Shown here: in pieces, positions 1-64,000 of the stretch | Numbering within the stretch: the stretch's first letter is position 1 | Layout: every line of letters starts with the position of its first letter | From: Amycolatopsis albispora | GTDB taxonomy: Bacteria; Actinomycetota; Actinomycetes; Mycobacteriales; Pseudonocardiaceae | Direction: 5' to 3' | Assembly: GCF_003312875.1 (NCBI RefSeq) | Contig: NZ_CP015163.1 | Coordinates: 1,922,001-1,986,000, forward strand | Length of the DNA stretch: 64,000 nt | The notes under the pieces: generated by a model | What the model was told of the DNA's origin: nothing | What the model saw: only the letters and a program-made list of their open reading frames with translations | Database searches by the model: none | Made by a program: the position numbers and the translations under genes

Positions 1-1088
1 CGCTCGGCGACGGCAAGCACGCCGTGCTCAACTCCGGCCGCCTCGCCGTGCTCGACGAGCACACCGCCCAGGTCACCACCATCGACCCGGAAACCACCTG
101 GGCCGCCGGCATCGCCCCCTACGGCGGCGGCATCGCCGGCCTCGCCGCCGGACCCCGCCGCGAAACCACCGTCCTGCACGCCGACCTGACCACCGGCACC
201 CTCACCGAACTCAACCCCCACCCCGGCAACCACGCCCTGCCCGACCCCGCCTACCTCCCCACCCCCGAAGAACGCGTGTTCACCACCGCCGACGGCGAAC
301 CCGTGCCCGCCTACGTCTACCCACCAGCCAACCCCGAGTTCACCGGACCCGACGACCAGCTCCCGCCCTACCTCGTCCACGTCCACGGCGGCCCCACCGG
401 CCGCAACTACCCCGTGCTCGACCTCGACTTCACCTACTTCACCAGCCGCGGCATCGGCGTCGTCGCGGTCAACTACGGCGGCTCCACCGGCTACGGCAGG
501 CGCTTCCGCGAACGACTCCGCGAACAATGGGGCGTCGTTGACGTCGCCGACTGCGTCGCCGTCGCCCGCCAGCTCGTCGAAGAAGGCGCCGCCGACCCCG
601 ACCGCCTCGCCATCCGCGGCGGCAGCGCCGGCGGCTACACCTCCGCGGTCACCATGACCACCGAACGCGCCTTCCGCGCCGCCACTGTCAAGTACCCCAT
701 CCTCGACCTCCACCGCTGGACCGCCGACGGCGGCGAAACCCACGACTTCGAATCCCGCTACCTCGACGGCCTCATCGGGCCACTGCCCGAAACCGCCGAC
801 CGCTACCACGACCGCTCCCCGATCAACAACACCGGAACACTGGCCGGACCACTGCTCTTCCTCCAGGGCCTCGACGACCAGATCTGCCCACCCGAGCAAG
901 CCGACCGCTTCGTCGCCTCCCTGCGCGGCACCGAAGTCCCGCACGCCTACCTCACCTTCGACGGCGAGCAACACGGCTTCCGCAAGGCCGAAACCATCAT
1001 CGCCGCACTCGAAGCCGAACTCGCCTTCTACGGCCAGGTCTTCGGCTTCGACACCCCCGGCGTCGCCCAGGTGGACCTGCGCCCGTGA
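1..1088 (+). CDS. S9 family (prolyl oligopeptidase-type) peptidase, 5' end missing
   Basis: The open frame runs in from the left edge (first whole codon at base 3), so the N-terminal beta-propeller is largely missing and the alpha/beta-hydrolase domain is complete. The nucleophile Ser lies in a GGSAGG elbow (codon 624-626). An Asp in GLDDQ (codons 873-878) and a His in EQHGF (codon 972-974) complete the expected catalytic triad. The oxyanion region reads HVHGGP. Family members hydrolyse short peptides or acyl-amino-acid substrates, usually in the cytoplasm. The stop overlaps the next start by 4 bp (GTGA at 1085-1088), so it is translationally coupled to the LD-carboxypeptidase. That suggests a joint role in peptide or muropeptide turnover (inference). 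Confidence 0.88.
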   Translation, partial: LGDGKHAVLNSGRLAVLDEHTAQVTTIDPETTWAAGIAPYGGGIAGLAAGPRRETTVLHADLTTGTLTELNPHPGNHALPDPAYLPTPEERVFTTADGEPVPAYVYPPANPEFTGPDDQLPPYLVHVHGGPTGRNYPVLDLDFTYFTSRGIGVVAVNYGGSTGYGRRFRERLREQWGVVDVADCVAVARQLVEEGAADPDRLAIRGGSAGGYTSAVTMTTERAFRAATVKYPILDLHRWTADGGETHDFESRYLDGLIGPLPETADRYHDRSPINNTGTLAGPLLFLQGLDDQICPPEQADRFVASLRGTEVPHAYLTFDGEQHGFRKAETIIAALEAELAFYGQVFGFDTPGVAQVDLRP

Positions 1089-1996
1089 TCCGCCCGCCCC
1101 AGCTCCGGACCGGCGACCACGTCGCACTCGTCGCCCCGGCCGGACCCGTGCCCGACGAACTGCTCGACACCGCCCACCGCACCCTCAAATCCTGGGGACT
1201 CGAGGTGCACGAAGGCCCGCACGCCCGCGGCGTGCACCCCACCGTGCCCTACCTCGCCGCCCCCGACGCCGAACGCGCCGCCGACTTCACCCAGGCCTGG
1301 CTCGACCCCGGCATCCGCGCCGTCTTCGCCGCCCGCGGCGGCTACGGCAGCATGCGCATGCTCGACCTCGTCGACTGGCACGCCCTGCGCACGGCCGGAC
1401 CCAAGATCCTCACCGGCTCCAGCGACATCACCGCACTGCACGAAGCCGTCGGCGTCCACCTCGGCCTCAGCACCCTGTTCGCCCCGATGGTCGGCAGCAC
1501 CCTGCTCACCCCCGGCGCCGCCGACCACCTCCACCGCACCCTGTTCGACCCCGGCACCGCACTCGACCTCGCCCGCCCCGGCGCCACCCCGCTGGTCCCC
1601 GGCCGCGCCGAAGGCGTGCTGATCGGCGGAAACGCCAGCCTGCTGGTGTCCAGCATCGGCGCCCCCGAACACCGCCCCGCCGACGGCGCGATCGCCCTGC
1701 TCGAAGACGTCACCGAAAGCACCTACCGGCTCGACCGCATCCTCACCCAGCTGCTGCGCTCCGGCTGGTTCGACGGCGTCCGCGGCATCGTGCTCGGCTC
1801 GTGGCAGGACTGCGGGCCTCCCGAGCAGGTCAAAGCCCTCATGCTCGACCGGCTCGGCCCGCTCGGCGTGCCCATGCTGTGGGAAGCCGGGATCGGGCAC
1901 GTACCGGACTCACCCACCGTGCCACTCGGCCTGCCCGCCGCACTCGACGCCGACGCCGGCACGCTCACCGCACTGGGCCCGGCGCTGTCCACTTAG
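1085..1996 (+). CDS. LD-carboxypeptidase (peptidase family S66, MccF/LdcA-like)
   Basis: This 303-residue protein has the normal length of family S66, serine peptidases that remove C-terminal D-amino acids or act on peptide-nucleotide antibiotics. The nucleophile elbow GSSDIT is at residues 111-116, with Ser113 the expected nucleophile. A later ALLEDV segment should supply the catalytic Glu and the C-terminal GHVPDSPTVPLG the catalytic His. There is no signal peptide, so it is cytoplasmic, as expected for muropeptide recycling. GTG start, coupled by a 4-bp overlap to the S9 peptidase upstream. It meets the convergent next gene with a 4-bp overlap of stop codons. LdcA-type recycling and MccF-type immunity cannot be told apart by eye. 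Confidence 0.88.
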   Translation: MIRPPQLRTGDHVALVAPAGPVPDELLDTAHRTLKSWGLEVHEGPHARGVHPTVPYLAAPDAERAADFTQAWLDPGIRAVFAARGGYGSMRMLDLVDWHALRTAGPKILTGSSDITALHEAVGVHLGLSTLFAPMVGSTLLTPGAADHLHRTLFDPGTALDLARPGATPLVPGRAEGVLIGGNASLLVSSIGAPEHRPADGAIALLEDVTESTYRLDRILTQLLRSGWFDGVRGIVLGSWQDCGPPEQVKALMLDRLGPLGVPMLWEAGIGHVPDSPTVPLGLPAALDADAGTLTALGPALST

Positions 1997-2952
1997 GACT
2001 CATCCCACCAGGAAAGCACCCTCGTCCCGGACAGCGTCAGCCACTTCGACCGCTCCCCGGCAGGCACGTCGACCTCGAACCACACCCGGCCGGCGTGCCG
2101 ATCGCCCTGCACCCACGTGCCGTCCGGCTGCCGCGCGTCCCTGATCAACCCGATCGCCTCGGCCAGCCGCGGCTCCGGCGCCACCCCGTCGTGCGCCGAC
2201 GCCTCCCGGAAGTACTCGGCCGCGTTGAGCACGTCGTAGCACCAGCGGAACGGATAGGCGAACCGGCCCACCCACGGCGCGATCGGCTCACCGGTGGACA
2301 ACCGCCGGAACAACCCCCGCACCAGCAGGTACTCCTCACCGGCACGCCGCGCCGCCCGCGTCGCCTCCGTGCCGCCGGTCGCGATCTCGTGCGCCAGCAG
2401 GCCCTTGAGCGAGTTCAGTGTCGAATGGACGGACGACCGCCTCGCCCCGTCCACCCACGCGCAGTTCCAGCCACCGTCGTCCAGCTGGTGCTCGGCGAAC
2501 CAGTCCGCGATCCCGCCGACGTCGGCACCCAGCCACAACCCGTTCGCGACGGTCCAGGCGTTGATGCAGCAGTCCACCTCACCGCCCCAGTACGGCAGGT
2601 CGTCGTACTCCCAGCGCGCGTGCTCCGCCAGCAACTCCGCCGTCCGCCGCTCCCGCAGGACCGCGGCGTCCATGCCCCACTCCCGCAGCGTCGTCAGCGA
2701 CCACGTGGTCGCCGTCCACGGCTGCCCCGGCTCCCGCGCGGGGTCGTAACCCGCCGGGAAGTACGCACCACCCGCCCACTGGCCGTCGGGATCCTGGTGC
2801 GAGAGCAACCGGGCACCGAAGCCCTCGGTCGCGATCCTCGCCCTGGTCGCCTCCCAGACCTCGGGCGGTTCGCCCGCGATGTCCCGTTCGACCTGCCAGC
2901 GCAACGCCGGATCCGAGTCGAGAAGCCAGCCGACCAGCTCGGTGCCCACCAT
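1993..2952 (-). CDS. Squalene-cyclase/prenyltransferase-like alpha-toroid protein of unknown substrate
   Basis: 319 residues, ATG start. The protein repeats short helical units with QDPDGQWAGG, QLDDGGWNCAW and RQPDGTW motifs. These are the QW-like signatures of the alpha/alpha toroid found in terpene cyclases and prenyltransferases. It is about half the length of a squalene-hopene cyclase and I see no DXDD catalytic motif, so it is probably not a working cyclase. Similar single-domain proteins are usually left as hypothetical. It starts 29 bp from the divergent flavin-binding protein gene. Confidence 0.6.
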   Translation of the reverse strand: MVGTELVGWLLDSDPALRWQVERDIAGEPPEVWEATRARIATEGFGARLLSHQDPDGQWAGGAYFPAGYDPAREPGQPWTATTWSLTTLREWGMDAAVLRERRTAELLAEHARWEYDDLPYWGGEVDCCINAWTVANGLWLGADVGGIADWFAEHQLDDGGWNCAWVDGARRSSVHSTLNSLKGLLAHEIATGGTEATRAARRAGEEYLLVRGLFRRLSTGEPIAPWVGRFAYPFRWCYDVLNAAEYFREASAHDGVAPEPRLAEAIGLIRDARQPDGTWVQGDRHAGRVWFEVDVPAGERSKWLTLSGTRVLSWWDES

Positions 2953-2968
2953 GCGCGGACCCTACCGG

Positions 2969-2974
2969 CATACT
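2969..2974 (+). promoter_or_regulatory. Candidate -10 box for a leaderless transcript
   Basis: CATACT lies exactly 7 nt before the ATG at 2982, in a 29-bp divergent gap with no Shine-Dalgarno sequence. This is the spacing expected of a leaderless mRNA in actinobacteria. No transcription data are available. Confidence 0.35.
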
Positions 2975-2981
2975 CGGCGGC

Positions 2982-3578
2982 ATGGGCAAAACCTACGACC
3001 GCATCGACCACCGCCTCCGGGCCTTCATCGACGCGCAACCGGTCTTCTTCGTGGCCAGCGCACCCCTCAGCGGCGACGGGCACGTCAACCTGTCCCCCAA
3101 GGGCCGCGCCGGCACGCTCGCCGTGCTGGACGAGCACACCGTGGCCTACCTCGACTTCGGCGGCAGCCACGCCGAGACCATCGCCCACCTCCGCGAAAAC
3201 GGCCGCATCACGCTGATGTGGTGCGCCTTCACCGGCCCGCCCAAGATCCTCCGCGTGCACGGCCGCGGTGAGCCGGTCTTCCGCGACGACCCGCGCTGGG
3301 CGGACCTGGTGCAGCGGTTCGGCGACGCCGACGGGCCGGGCCTGCGCGCGGTGATCCTCGTGCGTGCCGAGCTGATCAGCGACAGCTGCGGGTTCGCCGT
3401 GCCCTTCCTCGACTACCGCGAAGAACGCGACCACCACGCCAGGTACTTCGGCCGCAAGACCGACGAGGAGTTCGCCGCCTACTGCGCCGGGAAGGACACC
3501 AACGTCGCCAGCATCGACGGGCTGCCCGCCCTGCCGGTGCCGCTGCCGGAGCGGACCGACCGTGCGCCTGTCCACTGA
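2982..3578 (+). CDS. Pyridoxamine 5'-phosphate oxidase-family flavin-binding protein
   Basis: 198 residues. The N-terminal FIDAQPVFFVASAPLSG...VNLSPKG segment is typical of the split-barrel PPOX-like proteins annotated as pyridoxamine 5'-phosphate oxidase family; they bind FMN or F420 or related cofactors. The substrate is unknown. The biosynthetic PdxH motifs were not identified, so this is not called PdxH. The last 17 bp overlap the start of the next gene, another split-barrel protein. The pair is probably co-transcribed. Confidence 0.75.
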   Translation: MGKTYDRIDHRLRAFIDAQPVFFVASAPLSGDGHVNLSPKGRAGTLAVLDEHTVAYLDFGGSHAETIAHLRENGRITLMWCAFTGPPKILRVHGRGEPVFRDDPRWADLVQRFGDADGPGLRAVILVRAELISDSCGFAVPFLDYREERDHHARYFGRKTDEEFAAYCAGKDTNVASIDGLPALPVPLPERTDRAPVH

Positions 3579-3969
3579 GGACTGCCAGCGCCGGTTCGCC
3601 GCCGAGCGCGTGGCGACGCTGGGCACCGTCACCGGGGCGGGCGTTCCGCACCTGGTGCCGGTGACCTTCGCCGTGCTCGGCGCGGAGATCTGCTTCGCCA
3701 TCGACCACAAGCCCAAGCGCACGCGCGAACTGGCGCGCCTGCGGCACATCGCGGCCAACCCGGCGGTCAGCTTCCTGGCCGACCGGTACGCCGACGACTG
3801 GGACCAGCTCTGGTGGGTGCGTGCCGACGGCCACGCCACCGTGCTCGACGAGCACCCCGAAGCACTCGACGCCCTGCGCGCGAAGTACCCGCAGTACCGG
3901 GACACTCCCCCGGACGGCCCGATCGTGCGGACCGTCGTCAGCCGCTGGTCCGGCTGGGCGGCGGTCTGA
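3562..3969 (+). CDS. PPOX-class F420-dependent oxidoreductase (TIGR03668-like)
   Basis: 135 residues, GTG start inside the end of the previous gene (17-bp overlap, different frame). It carries the family opening RVATLGTVTGAGVPHLVPVTFAV and the central IDHKPKRTRELARLRHIAANP segment seen in small F420-binding split-barrel reductases of mycobacteria and relatives. It probably transfers hydride from F420H2 to an unknown substrate. The two adjacent split-barrel genes are not a frameshifted single gene: each has a full N-terminal core. Confidence 0.75.
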   Translation: MRLSTEDCQRRFAAERVATLGTVTGAGVPHLVPVTFAVLGAEICFAIDHKPKRTRELARLRHIAANPAVSFLADRYADDWDQLWWVRADGHATVLDEHPEALDALRAKYPQYRDTPPDGPIVRTVVSRWSGWAAV

Positions 3970-4011
3970 GCTGGTTTTTTCAGTGGGAAGTGAGATGATC
4001 GCTCAAAGCCC

Positions 4012-4034
4012 AGCCGTATAGGTCGTTATACACC
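4012..4034. repeat. 23-bp dispersed repeat, copy 1
   Basis: A 23-bp sequence identical to 13398-13420. Its core is GTATA-N6-TATAC, a short palindrome. It sits in the 82-bp convergent gap between the F420 oxidoreductase and the mannosyltransferase gene, so this copy is not obviously a promoter element. The only other notable item in the gap is a T6 run at 3973-3978. Confidence 0.7.
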
Positions 4035-4051
4035 TGACTACGGAGGAAACG

Positions 4052-5572
4052 TCAGCCGTTCCGCGAAGCCGGTTTCCGCCAGGCCTCGATCAGTCCCAGC
4101 GGATCCGGCTTGAGCAGGGACGCCGCCGCGTACACGCTCACCGCCAGCACCCCGCCGATGAACCACCAGTCGTAGAGCGCCTGCTCCCCCGTCGGGTAGT
4201 AGACGAGCACCAGGAACACCGACACCCCCACCACCCCGGCCAGGTGCTTGCGCTCCCACGGGAACGCCGAAGCCAGGACAAAACCCCAGGTCAGATACCA
4301 CGGCAGGGTTGGCGGCGCGAGGATCGCCACGGCCAGCAGCGCGGCCGCGGCCCGCAGCACCGCCTGGTTGCCGCCGTCGCGGGACAGCCACCACTGCCGC
4401 ACCACGAAGGCCGCCAGCACCACCCACGCCAGCGTCCGGAACACCGTGACGAACGGCGACGGCGGCACGTCCACCATGATGTGCACCATGGTGTAGACGA
4501 TCTCGCCGATGCCGGTGGGGAAGTTCAGCCAGTTGGCGATCAGCTGCGGCGCGCTCATCCCGGTGAACCAGCCGATGTTCATCGAGCCGAGCGAAACCCA
4601 GGTGCCCACCACGAAGACCGGCACGAACACCCCCAGCGCGGGAAGCACCGCGCGGAAGAACCGCTTCACCCGGCCACCGCTGGGCAGCTGCGCGGCCCAC
4701 ATCCAGACCAGGAACGGCAGCGCCACCGCCGCGGTCGGCTTGATCAGCATGCCCACCGTGACCAGCACCACCGACAGCACCGGGCGCCGGTCCAGCATGG
4801 CCAGCACACCGGTGGTCAGGAAGCCCAGCATCAGCAGGTCGTTGTGCGGGCCGCCGACCAGGTGGATCACCGTCATCGGGCTGGCCACCGCCAGCCACAG
4901 CGTCACCGGCAGTTTCCCGCCGAGGTGCTTGACCAGCCGCGGCAGCGACCACAGCACCCCGGCCAGGCCGACCATGATCACCAGCCGGGTGAGGATCACC
5001 CCGAGGATCATGTTGTTGCCGGTGAGCCCGACCACCCACTTCGACACCAGCAGGAACAGCGGGCCGTAGGGCGCGGGCGTGTCCTGCCACAGCTGGTGCA
5101 CGTTGAGCACCACGTCCGGCAGCACGTTCAGCTCGGCGGGCCCGGTGGCGTAGGGATCCATGCCGTAGAGCAGCTGCGCGCCCTGCCCGAGGTAGGAGAA
5201 CACGTCACGGGTGAACAGCGGTGGCGAGACCAGCAGCGGGCCCATCCAGCAGGCCGCCGCGATCAGCACCGGCCTGGCGCCCACCCGGCCGTCCAGCACG
5301 TACCGGCCCAGCCGCACCCACGCCCACACCACCAGCCCGAAGCCGAAGTACAGCAGCGCGGTGGCCAGCGCCTTGCCGTGGCCGTAGCGAATGAACGACA
5401 GCGGACCGTGACCGAGCACCGGATCCCGGATCAGGATGCCGCCGGCGCCGAGCGCGGCGAGCATCAGCAGGGTCGAGCCGATCGTGCCCATCGCGATCGT
5501 CCGGTACGGAAAACGCGAGGGCACGACGCTCACCGCGCCTGCTTCGGCTGTGGGGTCTGTGGTGGTCGCCAT
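4052..5572 (-). CDS. mptB: Polyprenol-phosphomannose-dependent alpha-1,6-mannosyltransferase, MptB-like
   Basis: 506 residues with about a dozen hydrophobic segments. It has the GT-C architecture: an early extracytoplasmic loop LFTRDVFSYLGQG with the expected Asp, then YGMDPYATGP. Members use polyprenyl-phosphate mannose on the outer face of the membrane. Mycobacterial MptA/MptB extend the alpha-1,6-mannan core of lipomannan. The ATG is preceded by a poor Shine-Dalgarno. It is monocistronic here, with convergent neighbours on one side and the ABC transporter stop 15 bp upstream. The acceptor polymer in this organism is inferred only. Confidence 0.82.
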   Translation of the reverse strand: MATTTDPTAEAGAVSVVPSRFPYRTIAMGTIGSTLLMLAALGAGGILIRDPVLGHGPLSFIRYGHGKALATALLYFGFGLVVWAWVRLGRYVLDGRVGARPVLIAAACWMGPLLVSPPLFTRDVFSYLGQGAQLLYGMDPYATGPAELNVLPDVVLNVHQLWQDTPAPYGPLFLLVSKWVVGLTGNNMILGVILTRLVIMVGLAGVLWSLPRLVKHLGGKLPVTLWLAVASPMTVIHLVGGPHNDLLMLGFLTTGVLAMLDRRPVLSVVLVTVGMLIKPTAAVALPFLVWMWAAQLPSGGRVKRFFRAVLPALGVFVPVFVVGTWVSLGSMNIGWFTGMSAPQLIANWLNFPTGIGEIVYTMVHIMVDVPPSPFVTVFRTLAWVVLAAFVVRQWWLSRDGGNQAVLRAAAALLAVAILAPPTLPWYLTWGFVLASAFPWERKHLAGVVGVSVFLVLVYYPTGEQALYDWWFIGGVLAVSVYAAASLLKPDPLGLIEAWRKPASRNG

Positions 5573-5586
5573 TTCACCACAGGAGA

Positions 5587-7260
5587 TTACACACCGCGCT
5601 CCCCGGAAGCCCCGGCGCCAGCGCCTTCCACGTGGACGGTTCCACCCGGAAGTGCGGCCAGCAACGACTTCGTGTACTCGTGCCGCGGCGAGAGCAGGAC
5701 CTCCTCCACGGTGCCGACCTCCACCAGCTCACCGCGGTACATCACGGCCACCCGGTCGGCGATGTTCCACGCCAGCCCCAGATCGTGCGTGATCACCAGC
5801 CCGGCGAGCCCGAGCTGCCGCCGCAATCGCAGCAGCAGCGCGAGGATCTCCCCGCGCACCGACGCGTCGAGCGAGGCCACCGGCTCGTCGGCGACCACCA
5901 CCTTGGGATCGAGCGCGAGCGCCCCGGCGATCACCACGCGCTGGCGCTGACCGCCGGACAGCTCGTGCGGCAGCCGCTGCATGAACCGCTCCGCCGGCCG
6001 CAGTTCGGCCGCCTCCAGCGCCTTCCTGACGATTTCGCGTTCGTCCTCGGCCAGCCCGTGGATGCGCGGCCCTTCGGCCACCGCCTCGTACACGCTGTGC
6101 CGCGGGTTCAGCGCGCTCGTCGGGTCCTGCAGCACCAGTTGCACCTGCCGCCGGTACGCCTTGAGCCCGGCACCGGTCAGCGGCACGCCCTCGAACAGCA
6201 CCTGCCCCGAGGTCGGCTTCTGCAGGCCCATCAGCGTGCGCGCCAGCGTGGTCTTGCCCGAACCGGACTGGCCGACCAGCGCGATGATCTCGTTGCGCCG
6301 GACCTCCAGGTCCACGCCCTTGACCGCGTCGATCGCCGCGCCCCTGCGGTCGCGGAAGCGGACGTGCAGGTCCCTGGCCTCCAGCAGCGGCCCCTCCCCC
6401 GTGTCCACCGGGGTCTCCGGCTCCGGCGGCAGCTCGGTCGCGGTGGCCGGGGCGAACCGCGACACCGGGTCACCGACCGTCGGGAAGGCCGCCGCCAGCG
6501 CCTGGGTGTGGGCGTGCTTCGGCGCGGCCATCACCTGCTTGCCCGCGCCCTCCTCGACGATCTCGCCGTCGTACATCACCGCGATCCGCGCGCAGGTCGC
6601 CGCCAGCACCGACAGGTCGTGACTGATCATGATCAGCCCGATGCCCTGCTCGGCGACCAGGCCGCTGAGCAGTTGGAGCACCTGCGCCTGCACGATCACG
6701 TCCAGCGCGGTGGTCGGCTCGTCGGCGATGATCAGCCGCGGGCGGCAGGCCAGCGCCATCGCGATCATCACGCGCTGCTTCTGCCCGCCGGACAGCTCGT
6801 GCGGATAGGCACCGGCCCGGCTGACCGGCAGGTCCACCTGCGCCAGCAGCTCCTCCACCCGCTCGCGCACCGCGGTTTCGCTCTGCGCCTTGCCCTCGGG
6901 CGGGTGCAGCCGGATCGGCTCGGCGATCTGCTCCCCGATCCGGCGCACCGGGTTCAGCGCGTGCATCGCGCCCTGGAACACGATCGACGCCGTGGACCAG
7001 CGCACCGCCCGCAGCCGTCCCCACTTCATCGTGGTGACGTCCTCGCCGTCGAGCAGGATCTCGCCGGTGACCTTCGCGGACTTCGGCAGCAGCCGCAGCA
7101 CGCTCATCGCCACCGTCGACTTGCCCGACCCGGACTCCCCCGCCACGCCGACCGTGTCGCCCGGCTCCAGCCGCAGGCTGACGTCGCGCACCGCGCGCAC
7201 GTCCTCCCCCGGCGCCGGATAGGTGACGTTCAGGTCCTTGATCTCCAGCAACGCGCTCAT
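5587..7260 (-). CDS. Peptide ABC transporter ATPase, fused DppD-DppF type
   Basis: 557 residues with two complete ABC cassettes in one chain. There are two Walker A motifs, GESGSGKST and GQSGSGKTT, and two signature motifs, LSGGQKQR and LSGGQRQR, each followed by a Walker B ending in ADEP. This is the oligo/dipeptide importer ATPase family, normally two genes and fused here. The start is the ATG at 7260: it overlaps the permease stop (ATGA) and has GGGGG just upstream. A longer open frame exists but is not needed. It powers the two permeases encoded upstream in the same operon. Confidence 0.92.
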   Translation of the reverse strand: MSALLEIKDLNVTYPAPGEDVRAVRDVSLRLEPGDTVGVAGESGSGKSTVAMSVLRLLPKSAKVTGEILLDGEDVTTMKWGRLRAVRWSTASIVFQGAMHALNPVRRIGEQIAEPIRLHPPEGKAQSETAVRERVEELLAQVDLPVSRAGAYPHELSGGQKQRVMIAMALACRPRLIIADEPTTALDVIVQAQVLQLLSGLVAEQGIGLIMISHDLSVLAATCARIAVMYDGEIVEEGAGKQVMAAPKHAHTQALAAAFPTVGDPVSRFAPATATELPPEPETPVDTGEGPLLEARDLHVRFRDRRGAAIDAVKGVDLEVRRNEIIALVGQSGSGKTTLARTLMGLQKPTSGQVLFEGVPLTGAGLKAYRRQVQLVLQDPTSALNPRHSVYEAVAEGPRIHGLAEDEREIVRKALEAAELRPAERFMQRLPHELSGGQRQRVVIAGALALDPKVVVADEPVASLDASVRGEILALLLRLRRQLGLAGLVITHDLGLAWNIADRVAVMYRGELVEVGTVEEVLLSPRHEYTKSLLAALPGGTVHVEGAGAGASGERGV

Positions 7261-8180
7261 CGATCCCCCCTGAGCCGCGGGTTGAGCACCGTCTCCAGCG
7301 CCCGGCCGACCAGCGTGAAGCACAGCACGATGGCCACGATGGCCAGGCCCGGCGGCAGCAGGTACCACCAGGCCCCGCCGCTGACCGCGCCCGAGCTGAG
7401 CGCGGTCTGCAGCATCGAACCCCACGACACGTTGTTCGGGTCACCGAGGCCGAGGAAGGACAGCGTGGACTCGGCGATGATCGAGCCGCCGACCACCAGC
7501 GTGGTGTTCGCCAGCACCAGCGGCATCACCGCGGGCAGCACGTGCTTGCCGATCACGTGCAGGTGCCCGCCGCCCAGCGCCTTCGACCGCTCGATGTACG
7601 GACGGCTCTCCACGGTCAGCGTCTGCGCGCGCACCAGGCGCGCCGTGGTCGGCCACGAGGTCACGCCGACCGCGACGATGATCGTCGGGATGCCGCGCGG
7701 CAGCACGCTGGACAACGCGATCGCCAGCACCAGCGACGGCAGCACCAGGAAGAAGTCGGTGAACGGCAGCAGGATCCGCGCCACCCACCGGCCGAAGTGC
7801 CCGGCCGCGATGCCGACGATCGTGCCGATCAGCACCGACAGCACGGTCGCCGCCAGCCCGACCAGCAGCGAAACCCGCGCACCCCAGAAGGTCAGCAGCA
7901 GCACCGACCGGCCGTCCACGTCGGTGCCCAGCAGGTACTCCCCGCTCGGCGGCTGCAGCGGCCTGCCCGGCGCCTTGGTCACGTCCAGCCCGGCCGGATC
8001 GGTGATCACCGGCGCCAGCACGGCCAGCACCACGATCACCGCCAGCAGCACCAGCCCGACCAGCCCGCCGCGGTTCTTGGCGAACTCCTTCCAGACCTTC
8101 CCGGCGGCGGCGAACCGGCGCTGCCAGGCGATCGCGCTCGCGGACTGTGTCGGTTGTGTCCCTTGTGGAGCTTCGCTCAT
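7257..8180 (-). CDS. Peptide ABC transporter permease, DppC-like
   Basis: 307 residues. An N-terminal cytoplasmic stretch leads into a first membrane helix near residues 43-65, then a periplasmic loop with LLGTDVDGRSVL, the hallmark of OppC/DppC. The EAA loop reads ERSKALGGGHLHVIGKHVLP. The start is the ATG at 8180, overlapping the upstream permease stop by 4 bp, as does its own stop with the ATPase start. It forms the membrane channel with the DppB-like partner. Confidence 0.92.
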   Translation of the reverse strand: MSEAPQGTQPTQSASAIAWQRRFAAAGKVWKEFAKNRGGLVGLVLLAVIVVLAVLAPVITDPAGLDVTKAPGRPLQPPSGEYLLGTDVDGRSVLLLTFWGARVSLLVGLAATVLSVLIGTIVGIAAGHFGRWVARILLPFTDFFLVLPSLVLAIALSSVLPRGIPTIIVAVGVTSWPTTARLVRAQTLTVESRPYIERSKALGGGHLHVIGKHVLPAVMPLVLANTTLVVGGSIIAESTLSFLGLGDPNNVSWGSMLQTALSSGAVSGGAWWYLLPPGLAIVAIVLCFTLVGRALETVLNPRLRGDR

Positions 8181-9205
8181 GACGCACGCACCCTCGGGTC
8201 GAGCACCCGGTAGAGCACCTCGGCGAACAGGTTCATCACGACCACCGAACCGGCCAGTATCAAGAACACTCCTTGCAGCAGCGGCAGGTCCGGCCCGCGC
8301 AGCGCTTCGAACGTGAGCAGCCCGAGCCCCGGCCACGAGAACACGGCCTCGACCGTGACCGTGCCCGACACCACCAGCCCGAACTGCAGGAACACCAGGG
8401 TCACCGTGGGCAGCAGCGCGTTCGGCACGGCGTGCCGCCGCCGCACCAGGTCGTCGCGCAGCCCCTTCGCGCGGGCCGTGGTCAGGTAGTCCGCGTTCAT
8501 CTCCTCCAGCAGCGACGACCGCATCACCAGCATGTACTGCGCGTAGATCACCGCGAGCAGGGTGACGCACGGCAGCACCAGGTGGTGCGCCACGTCCAGC
8601 AACTCGGGGAAGAAACCCGGCGGCGTGTCCGGCGAAGTCATGCCGCGGCTCGGGAACAGGCCCTGGGTGGCGATCAGCAGCATCAGCCCCAGCCAGAACT
8701 GCGGCACCGACCACAGCGTCAGCGCCACCCCGGTCTGGACCTTGTCGAAGCCGCTGCCCCGGCGCCACGCCGCCCGCACGCCGAGCCACAACCCCAGCGC
8801 CACCGCCAGCACGGTGGCGGTGCCGACGAGCAGGATGGTGGGCCACACCCGCTCGCCGATCATGTCCGCCACCGGCCGGTTGTAGATGTAGGAGGTGCCC
8901 AGATCACCCCGCAGCAGCCCGCCGAAGTAGTCCAGGAACTGCTGCAGCATCGGCTTGTCCACGCCGAGGCGGGCGCGGAGCTCGGCCAGCTGCTGCGGGC
9001 TGGTCGGCCGGTCCCTGGTCATCGTGGTGACCGGGTCGCCGGGGATCATCCGGAACAGCAGGAAGCCCAGCACCACCACCAGCAGCAGGCTGACCAGCCC
9101 GGCGCCGATCTTCCCGGCGAGAAACCGAAGGGTCCCGGTACCCCCGCGTCGTTCGTCCGGGTCGGGCAGCTCGGTGCCCGTGGCTGTCGAGACCGCTTCG
9201 GTCAA
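8177..9205 (-). CDS. Peptide ABC transporter permease, DppB-like
   Basis: 342 residues. The first membrane segment, ending FRMIPGDPV, is the classic DppB/OppB start, followed by a long extracytoplasmic loop and RAKGLRDDLVRRRHAVPNALLP as the EAA loop. It starts 12 bp after the substrate-binding protein gene and ends in a 4-bp overlap with the DppC-like gene, so the four transporter genes form one operon transcribed leftward. Confidence 0.92.
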   Translation of the reverse strand: MTEAVSTATGTELPDPDERRGGTGTLRFLAGKIGAGLVSLLLVVVLGFLLFRMIPGDPVTTMTRDRPTSPQQLAELRARLGVDKPMLQQFLDYFGGLLRGDLGTSYIYNRPVADMIGERVWPTILLVGTATVLAVALGLWLGVRAAWRRGSGFDKVQTGVALTLWSVPQFWLGLMLLIATQGLFPSRGMTSPDTPPGFFPELLDVAHHLVLPCVTLLAVIYAQYMLVMRSSLLEEMNADYLTTARAKGLRDDLVRRRHAVPNALLPTVTLVFLQFGLVVSGTVTVEAVFSWPGLGLLTFEALRGPDLPLLQGVFLILAGSVVVMNLFAEVLYRVLDPRVRAS

Positions 9206-9217
9206 CGCCTCTTGCTC

Positions 9218-11041
9218 CTATTCCTTGTCGTCGTCGGAGCCGGCGGCCTTGCCGCGCCGCGACACGCCGACGCCGATCAGCACCACCAAGAGGACCGCAC
9301 CGGCGCCGATGGCGATCCACGCCCCGGTCGGCAGGCCGCCCGAGTCCGCCGCCGCGGCGTCCTCACCGGCGGGCACCGCACCGTAGAAGCTCCAGTACCC
9401 GCTCTGCTCCATCAGCGCGCCGTCGGCGACGGGCTGCTTGGTCAGCGACGAGAACTTGTCGGAACGGTAGGCCTCCAGCGCGTTCTTGTAGTCGAGCACC
9501 ACGCTCGGCGCCTGGTCGTAGTAGCGGGCCTGGGCCTGCTTCGCGTACTCGGCGCGCTTCGGGATGTCGGTCTCGGCGGCCTGCAGCGCGTAGAGCCGGT
9601 CGTACTCGGGGTCGCAGAAGAACGCGTTGCTGCTGGTGCTGCCTGCCGTGGCGGGCAGCACCGAGCAGGTCTGCTTCGCCAGGATGTAGTCCGGGTCCGG
9701 GTTGGTGCCCCAGCCGGAGATCGCCAGGTCGTAGTTGCCAGCGGAGGTCGACTCGTCCACCTCGTTGTCCGACACCAGCTTCTCGATCACCTTGATGCCG
9801 ATCTCACCGAGCCAGCCCGAGAGGTACTTGACCACGCGCTGGTCGTAGTCGCGGGTGGCGTGCCCGGTCAGCCGCAGCTCCAGGCGGCGGCCGTCCGGCC
9901 CGACGCGGACCCCGTCCGCGCCCTTCGGATAACCGGCCTGGTCCAGCGCGGCGTTCGCGGCGGCCAGGTCGAAGGTGTACTTCTCGGCCGGGCCCGGCTC
10001 GTAGTGGTAGGTCTTGAACACCGGCGGCACGATGCCGCCCGGCGCCTCGCCGTAACCGCCGAGCACCTTGTCGATGATGGTCGCCGGGTCGATCGCGCGG
10101 GCGATCGCCTTGCGCACCCGGACGTCCTTGAGCGCCGGGTGCCCGTCACCGATCGGCTGCCGGTCGAAGTTCTGCGCGCCCGGGTTGATCAGCAGCTCGT
10201 CGTACCGGCGGCCGACGGCTTTGTTCGTGGTGATGCCCGGCTTGTCCTTGAGCGAGTCGAACTGGGTGGCGGTGAGCCGGTTGATCAGGTCCACCTCGCC
10301 GTTGTTCAGCGCGTTGACCGCGGCGTCGGCGTTGTCGAATCGGACGAAGTGCAGCTCGTCGACCTTCGGCGCGCCACGCCAGTAGTGCTCGTTCGCCTTC
10401 ATCTTGACCAGCTGGTTCGTCTGGTACTCGGTGATGGTGAACGGGCCGGAGCCCACGCCGACCTTCGCCACCGTGTCGGTCTCCGGCGAGGCCATGTCGG
10501 TCACGCCCGACCAGATGTGCTCGGGCACGATCGGCACGTCGAGCGCGGTCATCGAGGCCTGCGGCTTCTTCAGCGTGACGGTCAGCGTGCGGTCGTCGGG
10601 CGCGGTCACCGCCTGGAACTGCTCGACGAAGGTCCCGTTCGCCTCACGCGCGGCCGGGTCCGACATCATCCGGTTGAAGGTGAACGCGGCGTCGCGCGCG
10701 GTCAGCGGCTTGCCGTCGGACCACTTCGCGTCGCGGATCTTGAACGTCCAGGTCAGCCCGTCCGCCGAGGGCGTCCACGACTCGGCCAGCCCGGGCACGG
10801 GCAGGTTGTCCTCCGCCGAAGCCAGGGTGAGGAACTCCCAGGAGATCCGGCCGATCATCGCGGTGGAGGCGAAGCTCGCGGTGAACGGGTTCAGGTGGTC
10901 GATGGACTGGACCAAAGCCACCCGCAGCACGGTCGGCTGCTGTGCCTGCGCGGGCGCGGTGGCCAGCACCGGCGCGGCCACCAGCGCGGTGGCACCCAGC
11001 GCGGCCGCGCGCCGCCGCCAGGAGTTTCTCACTGCACGCAT
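9218..11041 (-). CDS. Peptide ABC transporter substrate-binding protein with C-terminal membrane anchor
   Basis: 607 residues from the ATG at 11041 (GGGGA 8 nt upstream); an in-frame TTG at 11056 is less likely. The N-terminus is an Arg-rich Sec signal peptide ending near APAQA. The SBP_bac_5 domain follows (HLNPFTASFAST, then GSGPFTITEYQ). There is no lipobox Cys. Instead the last about 35 residues form a hydrophobic helix, GAWIAIGAGAVLLVVLIGVG, followed by RRGK and an acidic tail. The protein therefore appears anchored by a C-terminal transmembrane segment, unlike the lipoproteins usual for this family. Promoter region shared with the divergent M55 peptidase gene. Confidence 0.92.
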   Translation of the reverse strand: MRAVRNSWRRRAAALGATALVAAPVLATAPAQAQQPTVLRVALVQSIDHLNPFTASFASTAMIGRISWEFLTLASAEDNLPVPGLAESWTPSADGLTWTFKIRDAKWSDGKPLTARDAAFTFNRMMSDPAAREANGTFVEQFQAVTAPDDRTLTVTLKKPQASMTALDVPIVPEHIWSGVTDMASPETDTVAKVGVGSGPFTITEYQTNQLVKMKANEHYWRGAPKVDELHFVRFDNADAAVNALNNGEVDLINRLTATQFDSLKDKPGITTNKAVGRRYDELLINPGAQNFDRQPIGDGHPALKDVRVRKAIARAIDPATIIDKVLGGYGEAPGGIVPPVFKTYHYEPGPAEKYTFDLAAANAALDQAGYPKGADGVRVGPDGRRLELRLTGHATRDYDQRVVKYLSGWLGEIGIKVIEKLVSDNEVDESTSAGNYDLAISGWGTNPDPDYILAKQTCSVLPATAGSTSSNAFFCDPEYDRLYALQAAETDIPKRAEYAKQAQARYYDQAPSVVLDYKNALEAYRSDKFSSLTKQPVADGALMEQSGYWSFYGAVPAGEDAAAADSGGLPTGAWIAIGAGAVLLVVLIGVGVSRRGKAAGSDDDKE

Positions 11042-11195
11042 TCTCGCGATCCCCAATCGTCTAGCTCAGGCCCCGTCCCCGAAAGCCGAAAAGTAACCAT
11101 TCACCGCCACCCGAAGTCAACGATTGCCGGTCGTTCATGCCAAGCCGTTACCCAACCAGGTGGGGGCGATGATGAACATCACTTGTGGCGAGGAC

Positions 11196-11201
11196 TAGGT
11201 T
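11196..11201 (+). promoter_or_regulatory. -10 box (TAGGTT) of a likely leaderless transcript
   Basis: TAGGTT ends 7 nt before the ATG at 11209, with no Shine-Dalgarno in between, which fits leaderless transcription of the M55 gene. It lies in the 167-bp divergent region between the peptide-binding protein gene and the D-aminopeptidase gene. I saw no convincing palindromic operator in that region. Confidence 0.5.
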
Positions 11202-11208
11202 GAACCCC

Positions 11209-12036
11209 ATGCGGATCATGATCTCGGCCGACATGGAGGGTGCCACGGGGGTCACCTGGACCGACGACGTGGTCCCCGGAACCGAGCAGTGGCAACGATT
11301 CCGCAGGCTGTTCACCGGGGACGTCAACGCCGTGGCCGCCGGCCTGGCCGACGGCGGCGCGCGCGACCTGCTGGTGAACGAGGCCCATTCGTCCCAGCGC
11401 AACCTGCTGCTCGAAGAACTCGACCCGCGCGCCAGGATGCTCACCGGCAGGCACAAGCCGCTGTCGATGATGCAGGGCATCGACAGCGATGTGGACGGTG
11501 TGGTCTTCCTCGGTTATCACGCCGGGGCCGGCGCCGACGGCGTGCTTTCCCACACGTACCTGGAGAACCAGATCACCGGCGTGTGGCTCGACGGTGTGCA
11601 CGCCAGCGAGGGCAGGCTCAACGCCGCGCTCGCTGCCGAATACGGCGTGCCGGTCCTCCTGGTCACCGGGGACGACAAGACCTGCGAGGACGCCGCGGAC
11701 TACGCGCCGGGCGCGGAACTGGTCGCGGTGAAGGAATGCGTGAGCCGGTACGCGGCGATCTGCCTGCCCCCTTCGCGCACGGCCGAACTCCAGGCTGACG
11801 CGGCGAAGCGGGCGATGGCGCGCGCCGGGCGCGGGGAACCGTCGCCGCGTGGTCACCGCATCGAAGTGGAGTTCGACGCGAGCCACCTCGCGCAGGCGAC
11901 CGCGGTCATCCCTACCGTGGACCAGGTCGGGGTCCGCCGCGTGGGCTTCGACGCGCCGAACATGACCGAAGCGATGAAGGCGTTCAAGGTGGTCACCGCG
12001 ATCGCCGCGGGCGCGGTGCAGGGGAAGTATGGCTGA
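11209..12036 (+). CDS. M55 family D-aminopeptidase (B. subtilis DppA-like)
   Basis: 275 residues from the ATG at 11209. The start gives the family N-terminus MRIMISADMEG; an in-frame GTG at 11185 would add eight unrelated residues. Zinc ligands of B. subtilis DppA (Asp8, Glu10, His60, His104, Glu133) are matched by Asp8, Glu10, His60, His104 and Glu134. The enzyme releases D-amino acids such as D-Ala from peptides. Its position opposite a dipeptide importer mirrors the dpp operons of Bacillus and argues for scavenging D-Ala-containing peptidoglycan peptides. It overlaps the M20 hydrolase gene by 8 bp. Confidence 0.93.
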   Translation: MRIMISADMEGATGVTWTDDVVPGTEQWQRFRRLFTGDVNAVAAGLADGGARDLLVNEAHSSQRNLLLEELDPRARMLTGRHKPLSMMQGIDSDVDGVVFLGYHAGAGADGVLSHTYLENQITGVWLDGVHASEGRLNAALAAEYGVPVLLVTGDDKTCEDAADYAPGAELVAVKECVSRYAAICLPPSRTAELQADAAKRAMARAGRGEPSPRGHRIEVEFDASHLAQATAVIPTVDQVGVRRVGFDAPNMTEAMKAFKVVTAIAAGAVQGKYG

Positions 12037-13345
12037 GGCGAACATGCTGGACCCGGTGTCGGTCTGCGCCGACCTGGTGCGGTTCGACACGACGAACCGG
12101 GGCAACGGGGATTCCGAGGGGGAACGGGACGCCGCCGAATACGTGGCGGGCCTGCTCACCGACGCCGGGCTGAGCCCGGAGATCTACGAGTCGGCGCCGG
12201 GACGGGCCAATGTGGTCGCCCGGGTCGCGGGCAGTGATCCGGCCCTGCCGCCGCTGCTGGTGCAGGGTCATCTCGACGTGGTGCCCGCCGACGCCGCCGA
12301 CTGGAGCGTGCCGCCGTTCTCCGGTGAAGTGCGCGACGGTTTTCTCTGGGGCCGCGGTGCCACCGACATGAAGGACTTCTGCGCGATGGTCCTGTCCGTT
12401 GTGGACACCTTCGCGCGCGAGGGCAGGCGGCCGCGCCGCGATGTCGTGCTCGCCTTTGTCGCCGACGAGGAGGACCGCGGCGAGTACGGCGCGCACTGGC
12501 TGGTCGAGCGGCATCCGTCCCTTTTCGACGGTTGTGCCGCGGCGATCAGCGAATCCGGCGGCTACACCTACCACGTGCCCGCGGCCGACGGCCGGATCGT
12601 GCGGATCTACCCGGTCGGCGCGGCCGAGCGCGGGACCGCGCACCTGCGGCTGACCGCCCGCGGCCGCGCGGGCCACGGTTCCCGCCGCAACCACGAAAAC
12701 GCCGTGGTGCGCTTGGTCGCCGCGCTGCACCGGATCGCCACGCACCAGTGGCCGGTGCACCTGACCCCCGCCGTGCGGGCGTTCATCGAGCAAACCGGCA
12801 AGGCGCTCGACGTCGAGGTCGATCTGTCCGATGTGGACGGAACGCTGGCGCGGCTGGGCCCGGCGGCGTCCCTGGTCGAGTCGACCGTGCGCAACAGCAC
12901 CACGCCGACCATGCTCGACGCCGGCTACAAGGTGAACGTGATCCCCAGCGTGGCGCAGGCCCAGGTGGACACGCGCACGCTGCCCGGCACCGAGGCGGAG
13001 CTGCTGGCCACAGTGGACGAACTGCTCGGGCCGGACGTGACCAGGGAGTTCGTCGCGCACCAGGGCCCGGTGCAGGCGCCGGTGGACTCGCCGTGGTTCG
13101 ACGCCATGGGCGCCGCGCTGCGGTCGCAGGACCCGGGCGCCGTGGTGGTGCCGTACTGCCTGGGCGGCGGCACGGACGCCAAGGCGTTCGCGAAGCTCGG
13201 CATCGACTGCTACGGGTTCGCGCCGCTGTGGTTGCCGCAGGGCTTCCACTACCGGGCGATGGCACACGGCGTCGACGAACGGGTCCCGGTGGAAGGCCTT
13301 CACTTCGGCACCCGCGTGCTGGACCACTTGTTCAGCCACTGCTGA
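12029..13345 (+). CDS. M20 family metallohydrolase (ArgE/DapE/carboxypeptidase-like)
   Basis: 438 residues. Family M20 motifs are in order: QGHLDVVPAD (metal His and catalytic Asp), WGRGATDMKD (bridging Asp) and ADEEDRGEYG (catalytic Glu and metal Glu). The C-terminal metal-ligand region is CLGGGTDAKAF. Members hydrolyse dipeptides or N-acyl amino acids in the cytoplasm using two zinc ions. The 8-bp overlap with the D-aminopeptidase gene implies a two-gene operon working on imported peptides. The exact substrate cannot be read from sequence. Confidence 0.88.
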   Translation: MAEANMLDPVSVCADLVRFDTTNRGNGDSEGERDAAEYVAGLLTDAGLSPEIYESAPGRANVVARVAGSDPALPPLLVQGHLDVVPADAADWSVPPFSGEVRDGFLWGRGATDMKDFCAMVLSVVDTFAREGRRPRRDVVLAFVADEEDRGEYGAHWLVERHPSLFDGCAAAISESGGYTYHVPAADGRIVRIYPVGAAERGTAHLRLTARGRAGHGSRRNHENAVVRLVAALHRIATHQWPVHLTPAVRAFIEQTGKALDVEVDLSDVDGTLARLGPAASLVESTVRNSTTPTMLDAGYKVNVIPSVAQAQVDTRTLPGTEAELLATVDELLGPDVTREFVAHQGPVQAPVDSPWFDAMGAALRSQDPGAVVVPYCLGGGTDAKAFAKLGIDCYGFAPLWLPQGFHYRAMAHGVDERVPVEGLHFGTRVLDHLFSHC

Positions 13346-13379
13346 CCTTCCGCAGCTGTTTGCTCCCTTTGGCGGAAGG
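13346..13379 (+). terminator. Candidate hairpin terminator after the M20 gene
   Basis: An 8-bp perfect stem (CCTTCCGC/GCGGAAGG) with an 18-nt loop begins at the stop codon of the M20 gene. There is no T-tract, which is common for actinobacterial terminators, so termination is only probable. Confidence 0.4.
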
Positions 13380-13397
13380 GGCTACGCGACCAAGCCG

Positions 13398-13420
13398 AGC
13401 CGTATAGGTCGTTATACACC
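13398..13420. repeat. 23-bp dispersed repeat, copy 2
   Basis: Identical over 23 bp to 4012-4034, with core GTATA-N6-TATAC. This copy lies 131 bp upstream of the exported mannosidase start, a position where an operator would be plausible. The other copy is near the 3' end of the mannosyltransferase gene. The rest of the 205-bp gap (13346-13550) shows only the hairpin at its start and a Shine-Dalgarno at its end. Confidence 0.7.
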
Positions 13421-13550
13421 GATCTCGGGTTTGTCTGATTTCGGACGGGAACCGGGCGCGTTCTTGACAACGATGTCACGGCGCGCTTACTTAACGAGGC
13501 GCCGTTCCGGCGGCGCCTCCCCTGCGACCCGCCCGGAACCTGGAGCAAAG

Positions 13551-16500
13551 ATGCCCCGAAGCGTCCGACCACCGGTCTGCGCGCTGCTGTCCGCCGTGGT
13601 GCTCTCGGCTGGCCTGACCGCGGTCCCCTCCCCCGCCTTCGCCGCGCCCGCGCCCCCGCCCGACTTCCACTCCTCGTTCGAGCCCGGCGAACCGGCGCCC
13701 GACTGGACCGACACGGTGGACACCGGCCCCGACGGCAAGCCGAAGGCCCACGGGGTCAACGGCGCCAACGGCACCGCCGTCCCCGGTGACGTCCGCGGCA
13801 AGCTCACCGAGGCCACCGCCAGCAGCGAGAATCCCGAGGGCGGCGAGATCGCGCCCAACCTGGCCGACGGCAAGCCCGAATCGAAGTGGCTGTCGAAGAA
13901 CCCGGCGGCCTGGGCGCAGTTCGCCATGACCGAGCCGGTGACGATCACCCGGTACGGCCTGACCTCGGCGAACGACTTCGCCGACCGCGACCCGCGGGAC
14001 TGGAAGCTCCAGGGCTCCGCCGACGGCACCACCTGGACCGATCTCGACACCCAGACCGGCCAGGCGTTCAGCGAACGCTTCCAGCCCAAGGAGTACCGCC
14101 TGGCCGCCCCGGCCACCTTCCAGTACTTCCGGCTCGACATCACCAAGAACCACGGCGCCCCGCTGCTCCAGCTCGCCGAGCTGCTGCTGGCCAACGACGA
14201 ACCGGCCCCGCCGCCGCTGCCCAACATGCGCAGCTTCCCCGACGGCGGCCCGACCGGCGGGTACACGAACAAGTCGCGTGCCGGGTACTCCGGCTCCCGC
14301 GCCTTCCGCTACTCGGGCACGCACACCGTCGACGGCCGCGGTTACTCCTACAACAAGATCTTCGACGTCGACCTGCCCGTCCACGACCACACCGAGCTGT
14401 CGTACAAGGTCTTCCCGGAGTTCTCCGGTGACGACCTCCGGTATCCCAGCACCCACGTCGCGGTGGACCTGGCCTTCACCGACGGCAGCTACCTCAGCGA
14501 CCTCGGCGCGGCCGACCAGTACGGCTTCGCCCTGTCCCCCGCCGGTCAGGGCGCGGCCAAGTCGCTGTCGATCAACCAGTGGAACTCCGTGCGGTCGGCG
14601 ATCGGCACGGTGGCCAAGGGCAAGGTGATCGACCGGATCCTGGTCGGCTACGACAACCCGGCCGGGCCCGCGCCGCTGCAGGGCTGGCTCGACGACATCC
14701 GCCTCGGCGCGGGCACACCCGCTCCCCCGGCGAACGCCCGCCCGAGCGACCACGTGCTGACCACGCGCGGCACGCACGCGAACTCGACCTTCTCGCGCGG
14801 CAACAACTTCCCGGCCACCGCGGTGCCGCACGGGTTCAACTTCTGGACCCCGGTGACCGACGCCGGTTCGACCAGCTGGCTCTACCGCTACCACGAAGCC
14901 AACAACGCGCAGAACCTGCCGACCGCGCAGGCGTTCAGCGTCAGCCACGAGCCCAGCCCGTGGATGGGTGACCGGCAGACCTTCCAGGTCCAGCCCTCGC
15001 TCGCCGCCGGTGTGCCCGACGCCAACCGCGACGCCCGTGAACTGGCGTTCAGGCACGAGAACGAGGAAGCCAAGGCGCACTTCTACGGCGTCCAGTTCGA
15101 GAACGGCATCAAGACCGAGCTGGCCCCGACCGATCACGCGGCGCTGTTCCGGTTCACCTTCCCCGGTGCCGACGCGAACCTGATCTTCGACAACGTGAAC
15201 AACAACGGCGGCCTGACGCTGGACAAGGCGGCCGGCACGATCAGCGGGTTCTCCGACGTCAAGAGCGGGCTGTCGGCAGGCGCGGGCCGGTTGTTCGTCT
15301 ACGCCGAGTTCGACAAGCCGGTGACCGCGGGCGACAAGCTGCCCGGCGAGGGCCGCGACAACGTGCGGGGTTACCTGCGCTTCGACACCGGCGGCTCGAA
15401 GACCGTGCAGATGCGCATCGCCACCTCGCTGATCAGCGTGGACCAGGCGAAGAAGAACCTGGAGCAGGAGATCGACCCGGGCGCGACGCTCGAATCGGTG
15501 CGTGACGCCGCGCAGGCGGCCTGGGATGAGAAGCTGCGGGTGATCGAGGTCGAGGGCGCCAGCGCCGACCAGCTCCAGACGCTCTACTCGAACCTGTACC
15601 GCCTGTTCCTCTACCCGAACTCGGGTTACGAGAACGTCGGCACCAAGCAGCAGCCGAAGATCCAGTACGCCAGCCCGGTCGCGCCGAAAACCGGCCCGGA
15701 CACGCCGACGCACACCGGTTCGAAGCTGGTCGACGGCGAGATCTTCGTCAACAACGGCTTCTGGGACACCTACCGCACCACCTGGCCCGCGTACGCACTG
15801 CTCACGCCGACGATGGCCGGGAAGATGGTCGACGGGTTCACCCAGCAGTACCGCGACGGCGGCTGGATTTCGCGCTGGTCCTCCCCCGGTTACGCGAACC
15901 TGATGACCGGCACCAGCTCGGACGTGGCCTTCGCCGACGCGTATCTCAAGGGCGTGCGCAACTTCGACGTGCGCTCGGCGTACGACGCGGCGTTGAAGAA
16001 CGCCAGCGTGACCCCGCCGAACGCGAGCGTGGGCCGCAAGGGCCTGGACACGTCGATCTTCCTCGGCTACACCTCGACCGCGACCGGCGAGGGCATGTCG
16101 TGGGGCATCGAGGGCTACGTCAACGACTTCGGCATCGCGAACATGTCGAAGCGGCTGTACGACGAAGCCCCGGCGGACGATCCGCGCAAGCAGGAGTTCC
16201 TGGAGAACTACGAGTACTTCACCAACCGCGCGCAGAACTACGTCAACCACTTCGACCCGTCGATCGGCTTCTTCCAGGGCAAGTCGCCCACGGGTGAGTG
16301 GCGGGTCCCGGCCGGTGCGTACGAACCCCGCGAGTGGGGTCACGACTACACCGAGACCAACGGCTGGAACATGGCCTTCACCGTGCCGCACGACGGCAAC
16401 GGCCTGGCCAACCTCTACGGCGGCAAGGACGGGCTGGCCAAGAAGCTCGACGAGTTCTGGGCCACCCCGGAGACAGCCACCTTCCCGGGTTCGTACGGCG

Positions 16501-17852
16501 GCGTGATCCACGAGATGCGCGAGGCCAGGGACGTGCGGATGGGCCAGTACGGACACTCCAACCAGCCCTCGCACCACATTCCCTACATGTACAACTACGC
16601 CGGTCAGCCGTCGAAGACCCAGGAGAAGGTGCGCGAGGTGCTCTCGCGGCTGTACCTGGGCGGCGAGCTGGGCCAGGGTTACGCGGGCGACGAGGACAAC
16701 GGCGAAATGTCCGCTTGGTACCTCTTCAGCGCACTGGGCTTCTACCCGCTGCAGATGGGCAAGGCGGACTACGCGATCGGCTCGCCGTTGTTCACCAAGG
16801 CCACGGTGAACCTGGAGAACGGCCGGAAGCTGGTGATCAACGCGCCGCAGAACAACGCGAAGAACGTCTACGTGCAGGGGCTGAAGGTCAACGGCAAGGA
16901 GCACACCTCCACGTCGCTGCCGCACGACCTGCTGGCGAACGGCGGCACGCTGGACTTCACCATGGGCCCGCAGCCGTCGGCCTGGGGCACCGGGCCGGGT
17001 GACGCGCCGGAGTCGATCACCGGTGGCACCGCGGTGGCCAGCCCGCTGCACGACCTGACCGGGCCGGGCAAGGGCACCGCGACGGCGGAGTCCGGGGACG
17101 TGAACGGGCTGTTCGACAACACCTCGGGCTCGGAGTCGAAGCCGGGTTCGTGGGTGCGGTACCAGCTGAACTCGGACAACGAGGCGGCGAGCTTCTACAC
17201 GCTGACTTCGCCGAAGGGCGCTGGTGAGCCGGCGAGCTGGGTGCTGAAGGGCTCCTACGACGGCCAGACCTGGGCCGTGGTGGACGAGCGCAAGGACCAG
17301 ACCTTCCAGTGGCGCCAGCACACGCGGGCGTTCAAGGCGGCCAAGCCGGGGCACTACACGCATTACCGGCTGGAGTTCACCGGCGGTGGTACCGCGCTCG
17401 CCGAGGTCGAACTGCTCGGCAAGCCGGACCCGGTGTGCACCACCACGGTCCGCGGGGAGCACCAGGGCGCGCTGGCCGTGACCAGCGGCGTGACCTGCGT
17501 CGACGGCGCGAACGTGCGCGGCCCGGTGACCGTGGCCGAGGGCGCCTCGCTGGTGGTCGACGGCGGTGCGATCAGCGGTCCGGTTTCGGCCTCGAAGGCC
17601 GGTTCGGTGCGGTTTGTCGGCACCAAGGTGACCGGGCCGATCTCGATCACCGGTTCCAGTGGCGCGGTCGCGCTGGAGCGCACCACGGTGTACGGCCCGG
17701 TGGAGATCAACGGCAACACCGGCCCGTCGGTGCTGGTCGCGGCGAACACCGTGCAGGGCCCGCTCAGCTGCGGCGGCAACACCCAGCCGGTGAACAACAC
17801 CCTGGTGAACTCCGTGCGCGGCGCCGTCGCCGGGCAGTGCGCGGGGTTGTAG
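13551..17852 (+). CDS. Exported GH92 alpha-mannosidase with F5/8-type modules and C-terminal repeats
   Basis: 1433 residues from the ATG at 13551 (GGAG 7 nt upstream). Sec signal peptide to about residue 32 (cleavage near AFA-AP). A discoidin-like carbohydrate-binding module lies at about 84-205, then a beta-sandwich region, then the GH92 catalytic unit from about 404. The last includes DTYRTTWPAY, TGTSSDVAFADAYLKG and the GDEDNGEMSAW motif at 1046-1056, where Asp1047 and Asp1049 match the general-base pair of the family. A second discoidin-like module follows. The tail (about 1324-1424) has five 19-21-residue repeats each opening with GP(V/I/L), probably a small beta-solenoid. GH92 enzymes are calcium-dependent exo-alpha-mannosidases, often alpha-1,2-specific. 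It should act on mannans or N-glycans outside the cell. Confidence 0.93.
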   Translation: MPRSVRPPVCALLSAVVLSAGLTAVPSPAFAAPAPPPDFHSSFEPGEPAPDWTDTVDTGPDGKPKAHGVNGANGTAVPGDVRGKLTEATASSENPEGGEIAPNLADGKPESKWLSKNPAAWAQFAMTEPVTITRYGLTSANDFADRDPRDWKLQGSADGTTWTDLDTQTGQAFSERFQPKEYRLAAPATFQYFRLDITKNHGAPLLQLAELLLANDEPAPPPLPNMRSFPDGGPTGGYTNKSRAGYSGSRAFRYSGTHTVDGRGYSYNKIFDVDLPVHDHTELSYKVFPEFSGDDLRYPSTHVAVDLAFTDGSYLSDLGAADQYGFALSPAGQGAAKSLSINQWNSVRSAIGTVAKGKVIDRILVGYDNPAGPAPLQGWLDDIRLGAGTPAPPANARPSDHVLTTRGTHANSTFSRGNNFPATAVPHGFNFWTPVTDAGSTSWLYRYHEANNAQNLPTAQAFSVSHEPSPWMGDRQTFQVQPSLAAGVPDANRDARELAFRHENEEAKAHFYGVQFENGIKTELAPTDHAALFRFTFPGADANLIFDNVNNNGGLTLDKAAGTISGFSDVKSGLSAGAGRLFVYAEFDKPVTAGDKLPGEGRDNVRGYLRFDTGGSKTVQMRIATSLISVDQAKKNLEQEIDPGATLESVRDAAQAAWDEKLRVIEVEGASADQLQTLYSNLYRLFLYPNSGYENVGTKQQPKIQYASPVAPKTGPDTPTHTGSKLVDGEIFVNNGFWDTYRTTWPAYALLTPTMAGKMVDGFTQQYRDGGWISRWSSPGYANLMTGTSSDVAFADAYLKGVRNFDVRSAYDAALKNASVTPPNASVGRKGLDTSIFLGYTSTATGEGMSWGIEGYVNDFGIANMSKRLYDEAPADDPRKQEFLENYEYFTNRAQNYVNHFDPSIGFFQGKSPTGEWRVPAGAYEPREWGHDYTETNGWNMAFTVPHDGNGLANLYGGKDGLAKKLDEFWATPETATFPGSYGGVIHEMREARDVRMGQYGHSNQPSHHIPYMYNYAGQPSKTQEKVREVLSRLYLGGELGQGYAGDEDNGEMSAWYLFSALGFYPLQMGKADYAIGSPLFTKATVNLENGRKLVINAPQNNAKNVYVQGLKVNGKEHTSTSLPHDLLANGGTLDFTMGPQPSAWGTGPGDAPESITGGTAVASPLHDLTGPGKGTATAESGDVNGLFDNTSGSESKPGSWVRYQLNSDNEAASFYTLTSPKGAGEPASWVLKGSYDGQTWAVVDERKDQTFQWRQHTRAFKAAKPGHYTHYRLEFTGGGTALAEVELLGKPDPVCTTTVRGEHQGALAVTSGVTCVDGANVRGPVTVAEGASLVVDGGAISGPVSASKAGSVRFVGTKVTGPISITGSSGAVALERTTVYGPVEINGNTGPSVLVAANTVQGPLSCGGNTQPVNNTLVNSVRGAVAGQCAGL

Positions 17853-17913
17853 CGACCGCAGCTCAGCGGCGGAGCCGCTGGCGGTGGGCCGTCAACCCGC
17901 ACCGGCGCGGGTT

Positions 17914-17998
17914 CTCAGGCGTCTTCTCGCGAGGACAGCTTCAACGTGGTGAATCGGCATTCATGAGTTGGAGATCCCGGAGCGAGAAGACGCCTGAG
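17914..17998. other. Foldback element between the two mannosidase genes, candidate structured RNA
   Basis: A perfect 17-bp inverted repeat (17914-17930 CTCAGGCGTCTTCTCGC and 17982-17998) encloses 51 nt. Inside is a second small hairpin, TGAAT-CGGC-ATTCA, at 17950-17963. It lies in the 250-bp non-coding gap between the two GH92 genes. I find no open frame with a credible start here. It could be a transcriptional terminator, a processed RNA, or one copy of a dispersed element. Only the structure is directly seen. Confidence 0.6.
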
Positions 17999-18102
17999 GT
18001 TCCGCCACCCGCACCGCCACGCAAACACTTCAACCCTCCAAGAGTCACGGCAACGCGGGCGGCGTCCGGTGAATCCGGGCGCCGCCCGTTAACGTGTGCC
18101 CC

Positions 18103-21100
18103 ATGCCCGATCAGCCGACCGAGTTCTTCTCGTCCTTCGAGCACGGCGACCCCGCGCCCGGCAGCGGCGACCGGCTCCGCGTCCACGTCGGCGGTGGCCC
18201 GGCGAACGCGCCGGCGGCCAAGCCGGGCGCGGGCTTCAGCGGACTGGCCGCGCTCGCCTACCGCACCGAGGTGGCCGGGCAGGCGAGGACCGGGCTGTTC
18301 CGCACCGACCTGCTCATCACCGAGCGCAGCGAACTGTCCTATGTGGTGTTCCCAGAGGCCGATCCGGCCTGGCGCGCCACCTTCGTCGCCATCGACATCG
18401 AGTTCGACGACGGCACCACGCTCGCTTCGCTGCGGCTGCTCGACCAGCACGGCTTCGAGGTCACCGCGAAGGCGCAGGGCCTGGCCAAGAAGCTGTACCT
18501 GGACCAGTGGAACCTCATCCGCTGCTCACTCGCCGCCGCGGCGGGCAAGCGGGCGAAGGCGATCCTGCTGACCACCGAGGTGCCCGAGGGCGGCGGCGAG
18601 GTCTCCGGCTGGCTCGACGACGTGCGGATCACCGAAGTCCCCGAACGCACCGAGGTGGAGCCGGTCGACCGCGTGCGCACCACCCGCGGCACGCATTCGG
18701 CGAACAACCGCTCACGCGGCAACAACATCCCGGCCACCGCGCTCCCCCACGGCTTCAACTTCTGGACCCCGGTGACCGACGCCGGTTCGACCACCTGGGT
18801 GTACGAGTACCACCGGCGCAACAACGGCGCGAACCGCCCGGCGCTGGAGGCGTTCGGGCTGAGCCACCAGCCCAGCCCGTGGATGGGCGACCGGCACACC
18901 TTCCAGGTCATGCCGCGCGTCGGCGAGCTGACCGTGGACCGCCAGGCCAGAGCGCTCGCCTTCGAGCACGCCAACGAGCTGGACCGGCCGTACCACTACC
19001 GGGTGCGCTTCGACAACGGGATCACCGGCGAGATCGCGCCCGCCGACCACGCCGCCATGCTGCGGTTCACCTTCCCGGCCGGCGAAGCGCACCTGATCTT
19101 CGACAACGCGGCCAACCGCGGCGGGCTCCGGTTGCGGTCGGACGGCACGGTCACCGGGCACACCTGGGTCCGCAGCAGGCTGTCCGTGGGCGCGCGCCGG
19201 ATGTACGTCTACGGCAAGGTCGACCGCCCGGTGAAGGCCGCGCGCAAGGTGCGCAACCCGCCGTGGCGCACGGTCACCGGCCACCTGAGCTTCGACGTCG
19301 GCGAGCAGGAGGCGGTGACCCTGCGGATCGCCACCTCCCTGATCAGCCTGCGGCAGGCGCGGCACAACCTCGAACTGGAGATCCCGGACGGCACCACCTT
19401 CGAGGCGGTGCGCGATCACGCGCGCGAGGAGTGGCGGAAGGTGCTGGGGCGCTTCGAGATCGAAGGCGCCAGCGAGGACCAGCTCACCACGTTCTACTCG
19501 AACCTGTACCGGCTCTACCTGTATCCGAACTCCGCGCACGAGAACACCGGTACCGCGGCGGCCCCGGCCTACCGGCACGCCAGCCCGGTCATCCGGTCGG
19601 CCCGGCTGAGCACGCGCCGCCGCACCGGAGCCAAGGTGCTCGACGGCCCGATGGTGGTGAACAACGGCTTCTGGGACACCTACCGCACCACGTGGCCCGC
19701 GTACGCGTTGTTCAGCCCGGAACGCTGCGGGCAGCTGGCCGAGGGTTTTGTGCAGCAGTACCGCGAGGGCGGCTGGATCTCGCGCTGGTCCTCTCCCGGT
19801 TACGCGAACCTGATGACCGGCACCAGCTCGGACGTCGCCTTCGCCGACGCCTACCTCAAGGGCGTGCGCAACTTCGACGGCGAGGCCGCCTACGACGCCG
19901 CGCTGAAGAACGCCACGGTGACGCCACCGGCGAAGAACGTCGGCCGCAAGGGGCTCGACGAGTCGATCTTCCTCGGCTACACGCCGGTGTCCACACCGGA
20001 GGGTCTGTCGTGGGCGCTGGAGGGCTGCATCAACGACTTCGGCATCGCGAACCTTTCGCGGGCGCTGTACGAAGCCGCCCGCGACGACCACCCGCGCAAG
20101 CAGGAGTACCTGGACAACCTGCGGTACTTCACCAGCCGCGCGCTGCACTACGTCCACCACTTCGACAAACGCGTCGGCTTCTTCCAGGGCCGCGACTCCG
20201 CCGGTGGCTGGCGGTGGAGCCCCGAGCAGTACGACCCGGCCGTGTGGGGCTTCGACTACACCGAGACCAACGGCTGGAACATGGCCTTCACCGCCCCCCA
20301 CGACGGCAACGGGCTGGCGAACCTGTTCGGCGGGCGCAAGAAGCTCGAGTCCGCTTTGGACACCTTCTTCGCCACCCCGGAGACCGGGCTCAAACCGGGT
20401 TCCTACGGCGGCATCATCCACGAGATGACCGAGGCCAGGGACGTCCGCCTCGGCCAGTACGGGCATTCGAACCAGCCGTCGCACCACATCCCGTGGATGT
20501 ACCTGCACGCCGGGGCCCCGGCCAAGGCGCAGGCGATCGTGCGCGAGGTATTGCTGCGCTGCTACCTCGGCAGTGAGATCGGCCAGGGTTATCCCGGCGA
20601 CGAGGACAACGGCGAGATGTCGGCGTGGTACCTGTTCGCCGCACTCGGCCTCTACCCGCTGGCCATGGGCAGCCCGTCCTATGTGCTCGGTGCGCCGTTG
20701 TTCACCAAGGCCACCGTGCACCTCGACAACGGCGAGCAGCTGGTGATCAACGCGCCGGGCAACACGGCGTCCACGGCCTACGTGCGCGGGCTGACGGTCA
20801 ACGGCGAGCCGTACTCGAAGACGCACATCCCGCACGAAACGCTGGCCAAGGGCGCGGTGCTCGACTTCGACCTGGCCGAGGAGCCCGGCGACTGGGGCAC
20901 CGGCGAGGACGACCTGCCGCCCTCGATGACCACCGGTGAGCTGCCCGCCGCGCCGCTCGCCGACCTCCCCGGCACCGGCCGGTCCGCGGACAACGACGTG
21001 ACCCAGCTGTTCGACAACACCAGCCGCACGCAGGTCAACTTCGGCACCGCCACGCCCACCGTCGAGTTCACCGTGGACGGTGCGCCGAGGCCGGTTCTGC

Positions 21101-21351
21101 TGTACACGCTGACTTCCGGGCTCGGTGAGGGCGACCCGTCGTCGTGGGTGCTGGAAGGCTCCGACGACGGCGAGTCGTGGAGAACGCTCGACGAGCGCCT
21201 CGGCCAGGTGTTCCGCTGGCGCCGCCAGACCCGGCCGTTCTCGCTGGCCGAGCCCGCTGCCTGCCGTCACTACCGGCTGCGCGTCACCGCGGGCACGGAC
21301 CGGCGGATCAGCCTGGCGCAGTGGGAGCTGCTCGGGAGCGGCCCGGCATGA
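18103..21351 (+). CDS. GH92 alpha-mannosidase without signal peptide
   Basis: 1082 residues from the ATG at 18103; a GTG at 18094 is the only near alternative. It is a close paralogue of the exported enzyme and shares long identical motifs, including NNGFWDTYRTTWPAYAL and GDEDNGEMSAWYLF (Asp833 and Asp835). It lacks the signal peptide, the first discoidin module and the C-terminal repeats. The N-terminus is hydrophilic, so it should stay in the cytoplasm or leave by another route. A short discoidin-like module is kept at the C-terminus (WVLEGSDDGESWRTLDER). A plausible division of labour is trimming imported mannosides (inference). It overlaps the FUSC gene by 4 bp (ATGA). Confidence 0.9.
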   Translation: MPDQPTEFFSSFEHGDPAPGSGDRLRVHVGGGPANAPAAKPGAGFSGLAALAYRTEVAGQARTGLFRTDLLITERSELSYVVFPEADPAWRATFVAIDIEFDDGTTLASLRLLDQHGFEVTAKAQGLAKKLYLDQWNLIRCSLAAAAGKRAKAILLTTEVPEGGGEVSGWLDDVRITEVPERTEVEPVDRVRTTRGTHSANNRSRGNNIPATALPHGFNFWTPVTDAGSTTWVYEYHRRNNGANRPALEAFGLSHQPSPWMGDRHTFQVMPRVGELTVDRQARALAFEHANELDRPYHYRVRFDNGITGEIAPADHAAMLRFTFPAGEAHLIFDNAANRGGLRLRSDGTVTGHTWVRSRLSVGARRMYVYGKVDRPVKAARKVRNPPWRTVTGHLSFDVGEQEAVTLRIATSLISLRQARHNLELEIPDGTTFEAVRDHAREEWRKVLGRFEIEGASEDQLTTFYSNLYRLYLYPNSAHENTGTAAAPAYRHASPVIRSARLSTRRRTGAKVLDGPMVVNNGFWDTYRTTWPAYALFSPERCGQLAEGFVQQYREGGWISRWSSPGYANLMTGTSSDVAFADAYLKGVRNFDGEAAYDAALKNATVTPPAKNVGRKGLDESIFLGYTPVSTPEGLSWALEGCINDFGIANLSRALYEAARDDHPRKQEYLDNLRYFTSRALHYVHHFDKRVGFFQGRDSAGGWRWSPEQYDPAVWGFDYTETNGWNMAFTAPHDGNGLANLFGGRKKLESALDTFFATPETGLKPGSYGGIIHEMTEARDVRLGQYGHSNQPSHHIPWMYLHAGAPAKAQAIVREVLLRCYLGSEIGQGYPGDEDNGEMSAWYLFAALGLYPLAMGSPSYVLGAPLFTKATVHLDNGEQLVINAPGNTASTAYVRGLTVNGEPYSKTHIPHETLAKGAVLDFDLAEEPGDWGTGEDDLPPSMTTGELPAAPLADLPGTGRSADNDVTQLFDNTSRTQVNFGTATPTVEFTVDGAPRPVLLYTLTSGLGEGDPSSWVLEGSDDGESWRTLDERLGQVFRWRRQTRPFSLAEPAACRHYRLRVTAGTDRRISLAQWELLGSGPA

Positions 21352-23447
21352 TCGTCCGGCTCACCGAGTTCGGCGCGGCGGCACGCGACCGGTTCGTCGC
21401 CTCCGACCCCGGCTTCGGCCGGTTGCGCCTGGCCCTGTCCGCGATCTTCGGCATCGTGCTGACCGTGCTGGTGCTGCTGCCGTTCGGGCAGCCGCTGACG
21501 GTGGTGATGGTCGGCGCGATCGGCGCGATGATGAGCGCGTTCACCGTGCACGAGGAGACCACCGGCCAGGATCTGGTGACGTTGCTGCTGGTGCTGGTCA
21601 CCGGCGCGGTGTCGCTGACGCTGGCCAGCCTCGGCGCCTCGCTGCCGCCGCTGGACAGCGTGGTTTTTGTGCTGCTGATCTTCGTCGCGGTCTACGCGCA
21701 GCGCTGGGGCGCACGCGGCATCGCGCTCGGCTCGGCCACCTTCTTCCTGTTCTTCTTCGCGATGTTCCTGCAGACGCACGTCGCGCAGGTGCCCGCGCTG
21801 CTGGGCGCGCTGTTCGCCGGGATCGCGTCGAACGCCTTCCTCCGGCTGGTGGTGTTCCCCCGCCGCCCGGCCAAGGAACTGCTGCGGGTGCGGCGGGCCT
21901 TCCGGGCGCGCCTCGCGGCGGTCATCCGGGCCGCGCAGGCGTACCTGGAAGCGGGCGGGCGCAACGACAAGCAGCTGCGCACCGCGGCGAACCGGATGCA
22001 CGAGTGCGTGCTGATGGTCGAGGACGTCGCGCCCGACGTGGTGGACGAACGCGCGGTCGGCGTGCTGCGGCGGCGGGCGATCGAGGTGGAGCTGGCCGTC
22101 GAGTGGCTGGTGATCACGCTGCGCCGCACCGCCGCGGAAGACCTCGACGACGAGACCAGGGCGGACCTGATCGCCGCGCTGCGCCGGTTCGGCTCGCTGA
22201 TCGGCCGTGACCCGCGTGAGCTGCCGGTGATCAGCGACTCGGCCGAGTTCAGCCAGATGCTGGTGGCGGGCAGCCGGATCGGCGAGCACGCCCGGCCGGG
22301 TGACGAGCTGCGGCACGCCATCGCGGAACTGGCCATCGCCGACGTGAACGCGCAGCGCGTCGCGGAGAACGACGAGCTGCCACCCGAAGAAGGCGACGAA
22401 GGCGAGGAAGCCGAGCGCAAGGCGGTCTTCACCTACGACAACCAGACCAGGAGCGCCATCCAGGCCGTCGTCGGCGGCGGGCTGGCGGTGCTCGGCGGCG
22501 AGCTGGTGTCCCCGCAGCGCTGGTACTGGGCCGTGCTCACCGTTTTCGTGGTGTTCCTCGGCTCGGCGACCGCGGGCGCGACCTTCGTCAAGGGCATGCG
22601 GCGCCTGGTCGGCACGCTCGTCGGCATCTTCGGCGGTGTGCTCGCGGCGCTGCTGGTGGTCGGCAACGCGCCAGCCACGCTCGCGCTGCTGCTGGTCTGT
22701 GTGTTCGGCATGGTCTACTTCTCGCGCGTGTCGCAGACGATCATGGCCTTCTTCATCACCGCCATGCTCGGGCTGCTGTACAGCCTGCTGGGCACGTTCA
22801 CCTTCGAGGTGCTGTGGATCCGGCTCGCCGAGACCGCGGTGGGCGCGGCCGCCGGCATGCTCGCCGCGGTGGTGATCGTGCCGGTGCGCACGCGCTCGGT
22901 GATGCTCGACGACATCGCGACCACGCTGGAGGACCTGCGTGCCTTCCTGGACCGCGCCGGCGAGCTGCTGTCCGGACGTGAGAATGTCAACATCATCGAG
23001 CTGTCCCGCAGCCTGGACCGCGACGTCGACCAGGTGCGCCGCACCATCGAGCCGCTCACCCATCCGGTGAACGTCAGCACCGCGCGGCGCGACCTCGGCT
23101 GGCACGTGCAGGGCACGCTGGAGTCCATCGCCTTCCGGGCACGGCACGTCGCCGCCCGCGCGCAACCGGGCATGTTCGCCGGTGACGAGCGGCTGCCCGA
23201 AGTGCTCGGCGGCATCACGCGCAAGGTGGACACCCTGCTCGAAGTGGTGCGCGAGCCCGCGGGAGCCGATCGCAGGCAGCTCGAACGGGCGACCGGGCTG
23301 CCGCCCGGCGAGTGCGCCGGTGACGCCACCCGGCGGTCGCTGCTGTCCAGCTTGGACCAGCTCGACGCCGAGCTGGTGGCGCTCGGGAACGCCTTCGGCG
23401 TGCGGCGTGACAAGACGCACCCCGACGGCGGTTACGGAGAGGGATAA
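21348..23447 (+). CDS. FUSC family membrane protein (aromatic acid exporter-like)
   Basis: 699 residues. Two membrane blocks of about five to six helices each (around 25-170 and 385-520) flank a cytoplasmic helical domain, with another long cytoplasmic domain at the C-terminus. This is the two-block layout of the fusaric acid resistance/AaeB family. The start is the ATG at 21348, which overlaps the mannosidase stop; a longer open frame running back to 21144 is coincidental. Family members export aromatic acids or related compounds. The coupling to a mannosidase is curious and not explained. Confidence 0.8.
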   Translation: MIVRLTEFGAAARDRFVASDPGFGRLRLALSAIFGIVLTVLVLLPFGQPLTVVMVGAIGAMMSAFTVHEETTGQDLVTLLLVLVTGAVSLTLASLGASLPPLDSVVFVLLIFVAVYAQRWGARGIALGSATFFLFFFAMFLQTHVAQVPALLGALFAGIASNAFLRLVVFPRRPAKELLRVRRAFRARLAAVIRAAQAYLEAGGRNDKQLRTAANRMHECVLMVEDVAPDVVDERAVGVLRRRAIEVELAVEWLVITLRRTAAEDLDDETRADLIAALRRFGSLIGRDPRELPVISDSAEFSQMLVAGSRIGEHARPGDELRHAIAELAIADVNAQRVAENDELPPEEGDEGEEAERKAVFTYDNQTRSAIQAVVGGGLAVLGGELVSPQRWYWAVLTVFVVFLGSATAGATFVKGMRRLVGTLVGIFGGVLAALLVVGNAPATLALLLVCVFGMVYFSRVSQTIMAFFITAMLGLLYSLLGTFTFEVLWIRLAETAVGAAAGMLAAVVIVPVRTRSVMLDDIATTLEDLRAFLDRAGELLSGRENVNIIELSRSLDRDVDQVRRTIEPLTHPVNVSTARRDLGWHVQGTLESIAFRARHVAARAQPGMFAGDERLPEVLGGITRKVDTLLEVVREPAGADRRQLERATGLPPGECAGDATRRSLLSSLDQLDAELVALGNAFGVRRDKTHPDGGYGEG

Positions 23448-23469
23448 CATCGCTCGCACAAAGCCATGA

Positions 23470-24486
<1,017 letters not shown>

Positions 24487-24495
24487 GCCAACGCT

Positions 24496-24542
24496 ATGAA
24501 TGTGGCTTTCATTGCGTCTCACGCTATGAAAGCCACATTCAT
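24496..24542. repeat. Dispersed hairpin element, copy 1 (GAATGTGGCTTTC core)
   Basis: Perfect 17-bp arms (24496-24512 and 24526-24542) with a 13-nt loop, 9 nt after the malate dehydrogenase stop. The conserved arm core GAATGTGGCTTTC recurs at 33666 and 39282. ACGCTATGAA is also repeated directly at 24491 and 24521. It may terminate mdh transcription; the shared core also suits a mobile or REP-like repeat. Nothing else is evident in the gap up to the next start at 24641. Confidence 0.8.
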
Positions 24543-24640
24543 GGCATCGGGCCCGTTAGTCCACTGTGGACATTTGACCGCCCGGGCCGCCCCCGTCTAG
24601 CGTGCCGCGGACGTACGACGTCCGGCGGAACGGGAGATCG

Positions 24641-26131
24641 GTGGCACGCTCGCTGACGGGAACGGGGTCCGCGCGCGGCTTCTTCGGGCATCCGCCCGGA
24701 CTGGCCACGCTCTTCTTCACCGAGGCGTGGGAGCGGTTCTCCTACTACGGCATGAAAGCCATCCTGCTGTACTACATGTACGACAGGGTGAGCGAAGGCG
24801 GGCTCGGCCTGCCGAGCGACACCGCGCGGTCGCTGGTCGCGGTGTACGGCGCGGCGATCTACCTGGCCGCCATCGGCGGCGGCTGGCTCACGGACCGGGT
24901 GTTCGGCACCGTCCGCGCCACCCTCTACGGCGGCGTGCTGATCATGTGCGGGCACATCTGCCTCGCGCTGCCCGCCGGTACCACCGCGCTGTACCTGTCG
25001 ATGGTGTTCATCGTGCTGGGCACCGGCCTGCTCAAGCCGAGCATCTCCACTTCGGTCGGGCAGCTCTACTCCCCCGGTGACGAACGCCGCGACTCCGGCT
25101 TCACCATCTACTACACCGGGATCAGCGCCGGCGCGCTGCTCGCCCCGCTGGCGGTGGGCACGCTCGGCGAGAAGTACGACTACCACCTCGGCTTCGGCCT
25201 CGCCGCCGTCGGCATGGCGGTCGGCCTGGTGGTGTTCATGCGTGGCCGCGGCCGCCTCGGCGAGCGGGGCACCCGGCCGGAGAACCCGCTGCGGTGGCGC
25301 GAAATCTCCGCCGCCCGGCGCCGATGGGTCACCGCGGTCGGGGCGGCGCTGGGCCTCGCCGTGGTGATCACGGCGGCGACCGGCACCCTCACCGCCACGC
25401 TGGTGATCAACACGATCAGCCTGCTCGCCATCGCCCTGCCGGTCGGCTACTTCACCATGATGCTGCGCAGCCCGCGCACGACTCCAGCCGAGCGGACGCG
25501 GGTGCTGGCCTACCTCCCGCTGTTCCTGGCTGCCGTGTGCTTCTGGATCATCCAGGAGCAGGGCGCCACCGTGCTGGCCGAGCACGCGCAGGAGAGCACG
25601 GACCTCGGCGCCTTCGGCTTCACCATCCCGGCGTCGTGGTTCCAGTCGGTCGGCTCGCTGGTGCTGATCCTCATCGCGCCGGGCTTCGCGGTGCTGTGGG
25701 TCCGGCTGGCGCGACGCGCGAAGCAGCCCTCGACGGCCGCCAAGTTCAGCTTCGGGCTGGTGGTCGCCGGGCTGTCCTACGCGCTACTGGTCATCCCGAC
25801 GCTCGGCTCCGGGCTGACCCACCCGCTCTGGCTGGTCGCGAGCTTCGCGCTGGTCACCGTGGGCGAGGTGTGCCTGTCCCCGATCGGCATGTCGGCCACC
25901 ACCCGGCTGGCGCCCGCGGCCTTCGCCACGCAGACGATGGGCCTGTGGATCGCCTCGAGCGCGGCGGGCCAGGGCATCTCCGCGCAGCTCGTCGGGTGGT
26001 ACAGCCGCGACACCGCGCCGCAGTACTTCGGGGCCATCGGCCTCTCGGCGGTTGTGCTGGGCGTGCTGCTGCTGGTGGCGGCGAAGGTGTTCCGCCCGCT
26101 GCGCGTCACCTCGGCTACGCCATCCGGGTAG
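24641..26131 (+). CDS. POT/PTR family proton-coupled di/tripeptide transporter
   Basis: 496 residues from a GTG at 24641, preceded by GGGAG at 5 nt; an upstream in-frame GTG at 24602 is weaker. The PTR2 signature FFTEAWERFSYYGMKAILLYYM (ExxERFxYYG) opens helix 1, and about 14 hydrophobic segments follow. It imports short peptides with protons, complementing the ABC peptide importer at 5.6-11 kb. Confidence 0.9.
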   Translation: MARSLTGTGSARGFFGHPPGLATLFFTEAWERFSYYGMKAILLYYMYDRVSEGGLGLPSDTARSLVAVYGAAIYLAAIGGGWLTDRVFGTVRATLYGGVLIMCGHICLALPAGTTALYLSMVFIVLGTGLLKPSISTSVGQLYSPGDERRDSGFTIYYTGISAGALLAPLAVGTLGEKYDYHLGFGLAAVGMAVGLVVFMRGRGRLGERGTRPENPLRWREISAARRRWVTAVGAALGLAVVITAATGTLTATLVINTISLLAIALPVGYFTMMLRSPRTTPAERTRVLAYLPLFLAAVCFWIIQEQGATVLAEHAQESTDLGAFGFTIPASWFQSVGSLVLILIAPGFAVLWVRLARRAKQPSTAAKFSFGLVVAGLSYALLVIPTLGSGLTHPLWLVASFALVTVGEVCLSPIGMSATTRLAPAAFATQTMGLWIASSAAGQGISAQLVGWYSRDTAPQYFGAIGLSAVVLGVLLLVAAKVFRPLRVTSATPSG

Positions 26132-26144
26132 CACCTGGCGTTAA

Positions 26145-26173
26145 CTGTGACAGCGATCGGTCTGATGTCACAG
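26145..26173. promoter_or_regulatory. Inverted repeat upstream of small secreted-peptide gene
   Basis: Perfect 8-bp arms CTGTGACA and TGTCACAG with a 13-nt spacer, ending 41 bp before the small peptide start and beginning 14 bp after the transporter stop. The arms resemble CRP half-sites (TGTGA/TCACA), but the spacing is far larger than the usual 6 bp, so a different regulator or a weak hairpin is more likely. Confidence 0.4.
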
Positions 26174-26213
26174 AATGCCGGGGTTGGTTGTTCGAGCACT
26201 GGGAGGCGTGCGC

Positions 26214-26366
26214 ATGAAGAGGATTCTCACCGGCCTGCTGCTGGCAGGCATGGTCGCGCTCGGCGGACTCGCCATGGGTGGGGCGGCCTCGGCCGCGACC
26301 GCCGTCGAGTACGGCGGTGGCGGCGGCAACGAGTGGAGCATCACCCCGGACGCCTGGGACTGGTAG
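26214..26366 (+). CDS. Small secreted peptide of unknown function (50 aa)
   Basis: ATG at 26214 with GGGAGG 7 nt upstream. MKRILTGLLLAGMVALGG and a cleavage site near AASA form a clear Sec signal peptide. The predicted mature part is only about 23 residues: a short start, a Gly5 linker, then NEWSITPDAWDW at the extreme C-terminus. There is no Cys and no RiPP-maturation gene next to it. It has its own upstream inverted repeat and a strong hairpin 11 bp after the stop, so it is a free-standing unit. Function unknown. Confidence 0.7.
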   Translation: MKRILTGLLLAGMVALGGLAMGGAASAATAVEYGGGGGNEWSITPDAWDW

Positions 26367-26377
26367 CCAGGGGGAAA

Positions 26378-26415
26378 GGCGGTGGCTCCCCCGGTTTCAC
26401 GAGGGAGCCACCGCC
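26378..26415. terminator. Bidirectional hairpin terminator
   Basis: A perfect 13-bp stem (GGCGGTGGCTCCC/GGGAGCCACCGCC) with a 12-nt loop sits in the convergent gap between the small peptide gene and the M3 peptidase gene. There is no T-tract, but stem strength and position fit a shared terminator. Confidence 0.7.
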
Positions 26416-26431
26416 GACCGCCGAGCCCGCG

Positions 26432-28483
26432 TTACGCGCCGGTCAGGCCACGGCGCTTGAGCAGCGGCTCGATCTCCGGGTCCCGGCCGCGGAAGTTCCG
26501 GAACGCGGTCATCGGGTCGATGCTGCCGCCCCGGCCGAGCAGCTCCCGGCGGAAGTGGTCACCGTTGGCGCGCGTCAGCCCGCCGTTCTCCCGGAACCAC
26601 TCCACGCTCTCCGCGTCCAGCACCTCGCTCCAGATGTAGGAGTAGTAACCCGCGCTGTACCCGCCGCTGAAGATGTGCGCGAAGTACGAACTCTGGTACC
26701 GCGGCGGCACCGTCGGCACCGCCACCCCGGCCTTGCGCAGCGCCTCCGCCTCGAACGCCGCGGCGTCGGTGATCCGGTCTTCCGCGCTGATCGTGTGCCA
26801 CGCCTGGTCCAGCAGCGAAGCCGCCAGGTACTCGGTGGTCGAGTAGCCCTCGCCGTACTGCTGCGACTCCAGCAGCTTGTCCACCAGGTGCTGCGGCAGC
26901 GGCTCCCCGGTGCGGTGGTGCTTGGCGTAGTTGGCCAGCACCTCCGGCCACAGCATCCACATCTCGTTGACCTGAGAGGGGTATTCGACGAAGTCACGCG
27001 GCACGTTCGGCCCGGAGAACTTCGGGTACCGCACGTCCGAGAGCAGCCCGTGCAGCGCGTGCCCGAACTCGTGGAAGGCCGTGACCACCTCGTCGAAGGT
27101 GAGCAGCGTCGGCTCCCCCTCCGGCGGGCGGATGATGTTCAGGTTGTTCACCACCACCGAGCGCTCGCCCCGCAGGCGCGCCTGCTCGACGAAGTTGTTC
27201 ATCCACGCGCCGCCGCGCTTGGAGTCCCGCGCGTAGTAGTCGCCGAGGAACAGGCCGAGCCCGGTGCCGTCGGCGTCGAAGACCTCGAAGATCCGCACCT
27301 CGGGGTGGTACTTCGGCAGGTCGTGCCGCTCGGTGAAGCTGAGCCCGTACAGCTTCGACGCGGCGAAGAACACGCCGTCGACGAGCACCCGCTCCAGCTC
27401 GAAGTAGGGCCGCAGCGCCGCCTCGTCGATGTCGAACCGCGCCTTGCGCACCTTCTCCGCGTAGAACGCCCAGTCCCACGGCTCCAGGGAGAACTCGCCG
27501 CCCTCGGCGTCGATCTGCTGCTGCAGTTCCAGCGCTTCGGCGTTGGCGTTGGTGACCGCCGCCGGCGCGAGCCGCTCCAGCAGGCCCATCGCGGCGTCGG
27601 CGGTGCGCGCGGTCTCGTCGGAGATGACGTACGCGGCGTGGTTCGGATAACCCATCAGCGCCGCGCGCTCGGCCCGCAGGTGCGCGATCTTGATGATCAG
27701 CTCGGAGTTGTCGTGCTCGTTGCCGCGCTTGCCCCGCGACACCGACGCGCCGTGCAGCCGCTCGCGCAGCGCGCGGTTTTCCAATGAGGACAACGCGGGC
27801 TGCTGCGTGGGCAGGCTCAGCTTGAGCACGTACTGGCCGTCCAGCCCGCGTGACTTCGCCGCTTCGGCGGCCGCGGCGATGGTGTCCGCCGACAGCCCGG
27901 CCAGCTCCTCCTCGGTGTCGACCACCACGGCGAGGTCGTTACCCTCGGCGAGCAGGTTCTCCTGGAACCGCGTGCTCAACGTGGACAGCTCCTCGTTCAG
28001 CGCGCGCAGCCTGTCCTGCTCGGCCTCACCCAGCGCGGCGCCCGCGCGCACGAAGTCCACGTGGTAGCGCTCCAGCAGCCACGCCGATTCCGGGTCGAGG
28101 TCGAGCGAATCCCGCTTCTCGTACAGCTCGGTGATCCGCGCGAACAGCTTCTTGTCCAGGTGGATCGCGTCCCGGTGGGCGGAGAGCTTCGGCGCGATCT
28201 CCGCCTGCAGCTGCTGCAGTTCCGGGGTGGTGTCCGACGAGGTCAGGTTGAAGAACACCATCGAGACCCGGCCCAGGAGCTCGCCGGAGCGTTCCAGGGC
28301 GACCACGGTGTTGTCGAAGGTCGGCGGTTCCGGGTTGTCCGCGATCGCGCGCACCTGCTCGACCTGCTCGGCGATCCCGGCTTCGAAGGCGGGCCGGTAG
28401 TGCTCCTCGGCGATCCGGTCGAACGGCGGCAGGCCGTAGGGCAGCTCGCTCGGGCTGGCGAACGGGTTGTCCGGAGAGATCAT
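26432..28483 (-). CDS. M3 family metallopeptidase (peptidyl-dipeptidase Dcp-like)
   Basis: 683 residues, the normal Dcp length. The zinc site AFHEFGHALHGLL carries HExxH; the third ligand is expected in the following helix near EYPSQVNEMW. There is no signal peptide, so it is cytoplasmic. It cleaves dipeptides from the C-terminus of oligopeptides, which fits the peptide importers nearby. Its ATG overlaps the stop of the phosphatase gene by 4 bp, so the two are co-translated. Confidence 0.93.
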   Translation of the reverse strand: MISPDNPFASPSELPYGLPPFDRIAEEHYRPAFEAGIAEQVEQVRAIADNPEPPTFDNTVVALERSGELLGRVSMVFFNLTSSDTTPELQQLQAEIAPKLSAHRDAIHLDKKLFARITELYEKRDSLDLDPESAWLLERYHVDFVRAGAALGEAEQDRLRALNEELSTLSTRFQENLLAEGNDLAVVVDTEEELAGLSADTIAAAAEAAKSRGLDGQYVLKLSLPTQQPALSSLENRALRERLHGASVSRGKRGNEHDNSELIIKIAHLRAERAALMGYPNHAAYVISDETARTADAAMGLLERLAPAAVTNANAEALELQQQIDAEGGEFSLEPWDWAFYAEKVRKARFDIDEAALRPYFELERVLVDGVFFAASKLYGLSFTERHDLPKYHPEVRIFEVFDADGTGLGLFLGDYYARDSKRGGAWMNNFVEQARLRGERSVVVNNLNIIRPPEGEPTLLTFDEVVTAFHEFGHALHGLLSDVRYPKFSGPNVPRDFVEYPSQVNEMWMLWPEVLANYAKHHRTGEPLPQHLVDKLLESQQYGEGYSTTEYLAASLLDQAWHTISAEDRITDAAAFEAEALRKAGVAVPTVPPRYQSSYFAHIFSGGYSAGYYSYIWSEVLDAESVEWFRENGGLTRANGDHFRRELLGRGGSIDPMTAFRNFRGRDPEIEPLLKRRGLTGA

Positions 28484-29193
28484 GCGCGGCCCTTCCGACC
28501 AGTCGAACCCCCGATGACGGCATCGGAGGACTTCTTGTCCTTCTTACCCCGCTTCGGCTTCGGCGGCACGAGGCCGCTCAGGTCACCGCCGTTGTCGTTG
28601 ACCCGGACCACGAACGGCCGCGTCTCGGTGTAGGTGACCACGGAGAGCGAACCGGGGTCCACCACGATGCGCTGGAACGAGTCCAGGTGCTGCCCCAGCG
28701 CGTCGGCGATGAGCGACTTGAGCACGTCGCCGTGGCTGCACAGGAGCCACACCGCGTGGTCGCCGTGTGCCGCGGTGATCCGCGCGTCGTGCTCGCGCAC
28801 CGCCTCGACCGCCCTGGCCTGCATCGCGGCCAGTCCCTCGCCGCCGGGGAACACCGCGGCCGACGGGTGCGCCTGCACCACCCGCCACAGCGGTTCCGAG
28901 GTGAGGTCCTTGATCGCCCGCCCGGTCCAGTCGCCGTAGTCCACTTCGGACAGCCGGGCGTCCACCACCCGCTCCAGCCCCTGCGCGGCGACCAGCGGCG
29001 CGACGGTCTGCTTGCAGCGCAGCATCGGCGAGACCACCAGCCCCGACAGCGGGATCCCGGCCAGGCGCCCGGCCAGTGCCTCGGCCTGCGCCCGGCCGGT
29101 TTCGTCGAGTCCGACCTTCGGCGTGCGCCCGGCCAGCACACCCGACCCGTTCGCGGTCGAGCGGCCGTGCCGCAACAGGATCACAGTGCCCAC
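28480..29193 (-). CDS. Histidine phosphatase family protein (MSMEG_4193-like)
   Basis: 237 residues. The catalytic RHG motif LLRHGRSTANG is at the N-terminus, with the acid Glu in SEVDYGDWTG and the second His in LLCSHGDVLKSL. The C-terminal Lys-rich tail (KPKRGKKDKKSS) is unusual but common in actinobacterial members of this subfamily (TIGR03848-like). The substrate is unknown. It is the first gene of a two-gene operon with the M3 peptidase. Confidence 0.88.
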   Translation of the reverse strand: MGTVILLRHGRSTANGSGVLAGRTPKVGLDETGRAQAEALAGRLAGIPLSGLVVSPMLRCKQTVAPLVAAQGLERVVDARLSEVDYGDWTGRAIKDLTSEPLWRVVQAHPSAAVFPGGEGLAAMQARAVEAVREHDARITAAHGDHAVWLLCSHGDVLKSLIADALGQHLDSFQRIVVDPGSLSVVTYTETRPFVVRVNDNGGDLSGLVPPKPKRGKKDKKSSDAVIGGSTGRKGRA

Positions 29194-29203
29194 GGCGCCA
29201 GCC

Positions 29204-29368
29204 TAGGCGCTGCCCGGCGTGTCTGGTCGATGGGCTTCGGGATCCAGGTGGTTCCCGGCGGTGCGGGCGGATCGCCCTCGTACTGGACCGTACTCGGGCG
29301 GTCCGCCCGTGCCGCCGGGGGCCGCTTGGGCGCGAAGAGCGCGAGCTTGACTCGCCGGGCAGCGCCTA
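29204..29368. repeat. 165-bp nested imperfect palindrome
   Basis: Outer arms of 16 bp are perfect (29204-29219 TAGGCGCTGCCCGGCG and 29353-29368). Inside, an 18-bp pair with two mismatches (29254-29271 and 29302-29319) and a 10-bp imperfect pair (29273-29282 and 29291-29300) share the same centre near 29286. The block fills most of the 181-bp gap between the UppP stop and the phosphatase start. It has the form of a MITE-like element or long RNA hairpin. No convincing gene lies in it. Confidence 0.6.
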
Positions 29369-29374
29369 GATCAC

Positions 29375-30214
29375 TCAGTGACCAGCGGGGCCCGCGTTGG
29401 GGTCGAGGACGCCGCCGAAGATCAGGCCGAACAGCACCAGGCCGAGCACGATCCGGTAGATCACGAACGGCAGGAAGCTCCGCTTCTTGATGTAGCTCAT
29501 CAGCCAGGCGATCACCAGGTAGCCCACGCCGAACGCGACCAGCGTGGCCAGGATCGTCGGCCCCCACTCCGGGCTGTTCTCGCCGCCGACGTCCTTCAGC
29601 TTGAACAGGCCCGAGGTGAACACCGCGGGCAGCGCGAGCAGGAACGAGTACTCCGCCGCCTCCGGGCGCTGGTACCCCATCAGCCGCCCGGCGCTGGTGG
29701 TGCCGCCCGACCGCGACACGCCCGGGATCAGCGCGAGCGCCTGCGCGAACCCGAAAGCCAGGCCGTGCTTGACGGTCAGGTGGTCCAGCGTGCGCTCGTT
29801 CTTGCCGTAGGTGTCGGCCAGCCACAGGATCACGCCGAACACGATCAGCATGGTCGCGGTGATCCGCAGGTCGCGGAACGAGCTGTCGATCTGGTCCTGC
29901 AGCAGCAGCCCGAGCACGCCGATCGGCAGCGTGCCGACGATGATCAGCCAGCCGAGCCGGGCGTCCGGGTTGTCCCGCCACTCCGGCTTGTACAGCGAGT
30001 AGAACCAGCCGGTGAGGATCCGGCCGATCTTCTTCGCGAAGTAGAGCACCACCGCCAGCTCGGTGCCGATCTGCGTGACCGCGGTGAACGCGGCGCCCGG
30101 GTCGTCCCAGCCCGCCAGCGCGGCGGTCACGCGCAGGTGCGCGCTCGAGGAGATCGGGAGGAACTCGGTCAGGCCCTGGACCAGGCCGAGCACCAGCGCT
30201 TCGAACCAGCTCAC
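29375..30214 (-). CDS. uppP: Undecaprenyl-diphosphatase UppP (BacA)
   Basis: 279 residues with eight or so hydrophobic segments. Family motifs are intact: [17 protein letters not shown] near the N-terminus (catalytic Glu) and [14 protein letters not shown] in the middle (PGxSRS). The enzyme dephosphorylates undecaprenyl pyrophosphate to recycle the cell-wall carrier lipid and can confer bacitracin resistance. GTG start with GGGGAG upstream, immediately after the stop of the LLM oxidoreductase gene. Confidence 0.96.
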
Positions 30215-30215
30215 G

Positions 30216-31259
30216 TCAGCTCCCCGCCAGCTCGATGGCTTCGGCGGCCACGTCGAGCGCGTTCCGCCGCGCGTCGGCGTCCCCGTCGTACGGCGCCACC
30301 GTGAGAGTGGTCACGCCCGCTTCGGCGAAAGCCGCCATCTTCTCCGCGATCCGCTCCTTCGGGCCGAGCAGCGCGGTGGCGTCGAGGAACTCCAGCGGCA
30401 CCGCGGCCATCGCCCCGGCGTAGTCCTTGGCCAGGTACTTCTCCTGGACCTCGGCCGCCTCGGCCTCGAAGCCCATGCGGCAGGCGAGCTGGTTGTAGAA
30501 GTTCTTGTCCCGGCTGCCCATGCCGCCGATGTAGAGCGCGGCGTACGAGCGCACGGCGTCCGCGCAGGCGGTCCAGTCGTCCCCGACCACCAGCGGCACG
30601 GTCGGCGCGATGTCGAGGTCGGCGAGCGAACGCCCGGCCTTCTCAGCACCGGCACGCAGGTGCTTCAAGTGCTCCTCGGCGTGGGCCGGGGAGAAGAACA
30701 CCGGCAGCCAGCCGTCGGCGATCTCGCCGGTCAGCTCGAGGTTCTTCGGGCCGATCGCGGCCAGGTAGGTGGGGATGTGCTCGCGCACCGGGTGCACGGT
30801 CAGCGCCAGCGCCTTGCCCGGCCCGTCGGGCAGCGGCAGCTGGAAGTGCCTGCCGTCGTACCGGACGCGTTCGCGGCGCAGCGCCATCCGCACGATCTCC
30901 ACGTACTCCCGGGTCCGGCCCAGCGGCGAGCCGAAGCGCACCCCGTGCCAGCCTTCGGAGACCTGCGGCCCGGACACGCCGAGGCCGAGGCGGAACCGGC
31001 CGCCGGACAGCGTGTCCAGCGTGGCGGCGGTCATCGCGGTGGTGGCCGGCGTGCGGGCCGGGATCTGCAGCACCGCGCTCCCCACGTCGATCCGCGAAGT
31101 CTGCGCGGCGATCCAGGCCAGCACGGTGGGGGCGTCCGAGCCATAGGCTTCGGCGGCCCACACCACGGCGTAGCCCAGTTCGTCGGCGTGTTTGGCGAGT
31201 GTGAGGTTGGCCGCGTCGTTGCCGGCGCCCCAATATCCGAGGTTCAGTCCCAAGCGCAC
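30216..31259 (-). CDS. LLM class F420-dependent oxidoreductase
   Basis: 347 residues of the luciferase-like TIM-barrel family. The opening [12 protein letters not shown] and the segment [15 protein letters not shown] are typical of actinobacterial F420-dependent members. GTG start. It is similar in layout to the second LLM protein at 55456-56493. The substrate cannot be inferred. It lies 2 bp upstream of uppP and is likely co-transcribed with it, with no evident functional link. Confidence 0.85.
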
Positions 31260-31332
31260 GGGGCCCGACCCTAAACCGGGGGATGATCACCGCGACACGC
31301 GCCTTCGTAAAGGTTCGCGGCGGCGGGTTGGT

Positions 31333-31338
31333 TAGGCT
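31333..31338 (+). promoter_or_regulatory. -10 box (TAGGCT) of a likely leaderless transcript
   Basis: TAGGCT ends 6 nt before the ATG at 31345 and no Shine-Dalgarno is present, which suggests a leaderless mRNA for the aldo/keto reductase. It lies in the 85-bp divergent gap to the LLM oxidoreductase gene. Confidence 0.45.
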
Positions 31339-31344
31339 GCGCGA

Positions 31345-32310
31345 ATGGAGAACCGGCAGCTCGGCGCGTCCGGCCTGAGAGTGTCCAGGATGGGCCTGGG
31401 CACGATGTCGTGGGGTACCGGCACGGACGCGGAAGAGGCCGCCAGCCAGCTGGTGGCCTTCGTCGACGCGGGTGGCACGCTGGTGGACACCGCCGACGTC
31501 TACGGCGACGGCGAAGCCGAGCGGATCCTCGGCTCCCTCCTGGGCGACCTGGTGCCGCGCACCGACATCGTGCTGGCCACCAAGGCGGTGGCGCGCAGCG
31601 GTGACGGCCCGTTCAGCGGCGGCGCCTCCCGCGGGGCCCTGCTCAACGCGCTCGACGGTTCCCTGCGCCGCCTCGGCACCGGCCACATCGACCTGTGGCA
31701 GCTGCACGCCTGGGACTCCTCGGTGCCGCTCGAGGAAACCCTGTCCGCGGTGGAGTACGCGGTCACCAGCGGGAAGGTGCGCTACGCCGGGGTCGCGAAC
31801 TACTCCGGCTGGCAGCTGGCGACCGCGGCCACGCTGCCGTCCGGGGTGCGCCTGGTCTCCACGCAGATGGAGTACTCGCTGCTGCAGCGCGGGATCGAGC
31901 GCGAGGTGCTGCCCGCCGCCCAGCACCACGGCATCGGCGTCCTGCCGTGGGCGCCGCTCGGGCGTGGTGTGCTGACCGGCAAGTACCGCACCGGCACGCC
32001 CGCGGACTCCCGCGGCGCCTCCCCCGCTTACGCCGGGTATGTGGAACAGCACCGCACCGAGCGCGCGGCCCGCATCGTGCAGGCCGTGGTGACCGCCGCC
32101 GACGGGCTGGGCACGTCGCCGCTGGCGGTCGCGCTGGCCTGGGTGCGTGACCGGCCGGGCGTGGTCGCGCCGCTGGTCGGCGCCCGTGACACCGGCCAGC
32201 TGACCGGTTCGCTGATCGCCGAGGAGATCACCTTGCCGCCGGCGATCCGGTCCGCGCTCGACGACGTCAGCTCGATCGAGACCGGTTACCCGGAGCGATG
32301 GCCGCACTGA
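31345..32310 (+). CDS. Aldo/keto reductase
   Basis: 321 residues with the TIM-barrel AKR pattern. The catalytic tetrad is readable: Asp in VDTADVYGDGEAE followed by Tyr of the same loop, Lys in LATKAVAR and His in LWQLHAWD. The C-terminal NADPH-binding part VAPLVGARDTGQL is intact. Members reduce aldehydes or ketones with NADPH; the substrate is unknown. Monocistronic, with a likely leaderless start. Confidence 0.9.
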   Translation: MENRQLGASGLRVSRMGLGTMSWGTGTDAEEAASQLVAFVDAGGTLVDTADVYGDGEAERILGSLLGDLVPRTDIVLATKAVARSGDGPFSGGASRGALLNALDGSLRRLGTGHIDLWQLHAWDSSVPLEETLSAVEYAVTSGKVRYAGVANYSGWQLATAATLPSGVRLVSTQMEYSLLQRGIEREVLPAAQHHGIGVLPWAPLGRGVLTGKYRTGTPADSRGASPAYAGYVEQHRTERAARIVQAVVTAADGLGTSPLAVALAWVRDRPGVVAPLVGARDTGQLTGSLIAEEITLPPAIRSALDDVSSIETGYPERWPH

Positions 32311-32415
32311 GCGGGTTCGAGGTGTCTGTTAGGTGACAGCCACGTGACGTGCCGTGGTTTCTACGGGATGCTGGCAGTGTCCGACTCGTCGGACTCACGG
32401 TCGGGAGGATCTGGA

Positions 32416-33408
32416 TTGCGCCGGTTGCTTGTCGCTACGCCCCTGGTGGTCGCGCTGGTGTTGAGCGGCTGCGGCACGGGGAGCGACCAGTCCGACGACC
32501 TGCAGCTGGTGGCGAACCCGGTGGCCGCGACGGCCGTGCCCTCCCCCGCACGCACCGCCGAGCCCGCCGGGCGGGTGCTGCCCGCCGCGCCGGTCGCCTC
32601 GGTCGCGGCCGCGGGCGGCTTCCTCGCGGTGGCGCTCACCGAGCCGTCCCTGCAGCTCTACGACCTGGCCGACCTGGCGAAGCCACCACGCGCGGTGAGC
32701 CTTCCCGCGCCCGCCGAGCGACTCACCCCGGACGGTGACCGGCTGCTCGCCAGCCTGCCCGGCGCGAGCGCGCTGGCCAGGGTGAACCCGGCCGACGGCA
32801 GCGTCACCACGGTGCCGGTCGCGGGCCAGCCCGCCGCCGCCGCTCCGCGCGGGCCGCAGACGCTGGTCGCCGTGCGTGACCGCAAGGCGGTCGATGTGCT
32901 CGAAGGTGACCGCGTCACGAAGTCGATCACCGGCCAGGTCTACAGCGCCGACCAGGTGCTCACCGCCGGGAACAGCACGGTGGTGCTGGACCGGCTGCGC
33001 ACCGCGTTGTTCGAAGTGGACCTCGCGGCGGGCACGGTCAACGAGGGCCTGCGTGCCGGTGACGGCGCCACGAACGCGGTGACCGACCGTTACGGCCGGG
33101 TGCTGGTCACCGACACCCGGGCGGGTTCGCTGCTGGCGTTCTCGGCCGGTCCCCTGCTGCTGCGGCAGCGCTATCCGGTGCCGGGCGGGGTCTACGGCAT
33201 CGCCTACGACGCCCAGCGCGATCTGGCCTGGGTCACGCTCACCGAGCGCAACGAGGTCGCCGCGTTCGACGTCGGCGGCGGGGAGCCGGTGGAGCGGTTC
33301 CGGTTCCCCACGGTTCGCCAGCCCAATGCGGTGTCAGTGGATCCGGCGAGCTCGGCGGTGGTCGTCGGCTCGGCGGCCGGAGAAGGGATCCAGGTGATCA
33401 CACCATGA
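32416..33408 (+). CDS. Secreted lipoprotein with beta-propeller-like repeats
   Basis: 330 residues from a TTG at 32416, chosen because GGGAGG lies 7 nt upstream and the product then begins with a clean lipoprotein signal: basic RR, hydrophobic LLVATPLVVALV and lipobox LSGC. The rest has repeated short beta motifs (SVAAAGGFLAVALTEPSLQLYDL and similar) as in YncE-like beta-propellers. It should be anchored on the outer face of the membrane. Function unknown. It overlaps the next small gene by 4 bp. Confidence 0.75.
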   Translation: MRRLLVATPLVVALVLSGCGTGSDQSDDLQLVANPVAATAVPSPARTAEPAGRVLPAAPVASVAAAGGFLAVALTEPSLQLYDLADLAKPPRAVSLPAPAERLTPDGDRLLASLPGASALARVNPADGSVTTVPVAGQPAAAAPRGPQTLVAVRDRKAVDVLEGDRVTKSITGQVYSADQVLTAGNSTVVLDRLRTALFEVDLAAGTVNEGLRAGDGATNAVTDRYGRVLVTDTRAGSLLAFSAGPLLLRQRYPVPGGVYGIAYDAQRDLAWVTLTERNEVAAFDVGGGEPVERFRFPTVRQPNAVSVDPASSAVVVGSAAGEGIQVITP

Positions 33409-33623
33409 CCGAGGCGGTGGTCGAAGGGGATTGGGAGTATCGCCGGCTGCAGCTGCCACCCGGCGTGTCGCGGCTCTCCGCGGCGATCCAGCTCTCCATC
33501 CAGGCCGAGTTCTCCGGCTGGGAACTGTCCAACGTGCGCCTCTACGCCGACGGCACCCGCCGAGTCTGGCTCCGCCGGCGGCGCTCCCTCGCCACCGCGG
33601 GCGTGCCGGGCCCCAGCCTCTGA
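33405..33623 (+). CDS. DUF5703-like small protein
   Basis: 72 residues, ATG within a 4-bp overlap with the lipoprotein stop. The pattern WEYRRLQLPPGVSR...EFSGWELSNVRLYADGTRRVWLRRR is that of the short actinobacterial DUF5703 proteins. Those are often found next to this kind of lipoprotein gene. No signal peptide, strongly basic C-terminus, function unknown. Confidence 0.75.
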   Translation: MTEAVVEGDWEYRRLQLPPGVSRLSAAIQLSIQAEFSGWELSNVRLYADGTRRVWLRRRRSLATAGVPGPSL

Positions 33624-33660
33624 CCCGACACCCCCGCGCCCGCCCCCGGCCCCGGCCCCG

Positions 33661-33713
33661 GACACGAATGTGGCTTTCGGGGCGGATTTCGCCCCGAAAG
33701 CCACATTCGTGTC
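33661..33713. repeat. Dispersed hairpin element, copy 2 (GAATGTGGCTTTC core)
   Basis: Arms of 23 bp are perfect (33661-33683 and 33691-33713), and one further G-C pair leaves a 5-nt loop. The element lies in the convergent gap between the DUF5703 gene and the proline dehydrogenase gene. The arm shares GAATGTGGCTTTC with the copies at 24496 and 39277, but the flanks differ. A bidirectional terminator role is likely here. Confidence 0.8.
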
Positions 33714-33764
33714 ATCCGGAACGAGGTTCCGGGCTCGCCGGGGGCAGGTGGCTACCCGGCCGCG

Positions 33765-34691
33765 CTATCCCCGGGAAGTGAACGAACGCAGGAAGAACGC
33801 CACGTTCGCCGGTCGCTCCGCCAGGCGCCGCATGAAGTACGGGTACCACTCGGTGCCATAAGGCACGTAGGCCCGCAGCCGCATTCCGCGGCCGGCGAGT
33901 TCCCGCTGTGCTTCCGGCCGCACGCCGTAGAGCATCTGGAACTCGAACTCCTCGGCCGACCGGTCGTGCTGCATGGCCAGCCACTCCGCGATGTCCACCA
34001 GCCGCGGGTCGTGCGTGGCCACCATCGGGTAGCCCTCCCCCGCCATCAGCACCTTCAGGCACCGCACGTAGGAAGCGTCCACTTCGGACTTCTCCCGGTA
34101 CGCCACCGACGCGGGCTCGTCGTAGGCGCCCTTGCACAGCCGGATCCGCGAACCCGGACCGGCGAACTCCCGGCAGTCCGCCTCGGTGCGCTTGAGGTAC
34201 GCCTGCAGCACGGTGCCGGTCGACGGGAAGTCCACGCGCAGGTCCCGCACGATCGACAGGGTCGAATCGGTGGTGGTGTGGTCCTCCATGTCGACGGTCA
34301 CCGTGGTGCCGGCCGCCGCCGCGGCGGCGCAGATCTGCCGGGTGTGCTCCAGCGCGATCTTGTCGCCGTCCACCGGCAGCGCCTGGCCCAGCGCGGACAG
34401 CTTCACCGACACCTCGGCACGCTCGGCCAGGCCCTCCTCGCCGAGCGTGCGCAGCAGCACCCGGTAGGCGTCCACGGTCCGCTCGGCCTGCGCCCGGTCG
34501 GTGGTGTCCTCACCGAGGTGGTCGAGCGAGACCAGCCGGTCGGCGGTGAGCCGCCGGACGGTCTCGATGGCCTGGCCGAGTTCGTCCCCGGCGACGAACC
34601 GGTCGACGATGGGGCGCATCACCGGCGCCCGCTCCGCGATGCCGCGGAAGGACGCGGACCGGGAAGCGGCGATCAACGCGGAGCGGAGCAT
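33765..34691 (-). CDS. pruB: Proline dehydrogenase
   Basis: 308 residues, the monofunctional actinobacterial form. Family segments are present: VSVKLSALGQALP, TVDMEDHTTTDST, LKRTEADCREF, RIRLCKGAYDEP and, near the C-terminus, FQMLYGVRPEAQRELAGRGMRLRAYVPYGTEWYPYFMRRLAERPAN in shorter pieces, including the YGTEWYPYFMRR proline-binding stretch. The FAD enzyme oxidises proline to pyrroline-5-carboxylate at the membrane. It starts 3 bp after the P5C dehydrogenase gene, so the two form one operon. Confidence 0.93.
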   Translation of the reverse strand: MLRSALIAASRSASFRGIAERAPVMRPIVDRFVAGDELGQAIETVRRLTADRLVSLDHLGEDTTDRAQAERTVDAYRVLLRTLGEEGLAERAEVSVKLSALGQALPVDGDKIALEHTRQICAAAAAAGTTVTVDMEDHTTTDSTLSIVRDLRVDFPSTGTVLQAYLKRTEADCREFAGPGSRIRLCKGAYDEPASVAYREKSEVDASYVRCLKVLMAGEGYPMVATHDPRLVDIAEWLAMQHDRSAEEFEFQMLYGVRPEAQRELAGRGMRLRAYVPYGTEWYPYFMRRLAERPANVAFFLRSFTSRG

Positions 34692-34694
34692 GGC

Positions 34695-36344
<1,650 letters not shown>

Positions 36345-36361
36345 GCGGCGGCCTCCTGGGA

Positions 36362-36409
36362 TTGTCCGATCGGCTAAGCTTCGACGGCGAACCCCGTGCG
36401 ATCGGACAA
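36362..36409. promoter_or_regulatory. Candidate PucR operator between pruA and its regulator
   Basis: A perfect 11-bp inverted repeat, TTGTCCGATCG at 36362-36372 and CGATCGGACAA at 36399-36409, with a 26-bp spacer. It occupies almost all of the 69-bp divergent gap between the pruA start (36344) and the PucR start (36414). Its half-sites are centred about three helical turns apart, which would let a dimer contact both promoters. Binding by the adjacent PucR protein is inferred. Confidence 0.6.
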
Positions 36410-36413
36410 CACC

Positions 36414-37997
36414 ATGACCGACGGTCCCTCACTGCGCCAGTTGCTCGCCGCGATCGGCGAACCCCTGGTCCAGCTGGGCGCGGGTTCGGCCGACCTGCCG
36501 GTGCACGGGCTGGCCATTCTCGACCCGGACGACGAACCCGGCGCCTACCGCGGTGAGCTGGTGCTGATCATCGGCGCCCGCGGCCGGGACGCGCTGCGCT
36601 ACCTGCGGGCGGCCGCGCGGCGCGGGGCCGCCGCGGTGGCGGTGAAGTCCGAGGAGCCGGACACCGCCCAGCTCGAAGCCGCCGCCGGTGACGCGGGGAT
36701 CGGGCTGCTGGTGGTCCAGCCGCGTGCCCGGTGGGACCAGCTCTCCGCACTGATCCGCGAGTTGCTGGACAGCGCTGCCCTGACCGCCGGGCTGCGCGAC
36801 GACAGCTCCGATCGGGACCTGTTCTCCCTGGCGCAGACCGTCGCCGCGCTGACCGGCGGCATCGTCAGCATCGAGGACGCCACCTACCGGCTGCTCGCGT
36901 ACTCGCGGTCCGACAGTGAGGTCGATGAAGTGGACGAGCTGCGCCGGTTGACCATTCTCGGCTGGAAGGGCCCGGAGCGGTACCTCGAACTGCTCCGCGA
37001 ATGGGGTGTCTACCAGCGGCTGCGCTCCGGCGAGGAGGTGGTCGACCTGGAGGAGCGGCCCGAACTCGGCATCCGGCGGCGGCTCGCGGTCGGCATCCGG
37101 GCCGGGAGCCAGCACCTGGGCGCGATCTGGGTGCAGCAGGGCAGCCAGCCGTTCACCGAGCAGGCGGGCAGCGCGCTGCTCGGGGCCGCGCGCATGGCCG
37201 CGCTGAGCATGCTCACCCAGCGCGGGCTGCCGGGCACGCGTTCGCGGGACGAGCTGGTCACCGGCCTGCTCGACGGCCGCGTCAGCGCCGACCTGGTCGC
37301 CGGGCAGCTCGGCCTCGACCCGGCCGCGCCGTCGGTGGTCCTCGCCTTCGCCGCCCGCACCATCGAGCCGGACCTGCCTGAGCACGAACTGCACCTGGCG
37401 GAGCTGGCGCGGGTGGTGTCCGTGCACGTCACCGCGCATCGCCGGGGCGCGCTGGTCGGGACGATCGGCGGGCGCGTGTACGCGGTGCTGCCGGTGACCA
37501 CCGCGCCGGTCGGGCTCGCCGAGCGCATCGTCGACGTGCTGAAACGCCGGACCGCGCTGACCGTCCAAGCCGGAATCGGCGGCGCGGCCCCGTCGCTGCG
37601 TGCGGTGGTCACCTCGCGCGCGGAGGCGGACCGGGTGCTCGACGCGGTCAGCCGCACACCGGACCGGGCGGTGGGCAGCATCGGCGACCTGCGGGCCGAG
37701 GTGCTGCTCGGCGAGACGCTGTCCTTGCTGGAAGCCAACCCCGAGCTGCACGACCCGGCCGTCCAGTCCCTTGTGGAACACGACGCGGCACACGGCACCG
37801 AGCTGGTGGTCTCGCTGCTGGCCTATCTGGACGCGCTCGGGGACGTCCGGGCGGCGGCGGAAAAGCTGCATGTGCACCCGAACACGTTGCGGCACCGCGT
37901 CCGCCGCGCCCGCGCGCTCGGCGGCATCGATCTCGACGATCCGGCACATCGGGTGGTCAGCCACCTGAACCTGTTGCTGGCGCGAAGAAACCCCTGA
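36414..37997 (+). CDS. PucR family transcriptional regulator, probable proline-utilisation activator
   Basis: 527 residues from the ATG at 36414 (a GTG at 36396 falls inside the inverted repeat and is less likely). The N-terminal region resembles the PucR sensory domain, a GGDEF-like middle domain follows, and the C-terminal HTH_30 domain is clear: AAEKLHVHPNTLRHRVRRA. PucR-type proteins such as PutR and mycobacterial PruR activate proline catabolism genes when proline is present. Divergent placement against pruA-pruB over a palindrome strongly suggests the same job here. Confidence 0.88.
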   Translation: MTDGPSLRQLLAAIGEPLVQLGAGSADLPVHGLAILDPDDEPGAYRGELVLIIGARGRDALRYLRAAARRGAAAVAVKSEEPDTAQLEAAAGDAGIGLLVVQPRARWDQLSALIRELLDSAALTAGLRDDSSDRDLFSLAQTVAALTGGIVSIEDATYRLLAYSRSDSEVDEVDELRRLTILGWKGPERYLELLREWGVYQRLRSGEEVVDLEERPELGIRRRLAVGIRAGSQHLGAIWVQQGSQPFTEQAGSALLGAARMAALSMLTQRGLPGTRSRDELVTGLLDGRVSADLVAGQLGLDPAAPSVVLAFAARTIEPDLPEHELHLAELARVVSVHVTAHRRGALVGTIGGRVYAVLPVTTAPVGLAERIVDVLKRRTALTVQAGIGGAAPSLRAVVTSRAEADRVLDAVSRTPDRAVGSIGDLRAEVLLGETLSLLEANPELHDPAVQSLVEHDAAHGTELVVSLLAYLDALGDVRAAAEKLHVHPNTLRHRVRRARALGGIDLDDPAHRVVSHLNLLLARRNP

Positions 37998-38058
37998 ACT
38001 GCCGCTGTCACCTGAACGGCGGTCACCGCACGGGCGCGGCGCGCTGAAAGGTGATCAC

Positions 38059-39273
38059 ATGCGGCGAATCCTGGCCGCCGGGGCGATCGCGGTGGCGGCC
38101 CTCGGCGTAGTGACGGCATCGAGCAACGCGCAGAGCCCCGAGCTGCCCGGGAACTGGGTCGGCACCTGGGCGGCGTCCCCGGCCGCCGGCGTGCCCGGCA
38201 CCGAGGGTGGTTATCCCGACTATTCGATCCGCAACCTGGTCCATACCAGTGTCGGTGGTGCTTCGGTGCGGGTCCGGCTGTCCAACGCCTTCGGCACGCA
38301 GCCGCTGACGCTGGGCAAGGTGACCGTGGCAATCGCGGCCGAGCCGAACACCCCGCGGGCCGTTCCCGGTTCGATGCGCACCCTGACCTTCGGCGGCGCC
38401 GAGACGACCGTGATCCCCGCCGGGGCGGAGGTGCTCAGCGACGCGGCGTTGCTGCGTGTGCCGCAGGACGGCGACCTGCTGGTCACCACCTTCACGCCCG
38501 CCCCGTCCGGCCCGGTCACCCACCACCCGGCCGCGCTGCAGACCTCGTTCTTCACCAAGGCCGGCGACCGCGCGGCCGAGGAATCCGGGGCGTCCTTCAC
38601 CGAGCAGACCTCGGTGTGGCACTACGTGTCCGGAGTGGACGTGCGGAGCCCGGCGCGCGGTTCGGTGGTCACGCTCGGCGACTCGATCACCGACGGCGTG
38701 GGCGGCACCCCGGGCACCAACCAGCGGTGGCCGGACTTCCTCAGCGACCGCCTGCAGGCCGCCGGGCGCCCGCTCGGTGTGCTCAACGCGGGCATCAGCG
38801 CGAACCGGCTGCTGCTCGACGTGCCGGGGTCGGGCGCCGGGCGCAACGCGCTGGCGCGGCTCGACGAGGACGTGCTCAGCCTCGGCGGGGTGAAGACGCT
38901 GGTGGTGCTGGAGGGCATCAACGACATCCAGCAGACCCCGCACCAGACCGATCCGGCGCAGATCATCGCCGCGTACCGGCAGCTCATCGCGCAGGCGCAC
39001 GCGCGGGGCATCCGGGTCATCGGCGGCACGCTGACGCCGTTCAAGGGGTGGCGCGTCTACAACGAAACCCTGGAAGCGACGCGGCTCGCGGTGAACGAGT
39101 TCATCCGCCACGGCGGTGCCTTCGACGGCGTGGTCGACTTCGACGCGGCGATCCGGGATCCGCAGGACCCGCTGCGCATGCTGCCCGCCTACGACTGCGG
39201 CGACCACCTGCACCCGAACGACGCCGGCTTCCGCGCCATGGCGGACGCCGTCGATCTCGCCCTCCTCCGCTGA
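38059..39273 (+). CDS. Secreted SGNH/GDSL hydrolase
   Basis: 404 residues. A short signal peptide (RRILAAGAIAVAALGVVTA) precedes the domain. SGNH blocks are visible: TLGDSITDGVG with the catalytic Ser (block I), NAGISANRLL (block II Gly), EGINDIQQ (block III Asn) and DHLHPNDAGFRAMADA with the Asp-x-x-His pair (block V). It is probably an esterase or carbohydrate deacetylase acting outside the cell. GAAAGG-type ribosome site upstream. Its proximity to GH101/GH109 allows a role in de-O-acetylating sugars, but the strand and the hairpin between them suggest a separate unit. Confidence 0.88.
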   Translation: MRRILAAGAIAVAALGVVTASSNAQSPELPGNWVGTWAASPAAGVPGTEGGYPDYSIRNLVHTSVGGASVRVRLSNAFGTQPLTLGKVTVAIAAEPNTPRAVPGSMRTLTFGGAETTVIPAGAEVLSDAALLRVPQDGDLLVTTFTPAPSGPVTHHPAALQTSFFTKAGDRAAEESGASFTEQTSVWHYVSGVDVRSPARGSVVTLGDSITDGVGGTPGTNQRWPDFLSDRLQAAGRPLGVLNAGISANRLLLDVPGSGAGRNALARLDEDVLSLGGVKTLVVLEGINDIQQTPHQTDPAQIIAAYRQLIAQAHARGIRVIGGTLTPFKGWRVYNETLEATRLAVNEFIRHGGAFDGVVDFDAAIRDPQDPLRMLPAYDCGDHLHPNDAGFRAMADAVDLALLR

Positions 39274-39276
39274 AAC

Positions 39277-39329
39277 GTCACGAATGTGGCTTTCGAGACA
39301 TCCGGCGTCCCGAAAGCCACATTCGTGAC
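39277..39329. repeat. Dispersed hairpin element, copy 3 (GAATGTGGCTTTC core)
   Basis: Perfect 19-bp arms (39277-39295 and 39311-39329) with a 15-nt loop, in the convergent gap between the SGNH hydrolase and GH109 genes. It begins 4 nt after the hydrolase stop. Same arm core as the other two copies. Confidence 0.8.
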
Positions 39330-39344
39330 ATCACCAGGTCCCGG

Positions 39345-40754
39345 TCAGGGCTTCGGTGAGTCGATGCCCGCGTGCGGGGTCTTCCAGTTGTTCCGCGTGA
39401 AGTCGGGGAACGGGATCGACGCGCCCTGGTGCTTCACCGACAGCACGCCCAGCGGCAGCGGCGCGCTCCACGCCGCCGAGTCGTAGACGTCGATGTCCGG
39501 CGGCAGGCCCAGGGTCAGGCACTGCACCAGCCGCCACAGCATGATGTAGTCCATCCCGCCGTGCCCGCCGTTGCCGCCGCCGACCTCGGTCCACAGCCAG
39601 TGGTCGAACGACTTGTAGGCGTCCCACGAACCCCATTTGTGCCCGCTGTGGTCCGGCTCGACGTAGATCCGCGCCGGATAGTCTTCGAACGCGCCCTTGG
39701 TGCCCGCGATGTAGTTGAGCCTGCTGTACGGGTGCGGGCTCGACACGCCGTGCACCAGGTGGATCACCCGTCCCTGTGCCGTCTGGATCAGGCTCATCGT
39801 GACGTCGCCCTTGACGTAGGTCTCCTGCCAGGACGAGTCGCCGCGCGGCACGTGTGCCTCGCGGTATTCGGCCAGCCCGAGCGCGGGCGTGCTCATCGTG
39901 CTGATCCGCGCCAGCCGGTCACCGCGGTGGATGTCCATGTACGCCGCCACCGGGCCCAGCCCGTGCGTCGGGTACAGGTCGGTGTTCAGCTTGGTGTGCC
40001 AGGTGCGCCGCCACTCGCCGGCGTAGTAGGTGTCCGAGAACAGCAGCTCCCGCAGGTCGTGCAGGTAGGCGCCGGAACCGTGCAGGATCTGCCCGAACTT
40101 CCCGGCGTGCACCATGCGCAGGGCGCGCATCTCGTTCTGCCCGTACGAGCAGTTCTCCAGCTGGATGCAGTGCCGCCCGGTCTGCTCGGAGGTGTCCACC
40201 AGCTCCCAGAGATCCTTCACGGTGATCCCGATCGGGCACTCCACGCCGACGTGCTTGCCCGCGCGCATCGCCGCCAGCGCCATCGGCGTGTGCCATTCCC
40301 ACGGCGTGGCCACGTAGACGAAGTCCACGTCGTCCCTGGCCACCAGCTGCTCGAAGGCGTGCTCACCGTTGGTGTAGACGGCGGGCTCCGGCTGCCCGGC
40401 ATCGGTGACCACCTTGGCGGCCTTCTGCGCGAACTCGGGCCGGTTGTCACACAGCGCCGTCACCTTCGCGCCCGGCACACCGAGCAGGTCAGTCAGCATG
40501 CCGGCGCCGCGGTTGCCGAGGCCGATGATGCCGAACCGGGGGTTCGGCGTCGGCTTGAACGGCACCCCGATCATCGACTTGCCCCGCCGCTTCGGCCACG
40601 ATCGCGCGTCCTCACCCACCGCCGGAATGGTATCGGCGGCCGCGGCGGACGGCCCGCCGAGCGTGACCAGCCCCGCGCCCATGCCCGCGATGGCCGTGTT
40701 CCGCAGCAGCGAGCGCCGCGACACGCCGGACTGCTCCGAGCTTTGCTCAGCCAT
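39345..40754 (-). CDS. GH109 family alpha-N-acetylgalactosaminidase (NAD-dependent, Tat-exported)
   Basis: 469 residues. A Tat signal (SRRSLLRNTAIAG, Arg13-Arg14, cleavage near AAAA) is followed by a Rossmann fold with IIGLGNRGAGML. The C-terminal Gfo/Idh/MocA-type domain carries LYPTHGLGPVAAYM, the GH109 signature. GH109 enzymes keep NAD bound and cleave terminal alpha-GalNAc by oxidation, elimination and re-addition, as in the bacterial blood-group A enzyme. Tat export suits a protein that folds with its cofactor inside the cell. GGAGGAG lies just before the ATG, and the gene follows GH101 by 16 bp, giving a two-enzyme unit. Confidence 0.9.
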   Translation of the reverse strand: MAEQSSEQSGVSRRSLLRNTAIAGMGAGLVTLGGPSAAAADTIPAVGEDARSWPKRRGKSMIGVPFKPTPNPRFGIIGLGNRGAGMLTDLLGVPGAKVTALCDNRPEFAQKAAKVVTDAGQPEPAVYTNGEHAFEQLVARDDVDFVYVATPWEWHTPMALAAMRAGKHVGVECPIGITVKDLWELVDTSEQTGRHCIQLENCSYGQNEMRALRMVHAGKFGQILHGSGAYLHDLRELLFSDTYYAGEWRRTWHTKLNTDLYPTHGLGPVAAYMDIHRGDRLARISTMSTPALGLAEYREAHVPRGDSSWQETYVKGDVTMSLIQTAQGRVIHLVHGVSSPHPYSRLNYIAGTKGAFEDYPARIYVEPDHSGHKWGSWDAYKSFDHWLWTEVGGGNGGHGGMDYIMLWRLVQCLTLGLPPDIDVYDSAAWSAPLPLGVLSVKHQGASIPFPDFTRNNWKTPHAGIDSPKP

Positions 40755-40770
40755 TTCTCCTCCAGATCCC

Positions 40771-43695
40771 TCAGCCGGCGAGGCCGAGATCGAAAACGGT
40801 GAAGTCGTCCATGACCAGGTCCGCCTGTAGCGGGGTGGGCACGTCGTGCTTGCGCAGCCCGACCCACGCGTCCGGACCGTCCACAGTGAACTCCTGGGCG
40901 AAACGCGCGGTCTGGTGCTGCGCGGGCAGCGGCGTCGCCTGCTCCGCGGTGCCCGAACCGGTGATCCAGGAGTACTGGCCCGCGTGCCCGTTCTGGTACG
41001 AGAACTCGACGCGGTACCGGTGCCCCGGCTCGAAGCGGACGGTCTGCGGCACGGTCCGGTAGACCAGCCCGGCGTTCTCCTCGTGGGCCTTGAGTGACCA
41101 GTTCCCGCTCAGCACGTCGTCGACGAGCTTCCCGTGCCAGCCGCGCTGCGTGTAGGGCGCGTGCAGCTCGGACAGGTGCGTGCGCGGATCGGTGCTGCCA
41201 CCGGCGTCACCCTTGACGAACGGGCCCCAGCCCTGGTCGACGTGCTCGAAGTCCTCGTTGACGATGCCGGGTCCGGCAACGCGTTCGGTCGGCACCACGC
41301 GCACGTCGTCCACCCGCACCCCGGCACCACCGGTGATGCGCAGGTTCGGCTGCTCCCCCGCCGCCACGTCGAACACCACGCGGAGACGCTGGAAGTAGGT
41401 GCCCTGCTTCTCGTCCGCCGCCACATAGTTCTTCGCCGTGGACCGGTCGATGAAGTTCTTGGTGTTCCCGACGGTCAGTTCCGTCCTCTGTGGAGATTCG
41501 ACCCACACGGAAGCGCTGTAGGTACCCGGTTCCAGGCCGGTCAGCCGTTGCTCCAAAGCTCCCAGGCCGTCGAACCGCGCGACCGTGTGCCCGAGCGCGG
41601 TCCGTTCGGCATGCACGTCACCCTGCGGCCGCCATCGGCGCAGATCGGCGGCATTGAACCCGGGATCGACCAGGCCGGTCCCCTCACCCCAGCGCGGATC
41701 GGCGGTGCGCCCGCCCGGCCCGTCCAGCACGTACGGCACCCCGGGCTCGGCGTCGAGCGTCACCTTCCCGTGCTGCGGGCGAACCACCCCGACGGCTTCC
41801 CGGCCGGTGTCGGTCAGCCGGTACATGGTCAGTTCGCGCTCGTCCGGCACCGTCCATTCGGTACGGCCGCCGGCCGGGTTGTAGTGGTAGTACTTGCCTT
41901 TCCACGGCAGCAGGTACTTGTCACCGTCGAGCACCTTGGCGTCCCCGGCGAAGATCTCCCGCTTGCCCGCCGCGTCGGTGCCGCGCACGCCGCCGGTGAA
42001 GGTGATCTCGTGCTCGTCCCACCGCGTGATCCGCTGCTGCTGCAGGAACTTCGCGGGCAGGTTGTGCACCCAGATGTTGCGGTGGAAGCTGGTCCAGTCG
42101 GTTTCCCCGGTCCAGCCCTCGAACTCCTCGATCCGGGTGTTGCCCAGGATCGGGTGCGGGTTCCAGGTGTCGCGCTGGTCGTTGCGGATGAACCGGATGA
42201 TGCGCGAGTTCAGCCCCTTGTTGGTCTGCCCGCCGTAGTCGAGGTCGTTGGCCCAGTGCGACCACAGCGACGAGCGTTCGAGCTTGTCCGACCATTCGGT
42301 GCCGACCGTCCACCCCTGGTCGCGCAGTTCGCGGAGCATGTGGTCGGCGACGTAGCCGTGGTTGCGGAACACGTCGATGTAGAGGAAGTCCAGGTTCGGA
42401 TGCGTTTCCTCGCGCAGCTGCCGGAACCGCTTGGCCAGCTCGCCGGACGCGTTGTCCCGGCGCTGGTCGATCTCCCGCGACTGGTCGAGCCAGTTCCAGC
42501 CCGCCCGGTCGAGGTCGACCAGCTGCTCACTGAACGCCTTGGCCTCCGGATAGGACTCGGTCGCGTTGACGTGCACGCCGAAGTCCGCGTTGAACTTCTC
42601 CCCTTCGGCCGCCAGCGTGTTGAGGTCCGCGAGCCCGCCGGCGCGCTCGTTGTAGTTGCCGCCGTAGTCCGGGTGCGCGGAGTCGTGCCCCTCGCTGCCG
42701 TAGCCCTTGAGCACGGCCAGCTGCCCGAGCCCGTCGGTGGCCAGCGAGATCCGCTTGACGTCGTCGAGCGTGCGCAGGAACGGGTGCGTGGCCTGGCTGG
42801 CGAAGTTGAACGGGATGTGCGTGATCACACGGTCCGGCGTTTTCGCGGCACCGGGCGCGGTGATCGCGATGTCGCGGAAGGCGATGGCACCGTCCTGCCA
42901 GTCGACCTTGCCGTCGCCGTTGACCTCGGGCGTGACCACCACCTTCGCCCAGGGCAGTTCCTCGGTGGCCGCCGAGCCCTCGGCGCGGTAGGTCCACTGC
43001 CCGCTCCACACACCGACCCGGGTGCCGTCACCGTCCTTGCGTGCCTGGTGCCACAGCCGGGCGTCGTCCCCGTTGGTCGCGCCGGATGGCTTGTCATACA
43101 CGGAGTTCGTCTCGACCGCGGCAGCCAGCGATCCGGTGTGGACGATCCCGTAGGAGGCACCGACGGGATTCGGCTCGGCGGCGGTCTCCGGGGTCACTGG
43201 AGCGAACACGTCCGCGGTGCGGGTGGCGTTCGGGTCCAGCGTGGTGAACGCGGTACCCGCGCCCGGCTGTCCACTTGAGACGGACACCAGGTCGTGGCCG
43301 GGCAGGTCGAGGGTGCCGACGCGGAACTGGTCGGTGTCGGTGATCCGGTCGATCCGGAAGGTGGTGGCGCGGCCGTCGACGCGCAGGGACGCGTCGATCA
43401 CCACCCCCGGCTGGTCATCGACGGTCAGCCGGTAGCGGGCCACGTTGCCGGAGACCGAGCCCTGCCCGGTGACCCGGTGGGCCGCGCCGTTGATGGTGAT
43501 CTGGTCCAGGCCACCGGTGCGGCCGTCCAGCGTCGCGCCGGTGGCGCGGTCGGTGTACCGGTGCACCAGCGGGAAGTCGGCGCCCACCTCCACGGAGAGT
43601 TCCGGCGAGGTGAGGACAAGCGCCGGCGGTTCGGCGGCGACGGCCGGGGTGACTCCGGTGAGCAGGACCGCAACGAGGATCGAACGGGGAAGCAT
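40771..43695 (-). CDS. Secreted GH101 endo-alpha-N-acetylgalactosaminidase
   Basis: 974 residues from the ATG at 43695 (AGAAGGG 6 nt upstream). A Sec signal peptide ends near AVAA. After a beta-sandwich domain, the TIM barrel contains FLYIDVFRNHGY, with Asp441 as the likely nucleophile, and GTEWSDKLE, with Glu467 as the likely acid/base, as in the streptococcal enzyme. C-terminal jelly-roll domains follow. GH101 removes intact Gal-beta-1,3-GalNAc from Ser/Thr of glycoproteins. It is smaller than streptococcal relatives and has no LPXTG anchor, so it should be freely secreted. Residue assignments are by motif spacing. Confidence 0.9.
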   Translation of the reverse strand: MLPRSILVAVLLTGVTPAVAAEPPALVLTSPELSVEVGADFPLVHRYTDRATGATLDGRTGGLDQITINGAAHRVTGQGSVSGNVARYRLTVDDQPGVVIDASLRVDGRATTFRIDRITDTDQFRVGTLDLPGHDLVSVSSGQPGAGTAFTTLDPNATRTADVFAPVTPETAAEPNPVGASYGIVHTGSLAAAVETNSVYDKPSGATNGDDARLWHQARKDGDGTRVGVWSGQWTYRAEGSAATEELPWAKVVVTPEVNGDGKVDWQDGAIAFRDIAITAPGAAKTPDRVITHIPFNFASQATHPFLRTLDDVKRISLATDGLGQLAVLKGYGSEGHDSAHPDYGGNYNERAGGLADLNTLAAEGEKFNADFGVHVNATESYPEAKAFSEQLVDLDRAGWNWLDQSREIDQRRDNASGELAKRFRQLREETHPNLDFLYIDVFRNHGYVADHMLRELRDQGWTVGTEWSDKLERSSLWSHWANDLDYGGQTNKGLNSRIIRFIRNDQRDTWNPHPILGNTRIEEFEGWTGETDWTSFHRNIWVHNLPAKFLQQQRITRWDEHEITFTGGVRGTDAAGKREIFAGDAKVLDGDKYLLPWKGKYYHYNPAGGRTEWTVPDERELTMYRLTDTGREAVGVVRPQHGKVTLDAEPGVPYVLDGPGGRTADPRWGEGTGLVDPGFNAADLRRWRPQGDVHAERTALGHTVARFDGLGALEQRLTGLEPGTYSASVWVESPQRTELTVGNTKNFIDRSTAKNYVAADEKQGTYFQRLRVVFDVAAGEQPNLRITGGAGVRVDDVRVVPTERVAGPGIVNEDFEHVDQGWGPFVKGDAGGSTDPRTHLSELHAPYTQRGWHGKLVDDVLSGNWSLKAHEENAGLVYRTVPQTVRFEPGHRYRVEFSYQNGHAGQYSWITGSGTAEQATPLPAQHQTARFAQEFTVDGPDAWVGLRKHDVPTPLQADLVMDDFTVFDLGLAG

Positions 43696-43768
43696 GGTGA
43701 ACCCTTCTGCCACCGAGCGTTCTTTCCTGATTTTTCTAGGCTTGTTTCGCTCATAAGTCAACATCTGC

Positions 43769-43794
43769 GAGCAGATTCGAGCAGTACGGAGCAG
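43769..43794. promoter_or_regulatory. Three GAGCAG direct repeats at exact 10-bp intervals upstream of GH101
   Basis: GAGCAG occurs at 43769, 43779 and 43789, one helical turn apart, in the 103-bp gap between the DeoR-type gene and the GH101 start. Phased short direct repeats are typical operator architecture for DeoR-family repressors. Binding is inferred. Confidence 0.45.
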
Positions 43795-43798
43795 GCTG

Positions 43799-44584
43799 TC
43801 AGACCGTCCGCAGGCGCACGCCCGCCGCCGCGAACCGCGCTTCGACCTCGGCCACCACGGGGGCATCGGTGACCACAAGATCCACCGCGGAGATCGGGCA
43901 GATCCGGGCGAACGCGCGCTTGCCCAGCTTCGAGCTGTCGGCCGCGACCACCACCCGCGCGGCACGCTCGACCATCAGCCGGTTGATGTCGGCTTCGCCT
44001 TCGTGGTGCGCGTACGCCCCGGTTTCGGGATCGATCCCGTCCACGCCGAGAATCAGCAGGTCCAGCGAGATGTCGGCGAGCACGCCGGTGGCCAGCGGGC
44101 CGGTCAGCTCGAACGAGCGCGGCCGGGCCACCCCGCCGGTGACCACCAGCTTGAGGTGCTGGCGCACGGCGAGTTCACCGGCGATGTTGAGCGCGTTGGT
44201 CACCACGGTCAGCGCGGGCCTGCCCGGCCGGTGGTCCAGCTCCGCCCTGGCCGCGATGGCCCTGGCGATCTCGGTGGTGGTGGTCCCGCCGTTGAGCCCG
44301 ACCACCGCGCCCGGTTCGACGAGCAGCGCCACGTTCCGGCTGATCCGGGACTTCTCCGGCGCCTTGAGCGCGCTCTTGTACCGCAGCGGCAGGTCGTACG
44401 AGACGTGCGTGGCGATCGCGCCGCCACGCGTGCGGATCAGCAGCTGCTGCTCGGCCAGGTGGTCCAGGTCGCGCCGGATGGTCGCGGCCGACACGGCCAG
44501 TTCCTCCGCCAGCGCCTCGACCAGGACCTTGCCGCGCTCACCGACCACCGACAGCAGCCCGCTGAGCCGCTCGTGCCGGTTCAC
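43799..44584 (-). CDS. DeoR/GlpR family transcriptional regulator (AgaR-like), copy 1
   Basis: 261 residues. The N-terminal helix-turn-helix (AEELAVSAATIRRDLDHLAEQ) is followed by the DeoR sugar-phosphate sensor domain with GLNGGTTTTEIARAI and LLILGVDGIDPETGAYAHHEGEADINR in pieces. It is the last gene of the transporter operon, overlapping the DUF5107 gene by 4 bp and lying directly upstream of GH101. It closely resembles the second DeoR protein at 50924. Expected inducers are phosphorylated sugars from the pathway, such as tagatose-6-phosphate type compounds (inference). Confidence 0.9.
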   Translation of the reverse strand: MNRHERLSGLLSVVGERGKVLVEALAEELAVSAATIRRDLDHLAEQQLLIRTRGGAIATHVSYDLPLRYKSALKAPEKSRISRNVALLVEPGAVVGLNGGTTTTEIARAIAARAELDHRPGRPALTVVTNALNIAGELAVRQHLKLVVTGGVARPRSFELTGPLATGVLADISLDLLILGVDGIDPETGAYAHHEGEADINRLMVERAARVVVAADSSKLGKRAFARICPISAVDLVVTDAPVVAEVEARFAAAGVRLRTV

Positions 44585-46364
44585 CGCGCCGTCATCCGGA
44601 AGTCGTACCGCCGGGGCAGCGGCCGGTCACCGCCCAGCGCCCGCTGGATCTCGGCCCAGGTGTCCGAAAGGGACGTGTCGCCTTCACGGATGTCCGGCAC
44701 GTCGAAGCCCGCGAGGAACACCTCTTCCGCACCGGCCGCGTCCCCGGCGGCCAGCAGCGCGCGTGCGGTGAGCAGCCGGATCCGTCCGTTGCGCATCGGT
44801 GCCGTCGCGAGCATGGTCAGCGCCTCGCCCGCCTGCCCGGCCGCGAGCGCCGCGTCGATCGCTTCGACCGCCAGCTCGGCCGGGGCCAGGTCGAACGCCC
44901 GTCTCAGCAGGGAGGCGTCATCGGTGGCGATCCCGAGATTCCGCACTGCCCAGGCGTTTTCCGTGTCCTCAAGGGACGCTCGCCACGCCTGTTCGGCGGC
45001 GACCTTGTCCCCGGCGTACCAGTGTGCGACACCCCGGTGGTACCAGACCAGCCAGTTCGGCTCGGCCGCTGCCAGCTCGCCTCGCCAGGTCACCAGCGTG
45101 CCGTCCGGCGGAGTCCGCGGATCCGGTGCGGCCATCTTGCCGTCGAGCAGGTCCAGCCACGGCCGTTGCCGTTCACCCAGCGTGGTCTCGGGAAACGGGG
45201 TGCCCGGGAGCGCGACCGGTCTCCGGCGCAGTTCCAGCGCACCCCAGCCGGAGCCCGCGTACAGCCACTCCCCCGGTTCCCGGTCCGCGACGGCCAGCCA
45301 TTCGTCATACCGGGCGTCCACATCGGACTCGGCGTCGGCGGGCCCGTACGTCTCCAGCCAGTCCCGCGACTCCCCGCCGGGCAGCCGCAGGTGCTCCAGC
45401 TGCGTGCGCGCCAGCCCGGCCTGGATCTCCAGGTAGCCCGTCTCCGACCCCGGCGAAAGCCACTCCTGCCACCGGCTGCCGCCCGCGGACGTGCCCCAGA
45501 CGAACAGCTTCCGGCCACGCAGCAACCGCGTCGACGTCTGCCGCAGGCCGTAACCGGTCTCGTCAACCGCCGCGATCCACGGCCGTTGCCCGGGTTCGAG
45601 GTCGAAGAAGAAGTCCGCGGCGTGTTCATACGCACTCGGATCGATCTCCGGCGGCATCGGAATCCGATCAAGGCGGCCACCGTAGCCGTAGTGCCACGCG
45701 AATTCGGCGGGCGCCAGCACCCGGGTGCCGGGCGTCTGCGGCACGGCGATGTTCGACCACCAGTACAGCGGCACCTCGTGTGCGTGCGGATTCCGCACCC
45801 GGATGCCGACCAGCAACACCGGCGAGTCCTCCGGCAGCCGGAAATCCAGCTGGTACGGCAGGTTCCGGGTCCGCTCCCACTCCCACAGCCGCAGCCCGTC
45901 GGTACCGATCAGCGCCGCCTGCATCGGCTCGCAGGTCATCGTGGTGTGCCCGGTGCTGCCGAGATTCCATTCGACCCCGCCGGCGAACCAGGCGTCCCGC
46001 AGGGCGAGGTTCGCCGGTTGCAGCACCGGGTTGCGGAACAGCAGTTCACGCTCGCGCACCTTGTCGTACAGCGAATACAGGCGCCCGCCGAGTGACGGCA
46101 GCACGGTCGCGCGCAGCCTGCCGTTCTCCAGCACCAGCGCGGGTAGCGTCCGCTCGGTGCGCTCGCGCCCGTACCCGTTCTGCAGCAGGCACGGCAGCAC
46201 GCTGTCCAGCTTCCCGTACCGCACGCCGTCGGCGAGGTCCGGCGGCAGTTCGTCCACATTGGTCACCTGCTGCGCGGCGGTGAGCGGGGTGAGCGGCGGC
46301 AGCGGGTTCTCGGGTCCGATCGGCGCGGCGGGCAGGGTCAGCCCGGTGCGGAAGACACGCGTCA

Positions 46365-46365
<1 letters not shown>
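44581..46365 (-). CDS. DUF5107 domain and TPR protein, probable carbohydrate-active enzyme
   Basis: 594 residues, no signal peptide. The N-terminal two-thirds look like a galactose-mutarotase-type beta-sandwich: ENGRLRATVLPSLGGRLYSLYDK, then WYWSN-like LYWWSNIAVP. It matches the pattern of DUF5107 proteins. The C-terminal third is helical with TPR-like repeats (WYHRGVAHWYAGDKVAAEQAW). It shares one base with the ABC ATPase gene and 4 bp with the DeoR gene, so it belongs to the sugar-uptake operon. Its cytoplasmic location suggests it processes the imported glycan, perhaps as an unrecognised glycosidase or phosphorylase (speculative). Confidence 0.7.
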
Positions 46366-47444
<1,079 letters not shown>

Positions 47445-47455
47445 GACTTTCTCCC

Positions 47456-48382
47456 TTACTTTCCGGCGCCGAGGGTCAGGCCGGTGATGATCCGCCGCGC
47501 CAGCACCACGTAGAGCACCAGCATCGGCAGCACGACGATGGCCACGCCCGCGATCAGCCCGCCGTATTCGGACTGGTAGCTGGCCGCGCCGTAGAAGGTG
47601 AACAGCGCCCGTGACAGGGTGAAGTCCGCGTTCTCCTGCAGGAACACGATGGCCAGCAGGGTCTCGTTCCACAGCCCGATCAGGTTCAGGATCAACGCGG
47701 TGATCAGCCCGCCGCGTGCCAGCGGCAGCATGATCGAGACGAAGGTCCGCAGCGGTGACGCGCCGTCGATCGCCGCGGCCTCCTCCATCTCGTCCGGCAG
47801 CGAGCGGAAGAACCCGGTCAGCAGGAACACGGTGAACGGCAGCGACAGCGCCACGTAGATGAGGAACAGGCCGAACAGGTTGTTCGCCAGCCCGATCTTC
47901 GCCATGTTCACGAACAGCGGGATGATCACCGTCTGGAACGGCACGCCCATGCCGATCGCCACGAACCCGGTCATCCCGCTGGCCCCGCGCACACCGAGCC
48001 TGGTCAGCGCGTACGCCGCCGGCGCGGAGACGACCACGGTGACGATGGCGGCCGCGCCGACGAGCAGCACGGTGTTGACGAACGCCGAGCCCAGCCCGGC
48101 CTGGTTCCAGGCGTAGACGTAGTTGCGGAACGGATCCCCGGCGACGAACCACTGGCGCGGCAGCTGGAACGGCTGGGTGAAGATCTCCACCGGCGTCTTG
48201 AACGACGACGAGAGCAGCCAGTACAGCACAAAGAGGTTGAACGCGGTGAACGCCCACACCACCACCGTGCCGAGCACCTTGAGCGGGCTCAGCCGCCGCG
48301 ACCCCGGCGCCGGCTTGGGCTTGCGTGGTGGCCTGCGCACCGGCTTCGCCACCGGTTCACGCGGAGGTGCGGTCAATACCAC
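47456..48382 (-). CDS. Sugar ABC transporter permease, MalG-like
   Basis: 308 residues taking the GTG at 48382, which has GAGGAG 8 nt upstream; a GTG three codons earlier overlaps that site. A Pro/Lys/Arg-rich N-terminus precedes six membrane segments. The EAA loop EEAAAIDGASPLRTFVSIMLP is typical of CUT1 permeases. Partner of the MalF-like protein. Confidence 0.92.
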   Translation of the reverse strand: MVLTAPPREPVAKPVRRPPRKPKPAPGSRRLSPLKVLGTVVVWAFTAFNLFVLYWLLSSSFKTPVEIFTQPFQLPRQWFVAGDPFRNYVYAWNQAGLGSAFVNTVLLVGAAAIVTVVVSAPAAYALTRLGVRGASGMTGFVAIGMGVPFQTVIIPLFVNMAKIGLANNLFGLFLIYVALSLPFTVFLLTGFFRSLPDEMEEAAAIDGASPLRTFVSIMLPLARGGLITALILNLIGLWNETLLAIVFLQENADFTLSRALFTFYGAASYQSEYGGLIAGVAIVVLPMLVLYVVLARRIITGLTLGAGK

Positions 48383-48394
48383 TGCAGACACTCC

Positions 48395-49345
48395 TCAGAA
48401 CTGGATGGCGTCGCGGCGCATCAGGCGGCGCAGGAGCAGGACGAGCACGGTCACCAGCGCGATCATCGCCACCGCGCAGGCGCAGGCGGCCCCGAAGTCC
48501 GGGGTGCCGTTCGAGCCGAACGACCGGTCGAACACGTAGATGCCCAGCGTCCAGGCGTTGTTCGGCGGCGAGTAGGTGCCCGGCCCGGCCAGCACGAAGA
48601 CCAGCTCGAAGATCTTCAGCGCGTTGATCGTCCACAGCACCCCGGCCACGCCGACCACGTCCCAGGTCAGCGGCAGCGTCACGTTGCGGAACTTCTGCCA
48701 CGGCGAGGCACCCGCCAGCTCGGCGTCCTCGTACAGGTACGGCGGGATGCGGTCCACCGCGGCCATCAGGATGGTGATGTAGAACCCCGAACTGGCCCAC
48801 ATGATCGCCGCGGTGACCGCCCAGGTCACGTTCGCCGGGTCGAGGAACTTCGCCGCGGTCAGCCCGACGCTCTCCAGCAGGAAGTTCGCCAGCCCCTGCT
48901 TGCCCGGCTGGTACTTGAACACGAACCCGAGGAACATGCCCAGCGCCACCGGCGCCACGATGTTCGGGAAGAACAGGATCGCGCGCACCAGCTTCCCGCC
49001 CCGCATCTCCCGCAGCACCATGGTGAACAGGAAGGCCAGCACGAAGGTGCCGATGCCACCGACGAACACGTAGATCAGCGTGTTGCGGAAGGAGTACTGG
49101 AACGAATCGCTGGCCCACATCCGCGCGTACTGCGTGAACCCGGAGAACTCCGGGCTGTCGCCGGCCCCGGCCCAGCTGGTGAAGCTGAGCACCACGGTGG
49201 CGATGGTCGGCAGCACCAGGAAGATCAGGTACAGCGCGAACGCCGGGGCGACGAACGGCCAGAACAACCGGCGCTTGCGCACCTCGTGCTGCCCGTGCGT
49301 GCCGCGGCGCGGCCGCGGCACGACTGCTTCGGCGGTTGTCGTCAT
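48395..49345 (-). CDS. Sugar ABC transporter permease, MalF-like
   Basis: 316 residues from the ATG at 49345, overlapping the binding-protein stop by 4 bp. Six membrane segments, with EDAELAGASPWQKFRNVTLP as the EAA loop, place it in the CUT1 carbohydrate family. A longer open frame upstream is coincidental. Confidence 0.92.
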   Translation of the reverse strand: MTTTAEAVVPRPRRGTHGQHEVRKRRLFWPFVAPAFALYLIFLVLPTIATVVLSFTSWAGAGDSPEFSGFTQYARMWASDSFQYSFRNTLIYVFVGGIGTFVLAFLFTMVLREMRGGKLVRAILFFPNIVAPVALGMFLGFVFKYQPGKQGLANFLLESVGLTAAKFLDPANVTWAVTAAIMWASSGFYITILMAAVDRIPPYLYEDAELAGASPWQKFRNVTLPLTWDVVGVAGVLWTINALKIFELVFVLAGPGTYSPPNNAWTLGIYVFDRSFGSNGTPDFGAACACAVAMIALVTVLVLLLRRLMRRDAIQF

Positions 49346-50745
49346 GAGCCCTGCGCGGCCCAGAACTCGGCCGACTTCGCGGCCAGGCCGTCGACGAACT
49401 GCTGCGGGGTGATGCGCGCCTTGAGCAGGTCGAGGTTGAGCGGGTCGAACACCTCGGTGGCCCACTTGCCGCCAGCCAGCCCGTCGAGCCCGTCGTACTG
49501 CAGCACGTGCTCCTTCTCCGGGTCGTCGATGGCGGCCTTGATGTCCTTCAGGTCGTCCGGTACCGGCAGGTCCGCGCGCGGCACCAGATTGTTGGCCACC
49601 ACGGTCATGCCGAGCAGGATGTCCTTGTTCAGCGTGTAGGCGATGAACGCCTTGGCCGCCTCGGTGTGCTTGGCCGCCTTGGGAATGGAGAAGCCGATCG
49701 ACATCTGCTCGACCGTGTCGTGCGTGGCGCCGTCGGGCATCGGGAACTGGAACGAGCCGTAGTCGATCTTGGTCGCGCCGCCCTGCTTGGCCAGGTATTC
49801 GCGGGTCTCGCTGGGCACCCAGCTGCCGACGTAGAGGAAGCGTGCCTCCCCGTCGGCCCAGCGCTGCTGCACCTGCGGGAACTTGGCCGCGTCCCAGCCT
49901 TCGATGAAGTACGGCGGGATCTTCGCGGTTTCCTCGGCGGCCCGGCGGAAACCGGGATCGGTCAGCCAGGCCTGCCCGGTCGGGTCGCTGGCCGCGCGGT
50001 AGAGCCCGCCGGCGCCGACGAACCGCTCGGCGAGCTGGGTGTAGAAGTACATGTTGTAGAAGGAGATGTCACCGTCCTGCGCGACGGCGGCCTTGCCGTC
50101 GGCCTTCGCCTGGTCGAACAGGGCGGTCAGCTCGGCCATTGTGGACGGTGGCTTGACCTCCCCGGCGGTGGCCTTGTCGTACCACCAGGCGCTGGCCATC
50201 ATCTCGTACGGCACCATGAAGTTCGCGCCGGTCTTGTCCTTGTTCTGCGGGAAGTCGTACGAGCTGGGCGCGAGCACGTCCTTGACCGTCTTCTCGCCCT
50301 CGCCGACCTTCATCGCGAACACGTCGTCCACGCTCTGCGTGCCACCCGGCTGCATGATCGCCGCGCTGACCTTGCTGACGTCCTGGTCGAACAGGTCGGG
50401 CACGTTGCCGGTGTTCAGCGCGGGCACCAGGTTGGTGGTGTAGCCCTTGCGCCCCAGCCACTCCACGTTGACCTTGACCCCGGTCTTCTCGGTGAAGCAG
50501 CGCATCGCCTTCTGCAGGACCTTGCCCTGCGGCTCGTCGGCCGTCCACATCGACCAGTAGGTCAGTTCCTTGTCCGCCTGCGGCTTGACGCCCGGTTCGG
50601 GACACGGCGCGTTCAGGAACTCCTCGGCCCCGGGCAGCGCGTTGGCCGCGCCGGGCGCGCCCTCCTGGCCGGTCGGCGTGCCGCACGCGGCGAGCGTCAG
50701 CACCAGTCCCGCCGTGAGTCCGAGCTTGCCACGAGCTGATCTCAT
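49342..50745 (-). CDS. Sugar ABC transporter substrate-binding lipoprotein
   Basis: 467 residues from the ATG at 50745. The signal peptide ends in lipobox LAAC, followed by a disordered GTPTGQEG linker and the SBP_bac_1 fold (LTYWSMWTADEPQGKVLQKA). First gene of the uptake operon. Together with the secreted GH101 and GH109, the likely cargo is Gal-beta-1,3-GalNAc or GalNAc (inference); the binding pocket cannot be read from sequence. Confidence 0.92.
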   Translation of the reverse strand: MRSARGKLGLTAGLVLTLAACGTPTGQEGAPGAANALPGAEEFLNAPCPEPGVKPQADKELTYWSMWTADEPQGKVLQKAMRCFTEKTGVKVNVEWLGRKGYTTNLVPALNTGNVPDLFDQDVSKVSAAIMQPGGTQSVDDVFAMKVGEGEKTVKDVLAPSSYDFPQNKDKTGANFMVPYEMMASAWWYDKATAGEVKPPSTMAELTALFDQAKADGKAAVAQDGDISFYNMYFYTQLAERFVGAGGLYRAASDPTGQAWLTDPGFRRAAEETAKIPPYFIEGWDAAKFPQVQQRWADGEARFLYVGSWVPSETREYLAKQGGATKIDYGSFQFPMPDGATHDTVEQMSIGFSIPKAAKHTEAAKAFIAYTLNKDILLGMTVVANNLVPRADLPVPDDLKDIKAAIDDPEKEHVLQYDGLDGLAGGKWATEVFDPLNLDLLKARITPQQFVDGLAAKSAEFWAAQGS

Positions 50746-50811
50746 CGCCACCACCTGATCGATTCGACGAACTTCCAGCGGGACCGCTGCGCGTTAGTGC
50801 GCAGTTTTGTC

Positions 50812-50823
50812 CTCGTTCAAGCA
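50812..50823. promoter_or_regulatory. Shared 12-bp motif CTCGTTCAAGCA, candidate operator
   Basis: It lies in the 178-bp divergent region between the sugar-binding protein gene and the second DeoR gene. It matches CTCTTTCAAGCA upstream of the sugar isomerase operon (54330-54341) at 11 of 12 bases. The same region contains an imperfect palindrome built on TGCGCAGTTTTG. Candidate site for one of the two DeoR-type proteins. Confidence 0.4.
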
Positions 50824-50911
50824 TGTGTCAACAGTGTGGACGCACAACTGTGCAACAAAGTCGCGGAATCGTGCTCGGAGCGGCGGCACGTGCGGGGGCC
50901 CGCACTCGTAG

Positions 50912-50917
50912 TACTTT
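50912..50917 (+). promoter_or_regulatory. -10 box (TACTTT) of a likely leaderless transcript
   Basis: TACTTT ends 6 nt before the ATG of the second DeoR gene and no Shine-Dalgarno is seen. Confidence 0.35.
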
Positions 50918-50923
50918 CGGCGG

Positions 50924-51709
50924 ATGGATCGGCACGAGCGCCTCAACGCACTGCTCGACATGATCGGGCAACGGGACAAGATCGACGTCGACGAGACCGC
51001 CGCCGAGCTGGACGTCTCCCCCGCCACCATCCGCCGCGACCTCGACCACCTCGCCGAGCGCCAGCTGCTCACCCGCACCCGCGGTGGCGCGGTCGCCAGC
51101 AACGTGGCCTACGACCTGCCGTTGCGCCACAAGGCCGCGCGCAACGCCCCGGAAAAGCAGCGGATCGCCGTCGCCGCGGCGAAACTGGTCGAGCGCGGCA
51201 TGGTGATCGGCCTCAACGGCGGCACCACGCTCACCGAGGTCGGCCGTGCCGTGGCCACCCGCCCCGATCTGGGTGAGCGCGGCGATTCACCGTCGCTGAC
51301 CGTGGTCACCAACGCGCTGAACATCGCGAACGAGCTGGCCGTGCGGCCGAACATCAAGATCGTGGTCACCGGCGGGGTCGCGCGCCCGCAGTCGTTCGAG
51401 CTGACCGGGCCGTTCGCCACCAAGATCCTCGACGAGATCACGCTGGACCTGGTGCTGCTCGGCGTGGACGCGGTGGACCCGCTGCGTGGCGCCTACGCGC
51501 ACCACGAGGGCGAGGCCAGCATCAACCGGCTGATGGTCTCGCGCGCCCGGCACGTCGCCGTGGTCGGCGACAGCTCGAAGCTCGGCGGGCACGCCTTCGC
51601 CAGGATCTGCGCCACCAACGAGGTGCACACCCTGGTCACGGACACTTCGGCGCCGGACAAGACGATCGAGGCGTTCCAGGCCGAAGGCGTCCGCGTCATC
51701 ACGGCCTGA
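50924..51709 (+). CDS. DeoR/GlpR family transcriptional regulator (AgaR-like), copy 2
   Basis: 261 residues, the same length and layout as the copy at 43799: HTH (AAELDVSPATIRRDLDHLAER), then RTRGGAVASNVAYDLPLRHK, then the sugar-phosphate sensor with GLNGGTTLTEVGRA. It is divergent from the sugar-binding protein gene and convergent, with an 11-bp overlap, with the aldolase gene. It is the only rightward gene in the locus. Placement suggests control of both the uptake and the catabolic operons. Duplicate regulators may divide the labour or respond to different intermediates. Confidence 0.9.
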   Translation: MDRHERLNALLDMIGQRDKIDVDETAAELDVSPATIRRDLDHLAERQLLTRTRGGAVASNVAYDLPLRHKAARNAPEKQRIAVAAAKLVERGMVIGLNGGTTLTEVGRAVATRPDLGERGDSPSLTVVTNALNIANELAVRPNIKIVVTGGVARPQSFELTGPFATKILDEITLDLVLLGVDAVDPLRGAYAHHEGEASINRLMVSRARHVAVVGDSSKLGGHAFARICATNEVHTLVTDTSAPDKTIEAFQAEGVRVITA

Positions 51710-52532
51710 GCACGCGCAGCAGCCGCGCCACCTCACCGGCCATCGCTTCCCGTCCCGCGCTGAGGTACTTGCGCGGATCGACGGTGCCGGGCCGGGCCGC
51801 GAGCTGCTCGCGCACGCCCGCGGTGAACACCTTGTTCAGCTGCGTGGCGATGTTGATCTTGGTCATGCCGTGGCGCACGGCGGTGGCCAGGTGCTCGTCG
51901 GCCACGCCGGACGAGCCGTGCAGCACCAGTGGCACCGGCACTTCCGCCCGCAGCGCGCCGATCAGCTCGAAGTCGAGTTCGGCGTCCCTGGTGAGCATCG
52001 CGTGCGAACTGCCGACGGCCACCGCGAGCGCGTCCACGCCGGTCGCCTCGACAAACGCACGTGCCTCTCTCGGCTCGGTCCGCGCGCCGGGCGCGTGCAC
52101 GCCGTCCTTGCCGCCGACCTCGCCGAGTTCGGCCTCCACCCACACGCCCCGGTCGTGGCAGTAGGCCACGACTTCCTTGGTGGACTGCAGGTTGTCGCGG
52201 TAGTCCAGAGTGGACCCGTCGTACATCACCGAGCTGAAGCCGAGTTCGACGGCCTCGTGCACCAGTTCCGGCTCGTCGGCGTGGTCCAGGTGCACGGCCA
52301 CCGGCACCTCCGCACCACGGGCCGCGGCCACCGCGGCGGCCCCGATCGGCGCCAGCGCGCCGTGGTAGCGGACCGCGTTCTGGCTCAGCTGCAGGATGAC
52401 CGGCAGCCCGGCCCGTTCGGCGCCTTCGATGATCGCGCTGATGTGCTCCAGCAGGATGGCGTTGAACGCGCCGCAGCCGGTGCCGAGTTCGGCCGCCGGG
52501 CCGGCGATGTCACCCGTTGACACCAGTGGCAT
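51699..52532 (-). CDS. Class II ketose-bisphosphate aldolase (tagatose/fructose-bisphosphate type)
   Basis: 277 residues, the length of the short GatY/KbaY/AgaY group. AVHLDHADEP carries the catalytic Asp and first zinc His, and EAELGEVGGKDG is the metal and substrate loop. VLHGSSGVADE carries a zinc His with the phosphate-binding Gly/Ser. It splits tagatose-1,6-bisphosphate (or fructose-1,6-bisphosphate) to triose phosphates. It follows the kinase with a 23-bp overlap, and its end overlaps the convergent DeoR gene by 11 bp. The tagatose assignment rests on context. Confidence 0.88.
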   Translation of the reverse strand: MPLVSTGDIAGPAAELGTGCGAFNAILLEHISAIIEGAERAGLPVILQLSQNAVRYHGALAPIGAAAVAAARGAEVPVAVHLDHADEPELVHEAVELGFSSVMYDGSTLDYRDNLQSTKEVVAYCHDRGVWVEAELGEVGGKDGVHAPGARTEPREARAFVEATGVDALAVAVGSSHAMLTRDAELDFELIGALRAEVPVPLVLHGSSGVADEHLATAVRHGMTKINIATQLNKVFTAGVREQLAARPGTVDPRKYLSAGREAMAGEVARLLRVLRP

Positions 52533-53415
52533 GGGTTTCCTCCACGGTCACGGCGCCGAGTTCGCGCCGGTAGTGAGCAAGATCGGCGTCGCCGGCGAGC
52601 GGTCCGAGCACGGCCGCGGCGGACAGCGCGACGGCGTGCCGCAGCACCTCGGGCCAGCTCCGGTGCAGGTTCATCGCGATGCCCGCCACCGCCGCGTCAC
52701 CCGCGCCGGTCGTGTTGCCGTCGAGCTTCCGCGACGGCCGCGCCAGCCAGGTGCCGTCGGCGGTGGCGGCGAGCATGCCGCGCGGGCCCAGGGAAACGAG
52801 CACCGCGCCCGCGCCACCGGCCCGCAGTTCGTGGGGATCGCCGGTGAGTTCACGGAGTTCGTCCGCGTTGGGCTTCACCACGTCCGGTCCGGACTTGATG
52901 CCTTCGCGCAGCGCCTCCCCCGACGTGTCCAGCACCGTGGGCACGCCCGCGTTCTTCGCCAGCACGATGAGCTGGGCGTACCCGTCGAGCGGGGCACCCG
53001 GCGGCAGGCTGCCCGAGCAGACCAGCACCCCGGCGTGTTCGAGGTGCTTTCCCACTTCCCCGGTCAGGCGCTGCCAGTCCACTTCGGACATCCGTGGCCC
53101 CGGTTCGTTGACCAGGGTCACGTCGTCCGGCGCCACCAGCGCGGTGGTGCGGCGGGTGGCACCGTCGATCGCGGTCAGCCGATGCGGAATGCCCGCGGCG
53201 GCGAGGTCTTCGCGGAACAGCTCGGCGTCGGTGCCGCCGACCGGTGCGATGGCGAGGGTCTCGCGGCCGAGTGCGTGCAGCACCCTGGCCACGTTGATTC
53301 CCTTGCCCCCGGCGCGCTTGCGCACCTCGGCGGGCCGGATGACGGCACCGGGTTCGAGCGCGCCGATCCGGTAGGTGACGTCCAGCGCGGGGTTCGCGGT
53401 GACCGTGACGATCAC
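52510..53415 (-). CDS. PfkB family hexose-phosphate kinase (LacC/FruK/AgaZ-like)
   Basis: 301 residues from the GTG at 53415, which shares one base with the preceding stop. KRAGGKGINVARVLHALG is the first PfkB signature and NTTGAGDAAVAG, with the catalytic Asp, the second. This subgroup phosphorylates fructose-1-phosphate or tagatose-6-phosphate. Between a sugar isomerase and a bisphosphate aldolase the latter fits. A much longer open frame upstream is the shadow of the isomerase gene. Confidence 0.88.
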   Translation of the reverse strand: MIVTVTANPALDVTYRIGALEPGAVIRPAEVRKRAGGKGINVARVLHALGRETLAIAPVGGTDAELFREDLAAAGIPHRLTAIDGATRRTTALVAPDDVTLVNEPGPRMSEVDWQRLTGEVGKHLEHAGVLVCSGSLPPGAPLDGYAQLIVLAKNAGVPTVLDTSGEALREGIKSGPDVVKPNADELRELTGDPHELRAGGAGAVLVSLGPRGMLAATADGTWLARPSRKLDGNTTGAGDAAVAGIAMNLHRSWPEVLRHAVALSAAAVLGPLAGDADLAHYRRELGAVTVEETHATGVNG

Positions 53416-54290
53416 TAGGCGAGGACTACGGATCGGGTCAGGTTGCGGGGGTTGTCCGGATCGAGCCCGCGATCCGCGGCGAGCGCACCGGCGAGCCGCT
53501 GGGCACGCACGAGGTCCGCCATCGGGTCCAGGTTGTCGTCCACGAACAACGCACCGGCGCGGCGCACTTCGTCGGCCAGCCCTTCCGGCGCCTGGCCGAA
53601 CATCCAGGTCACGCGGCCGGGTTCGGCGATGCTGATCGGCCCGTGCCGGTACTCCAGCGCGGGATACGACTCGGCCCAGCTGACCGACGCTTCGCGCAGC
53701 TTGAGCGCGGCCTCCGCGGCGAGTCCGACGGTCCAGCCGGTGCCCAGGAAGGTGAACTGCCCCGCTGCCCGCACGTCGGTGTCCACAGTGGTCTCGAGAA
53801 CCTGCTCGGCTTCCGCGATGGCGCGGTCGAGGTTTTCGCCGAGATGGGCGCGGAGCAGGGCGAGCGTGGCGGTGGCGAACCGGGTCTGCACCACGGATCG
53901 CTCGTCGCTGAAGGAAAGGTCCACCACCGCGCCCGCCTGGTGCTCGATCTCGGCCGGCACGCCGGTGAGGACGGTCGCGGGCGCGCCGAGTTGCCCGAGC
54001 AGCCGGTGGATCTCCGTGGTGGTACCGGACCTGGTGATCGCGAGCACCTGGTCGTACCGCCTGCCGAGCGGGAACTCCGAGGCCGCGAACGCGTCGGTCT
54101 CGCCGAGCCCGGCGCGCTCGCGCAGCGCGGCATAGGCCTGCGCGACGAACCACGAGGTACCGCAGCCCACCACGGCCACCCGGCGGCCCGGGCGCGGCAG
54201 CAGGCTCGCCACGGCCGGATCGGCGGCGAGGTCCACGGCTTGGCGCCAGTGCGCGGGCTGGCTGGCGATCTCCGCATCCATCTCTGACAT
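53415..54290 (-). CDS. agaS: SIS domain sugar-phosphate isomerase/deaminase, AgaS-like
   Basis: 291 residues from the ATG at 54290; no strong ribosome site is seen, so the start is approximate. Two SIS domains: VVGCGTSWFVAQAYAAL with LAITRSGTTTEIHRLL, and FLGTGWTVGLAAEAALKLREAS with EYRHGPIS. It resembles the isomerase half of GlmS without the glutaminase domain. AgaS proteins convert galactosamine-6-phosphate to tagatose-6-phosphate and ammonia. First gene of the catabolic trio. Confidence 0.82.
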   Translation of the reverse strand: MSEMDAEIASQPAHWRQAVDLAADPAVASLLPRPGRRVAVVGCGTSWFVAQAYAALRERAGLGETDAFAASEFPLGRRYDQVLAITRSGTTTEIHRLLGQLGAPATVLTGVPAEIEHQAGAVVDLSFSDERSVVQTRFATATLALLRAHLGENLDRAIAEAEQVLETTVDTDVRAAGQFTFLGTGWTVGLAAEAALKLREASVSWAESYPALEYRHGPISIAEPGRVTWMFGQAPEGLADEVRRAGALFVDDNLDPMADLVRAQRLAGALAADRGLDPDNPRNLTRSVVLA

Positions 54291-54329
54291 GAGGATCAGC
54301 GTAGTTGCGTGTTTTTGCTCGGTCAATCG

Positions 54330-54341
54330 CTCTTTCAAGCA
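54330..54341. promoter_or_regulatory. Shared 12-bp motif CTCTTTCAAGCA upstream of the AgaS operon, candidate operator
   Basis: It lies 40-51 bp upstream of the isomerase start and matches 50812-50823 at 11 of 12 bases. It sits within an AGTTGC...GCAACT inverted repeat (54303-54308 and 54339-54344). The 89-bp gap is shared with the divergent HxlR gene. Confidence 0.4.
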
Positions 54342-54366
54342 ACTTCGCGCATGCCGTGCGCGGGCC

Positions 54367-54372
54367 TATGCT
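54367..54372 (+). promoter_or_regulatory. -10 box (TATGCT) of a likely leaderless transcript
   Basis: TATGCT ends 7 nt before the HxlR gene ATG at 54380, and no Shine-Dalgarno is present. Confidence 0.5.
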
Positions 54373-54379
54373 CAACGGC

Positions 54380-54886
54380 ATGAAGCGGACCTCTTTTGCC
54401 AGGTGGCCGTGCTCCATCGCACGCACCATGGACCTGTTCGGGGACCAGTGGAGCCCGCTGGTGCTGCGCGAGAGCTTCTACGGCATCCGCCGCTTCGGCG
54501 ACTTCCAGCAGGAACTGGGCATTCCGCGCAACACGCTGGCCGACCGGCTCAAGCGACTGGTCGACGAAGGCCTGCTCGAAAAGCGCGCCTACCAGGACGA
54601 GCCGGTCCGTCACGAGTACCTGCTCACCGAGAAGGGCCGCGACTTCTTCGACGTGCTCGCGGTGATGTCGCGCTGGGGCGACCGCTGGCTGTCCGGCCCG
54701 GAAGGCCCGCCGGTGCGCATGCACCACCTGGACTGCGGGCACGACACGCACGCCGAGGTGGTCTGCGCTTCCTGCGGCGAGCCGCTCGATCCCGCGCGGA
54801 TCCGCATGCGCACCGGGCCCGGGTACCCGGAAGGCCTCAAGGCCCGGCCGGACGTCCGGCGCCGCTTCGAGGACCTGACGTCTTGA
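54380..54886 (+). CDS. HxlR family winged-helix transcriptional regulator
   Basis: 168 residues. CSIARTMDLFGDQWSPLVLRE, then FQQELGIPRNTLADRLKRLVDEGLLEKR, is the HxlR DNA-binding domain, with the near-N-terminal Cys often used in aldehyde or oxidant sensing (the first Cys of the family). A C-terminal extension contains HHLDCGHDTHAEVVCASCG, a possible zinc-ribbon-like pair (CxxC). ATG at 54380 with a leaderless-type promoter. It probably controls itself and the SRPBCC/LLM genes that follow on the same strand. Confidence 0.88.
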   Translation: MKRTSFARWPCSIARTMDLFGDQWSPLVLRESFYGIRRFGDFQQELGIPRNTLADRLKRLVDEGLLEKRAYQDEPVRHEYLLTEKGRDFFDVLAVMSRWGDRWLSGPEGPPVRMHHLDCGHDTHAEVVCASCGEPLDPARIRMRTGPGYPEGLKARPDVRRRFEDLTS

Positions 54887-54955
54887 CATGGTGAGTCCAA
54901 ATACGAAACTCTGAAGCTCAGAGGGCGTTTTCTCGGAGCTGAGGAGGTTCGCGCG

Positions 54956-55456
54956 GTGGAGTGGACGGGCGCACGGTACGCGGATGCACCGACCATCGAG
55001 CAGCGGATCCGGATCGACGCGCCGCCCGACCGGGTCTGGGAACTGGTCTCCGACATCAACCTGTTGCCCTCGCTCAGCGCCGAACTGCAGGCCGTCGAAT
55101 GGCTCGACGACGGGCCCGCGCTCGGTGCCCGGTTCCGCGGGCGCAACACGCATCCGTCCTTCGGCAACTGGGAGACCGTTTCCCATGTGGTCGGCTACGA
55201 GCCGCAGCGCACCTTCGCCTGGGCGGTGACGGATCCGGAGAAGCCGTCGGCCAGCTGGCGGTTCAGCCTCGAACCACACGACGGCGGGACCGAGCTGCGC
55301 CAGTGGATGCAGATGGGGCCGGGCCCGTCCGGGCTGTCGGCCGCGATCCAGCGCATGCCGGAGAAGGAGCAGAAGATCGTGTTTGTCCGGCTGCGTGAGC
55401 TGGAGAACGCCATCCTCGCCAATCTCGACGCGATCAAGAAGCTGGCCGAAGGCTGA
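54956..55456 (+). CDS. SRPBCC (START-like) family protein
   Basis: 166 residues from a GTG at 54956 with AGGAGG upstream. RIDAPPDRVWELVSDINLLPSLS and the C-terminal helix NAILANLDAIKKLAEG give the helix-grip fold of polyketide cyclase/dehydrase-like proteins. They bind hydrophobic ligands. It shares one base with the LLM oxidoreductase start, so the two form an operon; the ligand may be the substrate of that enzyme (inference). Confidence 0.85.
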   Translation: MEWTGARYADAPTIEQRIRIDAPPDRVWELVSDINLLPSLSAELQAVEWLDDGPALGARFRGRNTHPSFGNWETVSHVVGYEPQRTFAWAVTDPEKPSASWRFSLEPHDGGTELRQWMQMGPGPSGLSAAIQRMPEKEQKIVFVRLRELENAILANLDAIKKLAEG

Positions 55457-56493
55457 TGCGCACCGCGACGACGATCGAAGCGTCCGGCGGCTCGTGGCCG
55501 GAGATCGTCGAGTTCGTGCTGGAAGCCGAGAAGCTGGGACTCGACATCTGCTGGGTCGCCGAGGCCTGGGGCTCCGACGCACCCGCTCCCCTGGGTTTCC
55601 TGGCCGCGCGCACCGAGCGGATGCTGCTGGGTTCCGGCATCATCCAGCTCGGCACGCGCACGCCCGCGGCCATCGCGCAGACCGCGATCACGCTGTCGAA
55701 CATGTCGGACGGGCGGTTCCTGCTGGGACTCGGCCCCTCCGGCCCGCAGGTGATCGAAGGCCTGCACGGCGTTCCGTTCGCCCGGCCGCTCACCCGGCTG
55801 CGTGAAACCGTGGACATCGTGCGGTCCGCGTTCACCGGCGAGAAACTGCGTTATTCCGGTTCGGCGTTCGAACTGCCGTTGCCCGGTGAGGCCCGTCCGA
55901 TGCGCCTTTCCACCCGCCCCGGACACCCCATTCCGATTTACCTGGCCACGCTTTCCCCGCGCATGCTCCGGCTGACCGGGGAAATCGCCGACGGCTGGCT
56001 CGGCACGAGCTTTGTACCGGAAGGCGCGGACGCCTACTTCCGCTATCTCGACGAAGGCCTGGCCGCGGCCGGCCGCACCCGAGCCGAGCTGGATGTCTGC
56101 CAGGGTGCCGAAGTGGCGTTCGCGGCCGACGAGGACGAACTCCGCGCAATGGTCGCGGGCCGCAAAATGGAGCTGGCGTTCAGCCTGGGCGGCATGGGCT
56201 CCGCCGGAAGCAATTTCTACAACGACGCCTACAGCAGGCAGGGCTGGGCCGATGTCGCCGCGGAAATCCGGTCGCGCTGGCTTTCCGGGGACCGCACGGG
56301 CGCGGCCGCTTTGGTGACCGACGAAATGGTGCTCGGCACCACGCTGATCGGCACCGAAGAAATGGTGCGCGCACGACTCAAGGTGTGGCGTGACGCCGGC
56401 GTCGACACCGTCCGGTTGTACCCGGCGGGCGAGACCCTCGACGCCCGGCTCACCACCCTGGGCAGGGCGTTGCAGCTGGTCGCCGAGCTTTGA
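55456..56493 (+). CDS. LLM class F420-dependent oxidoreductase
   Basis: 345 residues, ATG overlapping the previous stop (TGATG). ICWVAEAWGSDAPAPLGFLAARTERM and GLGPSGPQVIEGLHGVPF are the motifs shared with the LLM protein at 30216. Luciferase-like TIM barrel, likely using F420H2. The substrate is unknown. It meets the convergent SDR gene after 3 bp. Confidence 0.86.
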   Translation: MRTATTIEASGGSWPEIVEFVLEAEKLGLDICWVAEAWGSDAPAPLGFLAARTERMLLGSGIIQLGTRTPAAIAQTAITLSNMSDGRFLLGLGPSGPQVIEGLHGVPFARPLTRLRETVDIVRSAFTGEKLRYSGSAFELPLPGEARPMRLSTRPGHPIPIYLATLSPRMLRLTGEIADGWLGTSFVPEGADAYFRYLDEGLAAAGRTRAELDVCQGAEVAFAADEDELRAMVAGRKMELAFSLGGMGSAGSNFYNDAYSRQGWADVAAEIRSRWLSGDRTGAAALVTDEMVLGTTLIGTEEMVRARLKVWRDAGVDTVRLYPAGETLDARLTTLGRALQLVAEL

Positions 56494-56496
56494 GCG

Positions 56497-57228
56497 TCAC
56501 GCGATCCCGCCGTTCGCGCGAATGGTCTGGCCGTTGATCCAGCGCGCGGGACCGGCCAGGAACGAGACCACCTCGGCGATGTCGGACGGATTGCCGAGCC
56601 GTTCCAGGGGCGGCTGCGCGGCCATTCGCGCGATGGTCTCCTCGTCCTTGCCGTCCAGGAACAGCGAGGTCGCCGTCGGCCCTGGCGCCACGGCGTTGAC
56701 GGTGATGTCGCGGCCGCGCAGCTCGCGGGCCAGGATGAGCGTGATCGCCTCGACCGCGCCCTTCGACGCCGCGTACCCGGAGTAACCCGGGATCGCCAGC
56801 GCGAGCACGGACGTGGAGAAGTTGATGATCGCGCCGCCGTCGCGCACGCGGCGGGCCGCCTGCTGGCCGACCACGAAGGTGCCGCGGATGTTGGTGCGGT
56901 GCATGCTGTCCAGCTCGTCCAGGTCGAGTTCGGCGAGCGGCGCGAGCACCATGCGCGCGGCCGCGTGCACCACCACGTCCACTCCCCCGAACTCGGCCTC
57001 GGCCCGGTCGAACACCGCCGCGACGGCCTGCTCGTCGGCCACGTCCGCCCTGGCCGCGATCGCCCGCCCACCACCGGCGGTGATCGCCTCGACCGCCGCG
57101 TTGGCCTCGGCCTCGTTACCCGCGCACACAACCACGACGGCCATCCCGTCCCTGGCCAGCCGCTCGGCGGAGTCACGCCCGATCCCGCGCGACCCGCCGG
57201 TCACGATCGCCACCCGCTGCTCGGCCAT
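56497..57228 (-). CDS. SDR family oxidoreductase
   Basis: 243 residues. The N-terminal NAD(P)-binding motif TGGSRGIG is followed by the catalytic Ser in INFSTSVLAL and the YSGYAASKG motif with Tyr and Lys. Typical of the classical 3-oxoacyl reductase-like group. The substrate is not predictable. Monocistronic, with AAGGA 8 nt before its ATG. The 210-bp region upstream contains the terminator of the next gene and nothing else recognisable. Confidence 0.92.
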   Translation of the reverse strand: MAEQRVAIVTGGSRGIGRDSAERLARDGMAVVVVCAGNEAEANAAVEAITAGGGRAIAARADVADEQAVAAVFDRAEAEFGGVDVVVHAAARMVLAPLAELDLDELDSMHRTNIRGTFVVGQQAARRVRDGGAIINFSTSVLALAIPGYSGYAASKGAVEAITLILARELRGRDITVNAVAPGPTATSLFLDGKDEETIARMAAQPPLERLGNPSDIAEVVSFLAGPARWINGQTIRANGGIA

Positions 57229-57322
57229 ACCCGCCGTCCTTAATCGCCGCTACCACTGAGACGTTAACAACGATACCACCGCCGCGAGCGCAGGCAGCGG
57301 TGAACGAGGGGTACCACGAACC

Positions 57323-57354
57323 AAAAAAGCTGGCCGTCTACGCGACGACCAGCT
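57323..57354 (-). terminator. Rho-independent terminator of the orphan CxxC gene
   Basis: On the minus strand an 11-bp stem with one mismatch (57344-57354 and 57328-57338) and a 5-nt loop is followed by six T residues (57328-57323). It lies 85 bp past the stop of the gene at 57439. A classic T-tract terminator is unusual in such GC-rich DNA and marks this gene as a separate unit. Confidence 0.75.
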
Positions 57355-57438
57355 CCGGTGTAGATAATGTGCGTGTCCGAGGGGCGACTTGCACACTAAC
57401 CACACGCCTGAGCCTGCCAGCGTAAGGGCGGCGTCACG

Positions 57439-58059
57439 TCACAGCGCGTAAGGATAGCGTCGGATGTGCGTTTTGCCCTCGACCTCTTCTACGTAATCCC
57501 AGGGTGAGCGGTCGCCGACTTCTGGGTTGCAGGCGACGTTGCCAGCCGCGCCAGTACAGCGAGCACACCATTCCCAGTCACGAACGTGGGACGCTACAAG
57601 GCCTTCGCCGTAGTCGACGTACCGTTCGTTGTCACGGTCGGTGAAGTACTTGGCCCTCACGGATGCGCAACCGAGTCGCGAGCCCCAATGCTTACGGGTT
57701 CCGGTGCCTCCGAATGAGCTGACTACCCTTGGGTCTGGCTGCTGCAGGCAGTAGAGCGCGGCCGTGCCGAACACGTCGGGTGCAACGAAATGGTCTTCAA
57801 GGTCCGATAGTCCACAGCGCTGGCAGATGCGGCGACGTAATAGCTCGTCAGCCAGCGCGATGGCACCTGAGAGTTCGTCATCGTATGGTCTTCCCTCGTA
57901 GCCGGGAACTGGCATTCTGACGAACCCACTCCCGTACGCGTTTGAGGGAAGCCAATCATGATGCTCAGGCGACCACAACAGACGCGTCCCGCCACCATAC
58001 GACTCGTAGACAACTACAGCCCAGAAATCGTCGAGCGACTTCGGTAATATTGCGTTCAC
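57439..58059 (-). CDS. Orphan protein with two CxxC pairs, likely horizontally acquired
   Basis: 206 residues, GTG start, weak ribosome site. Two CxxC pairs, CQRC (79-82) and CARC (165-168), could form a zinc-binding knuckle around an insert. The rest is rich in aromatic and acidic residues, with no recognised domain and no membrane segment. Codon use is clearly less GC-rich at third positions than its neighbours (for example ATA, TTA and AGA-type codons). It carries its own T-tract terminator. It stands next to the Wadjet-like genes, so a role in defence or a cargo gene of the same island is possible. Function unknown. Confidence 0.6.
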   Translation of the reverse strand: MNAILPKSLDDFWAVVVYESYGGGTRLLWSPEHHDWLPSNAYGSGFVRMPVPGYEGRPYDDELSGAIALADELLRRRICQRCGLSDLEDHFVAPDVFGTAALYCLQQPDPRVVSSFGGTGTRKHWGSRLGCASVRAKYFTDRDNERYVDYGEGLVASHVRDWEWCARCTGAAGNVACNPEVGDRSPWDYVEEVEGKTHIRRYPYAL

Positions 58060-58424
58060 TGCGCCATCTTAGAGCTTCGGTGCTCCATCTGGTGTGCGGT
58101 GTTCGAGCCCGATGGCGCGCCGCGCTGATCGACGCGGGTGGCGCGCCCGCCACACTACCGGTCAAGGCGGTTCAGCCTAGGGCTGTCGGGGGGGCACTGC
58201 GGACGTGCCGCTACCCGAGTCCGTCCAGGTCGCAGCGTCGACGCCGGACCCAGGGAAACGAAGTACATCCTTCCTCACCGGCGACCGGTTCCTGGATGCC
58301 GCACTGCTCGACCGCCTGGTGGCCGACGCCGACGCTGCGGTGGGCTCGTGATGGTTCGCACGCAAACCGTCGCGCGGAAGTCATCGCGCAATGACCGTGG
58401 CTGAGAGGGCTGCGCTGCACCGCC
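58060..58424. other. 365-bp region without a credible gene, possibly gene remnant
   Basis: Three frames are open in pieces but none has a good start. One frame (58205-58351) ends with FLTGDRFLDAALLDRLVADADAAVGS before a stop, and another short frame (58391-58438) reads TVAERAALHRLTDH. Both look like C-terminal tails of real proteins. This suggests decayed genes between the orphan protein and the JetD-like gene. No terminator, repeat or RNA was recognised. Confidence 0.35.
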
Positions 58425-59474
58425 TCACCGATCATTGAACCAGTCGGAGAGAGCCGTCGCGGCGAGAACTTCAACCCCGACGTTTTCCTGCACGACCCGT
58501 TCGCCGGACCGGGCAACGGCCAGGCACACGTCGCCCAAAGACTCGTCCAGCCATTCCTGAACCCAAGCGGCTGTGGCGGCGCTCATCCGCAGCGTGCGCC
58601 CACTCGGCCGGCGCTGCCCATACTCGATAGCGAGGCTGTACAACCCCTTCGCCGGCCGAAGTTCCTCGAATCCGAGATCGCGTACGCATTGCCAAGCTGT
58701 TCGGGCGATCCGGAAACCTCCCGCGTCGACGTCACCGAAGTACCAACACTCAAGTGGGCGTTCGCCGCAAGCGGCGAGGGCTCGTAACCTGGTGCGCACC
58801 TGATTTCCCGATCCCCAGATGATTTGGCCGTCGAAGCCCAGCTCTGCCGCACGACGCGACAGCGAGACGTAGGTCGTGTAGTTCTCGACGAGGAGCCAGG
58901 TATCGCTGTCACCGAGGATCCGACGGTTTACCGGCGGCCAGCACTGTTCACACTCCAGCAGATCCAGGGTCAGCCGTCCTGGCCGGAACAAGGGACCGAA
59001 CAGCCAATTCTCGAGGGCTTTGTCGTCACCGGTGATCTCGAGCGACCGTTCCCGAATCGGCACGACCACCCCACGACGGCGGGGCAGCCAGGAGTTCACC
59101 AGCGCGAGACATGATCGCTCCGCGGTACTCCACTCGCCGCGTTCGTCGGCGAGCGCCGCCCAGCCGAGGTCCGCGTGCCAGACGATCGGTGCTGGTTTCT
59201 CCGCCTGCCCCGACGGCGCTCCCCGTCGGGTGACGTACGCGGGCAGCGGTGGATCGGCGCGGCGGTCGGTCCGGGTCTTCGGGAGGTCGATCACCCCCTC
59301 GGCTGCGAGGAACGTGATCGCGGTGAGCACCCGGCGACGCCAGTGCACCGAGACCGCTGCGCTGTGGTCGACCTTCGCCGCGGCCGAGAGGACGACGTCG
59401 AGTGGTACCCGCCGGGGGCCGTATACGCGAACGGTCTCGGCGATCGCGCCGATCAGCGCTGGCTCAGGGATCAC
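58425..59474 (-). CDS. jetD: Wadjet JetD-like nuclease subunit (DUF3322/DUF2220 TOPRIM)
   Basis: 349 residues. The N-terminal arm is followed by a TOPRIM-like fold: LLVENYTTYVSL with Glu197, then a Gly loop GSGNQV (221-226), then WYFGDVDAGGF with Asp248 and Asp250. These match the metal-binding Glu and DxD of JetD proteins, which resemble the Spo11/TopoVI catalytic core. In Wadjet systems JetD cuts closed circular DNA after the SMC complex has extruded it. It is the last gene of the operon, starting with an 11-bp overlap into the SMC-like gene. GTG or ATG choice does not change the domain; the ATG at 59474 is used. Confidence 0.82.
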   Translation of the reverse strand: MIPEPALIGAIAETVRVYGPRRVPLDVVLSAAAKVDHSAAVSVHWRRRVLTAITFLAAEGVIDLPKTRTDRRADPPLPAYVTRRGAPSGQAEKPAPIVWHADLGWAALADERGEWSTAERSCLALVNSWLPRRRGVVVPIRERSLEITGDDKALENWLFGPLFRPGRLTLDLLECEQCWPPVNRRILGDSDTWLLVENYTTYVSLSRRAAELGFDGQIIWGSGNQVRTRLRALAACGERPLECWYFGDVDAGGFRIARTAWQCVRDLGFEELRPAKGLYSLAIEYGQRRPSGRTLRMSAATAAWVQEWLDESLGDVCLAVARSGERVVQENVGVEVLAATALSDWFNDR

Positions 59475-62400
59475 GACGCACCGACGAAACGACGTCGACC
59501 AGCTGGCTCGTGCCGGCGGCGGAGTTGTCGAGGTCGTTCGAAACGTAGGCTCGTCCTGGCCGCGTAGCCGAGGGCCGTTTGTGCATTGCGGCGATCCGCG
59601 GGAACGCGGTCACCGCGCCGAGGTCACCGATCCCGGTCAGGAACACCAGCTGCACGCCGCTCGCTTTCGCCACCCGCCGCTGCAAGTCGAGGAACGGCAG
59701 ATAGTTGGCTTTGCCGAGCGGGTTGTCGAGCGGAACCAGGCCGCCGACCGAGCTGGTGCGGTGACCGGTCCGCTGTTCGGTGCGCAGCCGGGCCATGACA
59801 CAGAAGAGCACCAGCGACGCAGTGAGGTTCTCCCCGCCGGACCACTTGCGCATGTCTTCGACCGCCGTTCGCCCGGTCGGCTGATCCGGAGCGGGCTTGA
59901 GGACCGATGCCCGGAATCCCGCGGTCACGGCGGCTTCGGTCGCCCGCCAGAGCAGTTCGGTCGGGTCGGTCTCGACCTTGCCCGCGCCCACCATCCGGTC
60001 CACCAGTTCGCCGATGCGCAACGCTGCCTGCTCCCGCGTCGGACGTTTCTTGGCGTCGACGGCCAGGAATCGGTAACCCGCCCACGGACCCACGCCCTCC
60101 GGTAGTTCGGACAAGGCCGATGCCCGGCCGAGCAGTCGCAGCGCGTCGTCCACGAGGTCGCCCAGGCGTGACACCACGTTCTGCTTGTGTTCCTGGACCT
60201 GGGTCAGCTGCCGGGTGATGGCCTGCTGCCGGGTCTCCAGGTCGTCGGCGAACTCACCCGCGCGCGCGGCGACGCGTTCATACAAGTGCTCACTGCGGAA
60301 CAGCTCCCTGAGCCGGCGCACCGCCTGGCCGTTCTCGTCTTCGGCCACTGCGGCGAACCGGTCGTCCGCTGCCCAGTTCCGGAGTCGTTCTGCATGTTGA
60401 GACCGATTTCCGAGGAGGCCGTTGTACTCGCTCTCGAGGGCCTCGAATCCCTGCACGAGCCGCTCGGTCTTCGCCCGGATCTCGTCATCGCGGTCCGGGA
60501 CGATCCCTCTCGCGACGTCGGCGGGATCGACGCTCCGGAACAGGTTGGCCTGGTCGAGAAGGACTCCGATCAAGCCCTTCGCGTCATCGGCCGCCCGACC
60601 GGCGTCGTCACGCTCCCGCTCCAGGAATCCCGCAGCAAGCTGCAGGCCGATGGCGAGTTCGTTGGACTCCGCCGCGTGCCGGAGGGCATCACCCCGGTCG
60701 GCCGGTTCCAACACCTGCTCCGTGTGGCGGGTCCGCCCGCGCGGAGTCGCCGTTCGCAACTCGGTCTCGGCCTCTCGCAACTCCGCTTCGGCCGCGCCGA
60801 GCTTGCGTTCGGTCGCGGTTTTCGCGTCACGTACCCGATCCAAGGCTTCCTGGCGAAGCTCGCGATCTTCGGCGACCGTTGTAGCTGAGAGCTGTGCGGC
60901 CCGCGCCCGTACTGGGCTGGCGTGGCGTTCCCACTTTTGCGCGCCGGCGCGAACGGTCTTCTCGGCTTCCGCCTCGGCACGGCGCAGTTCCGCTTCGGGG
61001 AACTGCCGGCGCAGAAGCTCCTTGCTCTCGGCGACGGCCGCCTCCGCGCTCTCCACGCTCTTGTCGGTAAAGATCGAGTGCGCTGGCAGCGTGGCACGGG
61101 TCGCGGTCCAGGTTCGTCTGCTCGACTCGAGTCCGCGACTCTCGTCACGAAAGCGCTCGATGTCGACGTCGGCGGATTCGTAGGTCGCGACAGCAGCCGT
61201 TTCCGCCTCCTTTTCGGCCTCCTGCAACGCAGGGATCGCTTCCATACGGGCGCTGGCCGGATTCACGACCTCCTGTTCCTCGCGTTCGAGGTCTTCGACT
61301 CGCGCCAGCGCGACGCGAAGTTCCGGCAAAGTCTCGCGCAGCCGGGCGTGTTCTTCGACGATTTCCGCGTGTTGCCCGCGCAGCTCGTCGCGGTCGCTGG
61401 TCGCGGCCGACTCCTCGGTCTCAGCATCTCGTGAAGCAGCCTTGGCCGACCTGAGGCGGTTGCGCAGCCCCGTGACGCCGTCGTCCGGGAAGGCTTGCAC
61501 CAGTGCTCGGATTTCAGCGATTTTCGCCGCTTCGCCATCGCGTTGCCGGTTCAGCCGTTCGAGCCGGTCCTGCCCGGCCGTCAGCCGATCCGCCCGACGG
61601 CGGTGTTCGTCGGCTGCGGCGGCCGCGTCGTAGCGCGCCGCCACCGGGCCGAGCACGACCCGTGGCGTCCGCTCCTCTTGGAAGACCCGCGCCGAAGCGA
61701 CCACGACAGCGTCGTCCAGCGTCGTTTCGATCCGCTCGGCTGCTTCGGCGGGATCGCCATAGATGACAACCCCCTCCACGACCTCGGGAAGCTCCGTGAT
61801 CTTCCTCCGCTGTTCTTCAGCAGGCACGTGATTCGCCAGGTAGCTCCACCCGGAGAACGCCGTGACACCTGCCGCGCGCAGCTCGGACAGCACCGCCTCG
61901 ACTGCGGGCCGGGGTGGCAGGAACCCGTCCGCCCGCAGGCCTTCCACCGCGTTCTCGTCTTGGACCAGTCCGGTTCGGACGCCGAGGATCTCGGCCTCGA
62001 TCCCTGCCACTGACCCGGTGAGCAGCGCGACCGCGTCGGCTGCGGATTCGGTCAGATCGACCGAATCCGCCTGAAGCAGCTGACGCAGCCGAGCATCGTC
62101 GCCGATCTGCGCCGCACGCTCCTCCAGGTTCGTCAGCTCGGCCTGCAACCGGTCGTGTACAGCACCTGCTCGTTGACGTTCCTGCCTGGCCGACTCGCAC
62201 CTGTCGTCGGCCGAGACGAGATCACGCGCCAACGACTCGCGTTCGCCCACCAACCGCTCCAGATCCGCTGTGCACACGCGCAGCCGGTGGCGATATCGCT
62301 CGACTGCGGCTTCCAGCCGTTCGGACGGCTCCAGTGTCCCCTTCTCGACGGCAGCGGCCCGGGTGGCCTGGAAGCGGTTGACCCGCTCGGTCAGCTCCCG

Positions 62401-63813
62401 GAGTTCGGAAGCCAGCTCCACATACCGCTCGTGAGCCGTCCGGCGGGCACGTTCGGCGGCTTCCTTCTCCCGCCGTGCGGCCGTCACCGCCGATGCGAGC
62501 GAGGCGAGCCGGAGCCGCGCGCCTTCAGCCGCCGCCTCGAGTGCACCTGCCCACTCCGCCTGTGCCGCTTCGAACAGTTCGATCAACGGCTGAGCTTCTT
62601 CGGCAGCGGCGGCCAAGGCCCCCTGCCGGACAGACAGGGCCGCGATCGCTTCGTCCAAAGCGGCTCGGTCCGCGACCGCCTCCCAGGCAGCCACGTCAAG
62701 GGCGAGCGCGCCTGCTCGTTCGGTCGCGTCGCTGACCTGGTCCCGCGCAGTCCGGACGCGGAACACAGCGGCGAGCCGCGTGTACTCGTCGCGTTGGCGA
62801 CGTGCGGCGTCGGCCTCGGCGCGTTTCTCCTTGAACCGATCGTCCAGGTGCTCCTGCCGCTCACGCTCGAGCCGCTGTAGCGCCGTCGCGCCGTCGGCCT
62901 TGTCCAGCAAGGCTTTCTTGAAGCCCGCGACACGAGCTCGCTCCTCGTCACGGGCCGCCGTCGCCGCTACTACCTTGCGGTGCGCCTCGCCCAGCGCGCC
63001 CACCTTCGGCTGGGCCTCCGCGCAGAACTCCCGCTCGGCCTCGTAGCCGGGCTGCTTCGCGATCTCCTTCTGTGTTTCGGAAAGCAGATCGCGCACGGGC
63101 GCGGTCCGGTTGCGGTCGCTGACGAACCTCAGCAGGTAGCGAACGAACGCCCCCGGCGAGTCGATTCCGTCGAACAACGCCTCGATGCCGCCTTCGGTGG
63201 CGTTGACTTCGGTGAAGTAGCGGAACAGATCCGGGTCGAAGCGCCGCTCGCGGAGCGCTTGGTGCCACTCCGCGATCGTCGAGCTGGCAACCACCACGTT
63301 CACTCCGTGCGCCGCCAGCTCGTTGAGGTGCCTGCGGAAACCGTCCCGGTCGCAGCGACCGGAGGTCCGGAAGGTGAACGGCAGATCGTCGAGGGCGGAC
63401 CCCTCGACCGCCGGCTCGGGGTGCACGCACCACCAGGTCCGTTTGAGGTTCTCCTTGCCCGCGGCGTTGTAGTCGCGCGGTCGCTGCCGCCCGTCCCATT
63501 CGTAGATCGCACCGGTCAGCAGGACACGTCCTTCGGAATCGGCCCACTCGGCGACGACGTGCGCGGTGTCGTGGCTTTGGACCAGATCCTCAAGCGTCCG
63601 TTTCTTCGTCCGAGTGGCGAGGAAGTCACGGCGGTCGGGCAGGATCAGCGCCAGCAACAAGGACAGCATCGTAGTTTTGCCGGCGCCGTTGCGCAGCCAC
63701 ACGATGCTATCCGCGGGCGCACCGTCGGCGTCGGTCAAGTCGACGAGCAGATCCGAGAACCGGTTGTCGGGCACGCCGATCGAGTCCAGGTAGAACCGGC
63801 GCAGGCGGTACAT
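59464..63813 (-). CDS. jetC: Large SMC-like coiled-coil ATPase, JetC-like
   Basis: 1449 residues. The N-terminal head carries WLRNGAGKTTML (Lys46). Long Glu/Arg/Ala-rich coiled coils with a central hinge-like globule (about 610-770) follow. The C-terminal head has signature KWSGGE (1325-1328) and LVPLDNPLGKAN with Asp1363. This head-coil-hinge-coil-head plan is that of SMC/MukB/JetC proteins. Two details are odd: Leu replaces the first P-loop Gly, and Asn-Pro follows the Walker B Asp where Glu is usual. The ATG follows directly on the stop of the upstream gene, and its end overlaps jetD. The JetC role rests on architecture plus the adjacent jetD. Confidence 0.78.
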   Translation of the reverse strand: MYRLRRFYLDSIGVPDNRFSDLLVDLTDADGAPADSIVWLRNGAGKTTMLSLLLALILPDRRDFLATRTKKRTLEDLVQSHDTAHVVAEWADSEGRVLLTGAIYEWDGRQRPRDYNAAGKENLKRTWWCVHPEPAVEGSALDDLPFTFRTSGRCDRDGFRRHLNELAAHGVNVVVASSTIAEWHQALRERRFDPDLFRYFTEVNATEGGIEALFDGIDSPGAFVRYLLRFVSDRNRTAPVRDLLSETQKEIAKQPGYEAEREFCAEAQPKVGALGEAHRKVVAATAARDEERARVAGFKKALLDKADGATALQRLERERQEHLDDRFKEKRAEADAARRQRDEYTRLAAVFRVRTARDQVSDATERAGALALDVAAWEAVADRAALDEAIAALSVRQGALAAAAEEAQPLIELFEAAQAEWAGALEAAAEGARLRLASLASAVTAARREKEAAERARRTAHERYVELASELRELTERVNRFQATRAAAVEKGTLEPSERLEAAVERYRHRLRVCTADLERLVGERESLARDLVSADDRCESARQERQRAGAVHDRLQAELTNLEERAAQIGDDARLRQLLQADSVDLTESAADAVALLTGSVAGIEAEILGVRTGLVQDENAVEGLRADGFLPPRPAVEAVLSELRAAGVTAFSGWSYLANHVPAEEQRRKITELPEVVEGVVIYGDPAEAAERIETTLDDAVVVASARVFQEERTPRVVLGPVAARYDAAAAADEHRRRADRLTAGQDRLERLNRQRDGEAAKIAEIRALVQAFPDDGVTGLRNRLRSAKAASRDAETEESAATSDRDELRGQHAEIVEEHARLRETLPELRVALARVEDLEREEQEVVNPASARMEAIPALQEAEKEAETAAVATYESADVDIERFRDESRGLESSRRTWTATRATLPAHSIFTDKSVESAEAAVAESKELLRRQFPEAELRRAEAEAEKTVRAGAQKWERHASPVRARAAQLSATTVAEDRELRQEALDRVRDAKTATERKLGAAEAELREAETELRTATPRGRTRHTEQVLEPADRGDALRHAAESNELAIGLQLAAGFLERERDDAGRAADDAKGLIGVLLDQANLFRSVDPADVARGIVPDRDDEIRAKTERLVQGFEALESEYNGLLGNRSQHAERLRNWAADDRFAAVAEDENGQAVRRLRELFRSEHLYERVAARAGEFADDLETRQQAITRQLTQVQEHKQNVVSRLGDLVDDALRLLGRASALSELPEGVGPWAGYRFLAVDAKKRPTREQAALRIGELVDRMVGAGKVETDPTELLWRATEAAVTAGFRASVLKPAPDQPTGRTAVEDMRKWSGGENLTASLVLFCVMARLRTEQRTGHRTSSVGGLVPLDNPLGKANYLPFLDLQRRVAKASGVQLVFLTGIGDLGAVTAFPRIAAMHKRPSATRPGRAYVSNDLDNSAAGTSQLVDVVSSVRRDP

Positions 63814-64000
63814 CTAGTCACGCTCCTCTTCCGCCTGCCGCGCTTCGGCGAACACGGCGTACACGGCGTCCTCGGTCACTTCGGCCAGGCCGATCCGGAA
63901 CCGATCGTTGAGTTGGTAGGCCTCACCGCGCTCGTCGTCGAGTGCCGGCTCGCGCCGAGCACGGCCCTTGTCGACGAGGTACTGCAGGAGCGCGTGGACG
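63814..64000 (-). CDS. JetB-like accessory subunit, C-terminal fragment cut by window edge
   Basis: Only the last 61 codons are visible, ending in TAG directly before the SMC-like ATG (zero spacing). The fragment reads HALLQYLVDKGRAR, then YQLNDRFRIGLAEVTE, and ends with an acidic helix AEARQAEEERD. That resembles the winged-helix C-terminus of MukE/ScpB/JetB-type partners. Operon position before jetC agrees with the jetA-jetB-jetC-jetD order. The identification is tentative since most of the gene lies outside. Confidence 0.5.
   Translation of the reverse strand, partial: VHALLQYLVDKGRARREPALDDERGEAYQLNDRFRIGLAEVTEDAVYAVFAEARQAEEERD

Follow-up and report, generated by a model that had tools for sequence, protein, structure and literature searches.

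A complete type III Wadjet operon on a small island of Amycolatopsis albispora, with asparagine at the Walker B catalytic position of JetC

Introduction

The Wadjet class of defence systems was reportedly named by Doron et al. 2018. By analogy with published type I work, from which we infer the subunit roles, loop extrusion, circle sensing and cleavage, two JetC dimers linked by JetA (kleisin) and JetB (KITE) would most likely form a motor that extrudes DNA loops; on a small plasmid circle it would run out of DNA, JetD would be triggered, and its TOPRIM domain would cut the circle. Three types, I to III, are distinguished in the available sections of PMC10586767, which also describe the sparing of linear DNA and of large DNA (over about 100 kb). 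Wadjet is present in 42% of actinobacterial genomes according to the accessible text of PMC10482375. Here, we examine the right edge of a 64,000-nucleotide stretch of A. albispora DNA (the window), where an earlier note, made from the letters alone, had placed a Wadjet operon of unclear subtype, possibly a rarer or undescribed variant.

Results

The operon continues past the right edge of the window, and sequence beyond that edge was taken from the same genome, completing jetB and jetA. The genes are as follows, in window coordinates.

58425..59474, minus strand: jetD (type III), 349 aa, predicted TOPRIM nuclease (PADLOC JetD3, 253.3 bits, E=1.1e-75)
59464..63813, minus strand: jetC (type III), 1449 aa, predicted SMC ATPase (PADLOC JetC3, 1401.1 bits, residues 1-1449)
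63814-64551, minus strand: jetB (type III), 245 aa, predicted KITE subunit (PADLOC JetB3), its 3' end (63814..64000) in the window
64548-66125 (L009 10548-12125), minus strand, outside the window: jetA (type III), 525 aa (PADLOC JetA3, 404.9 bits)

All four are intact ORFs running in the same direction in the order A-B-C-D; jetA and jetB overlap by 4 bp, jetB and jetC abut at 63813/63814, and jetC and jetD overlap by 11 bp. The reading frames that the earlier note had picked out (a TOPRIM protein, a 1449-residue SMC-like protein and the tail of a third gene) are real and intact, and the third is jetB, seen in full beyond the window. Across type III loci with a profile-detected JetD, jetD immediately follows jetC and has the same orientation.

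The best models in a PADLOC profile search were JetA3, JetB3, JetC3, and JetD3 for the four genes. The JetC3 match runs end to end (E=0), and the JetB3 match is weak (18.3 bits, E=2.9e-4); by sequence comparison the jetB product resembles JetB ORFs from other type III operons. Scores of 1401 bits for JetC3, 405 for JetA3, and 253 for JetD3 exclude a chance match. In Pfam, JetD matched JetD_C (PF09983) at 27.3 bits against a cut-off of 22. No Pfam family was found above its cut-off for JetA, JetB, or JetC, so the kleisin and KITE roles are assigned from the PADLOC names together with gene order. Wadjet type I was rejected, as Pfam gave a match to neither DUF3375 (JetA) nor DUF4194 (JetB) and the type III PADLOC models were best. 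The earlier note had proposed comparing these genes and the next two with Wadjet models, and would have counted upstream genes unrelated to DUF3375/DUF4194 or their equivalents against itself. That comparison returned type III matches: the upstream genes are not DUF3375/DUF4194 by Pfam, yet by PADLOC they are type III equivalents, JetB weakly so. The Wadjet identity is borne out by type III models that fit all four genes (JetB weakly), and a divergent or unknown subtype was rejected on the same fit, the profiles placing the operon in the known type III. The SMC protein is indeed unlike type I JetC, as had been remarked, since JetC of type III forms a separate family of longer proteins; it belongs to that family and is not an undescribed variant. 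As judged from sequence, the system is an ordinary member of a known Wadjet class and no undescribed subtype.

A better match of the SMC protein to a DNA-repair family such as SbcC would also have spoken against Wadjet. That the genes form an SbcC/Rad50- or SMC-type repair cluster is next to impossible: the coiled coil of JetC gave a weak match to SMC_prok_B, the best NCBIfam model (17.7 bits; cut-off 567), whereas the JetC3 match of 1401 bits spans the whole protein, with JetA3 and JetD3 adjoining. No SbcC/Rad50 match was found for the SMC protein, and of the 13 AAA_23 matches listed for the genome (150 of 234 candidates scored), not one lies at jetC. A repair protein was rejected on these grounds.

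We then considered the nuclease. The VEN and GDVD motifs previously seen in the TOPRIM protein were confirmed, and an alignment of eight JetD3 sequences showed E197, N198, G247, D248, and D250 to be invariant. We take E197, D248, and D250 to be the catalytic acidic residues. In sequence searches of solved structures, JetC gave no match with E of 1 or lower and JetD just two chance matches (E 0.22 and 0.74); an AlphaFold prediction for JetD, built with no alignment, was too poor to be of use (mean pLDDT 38.9).

The surroundings of the operon were compared with those of related genomes using blastn.

About 57240-67145 (57240..64000 in the window), 9.9 kb: island holding the operon (L009 vs L150, L151, L152)
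58418-66184 (58418..64000 in the window): cassette in common with genome G456 (L009 vs L128, E up to 1e-20)
57316..57394: inverted 79-bp copy of the tRNA-Leu(GAG) 3' end and downstream sequence as in G421, at the island's left end

The island is absent from three same-genus relatives, in which 90, 94, and 111 bp separate its two flanks (G452, G448, and G421, respectively). The block in common with G456 is the operon alone, at 88% DNA identity, with flanks that are not in common. An empty site in relatives together with operon-only sharing is as expected for a defence cassette. The 79-bp copy matches L152 13956-14034 at 92%, a segment that runs into the tRNA-Leu gene at L152 14013-14097. Collectively, we read the locus as a type III Wadjet whose four genes, jetABCD, are all present and intact and which was acquired on a small island, with a probability of roughly 93%.

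JetC relatives were also sought in a plasmid collection, where nine records under seven genus names were found; searches with E. coli, Microvirga, and Polaromonas JetC gave 9, 8, and 9 records, all from the same seven genera. For eight of the nine, topology was retrieved and all were linear or >130 kb, which agrees with the sparing rule in the available sections of PMC10586767, though eight records are too small a sample to be a test. A scan of genome contigs for type III JetC gave one locus.

A second type III relative lies elsewhere in the same genome.

G000:C1:1010163-1014539 (L041): core jetC, in a jetABC set between whiA and gap (PADLOC)

This core copy scored 706 bits for JetA3 and 1982 bits for JetC3 and has a D-N-P Walker B. 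None of the PADLOC JetB3 models matched its JetB, and no jetD was present within the 19 kb examined. Core and window JetC are 34.5% identical over 368 aligned residues. A JetC3 relative was found in all 80 same-genus genomes, intact and without jetD within 1 kb in 76 of them, while matches of window-copy strength (>1300 bits) occurred in only 8. In a second genus, 147 of 150 genomes had a JetC3 match and only 11 a strong JetD3 match. The JetD-less relative appears to be a condensin of type III origin that has been domesticated and has no nuclease, and it is probably near-universal in the second genus as well. In the literature surveyed we found no account of type III operons lacking jetD in either genus, though the supplement of PMC7617805, which tabulates JetD-less Wadjet-group operons, may already list them.

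This near-universality would suit a view of the window operon as a JetABC condensin that carries JetD incidentally and chiefly serves the chromosome. Such a role is very improbable for the window copy, which sits in an island that three relatives lack, has an intact jetD, and is matched at its strength in so few of the 80 genomes. An acquired type III Wadjet remains our reading of the locus.

Translation of the window JetC gave Walker A as LRNGAGKT, the signature as SGGEN, and Walker B as VPLDNPLG, with Asn in place of the canonical catalytic Glu. The same Asn (D-N-P) was found in 77/77 distinct type III-like JetC C-termini, a sample that does not include Bacillota type III JetC. By contrast, type I JetC had Glu in 4/4 sequences, and type II had Glu in 5/6 and Asp in 1/6. 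In hhalign comparisons the type III Asn fell on the type I Glu column (probability 44%) and, very weakly, on the type II Glu column (probability 1%). Walker A also departs from the canonical GxxGxGK[ST]: the window JetC lacks the first Gly and retains the lysine and Thr, and that Gly is missing in 57/57 pattern-matched JetC3 ORFs, with 15 further ORFs outside the pattern. For DndD, considered for Walker B comparison, no family match above cut-off was found in 149 genomes. The literature surveyed, including the available parts of PMC10586767, PMC12287153, PMC12647877, PMC10740426, PMC10123090, PMC10482375, and PMC7617805, yielded nothing on the type III Walker B residue and no biochemical study of type III.

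Because both head motifs depart from textbook form, type III JetC may handle ATP in an unusual way. Glu-to-Gln Walker B mutants are described for MksB and MukB in the accessible text of PMC10123090 and PMC7617805, respectively, and by analogy with them the Asn would be evidence against ordinary hydrolysis-driven extrusion. Most likely, type III JetC still hydrolyses ATP, slowly or via another base. It is possible, if rather unlikely, that type III Wadjet dispenses with repeated hydrolysis, JetC acting as a slow switch or as a clamp that binds ATP, in an "EQ-like" native state, gripping DNA and licensing JetD a single time on each circle. The uniform Asn, set against Glu or Asp in types I and II, and the loss of the Walker A Gly would fit such a switch; since a homodimer is the expected form of JetC, no canonical ATP site would remain. 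Lamassu LmuB, too, generally has Gln for Glu at the equivalent place, according to the available sections of PMC10586767. Those same sections report, against a switch, that type I Wadjet cleavage requires a working JetC ATPase; moreover, another residue could activate water, and Bacillota type III JetC might differ from the sample.

Discussion

The locus itself is one more type III Wadjet in a phylum in which such systems are common. Its wider interest lies in the head motifs, as the type I and II JetC sampled here retain an acid at the catalytic place and all type III-like C-termini sampled have Asn. If type III still extrudes DNA, it would be a natural exception to the rule that SMC motors need the Walker B glutamate; if it does not, there would be two ways of sensing small circles. 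The JetD-less core copy would offer a test case for a defence machine turning into a housekeeping condensin. Tentatively, and at odds well short of even, the type III branch may consist of SMC homodimers with no catalytic glutamate at either ATP site, which would mark circular DNA via ATP binding or unusually slow hydrolysis and not by type I processive extrusion, with a JetD-less offshoot that has become fixed on the chromosome, as a condensin, in two or more large genera of actinobacteria.

Among known systems, Wadjet type III is alike in all four genes, their order and lengths, the profile scores, and the D-N-P Walker B, and only the weak JetB match differs. Wadjet type I (E. coli GF4-3, P. 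aeruginosa PA14, and C. glutamicum MksBEFG) has the common four-gene plan, with an SMC protein, a TOPRIM nuclease, and JetD_C. The window operon differs from it in lacking DUF3375 and DUF4194, in having Asn and not Glu in Walker B, in its altered Walker A, and in the length of its JetC (1449 aa, where the type I model has 1112 positions). The core jetABC shares JetA3, JetC3, and the D-N-P Walker B with the window operon and differs in lacking jetD and in having JetC counterparts of its kind in almost every genome of the genus; as part of the type III branch, it has Asn where MukB has Glu (E1407, in the accessible text of PMC7617805). Lamassu LmuB, as described in the available sections of PMC10586767, resembles type III JetC in being an SMC-like ATPase of a defence system that has naturally lost the catalytic Glu, but it belongs to another family, has other partners, and carries Gln instead of Asn.

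A complete type III Wadjet at the window edge

At the right edge of the window and in its continuation (stretch L009; window position = L009 position + 54000), the single-contig, 9.12-Mb genome of Amycolatopsis albispora carries four jet genes:

58425-59474, minus strand: jetD, 349 aa, intact reading frame within the window
59464-63813, minus strand: jetC, 1449 aa, intact reading frame within the window
63814-64551, minus strand: jetB, 245 aa, 3′ end inside the window and abutting jetC, the rest read from L009
64548-66125, minus strand: jetA, 525 aa, beyond the window, read from L009

All four reading frames are intact, run in one direction, and overlap or abut. The earlier note had described a Wadjet-like operon of unclear subtype, perhaps a rarer or undescribed variant; the PADLOC models settle it as type III. 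JetC matched JetC3 over its whole length (1401.1 bits), JetA matched JetA3 (404.9 bits), and JetD matched JetD3 (253.3 bits). JetB matched JetB3 weakly (18.3 bits), but it occupies the expected position in the operon and resembles JetB ORFs from other type III operons. When JetA to JetD were scanned against Pfam, the sole family above cut-off was JetD_C in JetD (27.3 bits versus a cut-off of 22), with none for JetA, JetB, or JetC; JetD and JetC likewise had no NCBIfam family above cut-off. As neither JetA nor JetB had a Pfam match above cut-off, the genes upstream of jetC are therefore not DUF3375/DUF4194; the note had anticipated these families or equivalents, and it is the type III equivalents that are found. 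The locus is an ordinary type III Wadjet with its full gene set, carried on a small island.

The island and relatives of the locus

Relatives were identified by searching with the left flank of the operon. In three of the 80 genomes of the genus (G452, G448, and G421), the two genes that flank the operon, one for a short-chain dehydrogenase (left) and one NmrA-like (right), adjoin, with only 90, 94, and 111 bp, respectively, between the flank matches (blastn of L009). In G452, L009 3239 and 13146 correspond to positions 3937 and 4028 of stretch L150. The insert in A. albispora therefore spans ~9.9 kb (window 57240-67145), and it contains little besides the operon. Two further island ORFs, one on either side of it (window 57439-58059, 206 aa; L009 12283-12678, 131 aa), had no match in PADLOC or Pfam.

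The operon has a close counterpart in genome G456, with identities of 88% for JetC, 96% for JetB, 95% for JetA, and 81% for JetD. At E up to 1e-20, the similar DNA is precisely L009 4418-12184: it begins shortly after the jetD stop codon and extends 59 bp upstream of jetA. Across the 19.9 kb of the G456 locus compared, the flanks are not similar at this threshold. A scan of genome contigs gave a single match, in Amycolatopsis acidicola (NZ_VMNW02000008.1, L040), where jetD, jetC, and jetB are related to the window genes at 73% DNA identity. No jetA was detected in this stretch, and jetB and jetC are each split across two frames; this Wadjet looks decayed, though draft-assembly errors could also account for its state.

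The left end of the island (window 57316-57394) holds an inverted 79-bp copy of the tRNA-Leu(GAG) 3′ end plus downstream sequence, and the downstream part matches what follows tRNA-Leu(GAG) in G421. In A. albispora, different DNA follows this tRNA gene (L009 17186-17270), comprising an IS21-type element and a gene resembling vsr. Together, these features may point to an integration or rearrangement linked to the tRNA. The Vsr-like DNA mismatch endonuclease gene (L009 17392-17913) lies ~5 kb beyond jetA, and the istB of the IS21-type element (L009 18039-18848) ~6 kb beyond it.

Likely mode of action

For type I Wadjet, PMC10586767 describes JetABC as a motor made up of kleisin, KITE, and SMC subunits and JetD as a TOPRIM nuclease. 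Only circular DNA is cut, cleavage requires ATP and a functional ATPase, and linear plasmids and those over ~100 kb escape (PMC10586767). By family membership and conserved JetD residues, the type III window copy would be expected to act in the same way. We found JetC relatives in nine plasmid-collection records and read the topology of eight: four are circular and at least 132.6 kb, and four are linear and at least 77 kb, counting a 4.9-Mb Escherichia coli entry that resembles a chromosome and a split Salmonella copy. These sizes and topologies point the same way as the escape of linear and large plasmids, but eight records are too few to put this to the test.

A near-universal jetC without jetD nearby

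A. albispora has a second jetABC, the core copy, with jetC at chromosome positions 1010163-1014539:

L041 ~3717-10609 (L041 = chromosome 1004000-1023000): core jetABC, between whiA and gap, from PADLOC

JetA3 and JetC3 matches are strong (705.6 and 1981.8 bits), while its JetB gave only a DpdE match (E = 0.0011). No JetD3-like ORF was present in the 19 kb read. Other genes share the interval from whiA to gap, and a GPP34-family gene lies directly downstream of jetABC. At seven more core loci, gap was found in all seven of the stretches read and whiA in three.

Every one of the 80 genomes of the genus has a JetC3 match. JetD3 matches of at least 170 bits number 18, in 17 genomes, and 17 of them lie less than 1 kb from a JetC3 match, the exception being in G451. 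In 76/80 genomes, a JetC3 match of at least 700 bits has no such JetD3 match inside 1 kb; of the other four, three have the jetD-less JetC3 in pieces, and G438 has only a jetD-paired one. The presence of jetA and jetB was assessed at individually read loci. A local JetD profile found no JetD at 23 loci of the genus (A. albispora core copy included) or at 11 of a second genus, probably Streptomyces, one of which (L019) stops 66 bp after jetC and is uninformative on JetD. In that second genus, 147/150 genomes have a JetC3 match and only 11/150 a JetD3 match of at least 150 bits. These near-universal jetD-less copies are one of two aspects that deserve bench work.

Elsewhere in A. albispora, a 104-aa ORF (L098, chromosome 5207178-5207507) contains a short JetD_C fragment (122 bits), with no long jet-like neighbor in the 3.3 kb read; it appears to be what is left of a further Wadjet.

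A JetC tree of 52 hand-chosen rows (32 jetD-bearing, 20 jetD-less) places the jetD-less rows in one clade per genus, with jetD-bearing rows between them. The jetD-bearing G438, which lacks a gap gene across the 12.5 kb read, is nested within the jetD-less clade of the first genus. Three changes of jetD state are required, but this tree was built quickly, and its long branches and the warnings it drew leave the order of losses and regains unsure; the simplest reading would be that jetD was lost twice and regained once. Derivation of a housekeeping condensin from Wadjet via JetD loss has already been proposed for Pseudomonas aeruginosa MksBEF (PMC10586767), and MksG/JetD is described as missing from several Wadjet-group members (PMC7617805).

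An asparagine after the Walker B aspartate of JetC

The window JetC has a Walker A motif LRNGAGKT, a signature SGGEN, and a Walker B motif VPLDNPLG. The first glycine of Walker A is missing in 57/57 pattern-matched JetC3 ORFs, a count that omits 15 more ORFs that are truncated, mis-trimmed, or more diverged. Two jetD-bearing JetC3 proteins (L032/L044 and L121) have LQNGGGKG, without the usual Ser/Thr after the lysine.

To collect type III-like JetC, a profile covering the C-terminal 330 residues was run over 152 loci (E up to 1e-20), yielding 94 matches (68 in an earlier count) and 77 distinct C-termini. Most are actinobacterial, and four come from Pseudomonadota entries in the plasmid collection. 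All 77 have Asn immediately after the Walker B Asp, though the profile was built from 27 Asn-bearing sequences and a strongly diverged Glu form could escape it. Type I JetC of the same phylum has Glu in 4/4 read, and type II has Glu in 5/6 and Asp in 1/6. In hhalign, the type III Asn aligns to the type I Glu column at E = 0.00024, although with a probability of just 44%, and very weakly to the type II Glu column (E = 0.044, probability 1%). Signature-to-Asp spacing agrees with an Asn at the Glu column: type III has 33-39 residues, type I has 36-38, and five of six type II have 34-35, with no usable value for the other one.

The literature searched gave no account of ATP hydrolysis by type III JetC. 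The other aspect for bench work is this Asn, shared by all the type III-like JetC C-termini read. Among known systems, Corynebacterium glutamicum MksB E1042Q is reported as inactive (PMC10123090), and MukB E1407Q abolishes DNA loading (PMC7617805). Lamassu LmuB is described as generally having Gln at the catalytic Glu position (PMC10586767).
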